Below are positions 1-64,000 of a stretch of 64,000 nucleotides of DNA, piece by piece. Numbering within the stretch: position 1 is the stretch's first letter; each line of letters opens with the position of its first letter. This stretch comes from Natrinema salaciae. Its GTDB lineage: Archaea > Halobacteriota > Halobacteria > Halobacteriales > Natrialbaceae. The translations under genes and the position numbers were made by a program. The DNA is taken from contig NZ_FOFD01000003.1 of NCBI RefSeq assembly GCF_900110865.1, positions 558,001-622,000 on the forward strand, in the 5' to 3' direction. A model generated the notes under the pieces. The model was not told the origin of the DNA, searched no databases, and saw nothing but the letters and a program-made list of their open reading frames with translations.

Positions 1-949
1 AGGCGTCGCGCTCGACCGGATCGACCTCGCGGGCGTCGGTCAGCGTTACGAGGCCGATCAGCCGGTCCCCCTCGAACGCGTCGTTGTCGACGACGGGATA
101 CCCGGTGTGGCGTTCGGTGAACATCCGCTGGATCAACTCGGCGACCGTCGTCTCGGGATCGACGGTGTGGAGGTCCTCGGCCGGCGTCATGATGTCGCCG
201 ACGGTGACGTCCTGGAAGGCCGCCTTCATCGTCACCTGCTGGGCCTCGCTCGAGGCGGCGATGTAGACGAAGAAGGCGACGCCGATGAGGATGATGTTGA
301 CCGAAAAGAGGCCGAACAGTCCCATCACGACCGCGAACAGTTTGCCGACGCTGGCGGCCTGCTGGGTCGCCTTCGCGTAGGGTTGACTGCGAGCGAGCAA
401 CGCTCGCAGCACCCGCCCGCCGTCCATCGGGAACGCGGGAAGCATGTTGAAGAACGCGAGCGCAACGTTCAGGACGGCGAGGTAGCCGAGGACGAACCGG
501 ACGCCGCTGAGACTCTCGGGCGTCACGAGAAAGAGGGCGTAGGAGCCTGCGCCTACCAGAATACTGACGATTGGCCCGGCGACGGCGATGTTGAGTTCCT
601 GTCGCCAGTCCTCGGGCATCTCGGAGAAGGCGGCGATGCCGCCGAACAGCCAGAGCGTGATCGAATCGATCGGAAAGCCGTACCGCTGGGCGGTCAGCGA
701 GTGGCCCAGTTCGTGGAGGACGACGCCGACGAACAGACCGACTGCCGCAGCCAGCCCGAGTAACAGCGGCGTCACCCCTCCGCTAATCGCCCCGATATCG
801 ATCCCCGCCGCTAGTCCGTCGTTCAGTAACGTCGCGACGTCCTCGATCTGTGTCCCGATGAGGTACGCGAACAACGGGAGCACCAGCAGGAACGTCAGAT
901 CGAGTTTGATCGGAATCCCGAACAGGGATCCGATCCGAAAGCTCCTCAT
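1..949 (-). CDS. M50 (site-2) membrane protease with CBS domain, 3' end outside window
   Basis: Intramembrane zinc metalloprotease of the S2P/M50 family, rhomboid-independent. Translation from ATG at 949 shows hydrophobic segments, the zinc motif HELGH at residues 79-83 and the third-ligand motif NMLPAFPMDGG around 168-178, with D176 as the expected ligand. A CBS domain starts near residue 240 (around GDIMTPAEDL) and runs to the window edge, so a second CBS domain is probably cut off. The CBS pair in this family is thought to sense adenine nucleotides. Start choice is supported by a TATA-like box 26-31 bases upstream. Substrate unknown. Confidence 0.9.
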   Translation of the reverse strand, partial: MRSFRIGSLFGIPIKLDLTFLLVLPLFAYLIGTQIEDVATLLNDGLAAGIDIGAISGGVTPLLLGLAAAVGLFVGVVLHELGHSLTAQRYGFPIDSITLWLFGGIAAFSEMPEDWRQELNIAVAGPIVSILVGAGSYALFLVTPESLSGVRFVLGYLAVLNVALAFFNMLPAFPMDGGRVLRALLARSQPYAKATQQAASVGKLFAVVMGLFGLFSVNIILIGVAFFVYIAASSEAQQVTMKAAFQDVTVGDIMTPAEDLHTVDPETTVAELIQRMFTERHTGYPVVDNDAFEGDRLIGLVTLTDAREVDPVERDA

Positions 950-974
950 GGCCATTGATTTCGGCGGCGGAACC

Positions 975-980
975 TTAAAT
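975..980 (-). promoter_or_regulatory. TATA-like box of the M50 protease gene
   Basis: Minus-strand ATTTAA centred about 28 bases before the start codon at 949, the spacing expected for a leaderless haloarchaeal transcript. Confidence 0.45.
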
Positions 981-1182
981 ACGCCGCCGGATAGCGGGTC
1001 GAGTGGAGATTCGTTCGTCCGTCGTCACGCCACCGATCCGTCACCGGCCCCGGTCTCGATTTCGTTCTCGCTCGGGTCGGCTTCGATCCTGGTTCGGCCG
1101 CCGTCGGCCGCTTCCCTCCACAAATAGTGGCATATGTACACAATAATATCTACTAGCGTCTATATACCTACTGCACCATAGG

Positions 1183-1188
1183 TTTATA
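1183..1188 (+). promoter_or_regulatory. TATA box for the small HTH gene
   Basis: TTTATA lies 25-30 bases before the ATG at 1213, in an A+T-rich patch (1130-1190), consistent with a leaderless transcript. Confidence 0.5.
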
Positions 1189-1212
1189 CGGAAGCTCGTG
1201 GTTAGTGTTGGT

Positions 1213-1446
1213 ATGCTGATGAAAGGCGCGCAGACGACCGATCGAATCGACCCCCTTCCGACCGAACTCGACTCCGCCCAGAGCAAACTCGTCTACCTCA
1301 CGCTCGAGGCGACCGGCGGGGCGACGGCCACGGATCTCAGTGAGACCCTCAACATGCAGAAACTGGGCGTTCTGAGCGTTCTCTCCTCGCTCTCGAGCGC
1401 CGGACTGATCGAGCGGACCGACTCGGGATACGCGCCCGCGAACTGA
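1213..1446 (+). CDS. Small winged-helix DNA-binding protein (MarR/TrmB-like)
   Basis: A 77-residue protein with one helix-turn-helix: a helix around SAQSKLVYLTLE, a turn-recognition unit TATDLSETLNMQKLGVLSVL, and a wing GLIERTDSGY. No ligand domain, so it is probably a compact transcription regulator; its target is not evident. The ATG at 1213 is preferred over an in-frame GTG at 1198 because of the TATA box spacing; ATG at 1219 is also possible. It stands alone between the divergent M50 gene and the ribosomal gene downstream. Confidence 0.7.
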   Translation: MLMKGAQTTDRIDPLPTELDSAQSKLVYLTLEATGGATATDLSETLNMQKLGVLSVLSSLSSAGLIERTDSGYAPAN

Positions 1447-1558
1447 GTTTCGCCGGAATCGGCCCGCACGAGGCCGGTGATTGCGGACCCGCCCCGAGGC
1501 GGCGCTTCGAAGCCTTTATCCGCGCGGTGGGCTTCCGTTTTCGTAAGTAACCACAACC

Positions 1559-2089
1559 ATGTCAGACAAGCCTGCCTCCATGTACCGGGAGATCAGTAAG
1601 CCGGCCTACACGCGCCGCGAATACATTACTGGAATTCCGGGTTCGAAGATCGCACAGCACAAGATGGGCGACGTCTCGGCGGACCCCGACGACTACCCCG
1701 TCCAGATCAGCCTCATCACGGAAGAGGAAGTCCAGATTCGCCACGGCTCGCTCGAGGCCTCGCGCCTGTCGGCCAACCGCCACATGCTGAAAAACGCCGG
1801 CGAGAACAACTACAAGATGATCCTGCGCAAGTTCCCCCACCACGTCATCCGGGAGAACAAGCAGGCGACGGGCGCGGGTGCGGACCGTGTCTCTGACGGG
1901 ATGCGCCAGGCGTTCGGGAAGATCGTCGGCACCGCGGCTCGCATCGGCGCCGGGGAGCGCATCTTCACCATCTGGTGTGACGTCGACGACGCCGAGTTCG
2001 CCAAGGACGCGCTTCGGCGTTCCTACAACAAGATCTCGCCGCCGTGTCGCGTCGTCGTCGAGCGCGGCGAGGAACAGCTGATCGCATAA
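1559..2089 (+). CDS. rpl10e: 50S ribosomal protein L10e (L16 family)
   Basis: Archaeal L10e, the homologue of bacterial L16 that contacts the tRNA-binding region of the large subunit. The 176-residue length and the conserved body ([24 protein letters not shown], and the basic N-terminus [20 protein letters not shown]) match the family end to end. ATG at 1559 begins the conserved N-terminus. Monocistronic here. The 250 bases after it hold only hairpin-rich G+C sequence. Confidence 0.97.
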
Positions 2090-2338
2090 CGAAAGCACTC
2101 CTCCCTCCGTTCTCTCACTCCTGAGCGGCGCACAGCGCCGCGCAGTCGCTCGTTCACGTCGCTCGTCGGCCCGCTCGCTCGGCCTGCGGCCTCGCTCGCG
2201 GTCGGTAGCGGTGACGTCCTGCCCTCCCCCGAGTCGTGTGTCTCTCGCGGTGCTCGAGACACACTCCCGGCCACTGCAGTTCGATTTCGGATCACCGTCT
2301 CGAGCACCTTTTTGCCGCTCTCCTCCCGAGTACCGCGT

Positions 2339-3211
2339 ATGATCGATCTCGCCGTCGCGAACGACAAGGAGACGTTCGAGCGGATGGGGGAGCCGCTAGC
2401 CGAGCGGGGAATACAGGTTCACCACGTACCCGTGCGCGAGCGAACGATCGCGCTCGACGACCCGCCGTGGGGTCCCGACGAGTACGACGTGGGGTTCGTC
2501 TACCCGGGTCGGCTCATGGAAGGTGGGGTCGCCGACGCCCTGCTCGAGCTCCCGTGGCTCAACGACCACGAGACGGTGCTGACGTCGCGGAACAAGGCCG
2601 AGGTGCTGGCGCGGCTCGGACGAGCGGATCTGCCGGTCCCGAGAACGGTCTATGTCTCTAACGATGTCAGTGAGGACGAGTTGACCGACGTCTTCGACCG
2701 ATTCGAGCCGCCGGTCGTCGTCAAGCCGAACTCGACGACGCGGGGCGTCGGCGTCGCGAAAGCCCACGATCTGGACTCGTTTCTGGGGATCTGCGACTAC
2801 CTCTCGCTGGTCCACGACTACCGGGCGACTGGCGACCAGTCCTTTCTCGTCCAGGAGTACCTCCCCGACGCCGTCGACTACCGCGTGATGGTGCTCGAAG
2901 GGGAGTACGTCGGCGCGGTCGAACGCCGACTCCCCGACGAGGCGATCGCCGAGGGGCAGTGGAAACACAACGTCCACCGCGGCGCGACGGCGACCGGCGT
3001 CGACCTCCCCGAGCCGTGGCGCGACCTCGCCGAATCGGTCGCCGCCGAACTCGAGATTCCGTTCCTGGGCGTCGATCTGCTCGAGACGGGGGAGAAACTG
3101 GTGATCAACGAGACGAACGCGCGGCCGACCATCGACGAGGAGACGAAGTACGAGCCGGCGTTCTACGACCGACTCGCGGCCGCGATACGGCGCGCTGCCG
3201 ACCGAGAATAG
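2339..3211 (+). CDS. RimK-type ATP-grasp ligase
   Basis: An ATP-grasp enzyme of about 290 residues resembling RimK and archaeal glutamate ligases, which join an amino acid to a carboxylate through an acyl phosphate. Visible features are the nucleotide-binding stretch PPVVVKPNSTTRGVGVAK, the lid region FLVQEYLPDAVDYRVMVL, a conserved KHNVHRGA, and the metal-binding INETNARPT near the C-terminus. The ATG at 2339 is chosen because an upstream alternative adds nine unconserved residues. Substrate cannot be read from the sequence; candidates include protein glutamylation or a cofactor step. Confidence 0.85.
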   Translation: MIDLAVANDKETFERMGEPLAERGIQVHHVPVRERTIALDDPPWGPDEYDVGFVYPGRLMEGGVADALLELPWLNDHETVLTSRNKAEVLARLGRADLPVPRTVYVSNDVSEDELTDVFDRFEPPVVVKPNSTTRGVGVAKAHDLDSFLGICDYLSLVHDYRATGDQSFLVQEYLPDAVDYRVMVLEGEYVGAVERRLPDEAIAEGQWKHNVHRGATATGVDLPEPWRDLAESVAAELEIPFLGVDLLETGEKLVINETNARPTIDEETKYEPAFYDRLAAAIRRAADRE

Positions 3212-3245
3212 CGACCGGCAAAACGCTCCGACCGCGACTGCCCGC

Positions 3246-3647
3246 TTACTCGAGACTGATGTCCGAGGACTGTTCGGCGCGATCGAAGACGACCTCGAGG
3301 ACGCCGTTGTTGTAGGTCGCGGATGCGGTGTGTTCGTTGACGCGAGTCGGGAGGGAGACGCGCTCGTCGTACTGGCGGTGCTCGCTCTCGGCGGAGATCG
3401 TCAGGGTCTTGCCGTCGCACTCGAGTTCGATGTTGTCCTTCTCGACGCCCGGAAGGTCTGCGACGACGCGCACCTCGTCGTCGGTCTCGTGGATGTCGAC
3501 GTGTGTGTCCATGCCGAACCCGTTGTCGACGTTGCTCGAGGAGTCGAAATCGACGTTGGCGTTGGCGCCGTTCATCATCTCGTTCATCATTCGTTCGATC
3601 TCACGGAACAGGTCGTCGAAGGGTTCGTCGCGGTCGTCTCGGCGCAT
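3246..3647 (-). CDS. Hsp20/alpha-crystallin small heat-shock protein
   Basis: A small ATP-independent chaperone. The N-terminal helix (DLFREIERMMNEMMNG) is followed by the alpha-crystallin beta-sandwich with THVDIHETDDEVRVVADLPG and a terminal strand NGVLEVVFDR. The usual C-terminal I-x-I/V anchoring motif is not obvious: the tail is short and ends SSDISLE, which may affect assembly into large oligomers. ATG at 3647 is preferred over an upstream TTG at 3674 that adds nine residues unlike the family. Confidence 0.9.
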   Translation of the reverse strand: MRRDDRDEPFDDLFREIERMMNEMMNGANANVDFDSSSNVDNGFGMDTHVDIHETDDEVRVVADLPGVEKDNIELECDGKTLTISAESEHRQYDERVSLPTRVNEHTASATYNNGVLEVVFDRAEQSSDISLE

Positions 3648-3793
3648 GTGGATCTCTAGGGTACGACGTGGCAAAAACTTTCTGTCGTTGCTATACGATC
3701 GGGACGGCGTCGTCGCCCGTCGCGGGAAGCCCGACGCGGGACGGCCGGTCCCTCGAGCCGCCTCGAGGCGCGGTCGCCGCCTCGAGACGCGCG

Positions 3794-4807
3794 TTACAGC
3801 CCGATTCCGAGCGATTCGTCGGTCGTCTCGATGCTCTCGTCGGCGTCGGCGACACCGGTCACGGCGCGGACGGCGTCGACGTTCTCCGGTACCACGTCGC
3901 TCTCCTGATGGATGCCCTGGAAGAGGTAGAGGTCGTCGCCGACGGTCGAGATCGACTCCTCCCAGATGCAGTTCTCCCAGACGTCGCCGCGTGGCCGACC
4001 CGCGTCGAGGGCGTACTCCTTGAGTTTGCCGCTGCCGTCGATGTTCATCCGTTCGGGGATCAGGAACAGGCGCGACTCGTCGGCGAACAGGTCGCGGACG
4101 GCCGCGTCGTCGACCGCCTCCTCGAGCGTGACGTTCAGGCTGTGCATGTGCATCAGCGTCGCGGGCACCTTCATCCCGAGCGTGTCGATGTCCAGGTCGG
4201 GGAAGATGGTCTCGACGTCGGGCCCGTGGTGGGACGGAATCGTCACCGGGTTCGGGAGGATGTCGTTGATCGGACCGCGGGAGGTCTGCCCGGGGTCGCC
4301 GCCCCGACGGACGAGCGTCGCGCGGACCTTCTCGACGCCGTAGGCCTCCCGGAGCGGCGCGATAACTCGAGAGAGCCCGGTCGTGTTACAGGAGACGACG
4401 CGCACGTGGTCGGCGTCGACGGCGTCCTCGAAGTTCGAGCGCGCGTTGAAGCTCACGTCGGCGAGGTCGGCGTCCTCGCCGCCCTGATAGAGCGCGGGCG
4501 TGTCGTACTCCTCGTAGAGGGCCTTGTTCTGTGCGCCGATCCCCGACGGCGTGGCGTCGACGACGACGTCGGCGTCGGCCACGAGCTCCTCGACCGGTCC
4601 CGCGATGTCGAGGCCGGCCTCGGCGAACAGTTCCGCGCGCTCTTCGACGGCCGCGTAGAGCGGAAACCCCTTGTCGATCGCCGTCTCGGCCTCGAAGTTC
4701 GGACGCGTCTTCGCGACGCCCAGTACCTCCATGTCGGGCTGCTGTCGGACGGCGTCCGCGACGCGCTTGCCGATCGTGCCGTAACCGTTGATCGCGACCT
4801 GTTGCAT
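3794..4807 (-). CDS. gap: Type II glyceraldehyde-3-phosphate dehydrogenase
   Basis: Archaeal (type II) GAPDH of 337 residues, interconverting glyceraldehyde 3-phosphate and 1,3-bisphosphoglycerate. The N-terminal Rossmann motif is [17 protein letters not shown], the catalytic cysteine lies in SCNTTGLSR, and the family motif [15 protein letters not shown] follows. In haloarchaea the type II enzyme is generally the gluconeogenic one, a type I enzyme serving catabolism; that role is inferred from family knowledge. It is divergent from the aminopeptidase gene, with about 225 bases between the two starts. Confidence 0.96.
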
Positions 4808-5033
4808 GTGCTCGGGAGTGGACCACCGAGGGGGATAATCGTTTCGAGGACTATCAAGCGATTTTTACTCGAACCGGAGTTCTCGATCCCTCTCGGTGCC
4901 GGTTTCGATCGGTCGTTCATCGTCGGTCACGTTCGTTCGCTCTCCCCTCGAGCGAGACCCGCGGCGAGCCCGACCGAGACCCGGTTCGTGACCGAAGGCA
5001 AGACATATCGGCCCGCTGCCCACACACGAACGT

Positions 5034-5990
5034 ATGGCAGCACTTCGAGCAGCGGCGGAGACGGCGGTCCGCCAGTGTCTGAATCTCGAGGCAGAGGAGT
5101 CGTGTGCGATCGTCACCGACGACGAGCGCGAACCGATCGGGGAGGCGCTCTACGAGGTGGCGAGCGAGATCAGCGACGACGCCGTGATCGTTCGGTACCC
5201 GCCGGGGGAGACCCACGGCAGCGAACCACCGGCACCGGTTGCGGCGGCGATGGCCGGAGCCGACGTGGTGCTCGCGCCGACGACCAAGAGCCTGAGCCAC
5301 ACTCGCGCCCGGACCGAGGCCAACGAGGCCGGCGCGCGGGTCGCGACGCTGCCGGGGATCACCGAGGACGTCTTCACCGCGGGGCTGGACGCCGATTACG
5401 AATCGATCGCGGCCCACTGCGAGGCCGTCCGGGAACAGGTCGCCGACGCCGACGAGATCCGCGTCACGACCGACGCCGGGACCGACATCACCTTTGGCGT
5501 CGAGGGCCGGGCGTGGCTCGCGGACACCGGCATCGTTCACGAACCCGGTGAGATGTCGAACCTCCCGGCCGGCGAAGTGTTCATCAGCCCGACGACTGCG
5601 GACGGCACGTTCGTCGTCGACGGGACGATGCGCCCCCACGGGCTGCTCGAGGACGGCCACCGGCTCACGTTCGAGGTCGAAGACGGGCTTGTCACCCACA
5701 TCTCGGACGACGAGATCCGCGCGACGGTCGAGGGCGCGGCCGAAGACGTGGGCGACGCCGCGTACAACCTCGCCGAACTCGGTATCGGGACGAACGTCGC
5801 CGTCACCGAACTCGTCGGCTCGGTGTTGCTCGACGAGAAAGCCGGGGGGACCGTTCACATCGCGATCGGAGATAACGCGGGGATCGGCGGCGACACGGAG
5901 GCACCGATCCACCTCGACGGAATCGTTCGGGAGCCGACGGTCTTCGCCGACGGCGAACCGGTCGACCTCCCGGTCGCGGGCGACTCCTGA
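5034..5990 (+). CDS. M29-type (thermophilic) aminopeptidase
   Basis: A 318-residue metal-dependent aminopeptidase of the M29-like group common in haloarchaea. Features are the central acidic stretch EPGEMSNLPAGEVFISPT, which carries family metal ligands, the NLAELGIGTN motif, and the C-terminal GGTVHIAIGDNAGIGG with the conserved HIAIG. It is shorter than the bacterial M29 enzymes, as usual for archaeal members. Cytoplasmic, since there is no signal peptide. ATG at 5034 begins the conserved sequence. Confidence 0.85.
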   Translation: MAALRAAAETAVRQCLNLEAEESCAIVTDDEREPIGEALYEVASEISDDAVIVRYPPGETHGSEPPAPVAAAMAGADVVLAPTTKSLSHTRARTEANEAGARVATLPGITEDVFTAGLDADYESIAAHCEAVREQVADADEIRVTTDAGTDITFGVEGRAWLADTGIVHEPGEMSNLPAGEVFISPTTADGTFVVDGTMRPHGLLEDGHRLTFEVEDGLVTHISDDEIRATVEGAAEDVGDAAYNLAELGIGTNVAVTELVGSVLLDEKAGGTVHIAIGDNAGIGGDTEAPIHLDGIVREPTVFADGEPVDLPVAGDS

Positions 5991-6116
5991 TCGACCGCCC
6001 GTTCGTCTCTCTCGACGGCCGCTCGAGCGAAAATCGCTCGCCGGCGTCGAATTAAATCTTCGGCAGTCGTGTGAGAACCTAGTGGTTTGAAGTATCGCTA
6101 GTGTGAGTTCTGCCCG

Positions 6117-6698
6117 ATGGACGAGACACAGGGGTACGATATTCGGGGGATCGAGTTGACTGACGACCGTTACACGGTCGAACAGGGTTTCGTTCGGAAC
6201 AAGTACCGGGCGCTCGATCCGGACGGGAACGTCGTTCTCCGGGGGAAACAGAAGATGCTGAAGATGAAGGAGGAGTTCCCCTTCGTCGACGCCGACGGGA
6301 ACGAGGTGTTCACGGTGAAAGCCGGGGGGATCACCGACATCGCCGGGAACTACGTGCTCTCGGACGCCGAGACCGGTGCGGATCTGGTTATCCTGGACAA
6401 CGACTACTCGCTGCTGCAGGACACGTGGAAGATTCGCGACGCGACCACCGAGGCGAAACTGGCCGAGATCAACTCTCGAGGTGCGATGGTGACGCTGGCC
6501 CGGAACATCGTTCCGTTCGGCGGGTGGATCCCGCACAGGTACGAGATCACCGACCAGTCGGGCGCTCACGTCGGCTCGATAGATGGCCAGTTCTCGCTGC
6601 GGGACCGCTACGAGATCACCATCGACGACGCCAGTTCCGTCCCGAAAGAGCCCGTCGTGGCCGCGGCGATGGTCATCGACGCGATTCAGGGGAACTAG
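6117..6698 (+). CDS. LURP-one/scramblase-like protein
   Basis: A 193-residue protein of the LURP1/phospholipid-scramblase-like fold (Tubby-like beta barrel). The sequence alternates short strands typical of the fold: YTVEQGFVRNKYRALDPDGN, VLRGKQKMLKMKEEFPF, DWK-type repeats such as LLQDTWKIRD, and a hydrophobic C-terminal helix PVVAAAMVIDAIQGN expected to fill the barrel. Molecular function in archaea is not established. Separated by 126 bases from the aminopeptidase gene and by 55 bases from the zinc-finger gene; a shared transcript is possible. Confidence 0.75.
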   Translation: MDETQGYDIRGIELTDDRYTVEQGFVRNKYRALDPDGNVVLRGKQKMLKMKEEFPFVDADGNEVFTVKAGGITDIAGNYVLSDAETGADLVILDNDYSLLQDTWKIRDATTEAKLAEINSRGAMVTLARNIVPFGGWIPHRYEITDQSGAHVGSIDGQFSLRDRYEITIDDASSVPKEPVVAAAMVIDAIQGN

Positions 6699-6753
6699 CC
6701 GGCCCGACGACCGGTTCAATCGCCTTTTACGGACGTAGCCGTTACGGTGGGCT

Positions 6754-7407
6754 ATGAGCGAAATTCCGGATCGGGTTCCGACGCCCTGTCCTTCGTGCTC
6801 CCCGGACCTCGAGACGGTCCACGAGGTGCTCACGGAAGGCGGCGGCACCCTCACCGTCCGATGCAGCGAGTGCAGCCACGTCCACAAGATTCAGCCCGAC
6901 CGCGAGCGTGAAGTCACGCTCGACGTAGTCGTTTCGCAGGGCGGCGAGTCGTTCACGGCGAACGTCACCGCACCCGAAGACGAGCCCGTCGAGGTCGGCG
7001 ACGAGTTCATCCTCGAGACCGAGGAAGTGCTCTCGACCGTTCGCGTGACGAGCGTCGAACTCGACGGCCAGCGGCGAGTCGAGGAGGCTCCCGCCGAGGC
7101 GATCGAGACCGTCTGGACCCGCGAGGTCGACAACGTGGCGGTCAACGTCACCGTCCATCCGCAGGACGGTTCGCGAGACGACAGCCGTAGTATCACGGTC
7201 CACGTCCCCGGCGACTACGAGTTCGAGGTCGGCGCGGTCGAGTCGTTCGGCGACGACGAGTTCGAGATCGACGCCTTCGTCGTCCGCAAGGACGCCGCGG
7301 GCTACCGCCGAGACCGCTTCGAGGAGAACGGCGATACCGCCTTCGCGAAGGACATCAAGCGCGTCTACGCCTACGACGAAACGAGTAGCGCCTGGTCGGC
7401 CTGGTAA
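6754..7407 (+). CDS. HVO_0476-type zinc-finger protein
   Basis: A conserved haloarchaeal protein of 217 residues. An N-terminal zinc ribbon is formed by CPSC near residue 12 and CSEC near 38; the remainder is acidic and beta-rich, ending with a conserved basic-aromatic patch around RVYAYDETSSAWSAW. The zinc ribbon suggests nucleic-acid or protein contact, but no function is known. It lies upstream of the pcm pair in the same direction with an 88-base gap. Confidence 0.8.
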   Translation: MSEIPDRVPTPCPSCSPDLETVHEVLTEGGGTLTVRCSECSHVHKIQPDREREVTLDVVVSQGGESFTANVTAPEDEPVEVGDEFILETEEVLSTVRVTSVELDGQRRVEEAPAEAIETVWTREVDNVAVNVTVHPQDGSRDDSRSITVHVPGDYEFEVGAVESFGDDEFEIDAFVVRKDAAGYRRDRFEENGDTAFAKDIKRVYAYDETSSAWSAW

Positions 7408-7495
7408 GGCGGTCGACCGCGACCCCGACGCCGCCGACGCCCGGTACTCGCTACCCGGACGCATACGGTTCTCCAGCGCGTATTCGTCTCGAGCG

Positions 7496-8125
7496 ATGTC
7501 AGACAGCTACGAGGCCCGCCGCCGACGGATGGTCGAGACCGTCGCGCCGCGTGTGGACGACGACCGCGTCCTCGAGGCCCTCGAATCGGTTCCGCGCCAC
7601 GAGTTCGTCCCGCCGGACCGTCGGGGCAGCGCCTACGCCGACCGTCCGCTCCCGATCGGCGACGGACAGACGATCAGCGCCCCGCACATGGTCGCGATCA
7701 TGGCCGACCTGCTTGAGGCCGAGCCCGGGACCGAGGTCCTCGAGGTCGGGACCGGCTGCGGCTATCACGCGGCCGTCACGGCCGAACTGGTCGGCGACGA
7801 GAACGTCTCTACCGTCGAGTACAGCGAGGCGCTCGCCGAACGGGCCCGCGATCGGCTCGCGGCGCTCGGCTACGACGGCGTCTCTGTCCGCGTCGGCGAC
7901 GGTCGCCGCGGATGGCCCGAGTACGCGCCCTACGGTGCGGCGTACGTCACCTGTGCGGCTGCCGACCTCCCGGACCCCGTCGTCGAACAACTCCGAGTCG
8001 GTGGTCGATTGCTCGCCCCGATCGGGAGCGGCCGTCAAACGCTCGTCCGAGCGACGAAACGGGCGGACGGCTCGCTCGAGCGGACCGAGCACGGCGGCGT
8101 TCGGTTCGTCGAGATGCGCGGCTAG
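7496..8125 (+). CDS. pcm: Protein-L-isoaspartate O-methyltransferase
   Basis: SAM-dependent repair methyltransferase for isoaspartyl residues. The active-site motif GDGQTIS is at residues 55-61, with S61 the expected catalytic position, and SAM motif I is VLEVGTGCGY at 81-90. Motif APYGAAYVTCAA and the C-terminal GGRLLAPIG also fit. Full length at 209 residues. The degenerate paralogue follows 53 bases downstream on the same strand. Confidence 0.94.
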   Translation: MSDSYEARRRRMVETVAPRVDDDRVLEALESVPRHEFVPPDRRGSAYADRPLPIGDGQTISAPHMVAIMADLLEAEPGTEVLEVGTGCGYHAAVTAELVGDENVSTVEYSEALAERARDRLAALGYDGVSVRVGDGRRGWPEYAPYGAAYVTCAAADLPDPVVEQLRVGGRLLAPIGSGRQTLVRATKRADGSLERTEHGGVRFVEMRG

Positions 8126-8178
8126 GCGACCGGCCGCGCAAGCGCGCCATTGATTACGGCCGGTCCGATAGCTGGCGT

Positions 8179-8949
8179 ATGGACCCCGCGGTACTGCGAG
8201 AGGATATGGTCGACGGCCTCGAATCCGCGCCGCGGAACGTGCTCGCGGACGACGACGTCGCCATCGCGATGCGAGACGTCCCTCGACACGCGTTCGTCGA
8301 CGACGAACGGACGGCCTACGCCGACCGCGACCACGACGCCCTCGGGACGCGGGTTCTCGCGCCCAGCACGGTCGCCCGTCTCCTCCAGGCGCTCGCACTC
8401 GAGGGCGACGAGACCGTGCTGATCGTCGGTGCCGGCGTCGGCTATACGGCTGCGGTGGCCGCCGAACTCGTCGGCGAGACCAACGTCCACGCCGTCGATA
8501 TCTCCCGCCCGCTGGTCGTCGAGGCACGAGGGAACCTCGCCGAAGCGGGGTACGACGGCGTCCTCGTCGACCGCCGCGACGGCACGAACGGGCTCCCCGA
8601 GTACGCGCCGTTCGATCGGATTCTGCTCGAGGCCGCTGCCGCCGATCCGCCTCGCGCGTTGCTCGAGCAGTTGACGGCGGACGGCCGTCTGGTTCTCCCG
8701 CGTGGGACGCAGCGACAGCGGCTCGAGGTCGTCTCCGCTACCGGGGACCGCGATCGGTTCGGTCCCGTTTCCTTCGACCCGCTACTGGTCGAGGGCGAGC
8801 AGTCGGGGGCAGTCGAACGAAACCGAACGACGCGGGAGGACCGCGAGCGGGCGCAGCGACGAGCCGAATCACGTCGCGGCTGGGAGCAAGACTGGATCGA
8901 GTGGGAGAAACCGAGCGACGGGCAATCCCGTCGAGGTCGATCCCGCTAG
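8179..8949 (+). CDS. Divergent Pcm paralogue, active-site motif lost
   Basis: A 256-residue methyltransferase-fold protein in tandem with pcm. The fold is kept: VPRHAFV at 34-40, a SAM-type loop LIVGAGVGYT at 81-90 and NGLPEYAPFDRILLEAAA. However, GDGQTIS is replaced by LGTRVLAP around 55-62, so the catalytic serine is gone, and the acidic residue of motif I is isoleucine. A charged C-terminal tail of about 50 residues (many Arg and Glu) is extra. Known in haloarchaea as a second Pcm-like gene. It may use another substrate or assist Pcm; this is inference. ATG at 8179 begins the homologous region. Confidence 0.8.
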   Translation: MDPAVLREDMVDGLESAPRNVLADDDVAIAMRDVPRHAFVDDERTAYADRDHDALGTRVLAPSTVARLLQALALEGDETVLIVGAGVGYTAAVAAELVGETNVHAVDISRPLVVEARGNLAEAGYDGVLVDRRDGTNGLPEYAPFDRILLEAAAADPPRALLEQLTADGRLVLPRGTQRQRLEVVSATGDRDRFGPVSFDPLLVEGEQSGAVERNRTTREDRERAQRRAESRRGWEQDWIEWEKPSDGQSRRGRSR

Positions 8950-9139
8950 CGGAACCGCCGTCCGTTCGATTTCGAGCGGGTTCTGTCTCCGTCTCCGTCT
9001 TCACCTTCGGTATCGGCAGCCAGCTTTCGGTCGGGCCGCCCCGAAACGCGACCGATGCCGTGGAAGCTGCCGATCCGTCGGCTCTCGATGGGAGAACGGG
9101 TCGAGACCGGTTCCGTCGGTGGATGTCTCTTCGGCGGTG

Positions 9140-9240
9140 TAGGAAAGTGGGGGAAAGGGGGTGGGGGGTGGCGACAGTCTGTCTGCGATCGCCAACTGTG
9201 GATACGAACCGATGGGGGTTAAATATATTCTCTAATTCTT
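9140..9240 (+). repeat. G-rich hairpin repeat, copy 1
   Basis: G runs at 9149-9153, 9157-9161 and 9163-9168 lead into an inverted repeat GGTGGCGA (9167-9174) with TCGCCAAC (9189-9196), seven of eight positions paired. It is followed by TACGAAC and an A+T-rich tail. The second copy lies about 333 bases further on. The 650 bases between 8950 and 9599 hold these two repeats and no convincing gene. Confidence 0.75.
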
Positions 9241-9474
9241 TAGTATGGCTCGAATCATATCTCTAATTGATTAGTACCGAACCAAATAATGGTCGAGTAG
9301 AATATCGAGTAGTAACTGGATCGGGCGGTCGCTACAGTCGCGACTGTGAACTGCGAGTGTCCCGTAACCGGTTGTGCCGCTCATTTCGACCGGCGGAACG
9401 CCCTCGCGAACACGGTCTCGAGCGAAAATTGATCGACTCCGGCGGACGAGAGCGCTCCCGCTGACGATTATCAG

Positions 9475-9575
9475 TTCGGAAAGGGGGTGGGGGATCGGGG
9501 GTGGCGACAGTTGCTCTCAGATCGCCACCTGGGGGTACGAACTGGCAGGATGTAAGGATACTTTCTAACTATCCG
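9475..9575 (+). repeat. G-rich hairpin repeat, copy 2
   Basis: Same arrangement as copy 1: G runs at 9483-9487, 9489-9493 and 9497-9501, then a perfect 8-base inverted repeat GGTGGCGA (9500-9507) with TCGCCACC (9522-9529), TACGAAC and an A+T-rich tail with TTCTAACTA. It ends just beyond the 3' end of the minus-strand regulator gene. Confidence 0.75.
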
Positions 9576-9599
9576 GATAGTCCGTAATCACCATACTAA

Positions 9600-11822
9600 T
9601 TAACTAGAATCTCCCTCGAACACGACGGTAACGAGTTTCCGTTCGGCCGCGCGGAGGTGGTAGTGATACGTCGGTGGCGACACGTCGAGCGCGTCCGCGA
9701 GGTCCTCACCGGTGCTCTCTCGTGGCCACTCGAAGAACCCGCTGTAGTGGGCGGCCTGCAGCGCCTCGAACTGCTTGTCGGTAAGTCGCTCCGCGAGATG
9801 GGTATCGAGCTGGCGCGCCGACCGGGTGTGCGTCGTCTCCCGTTTGGCTACCAGTTCCGTCTCGGGATACGCCTCTCCGATCGCCTCGACTAGCGATCGT
9901 GTCTCGACTCGCTGCGGAACCTCGAGCACGACCGTCGATTCGCCGTCCTCGGCAGTCGCCATTCGTACCTGCACGTCGTAGGTCTGCAGGATGTCGAGGA
10001 AGGGCGTCGACGCGACCGTCAGTTCGAACAGCGTCTCGTCGTCGCCCTCGGAGACGACCGAAAGCGTTTCGATCGATGCCCACTCTGCCTCGAGTTCGGC
10101 CAGCGAAGCCGTCGAGGGCGCGCTCACGAACAGGACGATCCCATCCTCGTCGCGATCGATGACGCCCTCGAGCGTGACCGGGTCCGCTGCCGCGACGTGA
10201 TTCGAGAGCCGATTGAGCAACAGCCGCGAATCCGCCACGTCGAGCTCGAGTTCGAGCCGGCTATCGGTTAACATCGCCCGCGTCCGCTCGACCGATCGGA
10301 TCGCGTGGCCGGTCGTCTCCCCGAGTTCGGCCAGCACCTCCCGCTCGCTCTCGCCGACCGAATCGGCTCCCGCGATGTGGACGACGAGCACACCGTACCG
10401 GCGCTCGTCGGCGACCAGCGGCACGCCGAGTACCGTCTGATAGCCGTAGGTCAACGCCTCCTTGCGCCGCGAGTTCCACGCGTCTGCCTCGAGGACGTCG
10501 GGGATCGTCCGCACCCGTCCCGACTCGAGGATATCGCGGACCAGCGCGAGTTCGGGTGCACGCTCGCCGTCGTCGCGGATCGTATCGATGTAAGCCGCGT
10601 CGATCCCGCTCCAGGCTGTCGGCGACGGCGGCTCGTCGTCGCTCGTGGCGATCCAGGCGAAGCGGTACCGATCGGTCTCGGCGAGGCGATCGCACACCGT
10701 CTCCTCGATGGCCGCGCGCGTCGAGGCCTGTGCGATACCGTGGTTGATCTCGCGGACGATCTCGTTCGTGTGGTTGAGTCGCGTCAGTTCCTCGTTTTGC
10801 TGCGTGAGCGTTCGGTCGTGGTCCCGAAGCAACTGCTCCCGCTCGGCCCGATCCAGTGCGGCCTCGGTGTTGGCCGCCAGGATGTGCAACAGCTCGGTCA
10901 TCGTCTCGTCGAACCCGTCGACGTTCTCGGAGCGTGCGACCAACACGCCGTGGGTCCCGAGCGGAACGATCAACTCGCTCCGGCTCGCGGCAGTCGCAGT
11001 CTCGACGCCGTCGATGGCGTCCGCTTGCGGGCCCTGCCCGCTCGTATTGCTCGAGGTGCGTTGCGCCTCGCCGTCGCCGTCCCCTCGAGGCGACTCGACC
11101 CTCTCGCCGTCCTCGCGCGTCACGTCCTCGTAATAGGCGCTCTCGCCCTCCGAGAACACCTCCCAGACCAGTCCTTCGCCCCGCTCGAAGGTCGCCGCCG
11201 GATCGCCCAGTTCGGGTGACTGCTGCGTCGACGCCGCGCGCTCGAGGCTGCCGGCCGTCGGCTCGAACGCGTAGGCGACGGCGACTGCCACGTCGAGGAT
11301 CTCGCTCGCGGTCTCGACCGCCGACCGATAGATCTCGTCTTTGGTCTCGGCTCGCATCAGCTCCCGCGTCGTTTCGTGTAACGTCGTCAGCGTCCGCTCG
11401 TACCGGCGTTCGCTCTCCCGAAGTTCGGTCTCGGTCCGGTACTGGGCGACGGCGTTCGTGACCTGATTCGCCAGCAACGCGTACTGCTTTTTGCCGGACT
11501 CCTTCTGGAGGTACTGGGTCACGCCCGCGGCGATCGCTTCGCTCGCGATCTCCTCCGAACCCCGCCCCGTAAACAGGATAAAGGGAAGATCGGGATCACC
11601 CTCGCGAACGCGCTCGAGCAGTTCGAGGCCGTTCATCCCCGGCATCTCGTAATCGCTAACGATACAGTCGACCTCGCGACGCTCGAGGACGTCGAGCGCC
11701 TCGGTCCCGTTTCTCGCCGAGACGGCGACGATCGAGTCGCGTTCGCGCTCGAGCATTTCTCCCGCGAGATCGGCGAATCCGGGCTCGTTATCGACGACGA
11801 GTACGGTGATCGGTTGTGCCAT
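9600..11822 (-). CDS. Response-regulator/GAF/HTH_10 (bacterio-opsin-activator-like) regulator
   Basis: A 740-residue multidomain signalling regulator. Residues 1-125 are a receiver domain (VLVVDNEPGF, phosphoacceptor in VSDYEMPGMNGLELL, then ILFTGRGSEE). Two GAF-type sensor domains follow, about 145-330 and 360-510, separated by a predicted coiled coil near EREQLLRDHDRTLTQQNEEL. A Bat-type domain (about 525-665) precedes the C-terminal HTH_10 DNA-binding domain: LTDKQFEALQAAHYSGFFEW followed by SPPTYHYHLRAAERKL. This class belongs with Bat, the activator of bacteriorhodopsin genes, but no target lies nearby. An A+T-rich TAATATATTAG at about 11908-11918 may be its promoter. Confidence 0.92.
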   Translation of the reverse strand: MAQPITVLVVDNEPGFADLAGEMLERERDSIVAVSARNGTEALDVLERREVDCIVSDYEMPGMNGLELLERVREGDPDLPFILFTGRGSEEIASEAIAAGVTQYLQKESGKKQYALLANQVTNAVAQYRTETELRESERRYERTLTTLHETTRELMRAETKDEIYRSAVETASEILDVAVAVAYAFEPTAGSLERAASTQQSPELGDPAATFERGEGLVWEVFSEGESAYYEDVTREDGERVESPRGDGDGEAQRTSSNTSGQGPQADAIDGVETATAASRSELIVPLGTHGVLVARSENVDGFDETMTELLHILAANTEAALDRAEREQLLRDHDRTLTQQNEELTRLNHTNEIVREINHGIAQASTRAAIEETVCDRLAETDRYRFAWIATSDDEPPSPTAWSGIDAAYIDTIRDDGERAPELALVRDILESGRVRTIPDVLEADAWNSRRKEALTYGYQTVLGVPLVADERRYGVLVVHIAGADSVGESEREVLAELGETTGHAIRSVERTRAMLTDSRLELELDVADSRLLLNRLSNHVAAADPVTLEGVIDRDEDGIVLFVSAPSTASLAELEAEWASIETLSVVSEGDDETLFELTVASTPFLDILQTYDVQVRMATAEDGESTVVLEVPQRVETRSLVEAIGEAYPETELVAKRETTHTRSARQLDTHLAERLTDKQFEALQAAHYSGFFEWPRESTGEDLADALDVSPPTYHYHLRAAERKLVTVVFEGDSS

Positions 11823-12048
11823 AGTTCCACCGATGCCGACGTGCCGTCGTCAGAGACGACTACTGCTGTGACCGTCGGTTCACATAACCGGGTATCGCGG
11901 GAGTACTAATATATTAGGGTAGCGAGCTAGCTGACGCGACTCCGTTGGACGGTTGCGATAGCAACTCCAGACAGCGAAATCCCGTATAGGTCGAAGAGGT
12001 AATTCCAACGCTCACTGTGACGACTAACTCTGTTATAGTCGATACAAA

Positions 12049-12459
12049 CTACGGGAGTTGATCGGTAAGCCGATACGTCTCGGCGAGATTGACGCTTGGA
12101 TGATCGATCTTCGGTTCGGTCAATCGTAGGTATGTGCTTTTCTTCCCGGCATCCTCAACCGGCACCCAATAGAGTTCACCATTATCCTTACAGCGAACGG
12201 CAAACGCATCGATCTCGCCGTCATAGTCGTCCATCGTCACGTCTCCGTTGGAAGTCGTTTTACTGGCGGTTTTAAATCGAACAACATCGCTCTCGATCCA
12301 TCCGGTTTTACACTGGACCCGCAGTAATTGATCATCCGTATCCAAGACGAGATCGTATCTGTCATTGTCTCCGAACGGAATCGAGACGGAGTATCCCTCT
12401 CCGACGAGCGTTGCGATGATCCGTGCTTCGGTTTCGTCCCCTATTTGTTTGGTATTCAT
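12049..12459 (-). CDS. PD-(D/E)XK nuclease-like protein (group I intron endonuclease type)
   Basis: A 136-residue protein with the small nuclease core of the group I intron-associated PD-(D/E)XK family. An N-terminal helix with GDETEARIIATLVGEGY gives the early glutamate, DRYDLVLD gives the metal aspartate, and LRVQCKTG the Q-x-K strand. A C-terminal arm follows DAFAVRCKDNGELYWVPV. No intron is present here, so it may act as a stand-alone resolvase or nuclease; this is inferred. ATG at 12459 is chosen over an upstream ATG at 12468; an A+T-rich TTAATATAA patch about 25-35 bases upstream fits a promoter. Base composition is lower in G+C than the flanking genes, suggesting acquisition. Confidence 0.75.
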   Translation of the reverse strand: MNTKQIGDETEARIIATLVGEGYSVSIPFGDNDRYDLVLDTDDQLLRVQCKTGWIESDVVRFKTASKTTSNGDVTMDDYDGEIDAFAVRCKDNGELYWVPVEDAGKKSTYLRLTEPKIDHPSVNLAETYRLTDQLP

Positions 12460-12539
12460 CGCGATCATCGTTCAAATCATAGGCGATATTAATATAACGG
12501 CCGATCATTTACACGCAGAGAGGTATTCCGCAGGATCAG

Positions 12540-12930
12540 CGGTGAGACCGTGTGAACTACTCCGCCCTACCGCGCTCGGGCCTACCCGGCCCTCGCTTGT
12601 TGAGGACGGAGTTTCCTGTTTCTGTGTCGGAACTTGCAGGAACAAGTCCCACATCGGTTCCAGACTCCGCAGGCGATTTCCCTTTATCGGCGGTTCGGAG
12701 TGTCCCACTCCTCCCGAATCGACACTCGGCCACAACCGACGATGCACGCTTTTTGTCGCGTTTGAACAACGCCGGAAGCGTGGTGAGCATCTTACTACCC
12801 TCTTCGACTGCCGGGTAGTAAGGATGCTGATTCACACGGAAACAAGACGTGCGGGCGCTGTATCCCCTCCCTGCTCGCTTCGCTCGCTGAGGAAGGGGGG
12901 CTTAGCGCCCTCAATTACAGTTAAAACGGC
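12540..12930 (-). mobile_element. Probable IS200/IS605-type remnant (tnpB 3' end plus terminal hairpin)
   Basis: On the minus strand an open frame ends at 12557 with a tail like those of haloarchaeal IS1341-type TnpB proteins (ETGNSVLNKRGPGRPERGRAE). At the other end, 12853-12910 folds into a long hairpin: outer arms GGGCGCT and AGCGCCC, inner arms CCCCTCCCTG and AGGAAGGGG. Subterminal hairpins of this kind are what IS200/IS605 transposases recognise. The intervening 300 bases carry no TnpB catalytic motif, so this is at most a deletion derivative similar in style to palindrome-associated (PATE) elements. Identification rests on recognition, not on a database match. Confidence 0.45.
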
Positions 12931-13017
12931 ATAGCACGTGTTTCAGCGGAATGAGACGCCTTTCGGATGGCTGCAACAGAACAGGCCCGCAACTCACGCA
13001 ACTACATTACGAAAAAG

Positions 13018-13090
13018 CGCCCGAGGCGGGATTTGAACCCGCGTCACGACCGTGACAGGGTCGTATGATGGGCCACTACACCACCCGGGC
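13018..13090 (-). tRNA. tRNA-Asp (GTC), copy 1
   Basis: The 73-base gene includes the G discriminator. Acceptor arms are GCCCGGG and CTCGGGC (one G-U pair); the anticodon arm is CGACC-CTGTCAC-GGTCG, giving anticodon GTC; the T arm has GGGTTCAAATCCC. No intron and no encoded CCA. Identical to the copy at 13356-13428. Confidence 0.97.
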
Positions 13091-13120
13091 AACCTGCAAC
13101 CGTTCGTTTCCCCGTCTACG

Positions 13121-13126
13121 TATTAA
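13121..13126 (-). promoter_or_regulatory. TATA box of tRNA-Asp copy 1
   Basis: Minus-strand CCTTAATAC contains TTAATA 31-36 bases before the tRNA 5' end. The same CCTTAATAC stands before copy 2. Confidence 0.6.
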
Positions 13127-13355
13127 GGGTTTTGTTCCCTGTTCGTTCTCGTTTCTCAGTGACAAAACGATCCGCTCGTACCCGGATACCGCTATTCGAA
13201 TCTCAACCGAAGGATCCACACTGAGTACGGGCTCGCTCCTCTCGGCCGTTCCGGGCGTGTGACTGTTCGTGTTCAAATTCTACGTGTTCGTTTTCCGGTC
13301 TCAGAATACTCGCGATCAACGTGCTGACGGCTCGTGAGAGTTGAAGTCGGAAAAG

Positions 13356-13428
13356 CGCCCGAGGCGGGATTTGAACCCGCGTCACGACCGTGACAGGGTC
13401 GTATGATGGGCCACTACACCACCCGGGC
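13356..13428 (-). tRNA. tRNA-Asp (GTC), copy 2
   Basis: Base-for-base identical to copy 1 over all 73 positions, including the short 3' flank that reads GCTTTT on the minus strand. Anticodon GTC. The 265 bases between the copies are dissimilar to those flanking copy 2 apart from the promoter box, so the pair is a gene duplication kept as two separately promoted genes. Confidence 0.97.
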
Positions 13429-13454
13429 TCCGACTCATCGTTGCCGGGTTACGG

Positions 13455-13460
13455 TATTAA
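13455..13460 (-). promoter_or_regulatory. TATA box of tRNA-Asp copy 2
   Basis: Minus-strand GCCTTAATACC, TTAATA lying 27-32 bases before the tRNA 5' end. Confidence 0.6.
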
Positions 13461-13475
13461 GGCTTTTCAATCGAT

Positions 13476-13544
13476 GACCGTGTGGTACGGTCAATCCCGC
13501 CACGGCTGCCGCCTCGAGCCCGCGCCCCCCCGTGCCACACGGTC
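13476..13544. repeat. Inverted repeat upstream of the RNA polymerase operon
   Basis: GACCGTGTGGTACGG (13476-13490) pairs with CCGTGCCACACGGTC (13530-13544), fourteen of fifteen positions, across a 39-base loop. The intergenic stretch 13429-13743 also has A+T-rich boxes at about 13560-13567 (AATATAAC) and 13647-13653 (GTTAAAT) that could be promoters for the rpo operon. Confidence 0.5.
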
Positions 13545-13743
13545 CCACGCTCCACAAGGAATATAACTGATAACCGGATACTCTCGAGTGTGATCGACGG
13601 TTCCGGTCAGGTTCGCCCGGCCGGGTAGCCCTGCTTGTGCCTCGAGTTAGTAACCGTTAAATGCCTCCCGCCGGTAGCTACCTGTAGTATCTCGTGACAG
13701 CCGCTTCTCTCCCGATAGCCGACATGCACACCCAACTCAACAC

Positions 13744-13971
13744 ATGGTAGACGTAAGCCAACACGAACTGGTTCCGGAGCATACGCTCCTCGAGGAGGAC
13801 GACCTCGAGGAGGTGCTCGAGGAATACAACATCGATCGTACAGATTTGCCGAAGATCAAGCGCAACGACCCCGCCTTGCCGGACGAGGCGGAAATCGGCG
13901 ACGTCATCAAAATCGTCCGCGATTCGCGTACAACCGATCAATCAATCGTATATCGACTTGTGGTGGAATAA
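13744..13971 (+). CDS. rpoH: DNA-directed RNA polymerase subunit H (Rpo5)
   Basis: Archaeal homologue of the C-terminal domain of eukaryotic RPB5, 75 residues. Sequence signs are [20 protein letters not shown], the conserved [10 protein letters not shown] and the terminal YRLVVE. It contributes to the downstream DNA jaw of the enzyme. It opens the rpo operon and its stop codon is directly followed by the ATG of rpoB'' with no gap. Confidence 0.97.
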
Positions 13972-15552
13972 ATGGCAATGGAACTCGACCGCGACGAACG
14001 GCGAGAGATTTCGCGCGAATATTTCTCGAAGGGACGGATCGCCGAACACCACTACCGCTCGTTCAACGCCTTCCTCAACCGGGGGATGCAGGAGGTCGTC
14101 GACGAGAAGGCGACGATCGACACGGACATCGGCGACAAGGAAGGCGAGGAGCCGGTCCACGTCGAACTGGGCGACGTCCGCGTCGTCACGCCCCGCGTTC
14201 GAGAGGCCGACGGCTCCGAGGAACTGCTCTACCCACAGGAGGCTCGCCTTCGCAACATCACCTACTCCGCGCCGGTCTTCATGGAGATGTCCATCGTCAA
14301 GGGCGAGGAGGGCGACCAGCGGGTCGTCGACTCGACCGAAACGAAGATCGGTCGGATGCCGATCATGGTCGGCTCCGAAAAGTGTAACATCGCCGGCTTC
14401 TCCGACGAGGAACTGATCGAGATCGGCGAGGACCCCGCCGACCCCGGCGGCTATTTCATCGTCAACGGCTCCGAGCGGGTGCTGATGACCAGCGAGGACC
14501 TCGCGCCCAACAAGATCCTCGCGGAGTACGACACCAAGTACGGCGACGAGATTCAGGTCGCCAAGACCTTCTCGCAGCGCCGCGGCTACCGCGCGCTGGT
14601 GCTGTGTGAACGAACGCGCGACGGGCTACTCGAGGTCTCGTTCCCCTCGGTGTCGGGATCGATCAACTTCGTGACGCTCGTGCGTGCGCTGGGCCTCGAA
14701 TCGGACGAGGAGATCGTCCACAAGGTCTCGAACGATCCCGAGGTCGTCAAGTACATGCTGGAGAATCTGGAGGAAGCGGAGGTCCAGACCGAGGAAGAAG
14801 CCATCGAGGAACTCGGGAAACGCGTCGCCTCGGGCCAGGGGAAAAACTACCAGCTCAAGCGCGCGAATTACGTCATCGATCGCTACCTCCTGCCGCACCT
14901 CCACGAGGACGGCGTCGAGGAAGAAGACGTCCGGATCAACAAGGCTCACTACCTCTGTCGGATGGCCGAGGCCTGTTTCGAACTCGCGCTCGGACGCCGC
15001 GAGTCGGACGACAAGGACCACTACGCGAACAAGCGGCTCAAGGTCAGCGGCGACCTGATGAAAGACCTGTTCCGGACCGCGCTGAACAAACTGGCCCGGG
15101 ACGTCAAGTACCAGCTCGAGCGCGCGAACATGCGCAACCGGCAGCTCTCGGTCAACACGGTCGTCCGATCGGACGTCCTGACCGAGCGACTCGAGCACCC
15201 GATCGCGACGGGCAACTGGGTCGGCGGCCGCTCCGGCGTGAGTCAGCTGGTCGACCGGACCGACTTCATGGGCGTTCTCTCGCACCTGCGCCGGCTTCGG
15301 AGTCCGCTCTCGCGCTCGCAGCCCCACTTCGAAGCGCGGGACCTGCACGCGACCCAGTGGGGTCGCATCGGCCCCTCCGAGACGCCGGAGGGCCCGAACT
15401 GTGGGCTGGTGAAGAACTTCGCGCAGTCGATGGAGCTCTCCCAGAACGTCGAGGACGAACAGGAACTCAAACGCGAACTGGCGTCGATGGGGGTCGAGGG
15501 CATTCCCGGCCTCGAGGGTATCGAACGGACGACCGCATCAGGGGACGACTAA
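13972..15552 (+). CDS. rpoB2: DNA-directed RNA polymerase subunit B'' (Rpo2N)
   Basis: N-terminal half of the split second-largest subunit, 526 residues. It carries the protrusion and lobe (SRRDG-type start EISREYFSKGRIAEHHYRSF, IGRMPIMVGSEKCN, GGYFIVNGSERVLMTSEDLA) and ends in the fork region with the conserved HPIATGNWVGG, RTDFMGVLSHLRRLRSPLSR and GRIGPSETPEGPNCGLVK. The break from B' is at the position normal for haloarchaea. Six bases separate its stop from the ATG of rpoB'. Confidence 0.98.
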   Translation: MAMELDRDERREISREYFSKGRIAEHHYRSFNAFLNRGMQEVVDEKATIDTDIGDKEGEEPVHVELGDVRVVTPRVREADGSEELLYPQEARLRNITYSAPVFMEMSIVKGEEGDQRVVDSTETKIGRMPIMVGSEKCNIAGFSDEELIEIGEDPADPGGYFIVNGSERVLMTSEDLAPNKILAEYDTKYGDEIQVAKTFSQRRGYRALVLCERTRDGLLEVSFPSVSGSINFVTLVRALGLESDEEIVHKVSNDPEVVKYMLENLEEAEVQTEEEAIEELGKRVASGQGKNYQLKRANYVIDRYLLPHLHEDGVEEEDVRINKAHYLCRMAEACFELALGRRESDDKDHYANKRLKVSGDLMKDLFRTALNKLARDVKYQLERANMRNRQLSVNTVVRSDVLTERLEHPIATGNWVGGRSGVSQLVDRTDFMGVLSHLRRLRSPLSRSQPHFEARDLHATQWGRIGPSETPEGPNCGLVKNFAQSMELSQNVEDEQELKRELASMGVEGIPGLEGIERTTASGDD

Positions 15553-15558
15553 TCAATC

Positions 15559-17388
15559 ATGAGCAGTCAACAACGAGAGGCGAAAGTCTACGTCAACGGG
15601 TCGCTGGTGGGGACGCATCCCGATCCGCACGAACTGGCCGAACAGATCCGCGAAGCGCGACGCATCGGTGACGTCTCCGAGATGGTCAACGTCTCGGTGA
15701 AAGATCGCACCCGCGAAGTGATCGTCAACGCCGACGCCGGCCGCGCCCGCCGACCGCTACTGGTCGTCGAGGACGGCGAGCCCCGCATCTCCGACCAGGA
15801 GATCGAGGCGCTCAAAGACGGCGACCTCGAGTTCGAGGACCTCGTCGATCACGGCTACATCGAGTTCATCGACGCCGAGGAGGAAGAGGACATCCTCGTC
15901 GGCGTCGACGAAGACGATCTCACGGAGAAACACACCCACCTCGAGATCGACCCGTCGCTGATCTTCTCGATCGGTGCGGGGATGATTCCGTACCCCGAGC
16001 ACAATGCCTCGCCCCGCATTACGATGGGCGCAGGGATGATCAAGCAGTCGCTCGGGCTGCCGAGCGCCAACTACCGGATCCGGCCGGACACGCGCCAGCA
16101 CCTGCTGCACTACCCGCAGCTCTCGATGGTGAAGACGCAGACGACCGAACAGATCGGCTACGACGAGCGCCCGGCGGCGCAGAACTTCGTCGTCGCCGTG
16201 ATGAGCTACGAGGGGTTCAACATCGAGGACGCGCTGGTCATGAACAAGGCCAGCGTCGAACGCGCGCTCGCACGGTCGCACTTCTTCCGGACCTACGAGG
16301 GCGAGGAACGGCGCTACCCCGGCGGGCAGGAAGACCGCTTCGAGATTCCCTCGCAGGACGTCCGCGGTGCCCGCGGCGAGGAGGCCTACGCCCACCTCGA
16401 CGAGGACGGCCTCGTGAACCCGGAGACGACGGTCGACGAGAACTCCGTCCTGCTCGGGAAGACCTCGCCGCCGCGATTCCTCGAGGAACCCGACGACATG
16501 GGCGGGCTCTCGCCCCAGAAGCGACGGGAGACCTCCGTCACCATGCGCTCGGGCGAGTCCGGGATCGTCGACACCGTCACCCTCATGGAGGGTGAGGACG
16601 GCTCGAAGCTCTCGAAGGTCTCGGTCCGCGACGAGCGGATCCCGGAACTCGGGGACAAGTTCGCGTCGCGACACGGCCAGAAGGGGGTCGTCGGCCACCT
16701 CGCACCACAGGAAGACATGCCCTTCACCGAGGGCGGCGTCGTCCCCGACCTCGTGCTCAACCCCCACGCCCTGCCGTCGCGGATGACCGTCGGCCACATT
16801 CTCGAGATGATCGGCGGCAAGCTCGGCGCGATGGAGGGCCGACGCGTCGACGGGACGCCGTTCCTCGGCGAGGACAAGGACGCGCTCCGCGAGGGGCTCG
16901 AGGACGCCGGCTTCAACTCCGCCGGGAAAGAGACCATGTACTCCGGGATCTCCGGCGAGAAGATCGATGCAGAGATCTTCGTCGGCGTGATTTTCTACCA
17001 GAAGCTCTACCACATGGTCTCGAACAAGCTGCACGCCCGCTCGCGCGGGCCGGTGCAGGTGCTGACCCGTCAGCCGACGGAGGGACGCGCCCGCGAGGGC
17101 GGGCTGCGTATCGGGGAGATGGAACGCGACGTGTTCATCGGCCACGGGGCTGCGATGACGCTGAAGGAACGCCTCTTGGACGAGTCCGACCGCGAGTTCA
17201 TCCATATCTGTGCGAACTGCGGGATGAGCGCGGTCGAAAACGTCGAACAGCGGCGTGTCTACTGCCCGAACTGCGACGAGGAGACCGATATCCACGAGAT
17301 CGAGATGAGTTACGCGTTCAAGCTCCTGTTAGACGAGATGAAAGCGCTGGGTATCGCACCGCGACTCGAACTCGAAGACGCCGTCTAA
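15559..17388 (+). CDS. rpoB1: DNA-directed RNA polymerase subunit B' (Rpo2C)
   Basis: C-terminal half of the split beta-type subunit, 609 residues. It has the hybrid-binding core ([45 protein letters not shown]), the active-centre lysines in [14 protein letters not shown], and the clamp zinc site with cysteines in CANCGMSA and CPNCDEE near the C-terminus. No intein is present at the usual insertion points. Translationally close to rpoA', 3 bases downstream. Confidence 0.98.
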
Positions 17389-17391
17389 ACC

Positions 17392-20319
17392 ATGCAAGAT
17401 ACGACACCCAAAGACATCGGTTCGCTCTCATTCGGGCTCATGGAGCCCGAGGAGTACCGGGAGATGAGCGCGACGAAGATCATCACGGCCGACACCTACG
17501 ACGACGACGGGTTCCCCATCGACATGGGGCTGATGGATCCGCGACTCGGCGTGATCGACCCCGGCCTCGAGTGCAAGACCTGCGGCAAACACTCGGGGTC
17601 GTGTAACGGCCACTTCGGCCACATCGAACTGGCCGCACCCGTGATCCACGTCGGCTTCACGAAGCTCATCCGGCGGCTCCTGCGCGGGACCTGTCGGGAG
17701 TGTTCGAAACTGCTCCTCACCGAGGACGAGCGAGACGAGTTCCGTGACCAGCTCGACGAATCCCGAAAGCTGAGCCGGGACCTGAACGACGTGACCAAGG
17801 CCGCGATCCGGCAGGCTCGCAAGAAGGATCGGTGTCCGTTCTGTGGCGAAATCCAGTACGACATCGACCACGAGAAGCCGACGACCTACTACGAGGTCCA
17901 GCAGGTACTGACCAGCGAGTACTCCCAGCGCATCGCCGGTGCGATGCAAGGCGACGAGGAGGCTGGCGTCGAACGAACGACGCCGGACGAGCTCGCCGAG
18001 GAGACCGAGATCGAACTGACTCGAGTCAACGAGATCCTGTCCGGTTCCTTCCGCCCGCGCGAGAGCCAGCGCAAGGCCATCGAGAAGGCACTGGACATCG
18101 ACCTGACCGAGGAGGACACGAACAAGCTGATGCCCAGCGACATCCGGGACTGGTTCGAGAACATTCCGGACGAGGACATCGAAGTGCTGGGGATCAATCC
18201 CGAACGGTCGCGTCCCGAGTGGATGATCCTCACCGTCCTCCCGGTACCGCCGGTCACCGCGCGGCCGTCGATCACGCTGGACAACGGTCAGCGCTCCGAG
18301 GACGACCTCACGCACAAGCTGGTGGACATCATCCGGATCAACCAGCGGTTCATGGAGAACCGCGAGGCCGGCGCGCCCCAGCTGATCATCGAGGACCTCT
18401 GGGAGCTGCTCCAGTACCACGTGACGACGTTCATGGACAACGAGATTTCGGGCACCCCGCCGGCGCGACACCGCTCCGGTCGCCCGCTCAAGACCCTCTC
18501 CCAGCGGCTGAAGGGCAAGGAGGGGCGCTTCCGGGGGTCGCTCTCCGGGAAGCGCGTAAACTTCTCGGCCCGGACCGTCATCTCGCCCGACCCGACCCTC
18601 TCCCTGAACGAGGTCGGCGTCCCGGATCGCGTCGCGAAGGAGATGACCCAGACGATGAACGTCACCGAGCGCAATCTCCAGGACGCCCGCCGGTTCGTCT
18701 CGAACGGTCCCGAGGGCCATCCCGGCGCGAACTACGTCCGGCGACCGGACGGCCGCCGGCTGAAGGTGACCGAGAAGAACTGCGAGCAACTCGCCGAGAA
18801 GGTCGAACCCGGGTGGGAGGTCAACCGCCACATGATCGACGGCGACATCGTCATCTTCAACCGCCAGCCGTCGCTCCACCGGATGTCGATCATGGCCCAC
18901 GAGGTCGTGGTCATGCCGTACAAGACGTTCCGGCTGAACACCGTCGTCTGTCCGCCGTACAACGCCGACTTCGACGGCGACGAAATGAACATGCACGCGC
19001 TGCAAAACGAGGAGGCCCGCGCCGAGGCCCGCGTCCTCATGCGCGTACAGGAGCAGATCCTCTCGCCGCGGTTCGGTGAGAACATCATCGGGGCCATTCA
19101 GGACCACATCTCCGGGATGTACCTCCTGACCCACGACAACCCCCGCTTCAACGAGACCCAGGCGCTGGACCTGCTCCGTGCGACCCGGATCGACGAACTG
19201 CCCGAGCCCAGCGGCGTCGACGACGAGGGCACGCCGTTCTGGACCGGGTACGACGTCTTCTCCGAACTGCTGCCCGACGATCTCGACCTCGAGTTCACGG
19301 GCACCGTCGGCGACGAGGTCGTCATCGAGGACGGCCAGTTGCTTCAGGGAACCATCGCCGAGGACGAGGTCGGCGAGTTCGGCGGCGAGATCGTCGACAC
19401 GATCACGAAAGTCTACGGCAACACCCGCGCTCGGATCTTCATCAACGAGGTCTCGACGCTGGCGATGCGTGCGATCATGCACTTCGGGTTCTCGATCGGG
19501 ATCGACGACGAGACCATCCCCGAGGAAGCCCAGTCCCGCATCGACGAGACGATCGACGACGCCAACGACCGCGTCGAAGAGCTGATCGAGGCCTACGAGC
19601 GCAACGAACTCGAGAGTCTCCCCGGTCGGACGATCGACGAGACCCTCGAGATGAAGATCATGCAGACGCTGAGCCGAGCGCGTGACAACGCGGGGAACAT
19701 CGCCGACGAGCACTTCTCGGACGAGAACCCGGCCGTCGTCATGGCCAACTCCGGTGCCCGTGGGTCGATGCTCAACCTGACACAGATGGCCGGTGCGGTC
19801 GGCCAGCAGGCGGTTCGCGGCGAGCGGATCAACCGCGGGTACGAGGACCGAACGCTCTCTCACTACGAGCCAAACGACCTCTCGGCGGAGGCACACGGGT
19901 TCGTCGAGAACTCCTACACGAGCGGGCTCACGCCCCGGGAGTTCTTCTTCCACGCGATGGGCGGCCGCGAGGGCCTGGTCGACACTGCGGTCCGGACCTC
20001 CAAGTCCGGCTACCTGCAGCGCCGGCTGATCAACGCCCTCTCGGAGCTCGAGACCCAGTACGACGGGACGGTCCGTGACACGTCGGACACGATCGTTCAG
20101 TTCGAGTTCGGTGAAGACGGGACCTCGCCGGTCAAGGTCTCCTCCGGCGACGAGAACACCATCGACGTCGAACACATCGCCAGCCGCGTACTCGACTCGG
20201 AGTTCGAATCCGAGGAGGAGCGCGAGGAGTTCCTCGGCTCCAGGCCGCGGCCGACGAACCTCTCCGAACACGCCGACGATCGCCTCGCCGAGGGCACGGA
20301 GGTGAGCTCCGATGACTGA
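17392..20319 (+). CDS. rpoA1: DNA-directed RNA polymerase subunit A' (Rpo1N)
   Basis: N-terminal part of the split largest subunit, 975 residues. The clamp zinc motifs are [17 protein letters not shown] and CRECSK ... CPFCGEI. The catalytic magnesium loop [15 protein letters not shown] is intact, and the rudder/lid region and bridge helix ([19 protein letters not shown]) are present. The C-terminus ([16 protein letters not shown]) is the segment that reappears, decayed, at about 23.1 kb. The last 8 bases overlap the start of rpoA''. Confidence 0.98.
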
Positions 20320-21505
20320 GGTCGCCTACGACGTCGACGACGACACGATTGCGGTCGTCGAGGACACCGACCTGCCCCGACGGCTCAAAAACGAGGTCTA
20401 CGAGACGCTCGAGGCCCGCGACGGCGCGACGGTCGAGGAGGCCGACGAACTCGCGAAGGCCGTCGAGACCCGGTATCTCGACACGCGCGTCGATCCGCTC
20501 GACCCGGTCGGGACGGTTTCGGCGCAGTCGATCGGCGAGCCCGGGACGCAGCTGACGATGAACACGTTCCACTACGCCGGCGTCGCGGAGATCGACGTGA
20601 CCCAGGGGCTGCCGCGGCTGATCGAACTGGTCGACGCGCGGAAGACCCCGGACACGCCGATGATGACCGTCTACCTCGAGGGCGAGTACGCCACCGAGCG
20701 CGAGCGGGCCCACGAGGTCGTCTGGAAGATCGAGGCCACCAAGATCCTCGCGCTGGGTGACGTGTCGACGAACGTCGCGGACATGCGCGTCCAGATCGCG
20801 CTCAACGAGGACACGCTCAACGAACGGATGATCACGGCCGAGGAAGTCGCCGAGATCATCGAGGACTCGCTGGGCGTGAGCACGGTTCAGCAAGGCACCC
20901 AGATCGAGTTCGGCCCCGAGGAGCCCTCGTATCGGGACCTCCTCCAGCTGGTCGAGGAGCTGCGGGATATCACCTTCAAGGGGATCGAGGACATCTCGCG
21001 GGTCGTCATCCGACGGGAGGAACTCGAGGACGGCGAGGAGTTCGTCCTCTACACCGAGGGGTCGGCCTTCGGCGACGTCCTCGAGATCGAGGGCGTCGAC
21101 GCCTCGCGGACGACGTGTAACAACATCCACGAGATCCACCGCAACCTCGGCATCGAGGCCGCCCGCGAGGCGATCATCGAGGAGACGAACAATACCCTGG
21201 CCGAACAGGGGCTCGACGACGTGAACGTCCGACACCTGATGCTCGTCGCGGACATCATGACCAACCGCGGCGAGATCGAGTCGATCGGTCGCCACGGCAT
21301 CTCGGGCTCGAAGGAGTCCGTCCTCGCCCGTGCGGCGTTCGAGGTGACGGTCAACCACCTGCTCAACGCGGCGATCCACGGCGAGATCGACGACCTGGAC
21401 GGCGTGACGGAGAACGTCATCGTCGGCAAGCCAATCAAGCTCGGCACCGGCGACGTCGATCTCCGGATGGGATCGACCACCTCCGGCAGCAGTCAGGCCG
21501 ACTGA
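20312..21505 (+). CDS. rpoA2: DNA-directed RNA polymerase subunit A'' (Rpo1C)
   Basis: C-terminal part of the largest subunit, 397 residues, with the trigger-loop region [33 protein letters not shown] and the jaw, and the conserved [21 protein letters not shown]. Starts with ATGACTGA overlapping the rpoA' stop, so translation is probably coupled. A decayed copy of its first ~40 codons lies at about 23.2 kb. The nusA gene begins 3 bases after its stop. Confidence 0.98.
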
Positions 21506-21508
21506 TCG

Positions 21509-21934
21509 ATGGGCGTTACCCTCGACGACGACGCCCGTCAGTATCTCGCCGCGTTCGAGGACGTGACGGGCGTGGACGGTCGGGACTGTCTCGTCACGGA
21601 GGACGGTGACAGCCTCCTGATCGTCGTCGAATCAGACGGTATGAGCGAGGCAATCGGCCCCGGCGGCCGGACGGTCCAGCGGTTCGAGGATCGAGTCGAC
21701 GCTCGGGTTCGTCTCGTCGAAGCCGCGGACGATCCCGAGGCGTTCGTCGCGAACGTGTTCGCGCCGGCGGCGGTGTACAACGTCACGATCAGCGAGAACG
21801 ACGACACCGTCGCGTACGTGGAGGTCGCCGAAGACGACCGCGGCGTCGCGATCGGGGCGAACGGGCGAACGATCGACGCCGCTCGCACCCTCGCGGAGCG
21901 GCACTTCGGGATCGACGACATCCAACTTATCTGA
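21509..21934 (+). CDS. nusA: Transcription factor NusA, archaeal type
   Basis: Archaeal NusA of 141 residues: two KH RNA-binding domains without the bacterial N-terminal polymerase-binding domain. KH1 shows GPGGRTVQRFEDR around residues 50-62 and KH2 shows GVAIGANGRTIDAARTL around 111-127. The 159 bases at 21769-21927, covering KH2, are identical to 23495-23653 in the decayed copy downstream. In haloarchaea nusA usually runs straight into rps12; here 2.9 kb of other sequence intervenes. Confidence 0.95.
   Translation: MGVTLDDDARQYLAAFEDVTGVDGRDCLVTEDGDSLLIVVESDGMSEAIGPGGRTVQRFEDRVDARVRLVEAADDPEAFVANVFAPAAVYNVTISENDDTVAYVEVAEDDRGVAIGANGRTIDAARTLAERHFGIDDIQLI
21769..21927 (+). repeat. 159-bp identical repeat, copy inside nusA
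   Basis: Every base from GGCGGTGTACAACGTCACG to GACGACATCCAACT matches 23495-23653. It encodes the second KH domain. Flanking sequence on both sides differs between the copies, and the upstream flank has a 3-base deletion in the second. Confidence 0.95.
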
Positions 21935-22024
21935 TTATTCGGATCAGTCGCGGTTCGGCGGCGGGAGCCGCGACGAAGAATCAACCCGGCCTATCGAGGC
22001 ACGCAAGGTGGTTCGATCCCTACT

Positions 22025-22189
22025 CAAGAATCCTGTCGCATCGTCGCCGCCACCGACGCGGTCCTCCTGAATGCCTACGGGATCAGCGCGGAGAAGAATC
22101 ACGACGTCTACGACTCGTTCGTTCTCGCACTCGCGTGGGTTCACGAGGCCCACAAGGGGCGCGCTCGGGGCGGAGCTCCCGGCGAGTAG
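22025..22189 (+). pseudogene. Fragment resembling the C-terminal half of a PIN-domain (VapC-like) protein
   Basis: An open stretch without its own start reads RIVAATDAVLLNAYGISAEK and continues NHDVYDSFVLALAWVHEAHK before a stop at 22187. The pattern of a helix with A-x-D, then D-x-Y-D-x-F and ALA, is what the second half of PIN nucleases shows, with the aspartates as catalytic candidates. No N-terminal half is visible upstream, where nusA ends. Identification is by pattern only. The stretch 21935-22262 holds nothing else recognisable. Confidence 0.4.
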
Positions 22190-22262
22190 GGACTGACGCG
22201 ATCACCGAACCGGGTTAGTAATGATCTCGGCCCCGTCGCGACGCGGGGACGTTCGACGACCC

Positions 22263-22979
22263 TCAACACCAGTCGCAGAACTCGCAGCAGGGGCCATCGC
22301 TTGACGGGTGACAGCCCCCCCTCCCCCAGCTCCCCCAGTAGCAGGACGATGGCTCCCCCTGCGAACCGTAACAGCAGTGTAGTTCTCGTTCCGCGGTATT
22401 GAACCCGGGTCTCCAGTAACAAACGCTGCCGACAACGCAGGATTGCGTGGTGAAGTCTCCGCTCCTGTCTTGGTCGGCGATGACCGAGTCCTTGCCCTCT
22501 CCGATGACGGCGTACTGCCTGTCTTGGTGTGGGAGTACGGCGACGAGCAACTGGGTCCCCTCGATTTCCGTCTTGAACTGGACGCGGGCACTGTCCCCTT
22601 CCTCCGTGACTTCCGCGGTGACGACGACTCCTTCGTCGGTTTCGACGTACCGTTCCATCGGCACGGGCTCGGTCGGGATCACCGATCCGGGCTGATCGGT
22701 TTGGATCAACCCGCGTTCGACGAGTTCGGTCACCAACGGCCGCGCCCGGGACCGAGCAATTTTCTCGACCGCCTCGGCGGACTGAAACTCCGACCGCTTC
22801 CGCTCGAGTTGTTTGATGCGATTGTCGTCCGCTCGTGCTTTCCCGCTGTCAGCGAACGCCGACCCGCTCATGCCTCCAATTGTCGAGGCGCCCGCGCCGA
22901 CGCTGCCGAGCACCTGCCGTCGTGACACACTTTCCTGAGCGACGCCCTGATCTTGCCGCCTATCTTCATTGCTGGGCAT
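22263..22979 (-). CDS. Tat-exported precursor with ten-cysteine C-terminal domain (halocin-like candidate)
   Basis: A 238-residue protein not assigned to a known family. Residues 18-45 form a Tat signal (SRRQVLGSVGAGASTIGG, then SAFAD). Residues 50-175 are charged, partly helical (RIKQLERKRSEFQSAEAVEK) and partly beta, with no cysteine. The last 59 residues hold all ten cysteines, including two CC pairs, and are rich in Gly, Ser, Trp and Tyr, ending CCEFCDWC. Exported precursors with a ten-cysteine C-terminal peptide recall halocin C8, whose N-terminal part gives the immunity protein; no sequence similarity to it is visible. TATA-like TTTATA at 23005-23010 lies 26-31 bases upstream. The gene runs against the rpo operon. 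Confidence 0.8.
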   Translation of the reverse strand: MPSNEDRRQDQGVAQESVSRRQVLGSVGAGASTIGGMSGSAFADSGKARADDNRIKQLERKRSEFQSAEAVEKIARSRARPLVTELVERGLIQTDQPGSVIPTEPVPMERYVETDEGVVVTAEVTEEGDSARVQFKTEIEGTQLLVAVLPHQDRQYAVIGEGKDSVIADQDRSGDFTTQSCVVGSVCYWRPGFNTAERELHCCYGSQGEPSSCYWGSWGRGGCHPSSDGPCCEFCDWC

Positions 22980-23004
22980 AATTGCATACTACTGTATTAT
23001 TTCC

Positions 23005-23010
23005 TATAAA
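23005..23010 (-). promoter_or_regulatory. TATA box of the ten-cysteine protein gene
   Basis: Minus-strand TTTATA, 26-31 bases before ATG at 22979, within an A+T-rich patch (22980-23025) unlike the surrounding G+C-rich DNA. Confidence 0.55.
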
Positions 23011-23063
23011 TGTTTTCAATGGTAATGGGTGGAAGTTCCGTGGGTGGTCCGCCTTGGACACCG

Positions 23064-23330
23064 TCGACCGCGTCCTCGCCTCGGAGTTCAACTCCGAAGT
23101 GGCCAAAGATAGTTCCCTCGGGACGACAACCGAGCCGACGAATCTTTCGGAGCACGCGAACAATCGCCTGTTCGAGGGCTCGGAGGTGGCCTCCAATTAC
23201 TAACGTCGACTACGACGTCGGCGACGACATGATCGCAGTCGTCGAGGATACCGATCTGCCCCGGCAGCTCAAGGACAAGGTCTACGAAACCCTCGAGGAT
23301 CGCGGCGGCGCGACCGTCGAGGACGCCGAC
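23064..23330 (+). pseudogene. Decayed copy of the rpoA'/rpoA'' junction
   Basis: Translation gives DRVLASEFNSE ... [18 protein letters not shown], matching the rpoA' end ([11 protein letters not shown] ... [18 protein letters not shown]). After its stop the next frame gives [19 protein letters not shown] and RQLKDKVYETLEDRGGATVE, matching the first ~40 residues of rpoA''. The start codon of the rpoA'' copy and the ATGACTGA overlap are destroyed. The copy stops after GATVEDADGADE, and the remaining ~350 codons of rpoA'' are deleted. Confidence 0.88.
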
Positions 23331-23660
23331 GGCGCAGACGAACGGCTCCTCGTCATCTCGAGCGGGCAGATGAGTGCGGCGATCGGTCACGGCGGGCGCA
23401 CCGTGAAGCGCTACGAGTAGCGGGTCGGGAAACCGATTCGGCTCGTCGAAGACGCAGACGATCCCGAAACGTTCGTCACGAACGTCCTCGCACCGGCGGT
23501 GTACAACGTCACGATCAGCGAGAACGACGACACCGTCGCGTACGTGGAGGTCGCCGAAGACGACCGCGGCGTCGCGATCGGGGCGAACGGGCGAACGATC
23601 GACGCCGCTCGCACCCTCGCGGAGCGGCACTTCGGGATCGACGACATCCAACTGCTCTGA
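23331..23660 (+). pseudogene. Decayed copy of nusA
   Basis: Joined directly to the rpoA'' remnant. It begins within KH1 (RLLVISSGQMSAAIGHGGRT, compare SLLIVVESDGMSEAIGPGGRT in nusA), meets an in-frame stop after KRYE at about 23418, then continues RLVEDADDPETFVTNVLAPA and the whole KH2 domain to a stop at 23658. The KH2 part is identical in DNA to the real nusA; the KH1 part is clearly diverged. No intact start remains. Confidence 0.88.
23495..23653 (+). repeat. 159-bp identical repeat, copy inside the nusA pseudogene
   Basis: Matches 21769-21927 at every position, including all third codon positions, while the adjacent 150 bases of the same pseudogene are diverged. Confidence 0.95.
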
Positions 23661-23751
23661 CGGCGACCGCGGGTCGATCGCTCGAGATCCGGTTCGACGG
23701 GACTCGACGACGTCGATCCGCCCTGCCGGCTGCGGTTCGTCTCGCTTCTGG

Positions 23752-24501
23752 CTACCGACTCGAGTTCGAGTCGGAGTCGGGTGCTGTCGTCTCCGAGCCG
23801 TTGGTCGGTGGGTCCGCGCGGCGCTCGTTGCTCGGCTCGCTCGCGTTCGCGATCACGTCCGTGGGTGGGAACGATTCGTACTCGGGCAGCTCGATTCGGT
23901 CCCAGTCGTCGCCGGCGACCTCCAGGCGGTCCGAATCGATGTCGGGTTCGGTCACGTGATCCCCGTCGTCCGTTTTGGTCCGGTTCGGGTCGGCATCCGA
24001 CTCGGTTCGGTTTCGATCGTCGTTTGCCGGTGATTGTGGGCCTGGATCGGCGGCGGTGACACCGTCTACCGAAACGATCCACCGTCCCGACGCGACGACT
24101 CGATCGATGGTAAACACGATCCAGCGAGGGAACCGATTCGTCGTCACCGAGACGGTCTCGTGGCTCGTTCCCTCGTATTTCGTCCCGTCTTCGCGGTCCT
24201 CTTTCGTCCGATCCTCGGTCGGAAGCGCGTTCCACGCTAGATCGCCGTGTTCGATGCGGTCGAGTTCCCGGCCCCGGGCGTCGACCAGGTGGGAGCGAAC
24301 GCCGTAGAAGCCCTCGTCTTCGTCGAGACCGTCCAGTTCGTACGCCGCGTCGTAGGTCACGTCCCACGTCCAGCCGTCGTCGGCCTCGCCGACGACCCGC
24401 ACGTCTCGCGGCTCGAGTCGGATCGATGTCCCCGTTTCCGAACACCCCGACAGAAGCGGGACGGTCGCGACGACCCCCGCGATAACCGTCCGTCTGTTCA
24501 T
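23752..24501 (-). CDS. Tat-exported lipoprotein of unknown function
   Basis: A 249-residue protein with a lipoprotein signal: [20 protein letters not shown], twin arginines at 3-4 and a lipobox cysteine at 20. The mature part begins with a predicted beta domain of about 130 residues ([36 protein letters not shown]) and ends in about 90 residues of low-complexity Asp, Glu, Thr, Ser and Pro, a typical haloarchaeal surface linker. No family recognised. It is one of the accessory genes splitting nusA from rps12. Confidence 0.75.
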
Positions 24502-24780
24502 CGCGCTAGTATTATTCTACCGGTTGATATATCTAGCTCACCGGTAGTTGCCGACGCGCTGACCCGCCGCCGAGTCGCCTCGTACTCGTGGGATCGCCGG
24601 CACTGTTCTCTCTCAGGCGGCAATCCGATCGATCCGGTTCCCGGAGAGAGCTCGTCGGACCGGGCCCGTACCGATAGTCGGGCGGGACGGTCCGAGAGCG
24701 ACTGTCCGGGGACGAAACGCGCTCAGATTTCTTCGTTGGGGTCCATCGTCGGTTCTCGAGGCGTAACGCCGGATCGAAAC

Positions 24781-24814
24781 GGGTCGCTTAAGTGCCTCCG
24801 TCGGATAGCGACCC
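24781..24814 (+). promoter_or_regulatory. Promoter with flanking inverted repeat before rps12
   Basis: GGGTCGCT (24781-24788) and AGCGACCC (24807-24814) form a perfect 8-base inverted repeat. Between them lies GCTTAAGTG, a TATA-like box ending about 24 bases before the ATG at 24817. Since nusA is 2.9 kb away, rps12-rps7 needs its own promoter, and this is the best candidate. The palindrome could be an operator. The rest of 24502-24780 shows no gene. Confidence 0.55.
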
Positions 24815-24816
24815 CC

Positions 24817-25245
24817 ATGGCAAACGGCAAATACGCCGCGCGCAAGCTCAAGAAGGACCGCCAGAATCAGCGGTGGTCCGACTCGGACTACGCGCGCCGC
24901 GCACGTGGACTTCGCGAGAAGTCCGACCCGCTCGAGGGTGCGCCTCAGGCTCGCGGTATCGTACTGGAAAAGGTCGGCATCGAAGCCAAACAGCCCAACT
25001 CGGCGATCCGAAAGTGCGTTCGGGTCCAGCTGATCAAGAACGGGAAGCAGGTCACCGCGTTCTGTCCCGGTGACGGCGCTATTTCGTTCATCGACGAGCA
25101 CGACGAAGTCACCATCGCCGGAATCGGTGGGGCGAAGGGTCGTGCGATGGGTGACCTCTCCGGTGTCAACTACAAGGTCGACAAGGTCAACGGCGTCGCG
25201 CTGAAAGAACTCGTTCGCGGGAACGCGGAAAAGCCGGTGCGATAA
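24817..25245 (+). CDS. rps12: 30S ribosomal protein S12
   Basis: Archaeal S12 (eukaryotic uS12/S23 type), 142 residues, part of the decoding centre. Conserved stretches are [40 protein letters not shown] and [10 protein letters not shown]; the loop equivalent to the streptomycin site is present. ATG at 24817 begins the conserved N-terminus. Two bases separate it from rps7, so the two are surely cotranscribed. Confidence 0.98.
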
Positions 25246-25247
25246 CC

Positions 25248-25856
25248 ATGGCTGCAGAAGACCAACCCGACCCGGACGCGCCAGCCGGCGGTGCGGACGT
25301 CTCGGCCAAGCTGTTCGGTACGTGGGAGATCGGCGAAATCGAGTACGCCGATCCCTCGACCGAGCGCTACATCACGGTGTCCCCCGTCGCTCACACCGCG
25401 GGTCGCCACGCCAGCAAACAGTTCAAGAAGTCCGAGATCTCGATCGTCGAGCGGTTCATTAACCGCTTGATGCAGACCGAGGAGAACACGGGCAAGAAAC
25501 AGCAGTCGCTCAACTACGTCCGCGACGCGTTCGAGATCATCAACGAGCGCACCGAGGACAACCCCATTCAGGTGCTCGTGACTGCCGTCGAGAACGCGGC
25601 CCCCCGAGAGGAGACCGTCCGCCTGAAGTACGGCGGGATCTCGGTCCCGAAGGCCGTCGACGTCGCCCCGCAACGCCGGGTCGACCAGGCGCTGAAGTTC
25701 CTCACGGAAGGCGTCTACAACGCCTCGTTCAAGACGACGACCGACGTCGAGGAGGCTATCGCCAGCCAGCTCATCGGCGCGGCCAACTACGACGTCCAGA
25801 CCTACGCGGTCAGTCAGAAAGAAGAGAAAGAGCGCGTCGCGGCAGCCGCACGCTAA
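25248..25856 (+). CDS. rps7: 30S ribosomal protein S7
   Basis: Archaeal S7, 202 residues, the primary assembly protein of the 30S head. Conserved signs are KLFGTWEIGEIEYADPS, RFINRLMQTEENTGKKQQSL, the PIQVLVTAVENAAPREE helix region and C-terminal SYAVSQKEEKERVAAAAR-like sequence. In many archaea the EF-2 gene follows directly; here 3.3 kb of other genes intervene. Confidence 0.98.
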   Translation: MAAEDQPDPDAPAGGADVSAKLFGTWEIGEIEYADPSTERYITVSPVAHTAGRHASKQFKKSEISIVERFINRLMQTEENTGKKQQSLNYVRDAFEIINERTEDNPIQVLVTAVENAAPREETVRLKYGGISVPKAVDVAPQRRVDQALKFLTEGVYNASFKTTTDVEEAIASQLIGAANYDVQTYAVSQKEEKERVAAAAR

Positions 25857-25920
25857 TTTCTCCGCCGACCGTTCTCTGCCGTCTTCCGTCCTGACGAGTT
25901 ATCCGTCGTTCGACGCCAGA

Positions 25921-25930
25921 ATTATACTAT
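25921..25930 (+). promoter_or_regulatory. TATA box of the exported protein gene at 25954
   Basis: ATTATACTAT, about 24-33 bases before ATG 25954, shows this gene has its own leaderless promoter and does not depend on rps12-rps7. Confidence 0.55.
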
Positions 25931-25953
25931 CGCGCGCACTTTTCGAAGTCGAA

Positions 25954-26973
25954 ATGTCGGAAGACAACGGGAAGGAGATCGAAATTAACCGCCGATCGGT
26001 ACTCGAACGGACCGGTGTCGTGTCGACAGTCGCGCTCCTGGGAACGACGGGAGCGACGGCGGAGGACGGTGACTCCAGAAAACGAGCGCGAGACGGAGAC
26101 CGAATCCGCAACGAAATCGAACTCGACACGTCGTCGTACGACGATCTCGAGGAGGCTTCCCTGACGTTCCTCGAACGAGGCCGACGACGGATCGTCCGGA
26201 CGAGAATTCACTCGGCACACGACACGGCTGCGGGTGGGACGACGACCGACAGCGATCCGACGAAGATCTCCTATTCCGTTTCGCTGGCCCCTCTCGGAGC
26301 GGGCATCGGACGAACGGACGGGTATTCGACCGACGAACCCGACATCGAATCGATCGACGAGGGTGACGTGGTACTCGAGCGAAACGAACGGACGACGTCC
26401 GTCGACGATCACTTCGAGGCGGACACGGTCACCGGTTCCGGTTCCGGTTCCGGTTCCAGGGACGTCGGGACCGCGGGTCTGGACGACCCGGCGTTCGACC
26501 AGCTCGGGGATGCGGTCACGTATCTCGAGACGAACTCCAGCGAATGCGGGTCGCTCTGTCGAACGAATCTCGTAATCGAGCGGTCGTGCGATGCGACGTG
26601 CGAGACGTACGACATCGACGACTCGATCGGGGTGTTCGAGACGGTCAGCGGCGATACGTGCGACGGTGAGGAGTTCGGTGATCGGTTCCCGTGCCACGAT
26701 ATCCCCTACATCTACGACTGTGATATTCCGGATGCGTTCGACACGACGTGGCACACAGATGCTACCGACTACGGCCTCGCCTCGGCCGACGCGGCGTACT
26801 ACAATACCGATTTCCCGGTCATCCCGAAAACGACTGCCGACCACGACCAGGAGACGTGGTACGACGGGACCACGCTACACGTCGAGGGAACCGTCGACCA
26901 CTCGGGGACCCTCGGGTTCAGAACCGCGATTCGAACGTTACTGAAAAGCGACGCTGGCGTCGTTCTCTACTGA
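25954..26973 (+). CDS. Tat-exported protein with cysteine-rich middle region, unknown function
   Basis: A 339-residue protein with a Tat-like signal (NRRSVLERTGVVSTVALLG, residues 12-30). Residues 60-160 are acidic and may be a pro-region or linker, ending in GSGSGSGS encoded by four GGTTCC repeats at 26434-26457. Residues 188-260 contain seven cysteines (around NSSECGSLCRTNLV, ERSCDATCE, DTCDGEE, FPCHD, YDCDI). The tail is Asp-, Thr- and Tyr-rich. No known family recognised. Like the protein at 22263-22979 it is exported, cysteine-bearing and sits inside the ribosomal cluster, but the two show no clear sequence similarity. Confidence 0.75.
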   Translation: MSEDNGKEIEINRRSVLERTGVVSTVALLGTTGATAEDGDSRKRARDGDRIRNEIELDTSSYDDLEEASLTFLERGRRRIVRTRIHSAHDTAAGGTTTDSDPTKISYSVSLAPLGAGIGRTDGYSTDEPDIESIDEGDVVLERNERTTSVDDHFEADTVTGSGSGSGSRDVGTAGLDDPAFDQLGDAVTYLETNSSECGSLCRTNLVIERSCDATCETYDIDDSIGVFETVSGDTCDGEEFGDRFPCHDIPYIYDCDIPDAFDTTWHTDATDYGLASADAAYYNTDFPVIPKTTADHDQETWYDGTTLHVEGTVDHSGTLGFRTAIRTLLKSDAGVVLY

Positions 26974-27152
26974 GTATTTGACGCTACCGGATGTGAACGC
27001 GTGAATCCCCGCGCCGAACCTGCCATCGACTGTCGCGGACGTCGTGATCGAGCGGCCATCGCTCGAGGACGCGTTCGAGGCTGTCGGCGACGGTGACGAC
27101 GCGGAGCCGCCCGCCCCTCGAGTCGAACCGAGGGTGGGCCGAAGGCGGGTCG

Positions 27153-27863
27153 TTACTCCCGATCGATCGAGAGCCACCCGGAAGACTGCGCGCCGTCGTC
27201 GATCACCCATCGTTCCTGCGGGTTTCCGTTCCGTTCTCGGAGTTCGACGACCACGTCGAAAAGCGGCGACAGGGTCGGCACGATTCTGGCGTCCCGCTCG
27301 ACCGAGAGGTGGTGATGAGCCAGTCCACCGATGCCGCGCGTTCGCCCGTTGATCAGGTGAAGAAACTTGAACAGCCGCTGTTTGCCGTACTCCTCGAGCA
27401 GCGGCCGCAGCGAGTCGATTCCCACGCGGACGTCGCCCGGCGTGAGCGCGTCGGCGTCGGCCTCGAAGGAGTCTATCGCGCTCGAGATGGCGAGACTGAG
27501 GTCGGTGAGCGTGTCGACCTCGGTCGGCGACACCGCCGCTGCCGTCTCGATGGACGGACCCGGTGTCGTACTGCCCGCGGTGACGTCACGCCGCTGCGGG
27601 TCGTAACTGACGACCGAGAGCCGCTCGGAGCCGATGTCGTCGACGAACCGCAAGACGGGATGTGGCCCGTCGGTCGTCGAAACGAGGACGCGTCGTCGGG
27701 CCCGATCGGTCGCACAGCCCATGAGTCGTCGGCAGGCGTCCTGTCGCTGGTCGGGTCGAACGGAACCGACGACGAGAACGCTCGCTCCCTGCCGCTTCAT
27801 CCGCGAGAGTTCGTCGGAGAACTCGTCCCCGTTCGTCCTCGAGCGATCCATTCCCGAGAGCAT
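27153..27863 (-). CDS. DUF7504-type haloarchaeal protein
   Basis: About 236 residues. The core is a RecA/KaiC-like nucleotide-fold remnant: GASVLVVGSVRPDQRQDACRR lacks a classical Walker A lysine, followed by strands RRRVLVSTTD and RLSVVSYD, and helix DLSLAISSAIDSFE. A C-terminal LFKFLHLINGRTRGIGGLAH and a beta-rich end match the haloarchaeal DUF7504 group, whose function is unknown. Start is uncertain: ATG 27863 is given; ATG 27851 and GTG 27878 are in frame. Confidence 0.65.
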   Translation of the reverse strand: MLSGMDRSRTNGDEFSDELSRMKRQGASVLVVGSVRPDQRQDACRRLMGCATDRARRRVLVSTTDGPHPVLRFVDDIGSERLSVVSYDPQRRDVTAGSTTPGPSIETAAAVSPTEVDTLTDLSLAISSAIDSFEADADALTPGDVRVGIDSLRPLLEEYGKQRLFKFLHLINGRTRGIGGLAHHHLSVERDARIVPTLSPLFDVVVELRERNGNPQERWVIDDGAQSSGWLSIDRE

Positions 27864-28035
27864 CACGTTATGTTCCACGAATTTACTCTCTCAAACAATA
27901 AACGTTCGGGTGGGTGGACGCCATCCGCCCGCCTCGAGCGGCGACCGCGTCGGGCAGTGATCTGCGGGCGCGGTAGTCAGGTATCTGACCGTCTCGGTCC
28001 GGCCGTCTGCGGATCGCGACGCGGCGGGCGTCGGT

Positions 28036-28791
28036 TCAGTCCGCGGCGTGGCCCTCGTTGCTGACGTACGATCGGGTCGCGTCGACGAGCACCTGCCGGT
28101 AGGCGCTCGTATCGGGTTCCCGCGCGAGTTCCCGGAACCGACGTTTGAACTCGTCGAAGTCGACCTCCGGGGCGTCCATCGCGGCCGCGTGTGCGAGGTC
28201 GTACAGCCGGTGGTCCTCGTCGACGAGATCGTGTCGTTCGGCCAGCGCCAGCGCGAAGGCCGCGTTCACCGCCGTAATATCGGGATCGGCGTTCGTGGAG
28301 AGCCGCTGGAGTCCCGGTCGGGGCGGCGTTCCGGGCCGGTCGGCGACCGCCGTGGCGAGACTCGACTCGAGAAAGGAGAGCAGTTTCTCGCCGGGCCCGA
28401 CCGAGAGCGTGATATCGTCGGCGTAGATGTCTTTCATGTGGTTGGCGATCTGGTAACAGTGGGAGAGCTTGCGCCGTTCGACGCTCTTGCCGGCCAGCGC
28501 GAGATACAGCACTTCTTCGGTGGACTGGATGTGCGAGGGGTGTTGCTGTTCGTGTCGGGCCATGTGAGCGAACTCGTGAAGTGCGAGTTCTCGGGCCATG
28601 GCGCTCGAGGCGGCCTGTCGCGAGATGTTCAGGACGTGGCGGTCGTCGTAGTGGGCCGCCCAGGTCCGTTCGTCGGGGTCGTCCCGTAGTTGGACGTGGA
28701 CCGGTAGCGAGAGGTCGTGTTCGGTCTCGAAGAGGTCCCGGGCGCTGAGAAATGGTGCGGTTGGACCCGGTCCCTGAACGCGGATATCCAT
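28036..28791 (-). CDS. DUF5781-type protein with HExxH motif
   Basis: A conserved haloarchaeal protein of 251 residues. The zinc-protease-like motif is in LALHEFAHMARHEQQHPSH, around residues 68-86, and a helical C-terminal half follows. HEFAH plus the later HEQQH suggest metal binding, but a third ligand is not identified and protease activity is unproven. Start ATG at 28791 follows DIRVQGPGP. The gene is divergent from EF-2. Confidence 0.75.
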   Translation of the reverse strand: MDIRVQGPGPTAPFLSARDLFETEHDLSLPVHVQLRDDPDERTWAAHYDDRHVLNISRQAASSAMARELALHEFAHMARHEQQHPSHIQSTEEVLYLALAGKSVERRKLSHCYQIANHMKDIYADDITLSVGPGEKLLSFLESSLATAVADRPGTPPRPGLQRLSTNADPDITAVNAAFALALAERHDLVDEDHRLYDLAHAAAMDAPEVDFDEFKRRFRELAREPDTSAYRQVLVDATRSYVSNEGHAAD

Positions 28792-29124
28792 GCTGGTACG
28801 TATCAAGGCTTCCAGCGCTATTACAGTGACGGCTGCGGACAGTTGCGCAGAACGCGGTGGCGGACCGCCGGTACTCGAGACCGTGCGGCGACGTTCCCGG
28901 AGCCCGGTCCGGGCGGGTGAGCGGGTGGGCGATACGATTCTGCGGTGACCGGTCTGCGTGGCGGAGAGACACGGCCGTCGTACCGACGAGCCGATGCGGC
29001 GATTAACTGCGTGGTATTCACTCACGCAAACGTGACTTTCCGGCGCTCGGACGGGGAAAGACGACGAATTCCGGCGGCGACGAAACACTACCCTTTTGAC
29101 CCCGCTGGCGGTAATGGGGGATAT
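28792..29124. other. Intergenic region between the divergent DUF5781 and EF-2 genes
   Basis: The 333 bases must hold both promoters. No gene is supported on either strand. A CCCTTTTGACC stretch at about 29090-29102 is the most promoter-like part near EF-2. Otherwise nothing was seen. Confidence 0.5.
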
Positions 29125-31311
29125 ATGGGCCGACGAAAAAAGATCGTCCAGGAGTGCGAACGGCTGATGGACGACCCGGAGAACATCCGGAACATCGCCA
29201 TCGCCGCTCACGTTGACCACGGAAAAACGACCCTTACCGACAATCTGCTGGCTGGTGCCGGCATGATTTCCGAGGACACCGCCGGCGAGCAGCTCGCGAT
29301 GGACACCGAGGAAGACGAACAGGAACGCGGTATCACCATCGACGCGGCGAACGTCTCGATGACCCACGAGTACGAGGACCAGAACCACCTCATCAACCTC
29401 ATCGACACGCCGGGCCACGTCGACTTCGGTGGCGACGTAACTCGCGCGATGCGCGCCGTCGACGGTGCGCTCGTCGTCGTCGACGCAGTCGAGGGCGCGA
29501 TGCCCCAGACCGAGACGGTGCTGCGGCAGGCGCTCCGAGAGGGCGTCAAGCCGACCCTGTTCATCAACAAGGTCGACCGCCTCATCTCCGAACTGCAGGA
29601 AGGACCCGAGGAGATGCAGGAGCGTCTTCTCTCGGTCATCCGTGACGTCAACGAACTCATCCGCGGCATGACCGAGGACATGGACGACGTCGAGGACTGG
29701 ACAGTCTCCGTCGAAGAGGGGACCGTCGGCTTCGGCTCCGCGCTGTACAAGTGGGGCGTCTCCATGCCGTCGATGCAGCGAACCGGCATGGACTTCGGCG
29801 AAATCATGGACCTCGAGCGCTCGGACAAGCGCCAGGAGCTCCACGAGCGGACGCCGCTCTCGGACGTCGTGCTCGACATGGTCTGTGAGCACTTCCCGAA
29901 CCCGATCGACGCCCAGCCCCGTCGTATTCCGCGCGTCTGGCGTGGCGACGACGAGTCCGAACTCGCAGAGCAGATGCGGCTGGTCGACGAGGACGGCGAA
30001 GTCGTCCTGATGGTCACCGACATCGCGATGGACCCCCACGCGGGCGAAGTCGCCAGCGGCCGTGTCTTCTCGGGCACCCTCGAGAAGGGCCAGGAGCTGT
30101 ACGTCTCCGGGACTGCGGGCAGGAACCGCATCCAGTCCGTCGGCGTCTACATGGGCGGCGAGCGCGAGGAAGTCGATGCCGTTCCCGCCGGGAACATCGC
30201 CGCCGTCACCGGCCTCAAGGACGCCATCGCCGGCTCGACCGTCTCCAGCGTCGAGATGACGCCGTTCGAGTCGATCGAGCACATCTCCGAGCCGGTCATC
30301 ACGAAGTCCGTCGAGGCCAAGAACATGGACGACCTGCCGAAGCTGATCGAGACCCTTCGCCAAGTGTCCAAGGAGGACCCGACGATCCAGATCAACATCA
30401 ACGAGGACACCGGCGAACACCTGATCTCCGGACAGGGTGAGCTCCACCTCGAGGTTATCACCCAGCGCATCGAGAAGAATCAGGGCATTCCGGTCAACAC
30501 CGGCGAACCGATCGTCGTCTACCGCGAACAGCCCCAGCGTGCGAGCGATCAGGTCGAGGGTATCTCGCCCAACCGCCACAACCGCTTCTACATCTCCATC
30601 GAACCGATGGCGGACGAGATCGTCGAGACGATCCACCGGGGCGAAGCCTCGATGGACATGCCCGAGCAGGACCGCCGCGAGGCCCTGCAGGAGGCCGGCA
30701 TGGACAAGGACACGTCCCAGAACGTCGAGCACATGCACGGGACGAACATCCTCATCGACGACACGAAGGGGATCCAGCACCTGAACGAGACGATGGAACT
30801 CGTCATCGAGGGGCTCGAGGAGGCCCTCGACAACGGTCCGCTGGCCAACGAACCGGTGCAGGGCTCGCTCATCCGCCTGCACGACGCGCGTCTCCACGAG
30901 GACACCATCCATCGCGGTCCGGCACAGGTCATCCCCGCGACCCGCGAAGCCGTCCACAAGGCGCTGATCGACGGCCAGATCAAGATGCTCGAGCCGATGC
31001 AGGACGTCCGCATCGACGTGCCCAACGACCACATGGGTGCCGCCTCCGGCGAGATCCAGGGCCGTCGTGGCCGCGTCGACGACATGTATCAGGAAGGCGA
31101 CCTCATGGTCGTCGAGGGGATCGCCCCCGTCGGCGAGATGATCGGCTTCGCGTCCGACATCCGTTCCGCGACCGAGGGCCGCGCCTCCTGGAACACCGAG
31201 AACGCCGGCTTCGAGGTCATGTCCGACTCGCTCCAGCGCGACAAGATCATGGAGATCCGCGAGCGCAAGGGCATGAAGCTCGAGCTGCCGCCGAGTATCG
31301 ACTACATCTAA
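29125..31311 (+). CDS. fusA: Translation elongation factor EF-2
   Basis: Archaeal/eukaryotic-type translocase, 728 residues. GTPase motifs are [11 protein letters not shown] (G1), RGITIDAA (switch I), [10 protein letters not shown] (G3) and FINKVDR (G4). Domain IV carries the diphthamide region [18 protein letters not shown], in which the histidine of IHRG is the expected modified residue. No intein. ATG 29125 (ATGGGCCGACG) is the conserved start. The gene stands apart from rps7, unlike the contiguous order in several other archaea. Confidence 0.98.
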
Positions 31312-31496
31312 TCGGTCTCGGTCGACCGACGGGACTGCGTTCTTCTCGAACTCGTTTCTTCCACGGCGGCGGTACAGCGGAGACCGATCTCACCGACGAG
31401 ATGCATCCAGCAGTCGCACCCGTCGACGGTCGGCTCGCTCGCCGTCGATCCGACTCGGTCGGTTCTCGCCCGTCGATCTCTCACCGTCGGTTCCGG

Positions 31497-31643
31497 TCAC
31501 ACGAACAGGACTTTGCCGAAGAACGGGATCATCGCGATGAGCGCGAAGATCCCGAGCCACCACGGGAACATGACCAGTATGAGGACGCAAAATAGCAGCC
31601 CGACGGCCGCGATGACCGCTTTCTGGTGAAGTCCGAGATACAT
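31497..31643 (-). CDS. Small two-helix membrane protein
   Basis: A 48-residue protein: MYLGLHQKAVIAAVG, then two hydrophobic helices joined at a Pro-Trp-Trp turn (VLILVMFPWWLGIFALIAMI), ending FFGKVLFV. It lies 74 bases downstream of serS on the same strand and may share its transcript. The clean hydrophobic pattern, absence of stops and low G+C at third positions in the helices support a real gene. Function unknown. Confidence 0.65.
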   Translation of the reverse strand: MYLGLHQKAVIAAVGLLFCVLILVMFPWWLGIFALIAMIPFFGKVLFV

Positions 31644-31717
31644 GATCGAACGTCTCAGTAGATCGCCGTGCGGGGCCGCCGCGTCTGCGACGGCACTCCC
31701 AGTGGCGGGACGAGGCG

Positions 31718-33097
31718 TTACTCCCGTTCGCCCGCACCAACCGCCGATTCGCCGACCTTCTCGTGGCCCTCGATGAGTTCCTTCCCACCCATGTACGGCT
31801 GCAGGGGCTCGGGAATCGTCACCGTGCCGTCCTCGTTCTGGTAGTACTCGAGGATGGCGACCATCACGCGCGGGATCGCGAGCCCCGAGGCGTTCAAGGT
31901 GTGCAGGTACTCCGCGCTCTCGTGGCGCTCGGGTCGGTAACGAAGGCCGGCGCGGCGGGCCTGGAAGGCCTCGAAGTTCGAGGCCGAGGAGACCTCGAGC
32001 CAGCGACCGCCTTCCTCGGGGCCGTCGTCCATGTCGTCGCCGGGGGCCCAGACCTCGATGTCGTAGGTCTTGGCGCTGGCGAACGTCAGGTCGCCGGTAC
32101 AGAGGTCCAGGATGCGGTAGGGGAGTCCGAGTCGCTCGAGGACGTCCGTGGCCTCCTCGAGGAGGTTCTCGAGGCGGTCGTAGCTCTCCTCGGGCTCGAC
32201 GAAGTTGACCAGTTCGACCTTGTTGAACTGGTGGACGCGGACGATGCCCCGCGTCTCGGTGCCGTGCTCGCCGGCTTCACGCCGGAAGTTCGGCGTGTAG
32301 GCCTGGTGCTTGAGGGGGAGGTCGTCCTGCAGGAGGATTTCGTTCGCGTACATGTTGGTGACCGGCACCTCCGCGGTGGGGCAGAGCCAGAGGTCGTCGT
32401 CGTCGTACTCCTCCTCGTTGCTGCCGCCCAGTCGGTAGGCGTCGTCGGCGAACTTCGGGAACTGGCCGGTACCGCGCATGGACGCGCTCTTGACCGGAAT
32501 CGGTGGGAACAGGTCGACGTAGCCCTGCTCGCGGTGGATATCCAGCATGAACTGTATCAGGGCGTGCTCGAGCTGTGCGCCCTCGCCTTTGAGGAAGTAG
32601 AAGCCGGCCCCGGTCGTCTTGGCGGCGCGTTCCTCGTCGATGATATCGAGTTCCTCGCCGAGTTCGTAGTGGGGAGTGACTTCGTCGGGCAGCTCGCGGG
32701 TCTCGTCGAAGCCCCAGCGTCGGTCCTCGACGTTGTGCCGTTCGTCGAGCCCCAGCGGGACGCTCTCGTGGGGGATCTGCGGAATCTCGAGGTACCGCTT
32801 CTGCAGTTTCTCCTCCAGTTCGGCGCCCTCGCTCTCGACGTCCTCGATCTTGGCTTTGAGTTCTCGCGATTGTTCGATGGCGTCCTCTCGCTTTTCGTCT
32901 TCGCCAGCGGCGACGAACTCGCCGATTTTCTTGGTGATCTGGTTGCGTTCGTGGCGCAGGTCGTCGCCCTTGGCCTTCAGTTCCCGCCAGCGCTCGTCGA
33001 GTTCGAGGAACTCGTCGAGATCGACGTCGGCTCCGCGGTTCTCGAGGGCGTCGCGTACCTCGTCGGGATTCTCGCGCAGATAAGTCCGGTCGATCAT
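31718..33097 (-). CDS. serS: Seryl-tRNA synthetase
   Basis: Class II synthetase of 459 residues, charging tRNA-Ser. The N-terminal coiled-coil arm (about 25-110, ELKAKGDDLRHERNQITKKI) grips the long variable arm. Class II motif 2 is PNFRREAGEHGTETRG and motif 3 is NASGLAIPRVMVAILEYY. It is the common type, not the methanogen-specific form. ATG 33097 opens with the conserved MIDRTYLRENPDEVR. Confidence 0.97.
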   Translation of the reverse strand: MIDRTYLRENPDEVRDALENRGADVDLDEFLELDERWRELKAKGDDLRHERNQITKKIGEFVAAGEDEKREDAIEQSRELKAKIEDVESEGAELEEKLQKRYLEIPQIPHESVPLGLDERHNVEDRRWGFDETRELPDEVTPHYELGEELDIIDEERAAKTTGAGFYFLKGEGAQLEHALIQFMLDIHREQGYVDLFPPIPVKSASMRGTGQFPKFADDAYRLGGSNEEEYDDDDLWLCPTAEVPVTNMYANEILLQDDLPLKHQAYTPNFRREAGEHGTETRGIVRVHQFNKVELVNFVEPEESYDRLENLLEEATDVLERLGLPYRILDLCTGDLTFASAKTYDIEVWAPGDDMDDGPEEGGRWLEVSSASNFEAFQARRAGLRYRPERHESAEYLHTLNASGLAIPRVMVAILEYYQNEDGTVTIPEPLQPYMGGKELIEGHEKVGESAVGAGERE

Positions 33098-33249
33098 TGG
33101 TATTGCTCGTGCGTTCTTTGCGCCCGGGCAAAACCGTGTCGGAAGGCCGCGTTCACTGAGCGGCGGGCGGCTCGAGAACGCCCGCGTCGCGCACCCACCG
33201 AGACCGTCGGCGGGAAACCCTTTTTCCGCGGGCCCGCCTCTCTCGAGGT

Positions 33250-34458
33250 ATGGATCCGCTCGAGGGCGAGACGTCGTCGGCCCCGATCGAGTACGAGCCC
33301 GTCAGCGTCAAGGACGTGCTGGTGGAGATGAAAGACACCGCCGAGCTGTTGATCGACCTCTCGTACTCGGCCGTCCTCCACCAGAGCGAGCAGCTCGCGA
33401 CGGAGGTGCTCCGACTCGAAGAGCGGATGGATGTCCTCGAGCTCCGCGCGCGGATGAGCCTGCTGATGGCCGCCCGGAAACCGGCCGATGCGGAACAGCT
33501 CGCGCCGGTACTGGGGATCGTCGGGGCCGCGGACGGGATCAGCGACGCCGCGGGCGACATCGCGAAGATCGTCCTCGAGGACATGGGGCTGCCCGAAGCG
33601 ATGCGGGCGGCGCTGCCCGAGGCCGCCGAAGCACTCCTGCGGGGGATCGTCGACTCGGAGTCGCCCTATGCCGGGCGGACGCTCCAGGAGATCGACCTCG
33701 AGTCGGAGACCGGCGTACGCGTGATCGCGCTTCGGCGGGGCAACGACTGGCTGCTCAACCCGGGGCCGACGACCCGCATCGAGGCCGACGACGTCGCGCT
33801 CCTCCGGGGCCCGGAGTCGGCGATCGGCGACGTCTGCGAGACGATTACCGGCGAGGTCTACGAGGCACCGTCCGCCGAGATGCCCGACATCGACGACCTC
33901 GAGCGGGCCGTAGACACGATCGTTCACATGAAGGACTTCTCCGAACTGGCGGTCGACCTGGCCTACAGCAGCGTGCTGTTCGACAGCGAGGAGCTCGCCG
34001 AGGAGGTCCGCAATCTCGAGGTCGAGGTCGACGCGATGCAGTCGCGGTTCGAGGCCTGGACGCTCCGGGCGGCCGCCGATGCCGCGGACCCGGTCGTCCT
34101 GCGCGGGCTGATCCAGCTTGGCAACTGCACGGAGCGGATCAGCGACGCCGCGATCGAGATCAGCGAGGGCGTCCTCCGGGATATCGAGGTCCACCCGGTC
34201 GTCCACGTGGCCGTCCAGGAGAGCGACGAGATCATCACCCGCGTCGAGGTGTCCGAGGGGAGCGACCTCGACGGAACCGCGGTGACCGCGGGCGTTCCCG
34301 ACGCCGAGTCGACGATGTCCGTGATCGCCATCCGCCGGCCGGGCGAGGGGTGGTTGCTGGTCGCGGACGCCGACGCCGAACTGCGCGGCGGCGACGTGCT
34401 CATCTCGAAGGGGACCCGGACGGCCGCGGCGGCGTTCCGGGAACTCGCATCGGCGTAG
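33250..34458 (+). CDS. Cytosolic regulatory protein with two PhoU/TrkA-C modules
   Basis: A 402-residue soluble protein with an internal repeat: PhoU-like helical domain (about 15-115; SVKDVLVEMKDTAELLIDLS), TrkA-C domain (about 135-205; RTLQEIDLESETGVRVIALR), then PhoU (about 215-310; TIVHMKDFSELAVDLAYSSV) and TrkA-C (about 320-400). TrkA-C domains bind small ligands and gate cation transporters. Convergent with the two MgtE-like genes, so a role in controlling that transporter is likely but inferred. Confidence 0.88.
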   Translation: MDPLEGETSSAPIEYEPVSVKDVLVEMKDTAELLIDLSYSAVLHQSEQLATEVLRLEERMDVLELRARMSLLMAARKPADAEQLAPVLGIVGAADGISDAAGDIAKIVLEDMGLPEAMRAALPEAAEALLRGIVDSESPYAGRTLQEIDLESETGVRVIALRRGNDWLLNPGPTTRIEADDVALLRGPESAIGDVCETITGEVYEAPSAEMPDIDDLERAVDTIVHMKDFSELAVDLAYSSVLFDSEELAEEVRNLEVEVDAMQSRFEAWTLRAAADAADPVVLRGLIQLGNCTERISDAAIEISEGVLRDIEVHPVVHVAVQESDEIITRVEVSEGSDLDGTAVTAGVPDAESTMSVIAIRRPGEGWLLVADADAELRGGDVLISKGTRTAAAAFRELASA

Positions 34459-34620
34459 CCGCGAGGCTCGTCGTCGGGTACCGCACGGACGTCGCCGTCC
34501 TGCTCGGTACGTGGCTCCGGTCACACAGTGTAGACACGACGGGAGACCGCGATCTCCGTCCGTTGGGACGCCGGTAGGCCGGTAGTTCGAATCCACTCGA
34601 GGCCGCCGGAGCGCCGGCGC

Positions 34621-35202
34621 TCAGTTCAGCACGACGATCGCGACCCCCGAGAGGACGATCACGCCGAGGATGTCGCAGACGTTCGTGACGACGGGGATCG
34701 TCGTGTCGTCGGGGTCTAGCCCCTGCGTGTAGGAGACGTAGGTCGCGACGAGACTGAGGACGATCGCGAGGACGGCGAGCGACATGCCGCTGACCACAGA
34801 GATGAGCATGAGATCGAGCAACGCCATCGGTTCGGCGATGACCCGGCCGACGACCCAGGCCGCGACGCCAAGCGCGGAGAAGATCGTCGCCGCCAGTCCC
34901 ATGATCGCCAGTACGTTGGTCCACAGCACTTCGTCCCGGGGATCGAACTCGAGCAGTCCCAGGTGGAGCCGCGTCGAGAGCCGCGAGGAGAGAATCGCGC
35001 CGAGGTTGCCGCCCATGCCGATCATCACTGGGACGAGCACGAGCAGCGTCGGATTTCCGAGGTAGGTCTCCTCGAGTTCCTCGAGGACGTAGCCCGACCC
35101 CATCTCGAGTAGCGAGAGGACGAGCAGGATCGGGAACATGGTGCCGACGATGCTGCTGATCGACCAGGTGTCGAGCGGGTCGTCGGGGTCCGCCGCCGCC
35201 AT
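34621..35202 (-). CDS. MgtE-type Mg2+ transporter membrane domain, second subunit
   Basis: A 193-residue membrane protein equal to the MgtE transmembrane domain alone, lacking the N domain and CBS pair of bacterial MgtE. It has five hydrophobic segments, the signature LLVLVPVMIGMGGNLGAILS and the terminal motif GLDPDDTTIPVVTNVCDILG, where the Asp residues correspond to the metal path. Its ATG overlaps the stop of the upstream subunit gene by one base (TGATG). The pair probably forms a heterodimeric channel. Confidence 0.9.
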   Translation of the reverse strand: MAAADPDDPLDTWSISSIVGTMFPILLVLSLLEMGSGYVLEELEETYLGNPTLLVLVPVMIGMGGNLGAILSSRLSTRLHLGLLEFDPRDEVLWTNVLAIMGLAATIFSALGVAAWVVGRVIAEPMALLDLMLISVVSGMSLAVLAIVLSLVATYVSYTQGLDPDDTTIPVVTNVCDILGVIVLSGVAIVVLN

Positions 35203-35777
35203 CAGAAGACACCTCCGACGACGGTGATCGCGACGAAGAGGAAGACGACGCCGAAGATGTCGCCCAGCGTGGTGACGATCGGCCCGATGAGGTTGTCGGG
35301 GTCGAGCCCGTACTCGTAGCTCGCGAAGACCAGCGCCAGCAGCCCGAAGATCAGCGTGACCGAGGTGAGGACGCCGGAGACCAGCATGATCCCGACGAGT
35401 TCGACGAGCCTGGCCGACTCGCGCCCGAGGACCTGCAGAATGCCCCACGAGAGGACGGCGATGACGATCGAGATGCTGATCCCGTTGACGAAGGAGGCCC
35501 CGACGGCGTTGACCAGCCGCCGGTCCCACGAGAACTCCGGATCGATCATCCCCTGGTGCAGTCCGCTCGAGATGCGCGCCCCCATCGCGCCGTAGACGTT
35601 CCCCCGGGTCGCGAGAAAGGCGGGAAGCAACAGCAGTAGTCCGGGAAACCGCTCGAATCCCTCGGTCATCCCCTCCGAGCCGAGGACCGATCCCGCGAAG
35701 ATCCCGCCGACGAGGCTGACCGCGAGAATCGGGAGTGACTCGCGGTAGATACGCCACGCCTCTTGGCGAGCCTCCAT
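35202..35777 (-). CDS. MgtE-type Mg2+ transporter membrane domain, first subunit
   Basis: A 191-residue paralogue of the next gene: GLLLLLPAFLATRGNVYGAM matches the MgtE TM2 signature and YGLDPDNLIGPIVTTLGDIF the terminal metal-path motif. No soluble N or CBS domains. Translation of the two halves is coupled through TGATG. The absence of the Mg-sensing cytosolic domains makes the nearby PhoU/TrkA-C protein a natural candidate regulator. Confidence 0.9.
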   Translation of the reverse strand: MEARQEAWRIYRESLPILAVSLVGGIFAGSVLGSEGMTEGFERFPGLLLLLPAFLATRGNVYGAMGARISSGLHQGMIDPEFSWDRRLVNAVGASFVNGISISIVIAVLSWGILQVLGRESARLVELVGIMLVSGVLTSVTLIFGLLALVFASYEYGLDPDNLIGPIVTTLGDIFGVVFLFVAITVVGGVF

Positions 35778-35926
35778 AGCATCGTCTAACGATGTCCAGG
35801 CATAAACCTACCGCGGGTCGAACGCGAGCAGATCGCGCGAAGCCGTGCGGGTTGCTATCATTCGTGAGCGATCGTTAACGTGTTTCGATCGAGTCGTTCG
35901 GGCGGGTGTCGGGCGGATGTGCGTTC

Positions 35927-36337
35927 TCAGAGGGGGGTGACGGCGACGAGTCCCCAGGCCAGGCCGATCGCCGCGAGCGAACAGGCGAGGTTGGCCCCGG
36001 CGTTCCCGACCGCGAGGGCCCGATCGCCGCGCTCGTACAGCCGGACCGTCTCGACCGAAAACGAGGAGAACGTCGTAAACGAGCCGCAGATACCAGTTCC
36101 GACCAGTTCGATCGTCGACTCGCCCGCGCCCGCGAAAACCGCGAGACCGAAGACGAAACTGCCCACGACGTTGACCGCGAACGTCGCAAGCGGGAGTCGT
36201 TCGCTCGAGACCCGAGCGACCCGCTGGGAGACCCAGTATCGGAGGACTGCGCCGATCGCGCCGCCGGTGCCGACGACGTGGGCCGGTTCGGGATCGACGG
36301 TGACGACGGCCGCGAGCAGTGCAGCGGTCACACTCAC
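35927..36337 (-). CDS. crcB: Fluoride channel CrcB/Fluc, second subunit
   Basis: A 136-residue four-helix membrane protein. Family marks are GTGGAIGAVLRYWVSQRV in helix 1-2 and GICGSFTTFSSFSVE in helix 3, with the Phe residues that line the fluoride pores. Its ATG overlaps the stop of the upstream crcB (ATGA). Two different crcB genes in one operon indicate a heterodimeric channel. Confidence 0.95.
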   Translation of the reverse strand: MSVTAALLAAVVTVDPEPAHVVGTGGAIGAVLRYWVSQRVARVSSERLPLATFAVNVVGSFVFGLAVFAGAGESTIELVGTGICGSFTTFSSFSVETVRLYERGDRALAVGNAGANLACSLAAIGLAWGLVAVTPL

Positions 36338-36741
36338 GCCGTCTCACCGTCCGTCGTGTGGGGACTACCGACCCGGCGCGCCAGTGCTCGTCCTCCGAGC
36401 ACGCTGAGGAGTGCGAGTCCGTAGTTGGCGGCAACGATGCCGAGCGTCGCGAGCGGTGCCGACGCGAGCGCGGTCTGCAGCGCGAACGTGCTGTAGGTCG
36501 TCAGCGACGAGAGAAACCCCGTCGCGAAGACGAGCCGGGTCCGCGATCCGAGGAGGCCCGCGTACTCGGCCTCGTAGACCAGGACGGAGAGGACGGCGCT
36601 CCCCGCCGCGTTCACGAGGACGATCGACGCCACGTCCGGGAGCAGCCCCATCGCAAAGAACCGGAGGTTCGAGCCGGCGAAGCCGCCGACAGCGATCAGT
36701 GCGAGCGTCTCGAGCCGAACGAGCGGGTGAGCGTCTGCCAT
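36334..36741 (-). CDS. crcB: Fluoride channel CrcB/Fluc, first subunit
   Basis: A 135-residue paralogue with GGFAGSNLRFFAMG and GFLSSLTTYSTFALQ, the Fluc signature. Four predicted helices. ATG 36741 lies 13 bases beyond the 3' end of a fluoride riboswitch, so expression should rise with cytosolic fluoride. The translated end overlaps the next crcB by four bases. Confidence 0.95.
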   Translation of the reverse strand: MADAHPLVRLETLALIAVGGFAGSNLRFFAMGLLPDVASIVLVNAAGSAVLSVLVYEAEYAGLLGSRTRLVFATGFLSSLTTYSTFALQTALASAPLATLGIVAANYGLALLSVLGGRALARRVGSPHTTDGETA

Positions 36742-36754
36742 GGCTGGGTGGGCA

Positions 36755-36856
36755 GGTAGGGACCGTCAGCCGATCGACGCTCGGCCCGTGCTGGCGTCGG
36801 TGCCAGCCGCGGTCCGGCGTTCCTCCGGCGGTTGGATCGGGCGGGCCCCATCGCCC
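36755..36856 (-). ncRNA. Fluoride riboswitch (crcB motif)
   Basis: On the minus strand the RNA starts GGGCGATGGGGCCCGCCC, nearly the same as the start of the well-studied Thermotoga fluoride riboswitch, then AACCGCC, an extended GC-rich stem with CTGGCACCGACGCCAG, and GGCTGACGGTCCCTACC at the 3' side. The pseudoknot GGGGCC with GGTCCC pairs fully with one G-U. It sits directly before the crcB pair. The extended P2-type stem is longer than in the minimal motif. The mode of control (translation or termination) cannot be read. Confidence 0.9.
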
Positions 36857-36975
36857 GGTTGCGGGGGCGTTCTCACAGGATCGAGATGAGCGTTGCGAAA
36901 GTCGCGCCACGGTGACGCCGCGGACCACGAAACGGAAGGAAAAGACCCAAGGTTAGACTGCCTCTAAACCGATTC

Positions 36976-37887
36976 ATGTCCGGAGACGTTGCCGCGGACG
37001 GCGGTCGGAGCGCGTTCGCGCGAGCGTCGTGGGCGAACGTCCTCGGTAACGTCGTCAAGATCGTCGCCGAGGGGGCGGCGGGATACGTCTTCGGGAGCGT
37101 GGCCTTGCTCGCGGACGCGGCCCACTCGGTTGCGGACCTCGTCGCGAGCGTCGTCGTCCTCGTCTGGGGTCGGAGCGCGTTCGACGAACCCGACGATACG
37201 CACCCGCACGGTCACACCAGAATCGAGCCCCTGACGGCGCTGTTCGTCGGTGCGGTGATCGCACTGCTCGGATTGAACTTGCTCTACCGATCCGCCGAGG
37301 GACTCGTCGCCGGTCCCGATATTCAGTTCAGCCCCCTGCTACTCGCGGCACTCGGCTTCTCGATCGCGGATATGTATCTGGTCTACCACTACACGGTCCG
37401 GATCAACGAGTCCCTGCAGTCGACCGCGCTCGCGGCGCTCGCGAAGGATTGCCTCAACGATATCTACACGTCGGTCGCCGCTATCGTCGGCGTCCTCGGT
37501 GTACTGGTCGACGTGCCGGTACTCGATCCCATCGCGGGGGGACTCGTCAGCCTGCTGGTCGTCTACCAGGGCGTCGAGATCGGCAGGGAGAACGTGGATT
37601 ACCTCATCGGCGCCGCGCCGGGGACGGAGAAACGCGCCGAGATTACCGACCTGTTGCGCCGCCACCCGGCCGTCGAGGGCGTCCACGACTTGACCGTCTT
37701 CTACGACGGGACCGTCCTCGAGGTCGAGGTTCACGTCGAAGTCGACGGCGACCTGCCGTTCCGGGAGGCGCACGACGTCGAGTCGGAACTGGTCGATCGC
37801 CTGCGCGGACTCGACGACGTGGGTGACGCGCACGTCCACCTCGACCCGTCCGGAATCGGCGAGTGGAAGTCGGCCGACGAGTACTGA
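36976..37887 (+). CDS. Cation diffusion facilitator (CDF) transporter
   Basis: A 303-residue metal/proton antiporter. Six membrane helices are followed by a cytosolic dimerisation domain (about 215-300). Metal-site motifs are LADAAHSVADLVAS in TM2 and LAKDCLNDIYTSVAAI in TM5; the TM5 site has Asp and Asn-Asp in place of the more usual His, pointing away from zinc and perhaps to Mn, Fe or Co. The HPHGHTRIEPL loop follows TM2. Divergent from the crcB operon. Substrate unproven. Confidence 0.9.
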   Translation: MSGDVAADGGRSAFARASWANVLGNVVKIVAEGAAGYVFGSVALLADAAHSVADLVASVVVLVWGRSAFDEPDDTHPHGHTRIEPLTALFVGAVIALLGLNLLYRSAEGLVAGPDIQFSPLLLAALGFSIADMYLVYHYTVRINESLQSTALAALAKDCLNDIYTSVAAIVGVLGVLVDVPVLDPIAGGLVSLLVVYQGVEIGRENVDYLIGAAPGTEKRAEITDLLRRHPAVEGVHDLTVFYDGTVLEVEVHVEVDGDLPFREAHDVESELVDRLRGLDDVGDAHVHLDPSGIGEWKSADEY

Positions 37888-37893
37888 GCGCCG

Positions 37894-39054
37894 TCAGTCG
37901 CGGTCCGTGTCGGCGTCACGCGGACAGACAGCGGACGCGCGAGGCAGCCGCACAGCGAAGACGCTGCCGTCCGGCCCGGTTTCGGCGAGTTCCACGGTCC
38001 CACCGTACCTGTTCGCGAGGATGCGAGAGAGGTAGAGCCCGAGCCCGTGATTGTTCGACTTTCGTTCGAACAGCGTTCCGCTATCCGCGTCGGGGATGCC
38101 CGGACCGTCGTCGGCGACCCTGACGGTGACGCTCTCGGGCGTCGTGTCGACGGTGACGCGAACGTGGGGCACCGCGCCGTCGTTGTGCTCGACGGCGTTT
38201 TCGAGCAGGTTCGAGAAGATCCACGTCAGGCCCTCGTTTCCGCACACGGGGGCCGCATCCGGCAGCTCGGCCTCGATCTCGACGTCGTCGAACCGGGTGC
38301 GGCAGTCCTCGATTTCCGCGGTCAGCAGGTCGGTGAGATCGACGGTGGCGTGGGTTTGCGGTCCCCTGTTCGCGTCGAGCATCGCCCGCACGTTCTCGAT
38401 AACGGCGATGAGCTCGTCGCTCTCTCGTTCGATCGTTTCGAGCCGGTCGCGAGCCCGGTCGTCGTCACACGCCGTCCGCAGCAGCGACGCGTGACCGCCG
38501 ATGATCTGCGAGGAGTTCAGGACCTCGTGTCGCAGGAGATCGTTCAGGTAGGTGAGTAGCTCGCGTTGGTCCTCGAGCTGTTCGGCGCGGACGGTGTCGG
38601 CCGCCGCCTCGACTTCGCGGTGGATGGCCTGCGCTTCGACGTAGCCGACGGTGAATCCGCCGACTGCGCCCGCGTTGACGGAGAAGTGGGCCCAGACCAC
38701 GTTCCCCGCCAGGTTGTACCAGGGAAAGTAGACCATCGTCACGAGGTTGACGGCCAGAAACCCGACGGTGCTGCCGAAACACCACTGGAGAATCCGGGCG
38801 TATCGACTCGCGTCGATCTCGCTTCGCTCGAGTCGGTAGCCGCCCCAGATCAGCCAGAGAGCCGGACCGGTGACGAACGCGATGCTGAGAAGGAGGCCGG
38901 GGACCTCGAGCACTGCGGTGAACGCGATCATCCAGCCGACGGAGACCGCGGCCGAAAGGCCGCCGAACCAGCTCAGAACCCGCGGGAGGTGCCGCCGCTC
39001 GAGCCCCGGTACGGACGGTCGCAAACGGAGTCGGCCAGACGTATCGAGACTCAT
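37894..39054 (-). CDS. Membrane histidine kinase
   Basis: A 386-residue sensor kinase. An N-terminal membrane part (about 25-150) has five or six helices, including PGLLLSIAFVTGPALWLIWG. It is followed by a helical linker, then the HisKA-type helix with the phosphorylatable His in LNDLLRHEVLNSSQIIGGH. The ATPase domain has the N box NLLENAVEHND, G1 VADDGPGIPD and G2 NHGLGLYLSRILANRYGG. No cognate response regulator is adjacent. Stimulus unknown. Confidence 0.9.
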   Translation of the reverse strand: MSLDTSGRLRLRPSVPGLERRHLPRVLSWFGGLSAAVSVGWMIAFTAVLEVPGLLLSIAFVTGPALWLIWGGYRLERSEIDASRYARILQWCFGSTVGFLAVNLVTMVYFPWYNLAGNVVWAHFSVNAGAVGGFTVGYVEAQAIHREVEAAADTVRAEQLEDQRELLTYLNDLLRHEVLNSSQIIGGHASLLRTACDDDRARDRLETIERESDELIAVIENVRAMLDANRGPQTHATVDLTDLLTAEIEDCRTRFDDVEIEAELPDAAPVCGNEGLTWIFSNLLENAVEHNDGAVPHVRVTVDTTPESVTVRVADDGPGIPDADSGTLFERKSNNHGLGLYLSRILANRYGGTVELAETGPDGSVFAVRLPRASAVCPRDADTDRD

Positions 39055-39211
39055 CGCAGATCGAGAGAGAGGAGGTGCTCGCAGACGGTTCGAGTCATCT
39101 ACTGTACAAATGAGTACCGTGCGTAAAGGCTGTAACGGCTCCTCACCCGATTCGATCGCGTCGAGTCGCCGCGACGCGAGCTTTTATCCCGTCCCATAAC
39201 GGGCTACCGAT

Positions 39212-40132
39212 ATGGAAGTCGGAGACGTTCGCGAAGTCACGGCCGGTGACTGTTCGGACCTCTATTACCTCGATACCGGGATGTACGACACCCGCGAGTA
39301 CGGTGCCGTCTACATCCTCGACGACGATCGCCCGGCCGTCGTCGATACCGGCATCGGCACCAACTACGACCTGCTCCGCGAGGCGCTCGCGGACGTCGGC
39401 ATCGATCGGGACGAGCTCGAGGTCATCGCACTGACACACGTCCACCTCGATCACGCCGGCGGTGCCGGTTTTCTCGCCGCGGACTGTCCGAACGCCGACG
39501 TCTACGTTCCCGCCATCGGTGCCGATCACATGGCCGACCCCTCGCGGCTGATCGCGGGGACGAAAAACGCCGTCGGCGAGCAGTGGGAGTACTACGTGGA
39601 ACCGGAGCCCGTCCCCAGGGAGCAACTCGTCGAGATCGAAGACGGCGACGTCGTCGATCTCGGCACTCACGAACTGCGCGTCCACGGCGCACCCGGCCAC
39701 GCCCCCCATCAGGTCGTCTTCGAAGATCCCGCGAACGACGCGGTCTTCGTGGCCGACGCAGCCGGCATCTGGGTCCCCCGGATCGAGGCGATCAGGGAAA
39801 CGTCGCCGCCGTCGAACTTCGACCTCGAGCAGTGTCTCGACGACCTCGAGACCCTCGAAGCGATCGATCCCGACGTGTTCTGCTACCCCCACTTCGGACC
39901 GCGCTACGTGGGCGACGACGTCGAACGGGCCCTCGAGGAGTACGCGACCGTTCTCGAGGAATGGGTGGCTGCGGTCGACCGGAAACGGGCGGAACTCGAG
40001 GACGACGAGGCGGTCGTCGACCACTTCGCCGAGGTGACCGAGATGGGCGACGTCTGGAGCGAGGAGAAAGCGAGCGCCGAAGCGAGGCTGAACACCCGCG
40101 GCGTTCTGGGCTATCTCGATCGCCGGGACTGA
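39212..40132 (+). CDS. Metallo-beta-lactamase-fold hydrolase
   Basis: A 306-residue dinuclear metal hydrolase. Metal ligands are in LTHVHLDHAGGAGF (H-x-H-x-D-H), the later HGAPGHAPHQ, the bridging Asp in VFVADAAGIW and the C-terminal CYPHFGP. Closest in type to the glyoxalase-II-like group of haloarchaea; thioester or other ester hydrolysis is possible, and no substrate can be given. ATG 39212 is preceded by a TTTTATCCC stretch that may be the promoter. Confidence 0.88.
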   Translation: MEVGDVREVTAGDCSDLYYLDTGMYDTREYGAVYILDDDRPAVVDTGIGTNYDLLREALADVGIDRDELEVIALTHVHLDHAGGAGFLAADCPNADVYVPAIGADHMADPSRLIAGTKNAVGEQWEYYVEPEPVPREQLVEIEDGDVVDLGTHELRVHGAPGHAPHQVVFEDPANDAVFVADAAGIWVPRIEAIRETSPPSNFDLEQCLDDLETLEAIDPDVFCYPHFGPRYVGDDVERALEEYATVLEEWVAAVDRKRAELEDDEAVVDHFAEVTEMGDVWSEEKASAEARLNTRGVLGYLDRRD

Positions 40133-40318
40133 ACGCGAGTCGGCTGCCGCGTCGCGGCGGGCCCGCCGTCGGTGCGGCGATCGACGTCCGGTTCGGCCGC
40201 GAGGCCGACTTCGGCCGTCTGCGTCGTGCTCGGCACCTCGAGTGTGCGTGATAAACGCAACCATATACGAAACCAGTTTCATCACGTTTTATCGCACGGG
40301 AGCAACTCTCACAGGTGT

Positions 40319-42265
40319 ATGAACTGGCGGGATGCCGAACGAGAGTACGAGGACGAGGTAATCGGGGAGACGACGCTCGCGCGGCTGTTCGAGGACTCGG
40401 CCGAGCGCAACGCGAATCGGCCAGCACAGAAGTACAAGGGTGGGATCTACGACCGATCGCTGACCGAGTCGGTCGTTCCCGCCGCGACCCCCGGCGAGTA
40501 TCGGACGCTCTCCTACGCCGAGATGCGCGATATCGTCCGGACGCTCTCGGCCGGCTTTCGCGAACTGGGCGTCGAAACGGGTGACCGAATCGGGCTCTTC
40601 TCGAACACGCGCATGGAGTGGGCCCAATCGGACTTCGCGTTGCTGGGTGCCGGCGCGGTCGTCACGACCGTTTACACGAGTTCCTCGCCCGACCAGGTCC
40701 GGTACCTGCTCGACGACCCCGACGCCGACGGCGTCGTCGTCGAGAACGAAGAGCTCCTGGAGACGGTCGTCGCCGTCGAGGACGATCTCGACCTCGAGTT
40801 CATCGTCTCGATGGACGAACTCGACGGCTACGACGACCGCGACGACGTCCTGACCCTCGGCGACGTCTACGCGATCGGCGAGGAGCAGTTCGACCTCGAG
40901 CGCTACGAGGAACGGATCGACGAGACCGAACTTGACGATCTGGCGAGCCTGATCTACACGAGCGGGACGACGGGCCAGCCGAAGGGAGTGCAGTTGACCC
41001 ACGGGAACTTCCGGGCGAACGTCAACGGGATTCGGAAGCGCGTCGGCCCGCGGCCGGACAAGCCCGACGACGTGCCCGTGTTGGACGACGAATCGCTGGC
41101 GATGTCGTACCTGCCCCTGGCACACGTCTTCGAGCGGACGGCCGGCCACTTCGTGCTCTTCGCGAGCGGCGCTTGCGTCGCCTACGCGGAGAGTCCGGAC
41201 ACGCTCCAGGAGGACTTCAGCACCGTCAGTCCGACGGCGGCCACGAGCGTTCCGCGCGTCTACGAGAAGATCTACGACGGCATCCGCGAGCAGGCCAGCG
41301 AATCGGCCGCGAAAGAGCGAATCTTCGAGTGGGCGACCGACGTCGGCGTCGAGTACCAGCGGACCGACTCGCCGGGCCCGATCCTGAAAGCGAAGCAGGC
41401 GCTGGCCGACAAACTCGTCTTTTCGACGGTCCGCGAGGCGCTCGGCGGCGAAATCGAGTTCCTCATCAGCGGCGGCGGGAGCCTCTCGCCGGAGCTCTGT
41501 CGGCTCTACCACGCGATGGGGCTCCCCATCTACGAGGGGTACGGCCTGACCGAGACCGCACCGGTCGTCACGAGCAACCCGCCCGAGGCGACGAAGATCG
41601 GAACGATCGGGCCGGCGCTCGTCAACGTCGACCTGCGGGTCGACGAGAGCGTCGCCGATCAGTCGGCCTTCGACGACGACCCCGGCGATGTCGGCGAACT
41701 CCTCGTCAAGGGGCCGAACGTCACGCAGGGCTACTGGAACAAGCCCGGTGCAACCGAGGGCGCGTTTACCGAGGACGGGTGGTTCCGCACCGGCGACATC
41801 GTCCACCTCCGACCCGACGGCTACCTCGAGTTCCGCGACCGTGCGAAACAGATCATCGTCCTCTCGACCGGGAAGAACGTCGCGCCCGGTCCGATCGAGG
41901 ACGCCTTCGCCGCCAGCGAGGTCGTCGAGCAGGCGATGGTCGTCGGCGACGGCGAGAAGTTCATCGGCGCGCTACTGGTCCCCAACACGAATCACGTCCG
42001 CGAGTGGGCCGAGGCCGAAGACATCGACCTCCCCGACGACCCCCAGGCGATGTGCGACGACGAGCGCGTCCGCGAGTACGTCCGGCAGGAGGTCGACCGC
42101 GCCAACGAGCACTTCGAGAAACACGAGACGATAAAGCAGTTCGAACTCGTCCCACAGGAGTTCACCGAGGAGAACGACATGCTTACCCCGACGATGAAGA
42201 AGAAGCGACGCGTCATCCTCGAGCGGTTCGAGGACCGCGTCGATCGGATCTACACGGACGCCTGA
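40319..42265 (+). CDS. Long-chain acyl-CoA synthetase (AMP-forming)
   Basis: A 648-residue adenylate-forming enzyme that activates fatty acids to CoA thioesters. The AMP-binding P-loop is LIYTSGTTGQPKGVQLTHGN, the A5 motif is YGLTETAPVV, and the hinge region is GYLEFRDRAKQIIVLSTGKN with the catalytic Lys further on in TPTMKKKRRV. The length and the YLPLAHVFERT motif place it with FadD15/FAA-type long-chain synthetases. ATG 40319 begins MNWRDAEREYED. No signal peptide. Confidence 0.94.
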   Translation: MNWRDAEREYEDEVIGETTLARLFEDSAERNANRPAQKYKGGIYDRSLTESVVPAATPGEYRTLSYAEMRDIVRTLSAGFRELGVETGDRIGLFSNTRMEWAQSDFALLGAGAVVTTVYTSSSPDQVRYLLDDPDADGVVVENEELLETVVAVEDDLDLEFIVSMDELDGYDDRDDVLTLGDVYAIGEEQFDLERYEERIDETELDDLASLIYTSGTTGQPKGVQLTHGNFRANVNGIRKRVGPRPDKPDDVPVLDDESLAMSYLPLAHVFERTAGHFVLFASGACVAYAESPDTLQEDFSTVSPTAATSVPRVYEKIYDGIREQASESAAKERIFEWATDVGVEYQRTDSPGPILKAKQALADKLVFSTVREALGGEIEFLISGGGSLSPELCRLYHAMGLPIYEGYGLTETAPVVTSNPPEATKIGTIGPALVNVDLRVDESVADQSAFDDDPGDVGELLVKGPNVTQGYWNKPGATEGAFTEDGWFRTGDIVHLRPDGYLEFRDRAKQIIVLSTGKNVAPGPIEDAFAASEVVEQAMVVGDGEKFIGALLVPNTNHVREWAEAEDIDLPDDPQAMCDDERVREYVRQEVDRANEHFEKHETIKQFELVPQEFTEENDMLTPTMKKKRRVILERFEDRVDRIYTDA

Positions 42266-42454
42266 TCGTTCCCGGCGCGGTGACGGCCGATCTCGCCCCC
42301 TCACGAGTTCCGATCGGGTCGTCACTGGGATGAGTATCGACCACATCACGATCGTTTCTCACAGGAGTTAACCTGTTGGAATGACTCCTTTCGGACGAAT
42401 GGACAGACCAGCAGTGTCGATCTGCCGACCGATCACGGGGCGCCAGCGACCACG

Positions 42455-44344
42455 ATGACCGGGGCAGAAGGCGGTGCAGATTTGCTCCTCCTGGTCGCCG
42501 CGATCGTCGGTCTCGGCGTCCTCTCGCAGCTCCTCTCGGCCCGGTTCCGCGTTCCGAGCGTCCTCTTTCTCATCGTCTCCGGGGTCGCGATCGGACCGGA
42601 AGGGGTCGGCGCATTGACCATCGACTCCTTCGGTGAGAGTGGCCTCTCGACGATCGTCGGCCTCTCCGTCGCCATCATCGTCTTCGAGGGCGCGTTCCAC
42701 CTCAAGATCGACAAGATCAAAGAGGCACCGGCGGCCGTGTTACGATTGACCACAATCGGCGCGGCGATCGCGTTTCTGGGCACTGCCGGCGCGGTCCGAT
42801 TTTTCCTCGGTGCCGACTGGGACATCGCGTTGTTGATCGGCGCGCTCCTGGTCGCGACGGGACCGACAGTTGTCACGCCAATCCTGAAGGTCGTTCCCGT
42901 CCGCGACCGGGTCGCAGCGACCCTCGAGACGGAGGGGATCGTCAACGACGTGACGGCGGCGATCCTCGCGGTCGTGCTGTTCAAGGCGATGACCGTCGGG
43001 GAGGAGTCGCTGACCACCGAACTCTTTCTCCAGTTGTTCGCGGAACGGCTCGGGACGGGGCTCCTCATCGGCGTCGTCGTCGCCGCGGTCGTCTGGTCGG
43101 TGCTCCAGTACGTCGATCTCTCGCCGGACAACGCACCGCAAAACGCTCGGTTGCTCACGCTCGCGGGAGCGATCGTCGCCTTCGGGGCGGCCGATTACGT
43201 CTTCTCGGAGGCGGGCGTGGCGGCCGCGGCCACGGCCGGACTGATCCTCGGGAACGCCGGTCTCCCCTACGAGGAGGAGATCGAGGCGTTCAAAGGCGAT
43301 ATTACGCTGATCGTCCTCTCTTTCGTCTTCATCACGCTCGCGGCACTGCTCGAGTTCGACCAGCTGTTCGCCCTCGGGCTCGGTGGCCTGGCCGTCGTCG
43401 TGGTCGTCATGCTCGTCTTGCGGCCACTCCTGGTCTTTCTGACGACCCGGGGAGACCGATTTACGGTCCGAGAGACGCTGTTCATGAGCTTCGTCGGCCC
43501 GCGAGGCATAATCCCCGCGTCGGTCGCGACCCTGTTCGCAATCCGGCTGCAGACTGATGCCCCACCGACGAACGAGGCCGGTGCGGACTTGCTCGTCGGA
43601 GCGGTCTTCCTCGTCATTCTCGTAACGGTCGTCCTCGAGGGCGGACTCGCCCGACAGATCGCGGAGAAACTCGACGTGATACCAATGCGTGTACTCATCA
43701 TCGGCGGCGGCCGCGTTGGTCGTTCGCTGGCAGACCGACTGGAAGCGCGCGGTGAAAACGTAGTGCTGATCGAGGAGGAGCGTGCGGTCCTCGAGGAGCT
43801 TCGCAACGACGGGTTCACCGCCCGCGAGGGCGACGGGACCGACGTCGAAGTGTTACGTGAGGCCGGCGCGGAAAACGCCAGAACCGTCGTCGCGGCGACC
43901 GGTGACGACGACGCGAACCTCCTCGTGGCCCAGCTCGCGAAGTCGAACTTCGACGTCGAGAACGTGATCGTGCGGGCGAACAACCCGTCGAACGCGTCGG
44001 CGTTCGAGAATCTCGGCGTCGAAACTATTTCGGCGGCCGAATCGACCGCGTGGGCGATCGACAACCGGATCGAGCGGCCCGCGCTCTCGAACTGGATGTC
44101 CGAGCTCGGCCGGTCCGGCGACGTCCAGGAGATCGAGATCACCGAGGAGGACCTCGTCGGAAAGCGGATCGCCGACGTGGGCAGCGAGCTTCCCAACGGC
44201 GTCCTCATCGCGCTCGTGAGCCGGGACGGCACCAGCGAGGTGCCGACTCCCGACGTGGAACTCCGGCACGGGGATCACATCACGCTCATCGGCCGGACCG
44301 AGGCCGTTCGCGAGGCCATCGAGACGTGCGGAAAACCGGTGTAG
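42455..44344 (+). CDS. NhaP-type Na+/H+ antiporter with C-terminal TrkA domain
   Basis: A 629-residue protein. Residues 1-400 form a CPA1/CPA2 antiporter core of about 12 helices (RVPSVLFLIVSGVAIGPEGV; LLVATGPTVVTPILKVV; FMSFVGPRGIIPASVATLFA). Residues 410-540 are a TrkA-N Rossmann domain with VLIIGGGRVGRSLADRLE and a conserved IEEERAVLEEL; residues 550-629 are TrkA-C. The TrkA part should let NAD(H) or another nucleotide control ion exchange. Cation specificity (Na+ or K+) is not certain. Confidence 0.92.
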   Translation: MTGAEGGADLLLLVAAIVGLGVLSQLLSARFRVPSVLFLIVSGVAIGPEGVGALTIDSFGESGLSTIVGLSVAIIVFEGAFHLKIDKIKEAPAAVLRLTTIGAAIAFLGTAGAVRFFLGADWDIALLIGALLVATGPTVVTPILKVVPVRDRVAATLETEGIVNDVTAAILAVVLFKAMTVGEESLTTELFLQLFAERLGTGLLIGVVVAAVVWSVLQYVDLSPDNAPQNARLLTLAGAIVAFGAADYVFSEAGVAAAATAGLILGNAGLPYEEEIEAFKGDITLIVLSFVFITLAALLEFDQLFALGLGGLAVVVVVMLVLRPLLVFLTTRGDRFTVRETLFMSFVGPRGIIPASVATLFAIRLQTDAPPTNEAGADLLVGAVFLVILVTVVLEGGLARQIAEKLDVIPMRVLIIGGGRVGRSLADRLEARGENVVLIEEERAVLEELRNDGFTAREGDGTDVEVLREAGAENARTVVAATGDDDANLLVAQLAKSNFDVENVIVRANNPSNASAFENLGVETISAAESTAWAIDNRIERPALSNWMSELGRSGDVQEIEITEEDLVGKRIADVGSELPNGVLIALVSRDGTSEVPTPDVELRHGDHITLIGRTEAVREAIETCGKPV

Positions 44345-44573
44345 CGTCGATTCTCGGGCTGGTTGCAGCCCGGGCCCGACGACGTCGGTGGTGCCCGCCC
44401 AGTTCCGGGGATTGCTCTCCCTCGCGGCGGCCTCGGCGGGGATCTGCGACGCCGCGGTCGTCCTGCGCGAAGTCGAACTCCCGGCGGTCTTCGGCGCGGT
44501 CCTCGAGGTCGAAGCGGGAACGGGCGTGGTCGTTCTCGCGCCCGAACGCGGGGCGATCGATCGGCCGGATCGA

Positions 44574-44987
44574 TCAGGTCGCGACGAGGCCGACGGCGAC
44601 CACCGCGAGCGCCAGTCCGAGGACGTTCGTCGCGCTGAGTTGTGCGTCGAAGTAGAAGACGCCGACGACCGCCGGAATCACGAAGTAGAGCGCGGCGATG
44701 GCCGAGACGATCGCCATGTTGCCGCGCGCGAGGCCGGCGTAGAAGCTGATGGAGGCGGCCGCGAGGAACGCTCCGGAGACGAGCGCGAACGCGATGTCGA
44801 CGCGGGTCCCGGAGATGGGGCGGCGAAGCGAGAGCACGTAGCCGCCGACGATGACGAGACTCGCGACGTAGGAGAGAAAGACGGCGTTCACGGGCGAGAG
44901 CGACCGCGTCGCGACGCCGCCGGCTACCGCCCAGCCACCGTACAGGAGGAGCGCGCCGAGCGCGAACAGGATTGCCGTGTTCACCAT
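44574..44987 (-). CDS. EamA/DMT-family small membrane transporter
   Basis: A 137-residue protein with five hydrophobic helices making one EamA domain (ALGALLLYGGWAVAGGVATR, ISFYAGLARGNMAIVSAIAA, FFDAQLSATNVLGLALAVVA-like end). Single-domain EamA proteins usually act as dimers. ATG 44987 is chosen because upstream sequence is basic and unlike the family. Substrate unknown. It lies 15 bases downstream of the DUF2391 gene and is probably cotranscribed. The 229 bases between its stop and the antiporter's hold no gene. Confidence 0.85.
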   Translation of the reverse strand: MVNTAILFALGALLLYGGWAVAGGVATRSLSPVNAVFLSYVASLVIVGGYVLSLRRPISGTRVDIAFALVSGAFLAAASISFYAGLARGNMAIVSAIAALYFVIPAVVGVFYFDAQLSATNVLGLALAVVAVGLVAT

Positions 44988-45003
44988 GCCGGCGGCTGCC
45001 CCC

Positions 45004-45642
45004 TCACTCGGAAAAACGTTCCGTTCGATCGCCCCGTTTCGAGACGGTCTCCGAGTCGTACGTCGGCGGGCGTTCGGCTTCGCCCGGCAAGATGTCTCCC
45101 AGCGATCCACCGATCGCCATCGCCGTAAAGACGACCGAGATCTGACAGACGTCGACCCACGGCTCGTCCCACGCCACCCGTCCCCACAGCGTCATCAGCC
45201 CCACCGCGGTGGCGAACGCGATCAGCAACACCCAGACGGGCCGTCGCGGAATCCGACCGAAGTACGGGTCGTGAATCTGGACCTCCCGGAAGTCGGCGAC
45301 GTAGAGGATGCCGACGACGAGCGCGACCGTGAACGCGACGTTCACGAGCAACAGGATCGGATTGGTCGCGAGGAACGCACCGACGCTCGTGACGCCGTCC
45401 TCGACCAGCATCGGGAGACCGACGACGACGCTGCCCACGAACGCCTCCGCCTTGTCCTTGCGGGTAAACCCGGTGATGACCCGTCCCATCCTCGCGTTGT
45501 GCGAGAGTCGACTGACCAGCCGCATCGTCCGGCGTACCTCCGTCCGTTCGTCCGACGTGTCGACCGTCTCCTCGAGCGTCTCGAGTTGCTCGTAGACGTC
45601 GTCGATGGTCGTCTCTTCGCGTGGGACATCCGGCCGCGACAT
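45004..45642 (-). CDS. DUF2391-type integral membrane protein
   Basis: A 212-residue protein. The cytosolic N-terminal third has a coiled-coil stretch (TIDDVYEQLETLEETVD) and a basic helix; six hydrophobic segments follow (AFVGSVVVGLPMLVEDGV, NPILLLVNVAFTVALVVGIL, WVLLIAFATAVGLMTLWG, ISVVFTAMAIGGSLGDIL). This matches the DUF2391/TIGR02587 putative membrane-protein family, of unknown role. ATG 45642 follows a spacer of 154 bases that separates it from the divergent AOR gene. Confidence 0.8.
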   Translation of the reverse strand: MSRPDVPREETTIDDVYEQLETLEETVDTSDERTEVRRTMRLVSRLSHNARMGRVITGFTRKDKAEAFVGSVVVGLPMLVEDGVTSVGAFLATNPILLLVNVAFTVALVVGILYVADFREVQIHDPYFGRIPRRPVWVLLIAFATAVGLMTLWGRVAWDEPWVDVCQISVVFTAMAIGGSLGDILPGEAERPPTYDSETVSKRGDRTERFSE

Positions 45643-45796
45643 GGACACGACCAGACACCGGGGGGAGATAAAGTCAGTTACCGCCGCCGGCGATGCCGGG
45701 GAGTCGCGACCGGTTTCTCCGGGAGTATTGTTGCACCGCTCGAAATGTCCCGAAAAACCGATACCGTTTTGCGGTCGTGCCGACCACTGTGTTACT

Positions 45797-47482
45797 ATGA
45801 ACCACGTACGGGGACCGCTGTGTTCGATCGATGTCGGGGAGCGAACGGCCGAGACCGAGACCATCGACGATGTCCTCGAGTCGTACCTGGGAGGACGGGC
45901 GCTCGGAACGAAGCTCGCCCACGACCGAATCCCGTTCGACGCCGATCCGCTGGGCGCGGAGAACCGGCTGTACTTCGCGACGGGGCCGATGCAGCACTCG
46001 ACGATGAGTTTCACCGGCCGGATGTCGGCGACCGGCGTCTCGCCGCTCACCGACGGACTGCTGTCCTCGAACGCGGGCGGGTTCCTCTCGCGGAACTTCA
46101 CCGGCACGGGCTACAGCGCCGTCGAGATCACCGGTGCCAGCGACGAGCTCGTGATCGTCCACGTCACCGACGACGGCGTCGAGTTCGAGACCGTCCCGGA
46201 ACTCGCGGAGGCGACCGTTCCCGAGACCTGCGAGTACATCGAGGACGAACACGGTCTCGGTTCGGAGCACACCACCGTCATCGGCCCGGCCGGCGAGAAC
46301 CACGTTCGGTTCGCCTCGATCATGACCTCCGAGGAGCGGGCCTTCGGCCGCGGCGGGCTCGGTGCCGTCCTCGGCGCGAAGAACGTCAAGGCGATTACCT
46401 TCGACGGCGACTCGACCAACGAGGTCGAGATCCCGCCCGTGCAGATGGAGATCCACGGCGAGGCCGCCCAGGCCGAACACCCCATGAAGGATCAGGGGAC
46501 GACCTCGGTCGCGGAGTACGCGAACATGGTCGAAGCCCTGCCGAGCTACTACTTCTCGGACCTGTCCTTCGAGGGGATCGACGGGATCAGCGGCGACCGC
46601 GTCGAGGAGAAGAAGTACAAGAAGGGAACCTGCTCCTCGTGTGCCTTCGCCTGCAAGCTGCCGACTCGAGACGAGGAGTCCGGCCTCGAGACCGAGGGGC
46701 CCGAGTACGAGACGCTCATGGCTTTCGGGTCGAACTCCGGCATCGACGACATCGTCGACCTGATGAAGTCGAACAAGCTCTGTGACGAGTACGGGCTGGA
46801 CACCATCTCGGCGGGCGACACCGTCGCGGCCTACCTCGCCAGCGAGGACGAGTTCGGCAACGCCGACCTGATCCACGACCTCGTCGAGAAGATCGCCCAC
46901 CGGGAGGGCGTCGGCGACACGCTCGCGGAGGGCGTCGACCGCATCCACGACGAGCTCGGCGTCGAGAACTGGTCGGTCAAGGGCATGGAGTTCTCCGCCC
47001 ACGACGGCCGCACGCTCAACGGGCAGGGGCTTGCCTTCGCCACCTCGAACCGCGGTGCCGACCACATGTACGCCGAGTTCTACCCCTACGAGTACCCGCT
47101 CGTCGACGCCGACGACGCCTTCGACAAGGCGGGTCTCGAGGGGAAACCGCCGAAGGTCGTCGAACTCGAGAACATCAACGCGATCAAGGACAGCGCCGTC
47201 CTCTGTAAATTCTCGCGCGACTTCGTGACCGAAGAACGCATCGAGACGTTGCTCGACGCCGACTACGACGACCTCCTCTCGCTCGGCGGCGAGGTCGTCG
47301 CGATGGAGCGCCACTTCAACAACCAGCGCGGCTTCGACCGCGGCGACGACAGCCTCCCCTACGAGGTCCCCGGCTTCGAGCAGGGCCTCGACGAGTACTA
47401 CGCCGAGCGCGGCTGGAACGACGACGGAACGGTTCCCGAGTCGCAGTTCGAGGGCGGCAACGCCGCACCGGCCGACGACTGA
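45797..47482 (+). CDS. aor: Aldehyde ferredoxin oxidoreductase family tungstoenzyme
   Basis: A 561-residue enzyme of the AOR family, which oxidises aldehydes to acids with ferredoxin, using a tungsten bis-pterin and a 4Fe-4S cluster. Pterin-binding regions include FTGRMSATGVSPLTDGLLSS and GRGGLGAVLGAKNVKAI. Cluster cysteines are in CSSCAFAC and, near residue 475, in AVLCKFS. The length is slightly below the ~600 of archaeal AOR. Substrate range is unknown. ATG at 45797 starts the conserved N-terminus. Confidence 0.93.
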   Translation: MNHVRGPLCSIDVGERTAETETIDDVLESYLGGRALGTKLAHDRIPFDADPLGAENRLYFATGPMQHSTMSFTGRMSATGVSPLTDGLLSSNAGGFLSRNFTGTGYSAVEITGASDELVIVHVTDDGVEFETVPELAEATVPETCEYIEDEHGLGSEHTTVIGPAGENHVRFASIMTSEERAFGRGGLGAVLGAKNVKAITFDGDSTNEVEIPPVQMEIHGEAAQAEHPMKDQGTTSVAEYANMVEALPSYYFSDLSFEGIDGISGDRVEEKKYKKGTCSSCAFACKLPTRDEESGLETEGPEYETLMAFGSNSGIDDIVDLMKSNKLCDEYGLDTISAGDTVAAYLASEDEFGNADLIHDLVEKIAHREGVGDTLAEGVDRIHDELGVENWSVKGMEFSAHDGRTLNGQGLAFATSNRGADHMYAEFYPYEYPLVDADDAFDKAGLEGKPPKVVELENINAIKDSAVLCKFSRDFVTEERIETLLDADYDDLLSLGGEVVAMERHFNNQRGFDRGDDSLPYEVPGFEQGLDEYYAERGWNDDGTVPESQFEGGNAAPADD

Positions 47483-47554
47483 TCGCGCCACAGGGTCGCG
47501 ACCGGACTGCTGCTCGAGTCGCCCGCGTCCGGCCGCCCTGCCGACCGAACCCGT

Positions 47555-48313
47555 TCAATCGATCGGAATCCGGGTCACCGTCCGTTCAGGCGACCTGATC
47601 GGAACAGTAACCGTCGGATCCCGATTTTCGTCGTTCGCCTCGAGGTCGTCGAGCCGTCGCCGGACGCCGTTGTGGTGGCCCGCACCGATGACCGCGACCA
47701 CGTCGTGACCGTCGCGGCAGAGCGCGTGGAGTCGCGCCGCCATGGATCGGTCGCGTCGGTCGATCATCACCGTCGCGACGTCGGGAACTACCCGCCGGAG
47801 GTGGTCGATCGCCGGTTGCACGTCGTCGCCGCTCGAGATCTCTTCGAACGGCGTCGCCAGCAGTTCGACCTGATCGGCGTACGCCTCGGGTCCCATCGAC
47901 TGCATCCGGAGCATGGTTTTCGGAATCGTCATCGGCCCGAGGCGACTCGAGAGCGCGGCCAGCGTCTCGTCGATCGGGTCGTCGATGAGCGCGACGTCGG
48001 TGTCCCGCTCGGCGGCGGTTTCGATAGCCGCTTCCATGTCCGTCTGCTCGGGGTCGAGCCCGTACAGCCGAACGACCGTTCGCTGGATCGCCCGCAGCGT
48101 GGCGTAGGCGACTGCGGTCGGCGGCGACAGGTCACGGAACAGATCGTCGAGATCCGGGTCGGCGACCCGCTCGAGGCGCTCGAAGCGAGACTCGTCGAGT
48201 TCGACGGCGACGAGATCGGGTGCGGCCTCGCGAATCGTGTTCCGGACGCGGCGTCGGTGCGTCGGCGAGAAGTGAACGCTGGGGACGAGGGTGATGGTGC
48301 CGTGATCGGACAT
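47555..48313 (-). CDS. TraB/PrgY-family protein
   Basis: A 252-residue protein of the TraB superfamily: HFSPTHRRRVRNTIREAAPD and VAVELDESRFERL at the N-terminus and the C-terminal VVAVIGAGHHNGVRRRLD, the family's GxxH signature. Usual haloarchaeal TraB proteins add C-terminal membrane helices; this one lacks them. Related to TIKI/erythromycin-esterase-like putative metalloproteases, activity unproven. ATG 48313 chosen because upstream sequence is unconserved. Confidence 0.85.
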   Translation of the reverse strand: MSDHGTITLVPSVHFSPTHRRRVRNTIREAAPDLVAVELDESRFERLERVADPDLDDLFRDLSPPTAVAYATLRAIQRTVVRLYGLDPEQTDMEAAIETAAERDTDVALIDDPIDETLAALSSRLGPMTIPKTMLRMQSMGPEAYADQVELLATPFEEISSGDDVQPAIDHLRRVVPDVATVMIDRRDRSMAARLHALCRDGHDVVAVIGAGHHNGVRRRLDDLEANDENRDPTVTVPIRSPERTVTRIPID

Positions 48314-48380
48314 CCCCGTATCGTTCGGTCGCCAGCGACTTGAATCTGCGACCGGCGTCCTCGATCCCGACCCTCGGCGG

Positions 48381-48698
48381 TCACTCGTCGTCTCCGTCCT
48401 CGTCCGCCGGCGAGAGACGGTCGTCACCGCGCGACGGCAGCGGCGTGTCGTCGGCCCTGGAGGGATGGATGTTGAAGTTGTTGTCCCGGTAGGGATCGCT
48501 CTCCGGATCGTAGGACAGCTCACTGCGCTCGAACAAGTAGATGAAAAAGCCGATCAGCGGGATGCAGAAGGTGATCGCCGCCCACTTCCGCGGCGGCTCG
48601 AGCCCCACTCTCCCGGCGTCGTAGTAGGCCACTGCGGTCAGTCCGAGGTGCCAGGCGAGGGGGATCCCGACGATCGCGGCTAGCAGGAGAGTGCTCAT
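48381..48698 (-). CDS. Small membrane protein, PLDc_N-like
   Basis: A 105-residue protein with two membrane helices (STLLLAAIVGIPLAWHLGLT and KWAAITFCIPLIGFFIYLF) followed by an acidic cytosolic tail. The layout and the P-L-I-G-F-F-I-Y motif resemble the N-terminal membrane unit of cardiolipin synthases (PLDc_N), without the catalytic domain. Role unknown. It lies 67 bases upstream of the TraB gene on the same strand. Confidence 0.7.
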   Translation of the reverse strand: MSTLLLAAIVGIPLAWHLGLTAVAYYDAGRVGLEPPRKWAAITFCIPLIGFFIYLFERSELSYDPESDPYRDNNFNIHPSRADDTPLPSRGDDRLSPADEDGDDE

Positions 48699-48827
48699 AC
48701 GTGGTCTACGGCCCGCGAATACTAAACGGACCGGCTGTGTGACGGGCCGTGGTCAGATACGGAGGTGTGAGCGGCTGCTGTAAACGCCACGAGATTTCCT
48801 TACAGTGTTACTCGTCAATCTAGTCGG

Positions 48828-49808
48828 TTAACCGGATAGATTACTACGGCACACGACCGACCCAAGTACCTCGCTTGCGACGGTAGCTTTCTCATCTGGG
48901 TTGTGGCTGTACTGGATCGCAACAAAGTCGTGTTCGTCCGTGACCTCGATGTTATCGACGAAATCACGCTCCACAGTTCCGAGCTCGTCCCGGACGGTGG
49001 TCGCGATCTCCTGTCTGTCAGCACTGGGGTCGACACGAAGATGAAACCGGACCTCGTCTCCGGAGTCGGGGACCGACCCGTAGACCTGCTGGATACCGTC
49101 GTACACGCTCGACGTTTTCGCGGACGTGGCGATAGTGTTGCACGATAGTCCTAGCGTTTCGAACGAGAATCTGACGTGCGCGGAAAGTGGCGTTCGCGCG
49201 AACGAGTCCAGAGTCTTCCCCCCGACGGGTTTCGCATCGTCATCTGTCGAAGAGACGATGAGGTCGCGTACCACTGTGGACGTCCCAAACATGAACACGG
49301 TCTCGCCCACTTTTGCTGCGCTCGTCTCACCAGCCGTGTATATCGTCTGCCCTCGGTACGATTCCGACTGGATATCCGTATCGTCTTGCGATTCAAGGAC
49401 GGTGACGAGATCGTCAGCTGTCCAGTTGGCCCAAACGACCGCTCCACCAGCGTCTTTCGCTACGTCTGAACCGACGAGTAATAACGTCCCGACGGAATCT
49501 ATGTCCACAGCCGTCTCTGGTATCGTATCGAACGCTTTGGTGAGTGCGTCGGGAAGATCGTCGAATTGACTCGCACTGAGTAGGGTGTGAAGTACGTTCT
49601 TCGAGATACCACTCTGCAGCACGTCGTCTACGTGAGCCATCACGAGGGGATCACTCCCAGCCGGTGCTAACATCGCTGAGAATCCCTGGGGCCCTGGAAG
49701 CTCCTCGTCTTTGTCGGATTTGAGGGCAAAAATTCCGCCGATGCCGAACCCACCGAGCCCGACGCCTGCGGCGAGTACGTTCCGGCGGGAGCGTAGATTG
49801 GGGGGCAT
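48828..49808 (-). CDS. Tat-exported protein of unknown function
   Basis: A 326-residue protein. Tat signal: SRRNVLAAGVGLGGFGIGGI, residues 7-26. The mature part is a globular mix of helices and strands (DIDSVGTLLLVGSDVAKDAG, VVWANWTADDLVTVLESQ, GETVFMFGTSTVVRDLIVS) resembling the haloarchaeal exported proteins with a repeated alpha/beta unit, but no family is assigned. Lower G+C than the window average. It is the first of the exported-protein genes in the 48.8-51.1 kb island. Confidence 0.75.
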   Translation of the reverse strand: MPPNLRSRRNVLAAGVGLGGFGIGGIFALKSDKDEELPGPQGFSAMLAPAGSDPLVMAHVDDVLQSGISKNVLHTLLSASQFDDLPDALTKAFDTIPETAVDIDSVGTLLLVGSDVAKDAGGAVVWANWTADDLVTVLESQDDTDIQSESYRGQTIYTAGETSAAKVGETVFMFGTSTVVRDLIVSSTDDDAKPVGGKTLDSFARTPLSAHVRFSFETLGLSCNTIATSAKTSSVYDGIQQVYGSVPDSGDEVRFHLRVDPSADRQEIATTVRDELGTVERDFVDNIEVTDEHDFVAIQYSHNPDEKATVASEVLGSVVCRSNLSG

Positions 49809-49856
49809 GATTTGTAGTAGACTATGTCCTTGTAATTACTTATGGTTATTGACTTT

Positions 49857-50615
49857 CTAATATGGCGAGCAGTATCTGTCGTAGGAGAACCACTCACTAT
49901 CAGACGCTTTGTTTTGCCACGTGGGGAACTGCAATGGGTTAGGGATCCCCCATCCAAGATCGATTTCGATATCTACAAATTCTGCCCCACCTGGGGATCC
50001 ACAATCGGGATCCCACTCTGCTACACTCCCAGACTCAAACTCAGTGCTATACAGACCGGCATTACTGTCTGTACCGTTCACTTCGAATTTGTGTTTCGTC
50101 TGACCAGTAGTCTTTGTCGTTTTGTCGAGAAATTGTGCACTAGGGATGGTGACGCCACTACTGTACCCTACCGACAGCCCCGGATCTCGGGAGAGATTGA
50201 GATCGAGTGATACGGATCTAGTTTTTGTAATATCTCCAAGGTCATTTTTGGGATCATAGCTTTCGATCAGTTCGTCTGTTGGGGTTCCATTTGCCCAATG
50301 ATCCCAGTCTTGGTAAATAGTGGCAGATCTATTCATCCATCCATCATAAGCTGAACCCGAGATACAGTAGTCCTCATTGTATGGGTCTTCGGAGTTACAT
50401 ATTTGGCGTCCGGGTTCCATCCGTACCTTTGTCCGCGCGCCTACTCGATTATTCTCGGAGTTACTTCTAGTATCGATGGTGAATTCTACATTCCCTGGCC
50501 TAGATTCGCCCCAATTGTGGGATTTCGATGGATACCTTTTGTAGATACCAGTCCCCCCCTCGTTCGACCACTCACTCCACTCGATATCATATTCTCCCGT
50601 ACTCTCAGTGGTCAT
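49857..50615 (-). CDS. Beta-rich protein without own signal; probably the second half of a frameshifted exported protein
   Basis: A 252-residue, Asn-, Ser-, Trp- and Tyr-rich sequence with four cysteines (ICNSEDPYNEDYC; DPDCGSPGG; RYCSPY). ATG 50615 is the first start, but the frame stays open upstream for about 28 codons to about 50698, reading PEGREYVAKAVAELGSSTNS, a natural-looking helix. This overlaps the end of the preceding gene in another frame. A one- or two-base indel near 50680-50695 would join the two into one protein of about 400 residues with a Tat signal. Not recognised as any known family. Confidence 0.6.
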   Translation of the reverse strand: MTTESTGEYDIEWSEWSNEGGTGIYKRYPSKSHNWGESRPGNVEFTIDTRSNSENNRVGARTKVRMEPGRQICNSEDPYNEDYCISGSAYDGWMNRSATIYQDWDHWANGTPTDELIESYDPKNDLGDITKTRSVSLDLNLSRDPGLSVGYSSGVTIPSAQFLDKTTKTTGQTKHKFEVNGTDSNAGLYSTEFESGSVAEWDPDCGSPGGAEFVDIEIDLGWGIPNPLQFPTWQNKASDSEWFSYDRYCSPY

Positions 50616-50632
50616 ACTGTTGGTTGAACTAC

Positions 50633-51076
50633 CTAATTCAGCGACTGCTTTAGCGACATACTCTCGGCCTTCTGGTGGAGTCGTTCTTCCACCCTAGTTG
50701 CATTCATCACTGTTTCCGGCTCCGTCCCCATTGTGCCTCCTTGGATGATGTACTGCTCTCTCGGCCCCTCGTTGTCAGTCGTCAGGATGTTGTATCCAAG
50801 AATCTTATCGTTAGCAAAAGCTTCGTTTGCATCGAGGAGCGCGTATTCCGCTGTTGCTGTTCCAATACGATTGTTTTCAATGAAGCGGTGCCGCATCGTC
50901 TCTACCTGCTCAGTTGCAATTGGGTTATTAACTCTACCACGCAGGGTTTCGTGGGCTACAGACCCCTCACCTTCGATATTTTCCCTTGCACCGGCAGTCG
51001 ACGCGAGGCTAACTGCCCCGACGCCCAGTACTTCTAGTACAGTCCTTCGCTTCAGGGAATGGTTATTTCCGTCCAT
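50633..51076 (-). CDS. Tat-exported protein, N-terminal part (possible frameshift)
   Basis: A 147-residue sequence with Tat signal KRRTVLEVLGVGAVSLAST (residues 9-27), then a helical segment ATEQVETMRHRFIENNRIGT and TATAEYALLDANEAF, followed by NDKILGYNILTTDN and REQYIIQGGTM. The last dozen residues (HQKAESMSLKQSLN) end abruptly where the other frame carries a better sequence. A TATA-like ATATATAAT at about 51097-51105 is in place for a leaderless start at 51076. Either a short exported protein followed by a second gene, or the front of a broken gene. Confidence 0.6.
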   Translation of the reverse strand: MDGNNHSLKRRTVLEVLGVGAVSLASTAGARENIEGEGSVAHETLRGRVNNPIATEQVETMRHRFIENNRIGTATAEYALLDANEAFANDKILGYNILTTDNEGPREQYIIQGGTMGTEPETVMNATRVEERLHQKAESMSLKQSLN

Positions 51077-51430
51077 AACATACGATTATCACAGCATATT
51101 ATATATTCCCACTAATAAATTAAAATGCGTATCGAAGAAACATCATTCTATGGGGCTGAATTTTATAGAATTTTACGAATATACGCTATCTGGCACTATA
51201 GTACTACCAGTAGAATCTGTGTTTTGTTTACATATTTCTATGGTGGTTATTATCCAGTTTGATCGTTCACTTGGTTAGTTTGGATTGCTGTGTATGACTA
51301 TTTCTAATTGAACGTTCAATTCATATTAGTTAGAAACCTACTACAATAGTGCCCCAGCAACAATATACTATTCGAGAGTAAAACGGAAAATCGAACGCGG
51401 CTCAGTCGACCCACGGTTTTGCCCTTCGCA
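51077..51430. other. A+T-rich spacer beside the exported-protein genes
   Basis: The most A+T-rich stretch in the window, with runs such as ATTATATATTCCC and CATTCTATGGGG. It contains the promoter of the 51076 gene and no supported coding sequence or RNA. Its composition contrasts sharply with the thiolase side. Confidence 0.5.
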
Positions 51431-51431
51431 A

Positions 51432-51676
51432 CGCGGTTTTCACTCCGTTCCGGACCGCGCTTCCCTCGCACGATCTGGATCAAAAGGCTCGGATTGACCG
51501 TCTACTCGCGGATCAATTCGTTCCGCGCTCGTGATTCCACGGTTCGCGGTCTGACGGACCGCCGAACCGTGCTTCAGTTGACGTCGAACTCGATCGCCGC
51601 ACCCTGGCGCGACCACCTTTTGTCTCGGTCGGCTGCTACGCAGCCACCCTCGCAAAACCTGGACCAAAAGGTCCAG
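51432..51676. repeat. Cluster of five small palindromes downstream of the thiolase gene
   Basis: Within 245 bases: CGCGGT/ACCGCG (51432-51459), CGCGGA/TCCGCG (51507-51527), CACGGTTCG-CGGTC/GGACCGCCGAACCGTG (51538-51571, one bulge), GGCTGC/GCAGCC (51631-51645) and CTGGACC-AAAA-GGTCCAG (51659-51676, perfect). No gene is supported in this stretch. Confidence 0.65.
51574..51608. repeat. Detached duplicate of the thiolase 3' end (35 bp)
   Basis: Identical over 35 bases to 51687-51721, the last codons and stop of the thiolase gene (minus strand). Downstream of each copy on the minus strand comes a CCTTTTG-A/G-TCCAG-type motif followed by a TGCGAGGG sequence (51649-51675 and 51470-51490), so the duplicated unit may once have been longer. 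Confidence 0.9.
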
Positions 51677-51686
51677 AACGGCCATC

Positions 51687-52823
51687 TCAGTTGACGTCGA
51701 ACTCGATCGCCGCACCCTGGCCGAAGCCGACGCAGAGCGTCGCCAGCCCGAGGCCACCGCCGCGCTTCTGAAGCTCGTTGATTAGCGTCACCGGCAGACG
51801 AGCGCCCGAGGCACCCAGCGGGTGACCGAGCGCGATCGCGCCGCCGTTGACGTTGAAGATCTCGGGGTCGATGCCGAGTTCGTCCCGCGAGTAGATCGAC
51901 TGGCTCGCGAAGGCCTCGTTGAGCTCGACCAGATCGTACTCGTCGATGTCGCGGCCGTTGCGCTCGAGCAGCCCCTTCGTCGCCGGAACCGGACCGATTC
52001 CCATGACGGTCGGGTCGACGCCGGCGACGTTGTTCTGGCCGATTTCGGCCATGATCTCGAGGTCGTGTTCCTCGGCGAAGGCCTCGCTCGTGACGAGCAG
52101 GGCGGCGGCCCCGTCGGAGATCTGGGAGGCGTTACCGGGCGTGACGGTGCCGTCCTCTTTGAAGACGGTCGGGAGTTCGGCGAGTTTCTCGGGGGTCGTG
52201 CCCGGACGAATGCCCTCGTCTTCCTCGACGGTGCCGTCCTCGGTTTCGATCGGGACAATCTCGTCGTCGAAGCGGCCCGACTCGGTCGCTTCGGTGGCCC
52301 GCTGCTGGCTGCGCGCGGCGTACTCGTCCTGTTCCTCGCGGCTGACGCCGTACTCTTCGGCGACTTTCTCGGCGGTCATCCCCATCTGGAGGTCGCCGAG
52401 GTCGTACAGGTCGGCGATCTTCGGGTGGATGTGGCCGTAGCTCTCGCCCATCGCGACGCGGCTCATGCTCTCGACGCCGCCGGCGATGATGGCGTCGCGG
52501 TTGCCGGCCGCGATGGCGTCGGAGGCGGAGATGACCGACTGCATCGAGGAGGCACACCAGCGGTTGATCGTCGTCGCCGGCACCGACTCGCCGAGTTCCG
52601 AGAGCAGGGCGATGACGCGGGCGAGGTTGTTGTCCTGCTCCTCGCGCTGCTGGGCACAGCCCCACATCAGGTCGTCGATCTCGTCGCCGGAGAGGCCGGT
52701 TTCGGCCAGAATCTCGTCGATCAGCGGCACCGAGAGATCCTCGCTGCGAACGTCGGCGTACACGCCGTCTTCTTTCCCCTGTGGCGTCCGTACTGCCTTG
52801 ACCACGACTGGCGTCTGTGACAT
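51687..52823 (-). CDS. Acetyl-CoA C-acyltransferase (thiolase)
   Basis: A 378-residue thiolase interconverting acetoacetyl-CoA or 3-ketoacyl-CoA and acetyl-CoA. The acyl-accepting Cys is in NRWCASSMQSV near residue 89, the catalytic His in GGAIALGHPLGASGARL, and the second Cys in TLCVGFGQGAAIEF. No separate DUF35 partner gene is adjacent, which separates it from the HMG-CoA-pathway thiolase arrangement of archaea and favours a FadA-like degradative or polyhydroxyalkanoate role; this is inferred. Its final 35 bases are duplicated 113 bases downstream. Confidence 0.95.
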   Translation of the reverse strand: MSQTPVVVKAVRTPQGKEDGVYADVRSEDLSVPLIDEILAETGLSGDEIDDLMWGCAQQREEQDNNLARVIALLSELGESVPATTINRWCASSMQSVISASDAIAAGNRDAIIAGGVESMSRVAMGESYGHIHPKIADLYDLGDLQMGMTAEKVAEEYGVSREEQDEYAARSQQRATEATESGRFDDEIVPIETEDGTVEEDEGIRPGTTPEKLAELPTVFKEDGTVTPGNASQISDGAAALLVTSEAFAEEHDLEIMAEIGQNNVAGVDPTVMGIGPVPATKGLLERNGRDIDEYDLVELNEAFASQSIYSRDELGIDPEIFNVNGGAIALGHPLGASGARLPVTLINELQKRGGGLGLATLCVGFGQGAAIEFDVN

Positions 52824-53016
52824 ATACTACCGAATGCCCCTCACGAACTTAAATCCGGTCGAACTCTCGAGGGCGGGAAAAGCGTTTATGCGGGGCTACA
52901 GCCGCTTGCAGCCGCGCTTCGGCTCGTATCCACCGTGACGATCGCCGACCTCGGTTGGTGAAAGTGACGTTTCACCTAGCGGTGTCTCCTTAGTACGGCG
53001 CGCAGTGGTCGGAACT

Positions 53017-54966
53017 ATGACTGATCGACGAACGCTGACCGCGGTCGCCCTCATAGCACTGCTCGTGGGCTCGGTCCTCGGGGCCGGCCTCACGGGGCTG
53101 ATCGACGACCGCACCGCCGATACCGACCTCGAGCGAGAGACCAGTCCGATCGCCGGTCTGAGCGATCCCGAACTGACGACGTTCGAGTCCGACGAGGAGT
53201 TTGCCGAGTACTTCGACGACGACCGGGGGCGGACCGCCGCTCCGGGCTGGACGTCGATCGCGCCGACGACCGGTGGCAACGTGGCGCTCGAGGAACGAGA
53301 GAACCTCGAGTCGACTGCCGACGGGGCCGAAGGGGGTGCGGACGCGGCGTCGGCACCCGCATCGGGCGGCGGCGAGCCGCGTCACTCGACGACGAACGTC
53401 CAGGAAGCGGCCCTCGACGAACCGGACGCCCTGAAGACCGACGGCGAATCGGTCTACTACGCCGATCACCGGTACGCATCACGCTGGGACGAGACGTCGA
53501 TCGTCGACGTGAGCGATCCCGACGCGCCCGAGGCCGTCGGATCGATCCCGCTCTCCGGTGACCTGCTGCTCGCGGGCGATACCCTCGTCGTCCTCGGCGA
53601 CGAGGAAGCCGCCGGCTACGACGTGAGCGATCCCGAGTCCCCCGAGGAGCAGTGGCGCGAGGATCTCGAGGCGCGGATCGACACCGCCCGCCTGTACGAC
53701 GGCGACCTCTACCTCGTCCTCGTCGACCGGCCCGGCAGCGATCCGTGTCCGATAGTGCCCTACGGCGACCGGGCCGTCGCGTGTACCGACGTGGTTCGCC
53801 CGACCGCCGACGCGGACGCGGACGCCGTCTACACCGCCGCCCGCATCGACCCCGAGACGGGAACGCTCGAGAGCGAGGCCAGCGTCGTCGGCTCGCGCTC
53901 GCTGTCGGCCACCTACGTCTCCGAGAACGGGATCTACCTCTCTTATACCCGCTCGACCGACGAGTACGAACTGCGGCGTTCGTACCTCGGGAGCGACGAC
54001 GGCTCCGCGCTCCTCGACGCCGAGGCTCGCGACCGGGTGGCCGCGCTAGACGACCTCGACATCTCCCGGCGCGCCAAGGCGGTCGAACTACAGGAGATCC
54101 TCGCGGACTGGTACGACCGGATGGACGAGGACGAGCGGCGGGAGGCCCGTCGCGCGTTCGATGAGGGTCTCGGCGATCACGCCGCCGCTCACCACCGCGA
54201 TCTGACGACGACCGGTATCGTCAGGATCGGTCTCGACGGGAAGCTGTCCGCCGAGGCCAGCGGCGAAGTTCCCGGGACGCCGCTCAATCAGTTCTCGATG
54301 GACGAACACGACGACCACCTCCGCATCGCGACGACGATTCCCGGAACGCACGGCGTCGACTCGGAGAACGACGTCTACGTCCTCGACGGCGACCTCGAGA
54401 CGGTCGGCTCGGTGACGGGGCTGGGCGTCGACGAGCGCATCTACTCGGTCCGGTTCGAGGGCGACGAGGGGTACGTCGTCACGTTCCGCGAGATCGACCC
54501 CTTCTACACGCTCGACCTCTCCGAGCCGACGGATCCGACCGTCGACGGCGAACTCAAACTGCCGGGCTTCTCGGAGTACCTGCACCCGCTCGAGGACGAC
54601 CTCGTCCTCGGAATCGGGCAGGAAGACCGCAACCCGAAGGCGACGCTGTTCGACGTGACCGATCCCGAGGACCCGATCGAACTCGACTCGGAGATCCTCG
54701 CCGGCGAGCACTACAGCGACGTCAGTCGGACGCACACCGCCTTCCTGCAGGACGAGGCTCACGGCGTGTTCTTCATGCCGGGCAGCGAGCGCAGCTACGT
54801 GTTCGACTACCAGGGCGGTGAGCTCGAGGAAGTCGCTCGCGTCGATCTCGGCGGCCGCGGCACCCGAGCGATGTACGTCGGCGACCACCTCTACGTCTTC
54901 GGCGAGGGCGAGGCGGTCGTCCTCGACGAGACGACCTGGGAGGTGGAGACGCGACTCGACCTCTGA
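53017..54966 (+). CDS. Exported beta-propeller domain protein
   Basis: A 649-residue protein. An N-terminal hydrophobic anchor (LTAVALIALLVGSVLGAGLTG, residues 5-25) leads to a low-complexity linker, then the beta-propeller family domain starting at NVQEAALDEPDALKTDGESV. Blade-like repeats include IVDVSDPDAPEAVGSIPLSG, YDVSDPESPEEQ and LFDVTDPEDPIEL. The final part is DYQGGELEEVARVDLG. Surface-located; possibly an adhesion or assembly factor, function unknown. ATG 53017 is preferred over GTG 53005. Confidence 0.85.
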   Translation: MTDRRTLTAVALIALLVGSVLGAGLTGLIDDRTADTDLERETSPIAGLSDPELTTFESDEEFAEYFDDDRGRTAAPGWTSIAPTTGGNVALEERENLESTADGAEGGADAASAPASGGGEPRHSTTNVQEAALDEPDALKTDGESVYYADHRYASRWDETSIVDVSDPDAPEAVGSIPLSGDLLLAGDTLVVLGDEEAAGYDVSDPESPEEQWREDLEARIDTARLYDGDLYLVLVDRPGSDPCPIVPYGDRAVACTDVVRPTADADADAVYTAARIDPETGTLESEASVVGSRSLSATYVSENGIYLSYTRSTDEYELRRSYLGSDDGSALLDAEARDRVAALDDLDISRRAKAVELQEILADWYDRMDEDERREARRAFDEGLGDHAAAHHRDLTTTGIVRIGLDGKLSAEASGEVPGTPLNQFSMDEHDDHLRIATTIPGTHGVDSENDVYVLDGDLETVGSVTGLGVDERIYSVRFEGDEGYVVTFREIDPFYTLDLSEPTDPTVDGELKLPGFSEYLHPLEDDLVLGIGQEDRNPKATLFDVTDPEDPIELDSEILAGEHYSDVSRTHTAFLQDEAHGVFFMPGSERSYVFDYQGGELEEVARVDLGGRGTRAMYVGDHLYVFGEGEAVVLDETTWEVETRLDL

Positions 54967-55047
54967 GGACGCGGGTCGATCCCCCCGCCGCCACGGTCCG
55001 CCGCGGGGAGGGGAATCCTTTTGCCCGCCGTTTGGTAATGGCCCTCC

Positions 55048-55833
55048 ATGGACGGCAACGAGACGGTCGATCGGTCCGACGCCGACCGCCCGGAGCGATC
55101 CGACGGGCGGGCCGGAACGGACGAACACTCGAGCGCTGACGACGCGGGAGCCACGACGGACGGCGACGAGCCCGGGACGGATGCCGACGAATCCGGGACG
55201 GGCGCGGATGGGCCTGCGATCGGCGCGGACGGCGACGAGCCCGGGACGGACGGCGACGAACGGGCGTCCGCGAGCGACGGCGACGCGTCGATGCCGGGCG
55301 TACCGGACCCCGAGCCCCAGGAGCGTGACGTCCCCGAGGACGTTCAGAAGTACGCTCGCTTCAAGAAGATGGACGGCGCGCAGTACGACCGGGTTAACGA
55401 CTTCCTGCGGGATCGGACCTACATCACCGCCCGGGAGTGGGCTATCGCCCGTCTCTGCTCCGACTTCCGAACCGAGACCGGCGTCGAGATGACCAAGATC
55501 GGCGAGAACCTGCCCGACCTGGTTCCCTTCATGACCGACACCTACACGCCGCAGGCGGTGAATCAGGCCCGCTCTTCGTTCGAGGACAAGGTCCGCACCG
55601 CCGGCGCGACCTTCCTCTACGGCGCGATGTGCGACTTCTTCACCGCCGAGGAACTCGACGACGTGATGTACGAGGCCACCGAGGTCGCCAAGTTCCTGCT
55701 CGAGGTCGAGGGGGTCGATCTCTCCGTCGAGGAGGAACTCGAGGCCGAGGAGCGCATCTCGAGTGTCATGCGGGAGGTCCGCGAAGCCAGCGAGGAGCTC
55801 CGCGCCGAGGACATCACCGAGAGCGAGGGGTAG
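55048..55833 (+). CDS. DUF5806-type protein with repetitive acidic N-terminus
   Basis: A 261-residue protein. Residues 1-85 are Asp/Gly/Ala/Thr repeats (GDEPGTDADESGTGADG and GDEPGTDGDE), encoded by near-identical 24-base units around 55158 and 55230. The conserved part (about 95-250) is helical: DVPEDVQKYARFKKMDGAQY, YITAREWAIARLCSDF, DLVPFMTDTYTPQAVNQARS and FTAEELDDVMYEATEVAKFL. This core is conserved in haloarchaea as DUF5806, function unknown. Confidence 0.8.
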   Translation: MDGNETVDRSDADRPERSDGRAGTDEHSSADDAGATTDGDEPGTDADESGTGADGPAIGADGDEPGTDGDERASASDGDASMPGVPDPEPQERDVPEDVQKYARFKKMDGAQYDRVNDFLRDRTYITAREWAIARLCSDFRTETGVEMTKIGENLPDLVPFMTDTYTPQAVNQARSSFEDKVRTAGATFLYGAMCDFFTAEELDDVMYEATEVAKFLLEVEGVDLSVEEELEAEERISSVMREVREASEELRAEDITESEG

Positions 55834-56050
55834 CTTCGCCGTCGGCCACCGAGCGACTGGGTCCGCTCGAGCGCCCGGTGTCGGGCGTGACCGAGCCACC
55901 GACGCGACGACTGCGAATGGAACGGGCTCTCGAGGACTGCGACTCGAACCGATCCCCAGCCGGTCGCCGACCGCCGTCCGATCTCCGACGCCGTTCGCCG
56001 CCGGTGACGAACAACGATAATATGCCTGCGGTGACTCTGTCGGAGTAGAG

Positions 56051-56482
56051 ATGACCGGCTCTCGTGACGCGCAGTCGGATTCGGGCGACGACGGGCGACT
56101 CTCGCCCGGGCTGCTCGGGCTCGCCATCGGCGCAGTCGACGTTCCGGTGTTCGCGTACCTCGGCCTCGAGCTGTTCGACGATCCGGCGTTCGGCGCGTTC
56201 GTCGGACTCGTGATCGGTCTCGGGATATTCCTCTCGTTTCCCGCCTTCGTGGCGGACGACGACGAGCGCAGCGAGCCGCAGACGGACCCGGCGGCGGTTG
56301 GCGACCGCCTCCGTCGATTCCACCGGACGGCGGCCGGACTCGCGCTCCCGCCGGCGGGTATCCTGCTGTTCTCGTGGCGGTTCGTCTCCGAGACGCTCCT
56401 CATGGGTGCCCTCGCGACGCTCGTCATCGCGGTGGCCATTTACGTCCCGCTCGTGGTGTTGCTCCCGCGCCGCCTCGCGTGA
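56051..56482 (+). CDS. Small four-helix membrane protein
   Basis: A 143-residue protein with helices GLLGLAIGAVDVPVFAYLGL, GAFVGLVIGLGIFLSFPAFV, GLALPPAGILLFSWRFVSE and LMGALATLVIAVAIYVPLVV, and a short acidic loop. No family recognised. The 217 bases before it hold no gene. Confidence 0.65.
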   Translation: MTGSRDAQSDSGDDGRLSPGLLGLAIGAVDVPVFAYLGLELFDDPAFGAFVGLVIGLGIFLSFPAFVADDDERSEPQTDPAAVGDRLRRFHRTAAGLALPPAGILLFSWRFVSETLLMGALATLVIAVAIYVPLVVLLPRRLA

Positions 56483-56533
56483 CGGCGGCCGGTGGCCTCC
56501 GTCTTCGATCCGACCGACCCGTCCGGCTCACGG

Positions 56534-56701
56534 TCACCTGGACTCCCGGGCACCGTTCACAGCCGCCTCTAGCTCCAGACGACGAGCCAGCATTGCGAGC
56601 GCGGCCGCACCGAGCAGCGAGCCGGCGGCGATCGCGACCGCAGTTCGGTTGGCCGCGATCCGCGCCCCGTCGTCTCGATCCGCGGCGTTCTGGTCGCTCA
56701 T
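56534..56701 (-). CDS. Very small single-helix membrane protein
   Basis: A 55-residue protein: charged N-terminus with QNAADRDDGARI, one hydrophobic helix TAVAIAAGSLLGAAALAMLA, then RRLELEAAVNGARESR. ATG 56701 is chosen because upstream residues are basic and unlike a membrane protein start. Function unknown; support is the composition and helix only. Confidence 0.5.
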   Translation of the reverse strand: MSDQNAADRDDGARIAANRTAVAIAAGSLLGAAALAMLARRLELEAAVNGARESR

Positions 56702-56822
56702 CGCTCGAACGGGGTACCGGCCCGACGGGTGAAACCGTTGTACCGACGCGTTCCGGTCGGTCACCGACTGACAGACTACTAGACTGGCAGACTGACAGTG
56801 ATCGGACCGCCGCTCTCGCCGC

Positions 56823-56969
56823 TCAGAACTCGTACTGTGCGATCTCCGTCGACCCGCAGTTCGGACACTGCTCGGCCGTTCGTCCGGTCGTTACCCCGCA
56901 GTTTCGGCATTCGTAGCGCGTTCCGCTCTCACCACCGAGTCGATTCCGAACAGTCTCGAGCACCCCCAT
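56823..56969 (-). CDS. Small zinc-ribbon protein
   Basis: A 48-residue protein, MGVLETVRNRLGG followed by a zinc ribbon with CRNCG and CPNCGS, ending IAQYEF. Such mini zinc ribbons are frequent in haloarchaea and usually nucleic-acid or protein binding. ATG 56969 is chosen over an upstream start that adds a basic, unconserved extension. Confidence 0.75.
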   Translation of the reverse strand: MGVLETVRNRLGGESGTRYECRNCGVTTGRTAEQCPNCGSTEIAQYEF

Positions 56970-57122
56970 CACACCCTCGTCTACCACACCGTAACGTATT
57001 ACCCTTGGTACTGGCAGCCTCCGTGTTTTAAGTGAAACCCGCCCGCTGGTCGGGACGCTGTGACTGGGCTGCTCCAACGCCCGAGTCGCGCAGACACGAT
57101 TCTCACCGTCGTTCGTGACGAG

Positions 57123-57206
57123 TGCGAGGGTTGGGATTTGAACCCAAGGACCCCTACGGGAGCGGGTCTTAAGCCCACCGCCGTTGGCCTGCTTGGCTAC
57201 CCTCGC
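57123..57206 (-). tRNA. tRNA-Leu (TAA)
   Basis: An 84-base type II tRNA with a long variable arm (CGCTCCCGTAGGGG). Acceptor arms GCGAGGG and CCCTCGC pair fully, the discriminator is A, the anticodon loop is CTTAAGA giving anticodon TAA, and the T arm holds GGGTTCAAATCCC. No intron. Confidence 0.97.
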
Positions 57207-57290
57207 ACAGAAGGCAATCGACCGTTGTCCCGGGGTGGGGATGTGCGTTTCGGTGTGTGACTGCGAGCGGCCGCGCTCCGCCTCGAGTCC

Positions 57291-57629
57291 CTACCAGTCG
57301 ACGCTCAGCGTTCCGTCGCCGTGCGGATCGGGGGCGATCTCCTCGTCGGTCCGACGGTCGACGACGTGGATGCAGCCGTCGCCTTTCTTCGCCGGGCAGA
57401 TTTCGGCGGCGCGGACGTTGTGCTCGAGGTCCGCTTCGTCGACGAAGTACTCGTTGGGCTGCGCCATGCCCGACGCGATGGACATCTCCCAGTTGTCGCT
57501 GACTTCGGCGCACTTGCCCGCGCCGAAGCACTTGTTCGCCTCGAAGACGATCTTGTACGGTTTCTCCTCGATCGGCGGTGCGTCGCTCGAACCGACGTCG
57601 CTCGCGCGCTGGATGCCGTCGTCGCTCAT
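57291..57629 (-). CDS. Ferredoxin, 3Fe-4S/4Fe-4S-like
   Basis: A 112-residue protein with the cluster motif NKCFGAGKCAEV (C-x5-C) and a later EICPAKKGDGCIHVVD, as in single-cluster ferredoxins with a shortened motif. The N-terminal 25 residues are an acidic extension typical of halophiles. It could serve as an electron carrier for AOR or another oxidoreductase, but none is adjacent. ATG 57629 begins MSDDGIQRASD; upstream residues are Pro- and Arg-rich and not conserved. Confidence 0.8.
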   Translation of the reverse strand: MSDDGIQRASDVGSSDAPPIEEKPYKIVFEANKCFGAGKCAEVSDNWEMSIASGMAQPNEYFVDEADLEHNVRAAEICPAKKGDGCIHVVDRRTDEEIAPDPHGDGTLSVDW

Positions 57630-58279
57630 ATGTATTCGTTCGAGCGAGCCGTCTTTCGCGTTACGGTTGGGGGGAGCGACGGCGTGCGGGACGGGCGGGG
57701 AGTGGGATTTCGGGTCGGCCCTCCCGAACCCGGTCGTCGGTTCCGGTGCTGGTCGACTGTATCTCCCTCTCAAAAACTCCAAATACGTTTATTATCTGCA
57801 TATATCTCCCTCGAGATGTGAAAAACTACGATATCTGATATACGGGTGTGGTGTAGTATAGTTTGGACAACCGTCTGATGTGAGGCCGGTTTGGAGCCGT
57901 TCCGACGACCCAGTGTTGCGGTCCGTTGATGAACGACGCTGTTCGTCCGCGGTGATCGATCTCGATTCGAGCGAGAGCGCTTACCATCGTTTCAGTCGAC
58001 GGACTACCCCCGTTGGCCACCCCTCGGGACCGTGTTCGGACCCGACGGCGACGACATTGCGGGCTCTATCGATCGCTCCAATTCACCGATGGATATCCGA
58101 CGGCTCCGTGACTTCGATTTCGGGAGGGACGAGACTCCGAGCGCTGAGCATGAATTCGAACGGATAGTTCACGTATGTTTATTTAAGCTGACCATCTCAT
58201 ATTCGACTTGTAATAAACTAAAAAGGAGTTTCTTTGGCCGTTCCCTGTGCGATTTGATTACATCCGTATGCGTGTAATG
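57630..58279. other. 650-base intergenic region without supported genes
   Basis: It starts with a G+C-rich part, then A+T-rich patches at 57775-57870 and 58165-58260 (for example TTTATTTAAGC and AATAAACTAAAAAGG). The first could hold the ferredoxin promoter (minus-strand ATAATAAACG). No coding frame with haloarchaeal codon use, no tRNA-like fold and no known repeat was seen. Confidence 0.5.
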
Positions 58280-59059
58280 TTACCGGAACAGTTCCGACTC
58301 GAGCGACTCGATTTCGTCGAGTAACAGCCGTTCGATCTCTTCCGTGGTCGATTCGTCGACGGCCATGCGGTAAGTCGGACCGCCGATCGAGAACGCGCCG
58401 ACGACCTCGCCCTCGGGGTTCGTTACGGCGGCGCCGACGGACCGATACCCGTCGATCAGTTCCTCGTCGTTGATCGCGTAGCCGCGGTCTCGGACCGCCG
58501 CGAGTTCGTCGAACAGCACCGTTTCGTCGGTCACGGTTTGGTCGGTCGTCGACGGAAGCCCCCAGCGATCGATAATCGCTCGGATGCGGGGTTCGGGCAT
58601 CGATGCCAGCATGGCTTTGCCCGAGGCGCAGTTGTGCATATAAAACCGGCTCCCCGCCCGAAACGGTCCCAGTTCCGAGACCCCCCGTCGGCTCGACTCG
58701 CCGATCGCGTACTCGAGGGAGTACGCGCGGCCGTTCTCCTCGACGATGAAGTCGGCTTCGTGTCCGGTCTCCTCGGCGAGGGAGTAGACCCGTCTCCGGG
58801 CCGTCGCGTACACCGGGTTTCGGTCCCGCGCGTGCTCGCCGAACGGGAGGAACTCGAGGCCGACGTGGTAGGTGTCCCCGTCGCGGACGAGAAACCCCTC
58901 GTCGACCAGCGTGTGGAGGTGATTGTGGACGGTGCTTTTGGCTAACCCGAGGCGGTTGGCCAGCTCGCTCAGCGTGGCCCCGCCGCTGTTTCGGACCGCC
59001 CGAACGAGCGCGAGCGAGGTTTCCGTCGTCTTGACCGGCCGAGGGCGTTCGGTCGTCAT
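58280..59059 (-). CDS. IclR-family transcription regulator
   Basis: A 259-residue regulator. The N-terminal winged helix (about 8-65) has TTETSLALVRAVRN, LSELANRLGLAKSTVHNHLH and the wing EGFLVRDGDTYHVG. The IclR effector domain (about 80-255) includes SGKAMLASMPEPRIRAII and RDRGYAINDEELIDGYRSVG. ATG 59059 is chosen; an upstream in-frame start at 59113 overlaps a putative operator. The adjacent proline-catabolism genes make proline or a product a plausible ligand, by context only. Confidence 0.92.
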   Translation of the reverse strand: MTTERPRPVKTTETSLALVRAVRNSGGATLSELANRLGLAKSTVHNHLHTLVDEGFLVRDGDTYHVGLEFLPFGEHARDRNPVYATARRRVYSLAEETGHEADFIVEENGRAYSLEYAIGESSRRGVSELGPFRAGSRFYMHNCASGKAMLASMPEPRIRAIIDRWGLPSTTDQTVTDETVLFDELAAVRDRGYAINDEELIDGYRSVGAAVTNPEGEVVGAFSIGGPTYRMAVDESTTEEIERLLLDEIESLESELFR

Positions 59060-59089
59060 GGTCCGAAGTCCCGTTCCGCCGACGCATAA

Positions 59090-59111
59090 GCGTTCGGAAT
59101 GTGTGAACGGC
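59090..59111. promoter_or_regulatory. Operator-like repeat, copy near the IclR gene
   Basis: GCGTTCGGAATGTGTGAACGGC, 31 bases before the iclR start, identical to 59269-59290. The core GTTC-N9-GAAC is a hyphenated palindrome of the size an IclR dimer would contact. The position suggests autoregulation. Confidence 0.55.
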
Positions 59112-59268
59112 ATTTCGTTCGATCCGTCACCGAGCGACTCTCTTTCTCAAAATGATTACGGAACTAATGGGCGGTCGGGGCGTGGCACCCGTCTCGGTGT
59201 GCATGTTCGGCCCGATCATCGGCGGTCTCGCCGTCAGCACGCGTCCAACCGACCCCTGCTGCGGCGTC

Positions 59269-59290
59269 GCGTTCGGAATGTGTGAACGGC
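59269..59290. promoter_or_regulatory. Operator-like repeat, distal copy
   Basis: Exact 22-base duplicate of the proximal site, 179 bases away (same orientation), in otherwise unrelated sequence. Two sites at this distance could allow looping. No third copy was found before the proline dehydrogenase gene. Confidence 0.5.
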
Positions 59291-59436
59291 CGATCGGACG
59301 ATCCCGCCCCCATCGGGGCAGGGCTCCGGATCGTATCGTCGTCGGGACCGTCTCCGGATCGTTCACGCCGTCGGAACACCGCCGCTCGAGGCGTCATCTC
59401 GATGGGTGTCGGTTCGAGCGCCGCCCGTCGAGGTGT

Positions 59437-59600
59437 CCCGATGACGGTGTCCTCCGGGAGCGGATCGCCGACGGCGACGTTCTCGGCGATGTCCCCGAAC
59501 CGCGATTTGAACTCGTCGTTGGCGTCCTCGTGGGACGATCAGGCGCTCGCTCGAGCATGGCCGAGGCGAAACTGCTCGACCCTGACGACGCCTGACCGCA
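59437..59600 (-). pseudogene. Aldehyde dehydrogenase remnant
   Basis: On the minus strand CSSERLIV (59534-59557), then after a one-base shift HEDANDEFKSRFGDIAENVA and VGDPLPEDTVIG (59437-59532). This is the segment after the catalytic cysteine of NAD-dependent aldehyde dehydrogenases (usual form: CSSSERLIVHEDVYDEF ... VGDPLDEDT-IG). Preceding FRLGH resembles the F-N-x-GQ before the cysteine. The rest of the gene is missing. Position next to proline dehydrogenase makes a former P5C dehydrogenase conceivable, though the text looks more like a general ALDH. Confidence 0.75.
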
Positions 59601-59680
59601 ATTCGGTTACTTCATGACACCGTCCCCGGAACCTTGTAGTCGAGTATGCATTTCGGATCGCTCGATTCCAGTGATACGGT

Positions 59681-60520
59681 ATGATTCCGCCAATTGCGAG
59701 CCGTTTCGTCGCCGACACGACCGCCTCGGGGACGTTAGAGTACGTCGCGGACTGCAACGACGACGAACTGGGCGCTATTCTCAACCTCCTCGGCGAACAC
59801 TATCACGAGCGCGGCCCCGCGGACGAGGATGCCGACGAGTACTGCCGGCTGGTTACCGAACTGGCCCGCCGCGACCTCGATGGCTGTATCTCGGTCAAAC
59901 CCTCCCAGATCGGGATCGACGTCGGGCCCGATGTCTTCGCGGCGAACTTCGAACGGATCGTCGAGGCCGGGGCCGACGAGGACGTGTTCGTCTGGTGTGA
60001 CATGGAGGATCACACGACGACGGATACGACCTTGGACGCCGTCGAAGCGACGGCCCGCGACCACCCCCACGGCGTCGGCGTCGCCATTCAGGCGAATCTC
60101 AAACGGACGCGGGACGACCTGCGCCGACTGTCCGACGTTCCCGCCGCCGTTCGGCTGGTGAAAGGGGCCTACGACGAACCGTCGTCGGTCGCTCATCAGT
60201 CCAAGGAAGCCGTCAACGACGCCTACGAGGCCCACCTCGAGTATCTGTTCCGGGAGTTCGATCGCGGCGTCGCCGTCGGGAGCCACGACCCGCAGATGCT
60301 CGAACTCGCGACCGATCTCCACGAGGAGTACGGCACGCCCTTCGAGATTCAGATGCTCATGGGTGTTCGCGAGGACGCCCAGCGAGAACTCGCCCGGCAG
60401 GGCTACGAGGTCAACCAGTACGTTCCCTACGGCGGCAAGTGGATGCAGTACTTCTACCGGCGGATCCGCGAGCGAAAGGAGAACGCGTTGTTCGCGCTTC
60501 GGGCAGTCGTCGGCGTGTAA
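59681..60520 (+). CDS. Proline dehydrogenase
   Basis: A 279-residue FAD-linked TIM-barrel enzyme oxidising proline to pyrroline-5-carboxylate. Family signs are DGCISVKPSQIGID, the FAD/substrate region VRLVKGAYDEP, VGSHDPQMLELA and the C-terminal QYVPYGGKWMQYFYRRIRER. It is the single-function type and lacks the N-terminal arm of bacterial PutA. The symporter operon follows 184 bases downstream. No intact pyrroline-5-carboxylate dehydrogenase gene lies in the window. Confidence 0.93.
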   Translation: MIPPIASRFVADTTASGTLEYVADCNDDELGAILNLLGEHYHERGPADEDADEYCRLVTELARRDLDGCISVKPSQIGIDVGPDVFAANFERIVEAGADEDVFVWCDMEDHTTTDTTLDAVEATARDHPHGVGVAIQANLKRTRDDLRRLSDVPAAVRLVKGAYDEPSSVAHQSKEAVNDAYEAHLEYLFREFDRGVAVGSHDPQMLELATDLHEEYGTPFEIQMLMGVREDAQRELARQGYEVNQYVPYGGKWMQYFYRRIRERKENALFALRAVVGV

Positions 60521-60704
60521 CGAGTTCCCGCCACACCGGAGGAACGTCTCGATCTCCGTCGGAGTTCCGAACCGACCGGACCGAGCGGATGAAAAAAGTC
60601 ACCGTTTGACCACTATTAGCGACGTTCTCTTGTCAGTCAAATAGTTTCGAGTCGAAAAGCGCGAGTTCGGTAGTATTATATATGGGTGGGAAGCACACAC
60701 CAGT

Positions 60705-60851
60705 ATGCCTGAGAGTGGCTCAGTCGAATTGTTATGGTTATTCGGGCCGTTCGCTGTGTATCTGGTACTGCTCGCCGTGTACTACGTCTGGGAAGGAAAG
60801 AGAGAACGACAGCTCCGACGGCGCTACGAGGGGGAGAACCATGGCAACTGA
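60705..60851 (+). CDS. Small membrane accessory protein of the PutP-type symporter
   Basis: A 48-residue protein with one hydrophobic helix (LLWLFGPFAVYLVLLAVYYV) and a basic C-terminus (GKRERQLRRRYEGE). Its last 11 bases overlap the symporter ATG at 60841 in another frame, so translation is coupled. Several sodium:solute symporters have such small companion subunits. A TATATATGG stretch at about 60675-60685 gives a promoter 20-30 bases before the start. Too short to be found by default gene-length cut-offs. Confidence 0.75.
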   Translation: MPESGSVELLWLFGPFAVYLVLLAVYYVWEGKRERQLRRRYEGENHGN

Positions 60852-62529
60852 CGGGCTCGCCGGGTCGGCCGGTGCGTGGGTCCTCGGAACGTTCGCCGTG
60901 TACCTCCTCTTCCTCCTCGGGATCGGACTGTACTCCTCCCGACTCATGGACACCGTCGACGATTACGTCATCGGGGGTCGGAGCGTCGGCCCCGTCGTCA
61001 CGGGCTTTTCCGAACGCGCCTCCGAGATGAGCGGCTGGCTCACGCTGGGGGTTCCAAGCGATGCGTTCGGCACCGGCGTCATGGCGTTTTATAATGGCCT
61101 CGGGATGATCCCCGCCGACCTGTTCGCGTGGGCCGGCCTCGCGAAGCGACTCCGGAAGTATACGGAAGTCGTGAAAGCGGTCACGTTGCCGACGTTCTTC
61201 GAGACGCGTCTGCAGGACGATACCGGATACGTCAAAGGCGTCTCCGCGTTCGTGTTGATGATCTTCGAGGGCGGCTACGTGGGTGCACAGATCGTTGCCG
61301 CCGGGACGCTGCTGGAGGTCCTCACCGGCGTCTCGTCGTTGGTCGGAATCCTTGCGGGCGGCGTCATCGTCGTCGGCTACACCATGCTTGGTGGCTACTT
61401 CGCCGTCGCGTGGTCGGACTACTTCCAGGGCGCGATCATCCTGATCGCGTTCATCATACTGCCGGTGTTGGCGTTTACCAGCTACGGACTGCCGTTCGAG
61501 GACCTCGAGTCCATCGGGAGTTCCTACACGAGCGTCACGGCCGGCATGACTGGCTGGGCGGCCATCTTCGGGATCATCAGTTACGCCGCGATCGGGCTCG
61601 GCATCCCCGGGAACCCGCACGTGATGGTCCGGTTCATGGGCATCGACGAGGTCAAAAACGTGCGCCTCGCCGCACTCGTCGCGCAACTGTTCATGTTCAT
61701 CGCGTACATCGGGGCCGGGTTCGTCGGTCTGTACGCGCTCGTCGTCTTCGGTCAAAGCGGGATCGAAGACCCGAACAACGTTATGCCGCTGCTCACGCTC
61801 GAGTTCTTCCCCGGTGCGATCGCGGGGATCATTCTGGCGGCCGCACTGGCAGCGATGATGTCCAGCGCCGACTCGCAACTGCTCGTCGCGACGAGCGCCA
61901 TCGTCGAGGACGTCTACCACGGGTACGTCAATCCGGACGCGAGTCAGGAGTCACTGGTTCGATACTCACAGTTCGTCACGCTCGGGCTCGGTGGGGCGAG
62001 CATCGTCTTCGCGTACATCGCACAGAACACTCCCATCTACACGCTCGTCCTTGATTACGCCTGGGGCGGACTCGGAGCGGCCATCGGCCCGACGCTCATC
62101 GCCTCGCTGTGGTGGAAGCGGGTGTCTGCCGCCGGCTCCGTCGCGAGCATGATCGTCGGCACCGCGACGATGTTCCTGTGGACCCAGCTCTCGACCGTCC
62201 TCGAACTCCTCGGACTCATGGGTGCAGTCGACGGATCGGCGTTCCTCACCGGGCTCGTCGGCGTGTACGGATTGTTCCCGGCGTTTATCCTCTCGACGAC
62301 GACGCTCATCGCCGTCTCCCTGCTCACGAGGCCGCCGGAGGGCGTCGACGACCACTTCGACACCTTCGACAAACCGCTGTCGGCGCTCTCGAGCGACGAC
62401 GGTCCGACCGGCACTCCCGAGTACGTCACCGACGGTGGGCGCGACGTCGAGCCGAAGGCGATCACGGAGACCGACAACATCCGCGCCCACGTCGCGGCCA
62501 GCGACTACTGGGAGACGGGTGACGAATAG
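60841..62529 (+). CDS. putP: Sodium/proline symporter (SSS family)
   Basis: A 562-residue SSS transporter with about 13 helices. Signs are DDYVIGGRSVGP, the family motif ERASEMSGWLTLGVP, AVAWSDYFQGAIILIAF, and ALAAMMSSADSQLLVATSAI, the sodium-site helix. Similarity to PutP and the proline dehydrogenase next door suggest Na+-coupled proline uptake. ATG 60841 sits inside the small upstream gene. The C-terminal 70 residues are an acidic cytosolic tail. Confidence 0.93.
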   Translation: MATDGLAGSAGAWVLGTFAVYLLFLLGIGLYSSRLMDTVDDYVIGGRSVGPVVTGFSERASEMSGWLTLGVPSDAFGTGVMAFYNGLGMIPADLFAWAGLAKRLRKYTEVVKAVTLPTFFETRLQDDTGYVKGVSAFVLMIFEGGYVGAQIVAAGTLLEVLTGVSSLVGILAGGVIVVGYTMLGGYFAVAWSDYFQGAIILIAFIILPVLAFTSYGLPFEDLESIGSSYTSVTAGMTGWAAIFGIISYAAIGLGIPGNPHVMVRFMGIDEVKNVRLAALVAQLFMFIAYIGAGFVGLYALVVFGQSGIEDPNNVMPLLTLEFFPGAIAGIILAAALAAMMSSADSQLLVATSAIVEDVYHGYVNPDASQESLVRYSQFVTLGLGGASIVFAYIAQNTPIYTLVLDYAWGGLGAAIGPTLIASLWWKRVSAAGSVASMIVGTATMFLWTQLSTVLELLGLMGAVDGSAFLTGLVGVYGLFPAFILSTTTLIAVSLLTRPPEGVDDHFDTFDKPLSALSSDDGPTGTPEYVTDGGRDVEPKAITETDNIRAHVAASDYWETGDE

Positions 62530-63042
62530 ATGAGCGACGCGCGCCGACGCGGCGTCGAGTCGGTGACGCGCGACCGACAGCACCGGGAACGGGCGGAGCT
62601 GACCGTTATCGAACCGACGGTGACCCGCGCGGATGTCGTTTCGACCGGCCGCGTCGGTGCGGTCGCGTATCCCTACCGGGTCGTGGACGCTGTCGCGACG
62701 ATCGAGCGGCCGCTGCTCTCGGACCGCGACATCGAATACGTCGTCAGCGTCGACCGCTCCCGTCGGCTCGCCGTCCGAGCCGACGTGGTCCCCGAAACCG
62801 TCACGAGGACCCTCGAGGACGTGCTCGTCGTCCCCGCCGCCCTCTCGGCGGACCATGCCCTCGAGAAGGCGGAAGACGCCGTATTCAAGTGGACGCTCCG
62901 GAAGGTCGCAGTCGGCTCCGCGCCGACGATCACGTTCGAGCAGTCGGTCGACGCCCACAAGCTGTTCTGGATCGCGTCTCGGCCCGACGGCGACGTCATC
63001 GTCGACAGCGTTCGCGGCACCGAGACGCCGCTGACGGACTGA
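62530..63042 (+). CDS. Unknown protein cotranscribed with putP
   Basis: A 170-residue soluble protein whose ATG directly follows the putP stop. The core alternates strands and helices (GAVAYPYRVVDAVATIERP, DIEYVVSVDRSRRLAVRADV, PAALSADHALEKAEDAVFKW, ITFEQSVDAHKLFWIASRPD). No known motif or signal. Coupled position suggests a job in regulation or assembly of the transporter; this is inference. Confidence 0.65.
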   Translation: MSDARRRGVESVTRDRQHRERAELTVIEPTVTRADVVSTGRVGAVAYPYRVVDAVATIERPLLSDRDIEYVVSVDRSRRLAVRADVVPETVTRTLEDVLVVPAALSADHALEKAEDAVFKWTLRKVAVGSAPTITFEQSVDAHKLFWIASRPDGDVIVDSVRGTETPLTD

Positions 63043-63727
63043 CGGCCGCGAGCGCTCGGTTCGCTACCGGCCCTCGACACCGCGCGTCGGATCCCGGAGC
63101 CGCGTGGCGAAACCGCAGTCGCGCGAGCGATACCAGTACGTGCCTCGTGATGGGTACGTCACCCTCGTAGCGGCGGCGAACCGATATTATGTCAGATGTA
63201 GATCTATGACCTACATTCAACATGAATCGTCCTCGACGCCGTTCGGCGGCCGACTGCTCGAGGGGAGAGCACCACGGAGTCGAACCCGGCCTCGAGTCGC
63301 CTGAGCGGTCGGAGGGCGGCGGCAGCAGGACGGAAATCGGTCGCCGTCGCGGTGGCGGCGACGCTGCGTCGGTTGGCCCGGCGTCCGTGAGCCACAGCGG
63401 ACGAAATCAGGTCCGGCCCAGTCGGTGGAAGCGACGATTTCGCGTGTACTGGGCGTGTGAGTTCCGTTGATGGCGACTTTGTCCGAACGATGCTGTCGTC
63501 GAGAAGCCGCCGCCCCCGCTGCTCTCTCCGCTGGAAAATCGGCTACGATATAATATAAAAGATCTGGGGTGTCCGGGAACTTCTATGATAACGTATTCGA
63601 ACTACGATGCTCACCGTGTGATCGCCGACGACCGCCCCGTCGGACCTATCATACGGTCCCCTGTCCCGCTGTACCGGTACAACCGCGACCGATCGTGTGG
63701 TTGCACCGTCACTGACAGTAGTTCGTA
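63043..63727. other. 685-base intergenic region without supported genes
   Basis: Between the putP operon and the minus-strand SDR gene. It holds A+T-rich boxes at 63181-63225 and 63546-63560 (TATAATATAAAAG) that look like promoters, but the open frames after them have poor codon use. A TTCGACTCC stretch near 63270-63290 recalls a tRNA T arm but no tRNA can be folded. Nothing else seen. Confidence 0.45.
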
Positions 63728-64000
63728 TCAGATCTCGGCGGCCGGCTCCGGCAGATCGTACGTGACTCCCGTCAGTTCCCTCGAGACGGTCCACAGCCGA
63801 CGGGCCGTCTCCTCGTCGTAGGAGCGATCCGAGGAGGCCTGTCGCTCGGGCGTCCCGCGCATGTTCTTGAACCCGCCGGGGCCGTAGTACGCGCCGCCCT
63901 CGGCCTCGGGCGCGGTCGCGGCGTACAGCGTCGGCAGCGCGCCCATCTCGGCCGACTGTGCGGCCACCGTGTTCATGAGTCGCATCGCCGCCATTCGAAG
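63728..64000 (-). CDS. SDR-family oxidoreductase, C-terminal part (5' end outside window)
   Basis: The last 91 residues of a short-chain dehydrogenase of the retinol-dehydrogenase-like group common in haloarchaea: AAQSAEMGALPTLYAATAPE, GGAYYGPGGFKNMRG and SSDRSYDEETARRLWTVSRE, ending GVTYDLPEPAAEI. The frame stays open to the window edge; the Rossmann domain and the catalytic Tyr-Lys are outside. Substrate unknown. Confidence 0.85.
   Translation of the reverse strand, partial: LRMAAMRLMNTVAAQSAEMGALPTLYAATAPEAEGGAYYGPGGFKNMRGTPERQASSDRSYDEETARRLWTVSRELTGVTYDLPEPAAEI

Follow-up and report, generated by a model that had tools for sequence, protein, structure and literature searches.

ProC8, the precursor of halocin C8, is exported by the Tat pathway and yields HalI together with halocin C8 itself, a peptide of 76 residues (PMC11509114); according to the title of Mei et al. 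2008, as cited in that article, HalI depends on an N-terminal helix-loop-helix. In Haloferax mediterranei, the secreted precursor HmHapP (HFX_0892) is converted by an extracellular protease into an antagonistic fragment, which corresponds to a helical N-terminus, with cysteine unmentioned in the main text of the paper (PMC12893001). Two bacterial systems, ComQ-ComX of Bacillus and PalQ-PalX of Paenibacillus, join a peptide gene to an adjoining synthase-like gene. All characterised trans-IDS-like prenyltransferases target Trp (PMC13290415), PalQ requires a C-terminal Trp (PMC10853753), and the motif criteria for the ComQ/PalQ type are a first Asp-rich motif that is kept and a second that is degenerate and preceded by a conserved Gln (PMC10853753, PMC13290415).

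The precursor gene described here lies in a stretch of 64,000 nucleotides from Natrinema salaciae (the window, whose positions are used below). A preliminary description had placed it correctly at 22263-22979 and left the strand, which is minus, unstated; the Tat signal, the Cys-free middle part and the end with ten cysteines that it had read are all present in the open reading frame, the end being 58 residues long. The features of the gene and of its surroundings are:

22263..22979, minus strand: whole precursor open reading frame, 238 aa, with the ATG at 22979 and the stop at 22263-22265
22851..22979, minus strand: Tat signal, residues 1-43, with RR at 20-21, a hydrophobic stretch and SAFA at its end (about residue 43)
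22440..22850, minus strand: Cys-free middle domain, residues 44-180, predicted to form a helical hairpin and then a beta-sheet
22266..22439, minus strand: ten-Cys tail, residues 181-238, 58 residues, ending CDWC
23005..23010, minus strand: TATA-box-like TTTATA (TATAAA when read on the plus strand), 26-31 bp upstream of the ATG, recognised by sequence only
23068..23331, plus strand: partial copy of the rpoA1/rpoA2 junction, 265 bp, 78% identical to 20184-20447
23370..23660, plus strand: partial copy of the nusA end, 294 bp, 88% identical to 21641-21934

The first cysteine of the precursor is residue 181 and the ten cysteines of residues 181-238 include two CC pairs; the last residues are CCEFCDWC, with Trp second to last. 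The gene had been credited with its own TATA box, for which the TTTATA is a plausible candidate, and the position of this element suggests a short or absent 5' leader. Homologues that can be aligned with the open reading frame along its length support its being a real gene.

The halocin C8 precursor resembles the window gene in being a single open reading frame with a Tat signal, in which an N-terminal part is followed by a C-terminal peptide with ten cysteines. The middle domain of the window precursor begins with a predicted helical hairpin, comparable to the N-terminal helix-loop-helix that the title of Mei et al. gives as needed for HalI. The C-terminal parts differ: the halocin C8 domain has long hydrophobic stretches, which are absent from the window tail, for which strands are predicted. 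The halocin C8 profile TIGR04449 had no match to the window precursor at E<=10, hhalign of the tail against the C8 domain gave a probability of 0.1%, and hmmsearch of the middle domain and the N-terminal part of halocin C8, run both ways, did no better than reversed sequences. An hhalign probability of 99.5% for the N-terminal parts proved to be an artefact, as a reversed profile gave 99.4%. Homology with halocin C8 was rejected, because TIGR04449 is unmatched and neither the middle nor the tail profile exceeds its reversed control. The L019 protein (G030) matches halocin_C8 weakly and below threshold (E 0.18), and its resemblance to the window precursor (P0001) is mainly in the signal and the middle; it was not used as evidence. 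The preliminary description saw no sequence similarity between the two proteins, and the profile tests agree; of its halocin-C8-like precursor, the shared plan of signal, Cys-free partner and Cys-rich end holds, and an evolutionary link finds no profile support. The plan is an analogy, and the window protein would at most work like halocin C8, in which case its tail may be antimicrobial and its N-terminal part may confer immunity.

Neither Pfam nor NCBIfam has a model that matches the window precursor, and no close relative emerged when named genomes were scanned by pattern. A search of the proteins of 125 genomes from its taxonomic family returned weak matches, some of them full-length. When a profile of seven sequences (A1) was searched against 392 genomes of the order, 50 had a match at E <= 2e-9, across eight taxonomic families; weaker matches, often to the Tat signal only, were left out of this count. 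The same search showed that members occur in tandem pairs and triplets and that several copies carry an internal stop. All 63 intact members that we read have an RR signal, a middle part of about 130 residues and a Cys-rich end. In the full-length alignment, which comprises 61 members, the RR, P150 and several cysteines are invariant, and the motifs of the middle domain include ELLxEL..GYI.S and VxPE...YAVV. The peptide family falls outside the families of Pfam, NCBIfam, PADLOC and the PDB: in a Pfam/NCBIfam scan of the 61 members Tat-signal models alone recur beyond a few results, the family profile gave weak N-terminal matches to PDB sequences that are largely Tat signals (best E 0.009), and PHROGs and PADLOC gave no convincing phage or defence match. 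The window gene belongs to a large haloarchaeal family of predicted exported proteins with a Cys-rich, probably disulfide-bonded end; their export is strongly indicated. The profile search proposed in the preliminary description thus shows that the precursor is not an orphan, and its view of an exported Cys-rich C-terminal peptide of an undescribed family agrees with the common plan of the relatives; the family itself had not been foreseen.

The number of cysteines in the exported part ranges from 6 to 20 and is never odd among the 63 intact members (45 clusters when collapsed at 45% identity), with counts of 6, 8, 10, 12, 14, 16 and 20 and very variable spacing. The sole odd number belongs to L042, a copy with an internal stop. 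Cysteine accounts for 21% of the residues in the tails versus less than 1 per 2,000 in the middle stretches, where the exception seen is one cysteine in L116. Among 13 pairs with at least 55% identity in the middle domain, ten keep every cysteine and have tails that are 56-88% identical; the other three, with a tail identity of 36-41%, differ by four in cysteine number (12 versus 16, 8 versus 12). The pairs with such remodelled tails are the L086 pair and one L099 copy compared with the other L099 copy and with L117. The even number and the retention of cysteines between orthologues, whose loss would have spoken against the original reading, point to disulfides without proving them. The pattern is that expected of disulfide-bonded domains kept by selection, and disulfide bonds in the family tails are strongly indicated, even if an even number would equally fit paired metal ligands.

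An AlphaFold2 model of the window precursor, based on the 61-member alignment, has a mean pLDDT of 77. Confidence is highest for residues 51-160 of the middle domain (pLDDT 90-97), where helices predicted at 45-63 and 68-88 (hairpin 45-88) are followed by a beta-sheet. The tail is less confident than the middle, with values of 73-85 for residues 161-220 and 51-59 for the last 18, and strands are predicted at 176-188, 196-204 and 210-219 in this region. A Foldseek search of the model against the PDB gave no match at E <= 0.05 and the best VIA Z was 5.2, with no PDB fold standing out; on these results no solved fold was assigned and none was excluded.

The precursor gene splits the rpoB-rpoA1-rpoA2-nusA-rps12-rps7 operon, on the opposite strand, between nusA (ending at 21934) and rps12 (starting at 24817), and the interval 21935-24816 looks like an insertion. 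This had been proposed from the window alone, and the partial copies of nusA and of the rpoA1/rpoA2 junction support it, as does the comparison with related species. The 88% identity of the nusA copy is about equal to the nusA divergence between species of the genus (81-89% identity), which suggests that the segment came from a relative and left partial duplicates. Using nusA, we identified 28 congeneric species and fetched 27 loci from them: none of the 27 has a gene for a Cys-rich Tat protein within about 1.5 kb of nusA, and in the 12 that reach rps12 the nusA-rps12 gap is 242 to 1112 bp. In another genus (L112), a distant member of the family occupies the interval from nusA to rps12, so the site has seen repeated use. 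The inserted segment of the window also encodes, at 23752-24501 on the minus strand, a lipobox-type protein without family match, and an open fragment adjoining nusA at 22040-22190, VAATDAVLLNAYGISAEKNHDVYDSFVLALAWVHEAHKG, is perhaps a gene remnant. Between rps7 and the EF-2 region, positions 25954-26973 (plus strand) encode a protein of 339 aa with a Tat-like signal and a Cys-containing C-terminal part, which has no match in Pfam or NCBIfam.

Clustering of the neighbouring genes revealed a protein of about 283 residues, hereafter the partner, that adjoins family members in six loci: as a same-strand neighbour in L080 (in the window's own genome), L090, L095 and L098, and also in L083 and L115. 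A whole-genome search found 11 copies among the 392 genomes and added a seventh family locus, L043/L125 in G174, whose member ends GVGW. The sole copy in the window's genome, at G000:C4:632159-633001, accompanies a second family member at 633071-633742, and no partner gene was found beside the window gene 22263-22979. Two of the settings are:

G000:C4:632159-633742 (L080), same strand: second family member of the window's genome and partner, the member ending CGTCGW and lying directly upstream
L134:3820-4017 (+) and L135:4895-5008 (-): similar Trp-ending peptides of 34 residues, tail-to-tail with the partner gene, in two species of one genus

These 34-residue peptides, found at the copies of G292 and G192, end APW and GVW and are possible archaeal ComX-like peptides. 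The G025 copy is directly followed by a different Tat precursor, L133:3151-3849 (-), with a hydrophobic C-terminal part ending NNSWI, and the G040 copy is at a contig end. Further searches gave five divergent copies, of which L176 holds two and L177, L178 and L179 one each; at these five most divergent copies no recognisable Trp-ending neighbour was found, L178, which shares a contig with L132, and L179 being at contig ends. Viral contigs and plasmids were searched for the partner without a hit.

By fold and motifs, the partner is like a ComQ/PalQ trans-isoprenyl synthase. It has the motifs KR..RP and EYYDIxDDxxDxD and a degenerate second Asp motif; D102, D105, D106, D109 and D111 are invariant in the alignment, so that the first Asp-rich motif is kept, and Q213, D217 and Q220 are invariant in the second, degenerate one. 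Since canonical synthases also have a conserved Gln before the second Asp motif, this residue is consistent with the ComQ/PalQ type without being diagnostic. By profile, the partner matches nonaprenyl diphosphate synthase (E 1e-6), and a model of the L080:2657-3502 protein (pLDDT 89.6) resembles FPP/GGPP synthases with a Foldseek probability of 1.00.

A Trp at or near the C-terminus of the adjoining substrate is present in 10 of the 15 readable partner loci, the five without it being the most divergent. Within the family, Trp is among the last two residues in 9/9 partner-linked members versus 5/54 of the others (Fisher 8e-8, with rows that are not independent), and about 1.8% of unrelated neighbouring open reading frames have it there. 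The pattern is post hoc, having been spotted when the tails beside the partner gene were listed and then checked on further loci; in the tree, the partner-linked label falls on at least two separate branches. The enzyme is encoded elsewhere in the genome for three of the five Trp-ending members without an adjoining copy versus 4/49 other members (p 0.012), a tie that is suggestive only.

The family subset is comparable to ComQ-ComX and PalQ-PalX in the adjoining synthase-like gene, whose product retains the first Asp motif and has a degenerate second one. A further parallel is the Trp at or next to the C-terminus, a position that is strictly C-terminal for PalQ. Unlike ComX and PalX, the subset is archaeal, its substrates are mostly large Tat-exported, Cys-rich precursors, and the partner stands beside this subset only and not beside the window gene. 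By analogy with these systems, the partner probably prenylates Trp in the family subset. We would further suggest, tentatively and at somewhat less than even odds, that haloarchaea make Trp-prenylated, disulfide-rich exported peptides, the enzyme modifying the C-terminal Trp of family members and also that of the 34-residue peptides, with a lipidated, disulfide-bonded tail being released outside the cell as an antagonist or pheromone. A literature search, with most subscription journals outside its coverage, returned no report of the family, of a ComQ/PalQ-type enzyme in archaea or of Trp prenylation of exported peptides in archaea. The linkage to the partner was likewise unforeseen in the preliminary description.

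Most members, including that of the window, have no conserved neighbour, and no protease or receptor gene for the family was identified. In three genomes (L084, L089 and L094), tatC genes are found near family members. Another recurrent neighbour (L083:5704-6510, L099:5132-5899 and L117:2312-3079) has CxxC motifs together with a hydrophobic stretch (RGYLVPGTPTLTKRYFP); two copies were scanned against Pfam and gave no match, and the protein is a candidate for a role in maturation or immunity. Other neighbours, namely TatC1/C2, PQQ-propeller proteins, Hvo_1808-like lipoproteins and a membrane protein with RGYLVPGTP, each occur in two to three loci, too few to interpret.

We propose, with a probability of roughly 55%, that the precursor is exported and that its disulfide-rich tail is released to act outside the cell as a halocin-like antagonist or a signal, being probably Trp-prenylated in a subset of the family. 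The gene would encode a precursor that is exported by Tat and belongs to a new family of haloarchaea; its Cys-free middle domain, with a helical hairpin and beta-sheet, would probably be a carrier, chaperone or inhibitor domain. An extracellular protease would cleave off the C-terminal ~58 residues, and the disulfide-bonded tail would then most likely act as a halocin-like antagonist or as a signal between relatives; we infer this release and the action on other cells with moderate confidence. In the subset, the neighbouring ComQ/PalQ-like enzyme would probably prenylate the C-terminal Trp of the tail in the cytoplasm, before export. For the member of the window, which ends FCDWC, prenylation would be possible only in trans, perhaps by the partner whose gene lies elsewhere in the genome. 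HmHapP illustrates a possible maturation route of this kind, being a protein of another type that is likened to the window precursor by description only.

The main alternative to a released tail is an exported or surface protein that stays uncleaved, the middle and the disulfide-rich tail forming one stable extracellular structure for binding, adhesion or inhibition. In the model, beta-strands extend across the boundary of middle and tail (176-188); between most orthologues the tails have not evolved faster than the middles, and the short motif before the first cysteine is modestly enriched (25/63 versus an 8% background), with no strong cleavage motif. We nevertheless regard an uncleaved protein as unlikely, if worth serious attention, given that some paralogues (L086, L099, L108/L110) combine remodelled tails with similar middles and that some family members are linked to an enzyme for terminal modification. 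Much less probable still is a tail that binds Zn or Fe-S in a protein exported with its cofactor. Tat carries folded, cofactor-bearing proteins in bacteria and some tails have CxxC-like spacings, but the cysteine counts of 6-20 with very variable spacing do not favour a metal site, and no metal-binding Pfam domain recurs among the 61 members. Haloarchaea use Tat for much of their export, so that this route does not imply a cofactor. The preliminary description would have been contradicted by homologues in which the cysteine region is a metal domain of a larger enzyme, and no such homologue with a recognised metal site was found.

In another alternative, the product would be a peptide pheromone like ComX and not an antimicrobial. 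This is suggested by the ComQ/PalQ-like enzymes with terminal-Trp neighbours, among them the 34-residue peptides in two species of one genus; however, most members, the window's included, have no enzyme in cis, and no sensor-kinase pair was noticed beside the loci when the neighbours were looked over unsystematically. We consider a pheromone role for the family rather improbable, and favour the broader reading of a released antagonist or signal.

Few halocins are known at the sequence level and peptide signalling in archaea has been little explored. From this family come tens of candidates for exported peptides rich in disulfides, which share a clear precursor plan and lend themselves to expression and testing. 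In addition, the gene for the prenyltransferase-like partner leads to a direct prediction, that exported archaeal peptides would be prenylated on Trp, which can be checked by mass spectrometry.

Follow-up and report, generated by a model that had tools for sequence, protein, structure and literature searches.

This locus, on the minus strand of a 64 000 nt stretch of Natrinema salaciae DNA (here called the window), raises the question of whether the short leader of two adjacent crcB genes is a fluoride riboswitch and, if it is, how such an RNA could act upon a start codon in front of which, in the 17 nt linker (36742..36758), no Shine–Dalgarno sequence was found. The crcB RNA motif class is known in both bacteria and archaea, as its description states (Weinberg et al., 2010; PMC2864571). 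Our reading of the sequence and of its relatives is that the window almost certainly contains a fluoride riboswitch aptamer, the parts of which are given in Table 1 together with the neighbouring features.

Table 1. Features of the crcB1–crcB2 leader and genes in the window
Feature	Position	Strand	Evidence or remark
Predicted fluoride (crcB) riboswitch aptamer	36757-36856	minus	15 nt upstream of crcB1–crcB2 pair
P1 hairpin GGGC/GCCC; loop = presumed pocket nucleotides GAUG + 5' pseudoknot strand	36839..36856	minus	sequence, alignment, pair counts
Pseudoknot 5' strand GGGGCC	36844..36849	minus	GGGGCC:GGTCCC in 74/92 leaders; pair counts
Junction AAC + P2 5' strand (AACCGCCGG)	36825..36833	minus	alignment, pair counts
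GC-rich P2 hairpin extension	36774..36824	minus	Rfam alignment; fold -36.3 kcal/mol, z -3.1
GGCUGAC = P2 3' strand + conserved UGA; proposed partner swap with CAGCC before start codon	36765..36771	minus	alignment, register analysis
Pseudoknot 3' strand GGUCCC	36759..36764	minus	leader parsing, pair counts
17 nt linker; last five bases CAGCC (36742-36746) = proposed anti-aptamer strand	36742..36758	minus	
Promoter-like box CGCAACGCTCAT	36886..36897	minus	same-form box recurrent upstream in family loci
crcB1, first Fluc/CrcB subunit, 135 aa	36334..36741	minus	PF02537 45.5 bits, cut-off 32.9
crcB2, second Fluc/CrcB subunit, 136 aa; GTG start overlaps crcB1 end	35927..36337	minus	PF02537 88.3 bits

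The hallmarks of the crcB motif that an earlier note on this DNA had claimed for the minus strand are indeed present. Read on that strand, GGGCGATGGGGCCCGCCC (36839–36856) is followed by AACCGCC and then by GGCTGACGGTCCCT, which ends at 36758; the layout of the whole aptamer (36856–36757) is GGGCGATGGGGCCCGCCC-GATCC-AACCGCCGG-[51 nt]-CGGCTGACGGTCCCTA, the 51 nt part stopping 1 base before CGGCTG. On the 3' side there follow 15 nt with CAGCC as their end, and then the ATG of the 135-residue CrcB. Every pair of the P1 helix, with its GGCGAUG loop, and of the six-pair pseudoknot forms in the window, and GGGGCC (36844–36849) is fully pairable with GGTCCC (36759–36764), as had been claimed, with one G–U among the six pairs. 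P2 follows the AAC[C/U]G junction and is itself followed by CUGA; the window forms the P2 pairs G29–C48, C30–G47, C31–G46 and G32–C45 (numbering of alignment A3, described below). The nucleotides which we take to form the pocket, from their positions in the Thermotoga petrophila crystal structure, namely the A and U of GAUG, the UGA after P2 and the U after the pseudoknot, are all present.

At the Rfam gathering threshold, RF01734 had no match at the locus, in searches of the window and of the genome to which it belongs. When 301 bases were searched permissively, it ranked first, with 20.5 bits (E 0.0015) against a cut-off of 34 bits, which is a database threshold and not a structural feature, and its alignment to the window reached only the P2 3' strand, where it stops because of the insertion in P2. 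The low score arises because P2 carries a hairpin extension of approximately 50 nt. Of the first 30 relatives, 20 were given to RF01734; 17 of these matched at E 0.5 or better, and the five above the cut-off (L007, 53.9; L023, 36.5; L009, 36.2; L005, 35.4; L001, 34.7 bits) all have short P2 loops, the remaining 15 comprising 12 matches below the cut-off and three relatives with none. A covariance search had been named beforehand in the earlier note as its refuting test: by the Rfam threshold the formal outcome goes against the note, but relatives with the same core and a short P2 pass. A clade model built from 26 relatives with the window left out (R2), and hence a fair test of it, scored the window at 53.6 bits (E 6.5e-14), the next match in the window reaching 11.0 bits; a second model (R1) includes the window, and its 54.5 bits there are by construction. 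In a sample of 116 genomes of the class, RF01734 placed 10 above its cut-off and matched 26 at E 0.001, versus 33 matched at E 0.001 by R1 (the weakest, at 26.8 bits, doubtful), the P2 insertion making Rfam overlook much of the clade.

The likeness to RF01734 extends to P1 with its GGCGAUG loop, the AACCGCC junction and P2 strand, the GCUGA strand, the 6 bp pseudoknot and the position in a crcB leader. The differences are that the consensus pseudoknot is of the GGAGUU/ACUCC type and that of the window's clade GGGGCC:GGUCCC, that the base after GCUGA is C instead of U (77/77 family loci), and that the P2 hairpin extension takes the window below the cut-off. A score under the cut-off, along with the real decay of aptamers in relatives such as L022, L094, L105 and L122, would suit a riboswitch relic that has decayed or lost its function. 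Against this, no core position conserved in the alignment and none of the six pseudoknot pairs is missing from the window, which also scores well with R2, and we consider a relic very improbable.

The 5' half of the motif was found in 46 of 125 genomes of the family, Natrialbaceae, and a reversed control pattern in 0/125; several of the other genomes carry AACTGCC or another variant instead. The remaining 79 genomes were searched with the CrcB1 protein (tblastn), and 73 matched, at 75 places, of which 70 were taken (including L091–L120); G029, G003, G004, G005 and the weak second match of G036 were left out, and L160 has no row in the tblastn table. Of 129 crcB1 leaders, 92 were parsed as intact (77 from the family; 15 from other families, which were chosen by the 5' pattern and are not an unbiased sample). 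The parser required at least five of the six pseudoknot pairs, the sole locus with P1 and CUGA to fail this being L018, and L019 was counted as intact despite an insertion. A full aptamer precedes crcB1 in at least 77 of the 125 Natrialbaceae genomes, and the aptamer is conserved in 24 genera of the family as well as in other families; crcB1–crcB2 lay downstream in 29 of the first 30 loci. GCTGA is invariant in a 27-sequence alignment, and the U after the pseudoknot recurs in 75/77 family and 15/15 other-family loci. A looser, class-wide pattern (211/391 genomes) found mostly coding matches, e.g. GCGATGGACCTCGC; it served only for picking aptamer-like matches by eye and is not a riboswitch count.

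The pseudoknot itself varies. Among the 92 leaders the types were GGGGCC:GGTCCC (74), GGAGTC:GACTCC (10), GGGGTC:GACTCC (4), GGGGCC:GGCCCC (2), GGGGGC:GCCCCC (1) and GGCGTC:GACGCC (1). In alignment A3, which consists of the 26 of these leaders that are distinct and have a short P2, 97.7 % of cells pair, versus 91.8 % in shuffles and at most 59.7 % when the alignment is slid by 1–3 columns; in the pseudoknot and in P1 every cell pairs (100 %). Changes on both sides occur at two of the six pseudoknot pairs, 10–56 (GC/AU/GU/CG) and 12–54 (CG/UA), and at three P2 pairs. Over the whole structure, 32 cells are changed on both sides versus 9.0 in shuffles, with 0/500 shuffles as high, although the division between the two main types of pseudoknot follows that between families and so represents few independent events, which calls for caution on the cell counts and not on the compensated types.

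The distance from P1 to the P2 3' strand ranges from 16 to 190 nt in the 77 family loci (median 58). The unusually long GC-rich stem of the earlier note is real in the window (P2 segment –36.3 kcal/mol, z –3.1 versus shuffles) but is a peripheral and variable part; 44 P2 inserts of 45 nt or more had a mean z of –1.67, with 30 below –1 and five above 0. The suggested tie of this stem to life in high salt does not stand, extended P2 being common but variable and short-P2 members occurring within the same family. The minimum-energy fold of the window leader, in which pseudoknots are not representable, has an unexceptional energy (z –0.86) and lacks the aptamer structure; the P1 strand pairs with the linker instead. 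Such an ordinary folding energy might be expected of a GC-rich structure arisen by chance, an explanation that is hardly credible, being refuted by the empty reversed-pattern controls, the compensatory changes, the R2 score and the conservation over 24 family genera and other families.

The crcB1 start codon (36741–36739) lies 17 nt past the pseudoknot and 13 nt past the end given in the earlier note, which had correctly placed the element 13 bases before the first crcB gene and had thought this closeness notable; it is the rule in the clade, where the linker between pseudoknot and start codon measures 11–21 nt in 74/77 family loci (the exceptions in all 92 leaders are 34, 63 and 96 nt). Upstream, a box like CGnAAnnCTCAT ends 28–33 nt before the aptamer in 52/77 family loci and is found anywhere within 90 nt in 59/77, compared with 0.8 % of shuffled upstream regions. 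If this box is the BRE/TATA region and the start position follows the general rule, transcription would probably begin no more than a few bases from the aptamer, and the leader would be little more than aptamer and linker. The best-studied bacterial platforms are transcriptional, according to one account (PMC11077080). An aptamer that acts on transcription by termination or antitermination, as in Bacillus cereus, is nevertheless improbable here, the distance to the start being so short and the linker of the window being C-rich with no U-run. Control at translation is highly probable.

We hypothesize that the 5' leader of the crcB1–crcB2 mRNA is a fluoride riboswitch of the translational ON type, working through an exchange of GGCUGA(C) with (G)UCAGCC, and we regard this proposal as probable. 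In cells without fluoride, GGCUGA(C) would leave P2 and the pocket and pair with the (G)UCAGCC that adjoins the AUG (in the window, CAGCC), and the resulting hairpin would bar the ribosome from a start site lacking a Shine–Dalgarno sequence. Fluoride (with Mg2+, by analogy) would lock P1, P2 and the pseudoknot; with GGCUGA(C) then fixed in P2 and the pocket, the C-rich 17 nt linker and the AUG would be free, both channel subunits would be made and fluoride would be exported. We infer the ligand, the transcript start and the direction of switching. Shine–Dalgarno-like 4-mers occur in just 5/92 leaders, so that the usual bacterial masking of this sequence is inapplicable to most of them.

New here is a conserved motif, CAGYY, which immediately precedes the start codon and is complementary to the aptamer strand. 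CAG[CT][CT] abuts the start codon in 55/77 intact family leaders and 7/15 other-family leaders versus 3/266 background genes of the window's genome, these being the first ATG of long high-GC3 ORFs in 400 kb plus the window, some of them not true starts. Leader positions –5 to –1 are 79–89 % conserved, and positions –10 to –6 at most 64 %. CAGYY complements the aptamer strand GGCUGA(C) by 5–10 bp: in the aptamer register, at least five contiguous pairs are available in 60/92 leaders and 6–10 in 28/92, with at least five in 6/266 background genes, these tests having been made mostly on the loci in which the motif had first been seen. In 18 of the 24 genera, half or more of the members have five or more pairs. 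In L070, CCGTCAGCC before the ATG is the full complement of GGCTGACGG, and in the long-linker leaders L023 and L074 CAGCC still stands at the AUG. Covariation cannot test the strand exchange because GGCUG is nearly invariant.

CAGYY is missing from 8/15 other-family leaders and 22/77 intact family leaders; the latter include five from the genus of the window, which have TCGCT in its place. The 23 non-intact close orthologues were split by eye into 11 with aptamer remnants and 12 without; CAGYY persists in 6/11 of those with a damaged aptamer and 3/12 of those that have lost it (intact versus lost, Fisher p 0.003, relatedness uncorrected). It is absent from 14/14 distant crcB genes labelled as lacking an aptamer, a list that includes L158, with a decayed one; among four later other-family leaders it is found in L186 and L187 and not in L181 or L188. 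A possible, though rather unlikely, alternative is a true fluoride riboswitch with another control of the start, in which the ligand-bound pseudoknot, or pairing of P1 with the linker in the apo state, gates the ribosome by position, CAGCC being an inherited local initiation context. The tightly kept linker length, the pairing of linker and P1 strand in the minimum-energy fold of the window, the survival of CAGYY beside damaged aptamers and the five TCGCT loci would all fit such gating, whereas the rarity of CAGYY before other genes, its absence from the 14 distant crcB genes and the upstream extension of the match in the aptamer-complementary register in 28 leaders (6–10 pairs) argue against it.

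The proposed exchange of strands was also examined thermodynamically in 75 of the 77 family leaders (two duplicates dropped). In pseudoknot-free ensembles the aptamer strand paired with the start-adjacent bases with a mean probability of 0.34 versus 0.02 for shuffled linkers (median 0.03; 75 leaders), above the shuffled value in 41/75 leaders and not above it in 34/75; the window's own probability was 0.27. When the aptamer was locked, accessibility of the start region rose from 0.45 to 0.57 (0.53 to 0.59 with shuffled linkers; Wilcoxon p 0.008), folding energies at 37 °C and in dilute salt being a poor guide to molar KCl. For the strand exchange, which is a hypothesis, the comparative support is good, and on balance we incline to the specific pairing of GGCUG with CAGCC. 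We see an even prospect for the broadest form of the proposal, a natural haloarchaeal translational switch free of a Shine–Dalgarno sequence, in which the ligand-pocket strand GGCUGA(C) would sequester a conserved CAGCC abutting the AUG on a minimal platform of 11–21 nt, and which would operate in a molar-salt cytoplasm throughout Natrialbaceae and in part of the other haloarchaeal families, largely missed by Rfam.

The fluoride-responsive riboswitch of Thermococcus kodakarensis is described as archaeal and presumed translational (PMC8241225), like that of the window; unlike it, the Thermococcus RNA stands before TK0513 and not directly before crcB (PMC4247193). In Haloferax volcanii, synthetic switches for theophylline keep the AUG within a hairpin until they bind their ligand, and they work in haloarchaeal salt (PMC8241225); these are artificial and hide the Shine–Dalgarno sequence too, whereas haloarchaeal crcB leaders are mostly without one. 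In searches of the open-access PMC literature, we found no description of a haloarchaeal fluoride riboswitch, nor of the clade variant with GGGGCC:GGUCCC, C after CUGA, extended P2 and start-codon strand. The locus is a conserved candidate, its carriers are related to haloarchaea that are amenable to genetics, and its proposed start-codon pairing is concrete and mutable; it makes testable the idea of an archaeal riboswitch that controls translation without a Shine–Dalgarno sequence in near-saturated salt.

Natural losses and a repeat insertion offer comparisons. In L018 (1597–1678), and at the matching place in L019, a palindromic repeat of approximately 80 nt, with 36 nt arms that are 78 % complementary, interrupts the aptamer, with GGCTGA on one side of it and CGGTCCC on the other. 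Matches to the MITE-like family of this repeat number 21 in G070, 17 in G073 and 7 in G078, three genomes of the genus, and 0 in the genome of the window. The insertion is a natural disruption of the riboswitch, and the two pseudoknot strands of L019 can still pair (GGGGGC:GCCCCC). In L022, L094, L105, L109, L111, L118, L121, L122 and L132–L136 the aptamer has decayed or been lost, independently as it seems, beside an intact crcB1, and these loci provide natural comparisons for constitutive expression. In L082 (1500–2380) the fluoride aptamer is present twice, at a distance of 415 bp; the first copy precedes a short membrane-protein-like frame, the second crcB1. In L007 (1492–1556) a textbook aptamer (53.9 bits) precedes a frame with a CrcB-like beginning that tblastn did not match to crcB1; probably the switch here is intact and the gene after it a broken crcB.

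The two crcB genes of the earlier note are borne out, with PF02537 scores (45.5 and 88.3 bits) that exceed the cut-off. As regards known Fluc/CrcB channels, crcB2 matches solved Fluc chains, the best being 5a40 (E 2.6e-10), and crcB1 had no relative among solved structures at E 0.001; the two products probably form a two-subunit channel. Among named organisms, the relatives closest in identity to crcB1 come from Natrinema and Haloterrigena species. Two adjacent half-length MgtE-type membrane genes lie at 34621–35777, the first recognized by Pfam PF01769 and the second from its translation only. On the other side of the aptamer is a divergently transcribed cation-efflux (CDF) gene, whose start is adjoined by a conserved palindrome TTTAGA..TCTAA (36953–36968; 63 of 75 family loci examined) that looks like the operator of a metal regulator. 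Elsewhere in the window, two tRNA genes (13018–13090 and 13356–13428, 265 bp apart), with identical Rfam scores, are the sole Rfam matches at the gathering threshold; their anticodon loop reads GUC, which makes them tRNA-Asp.
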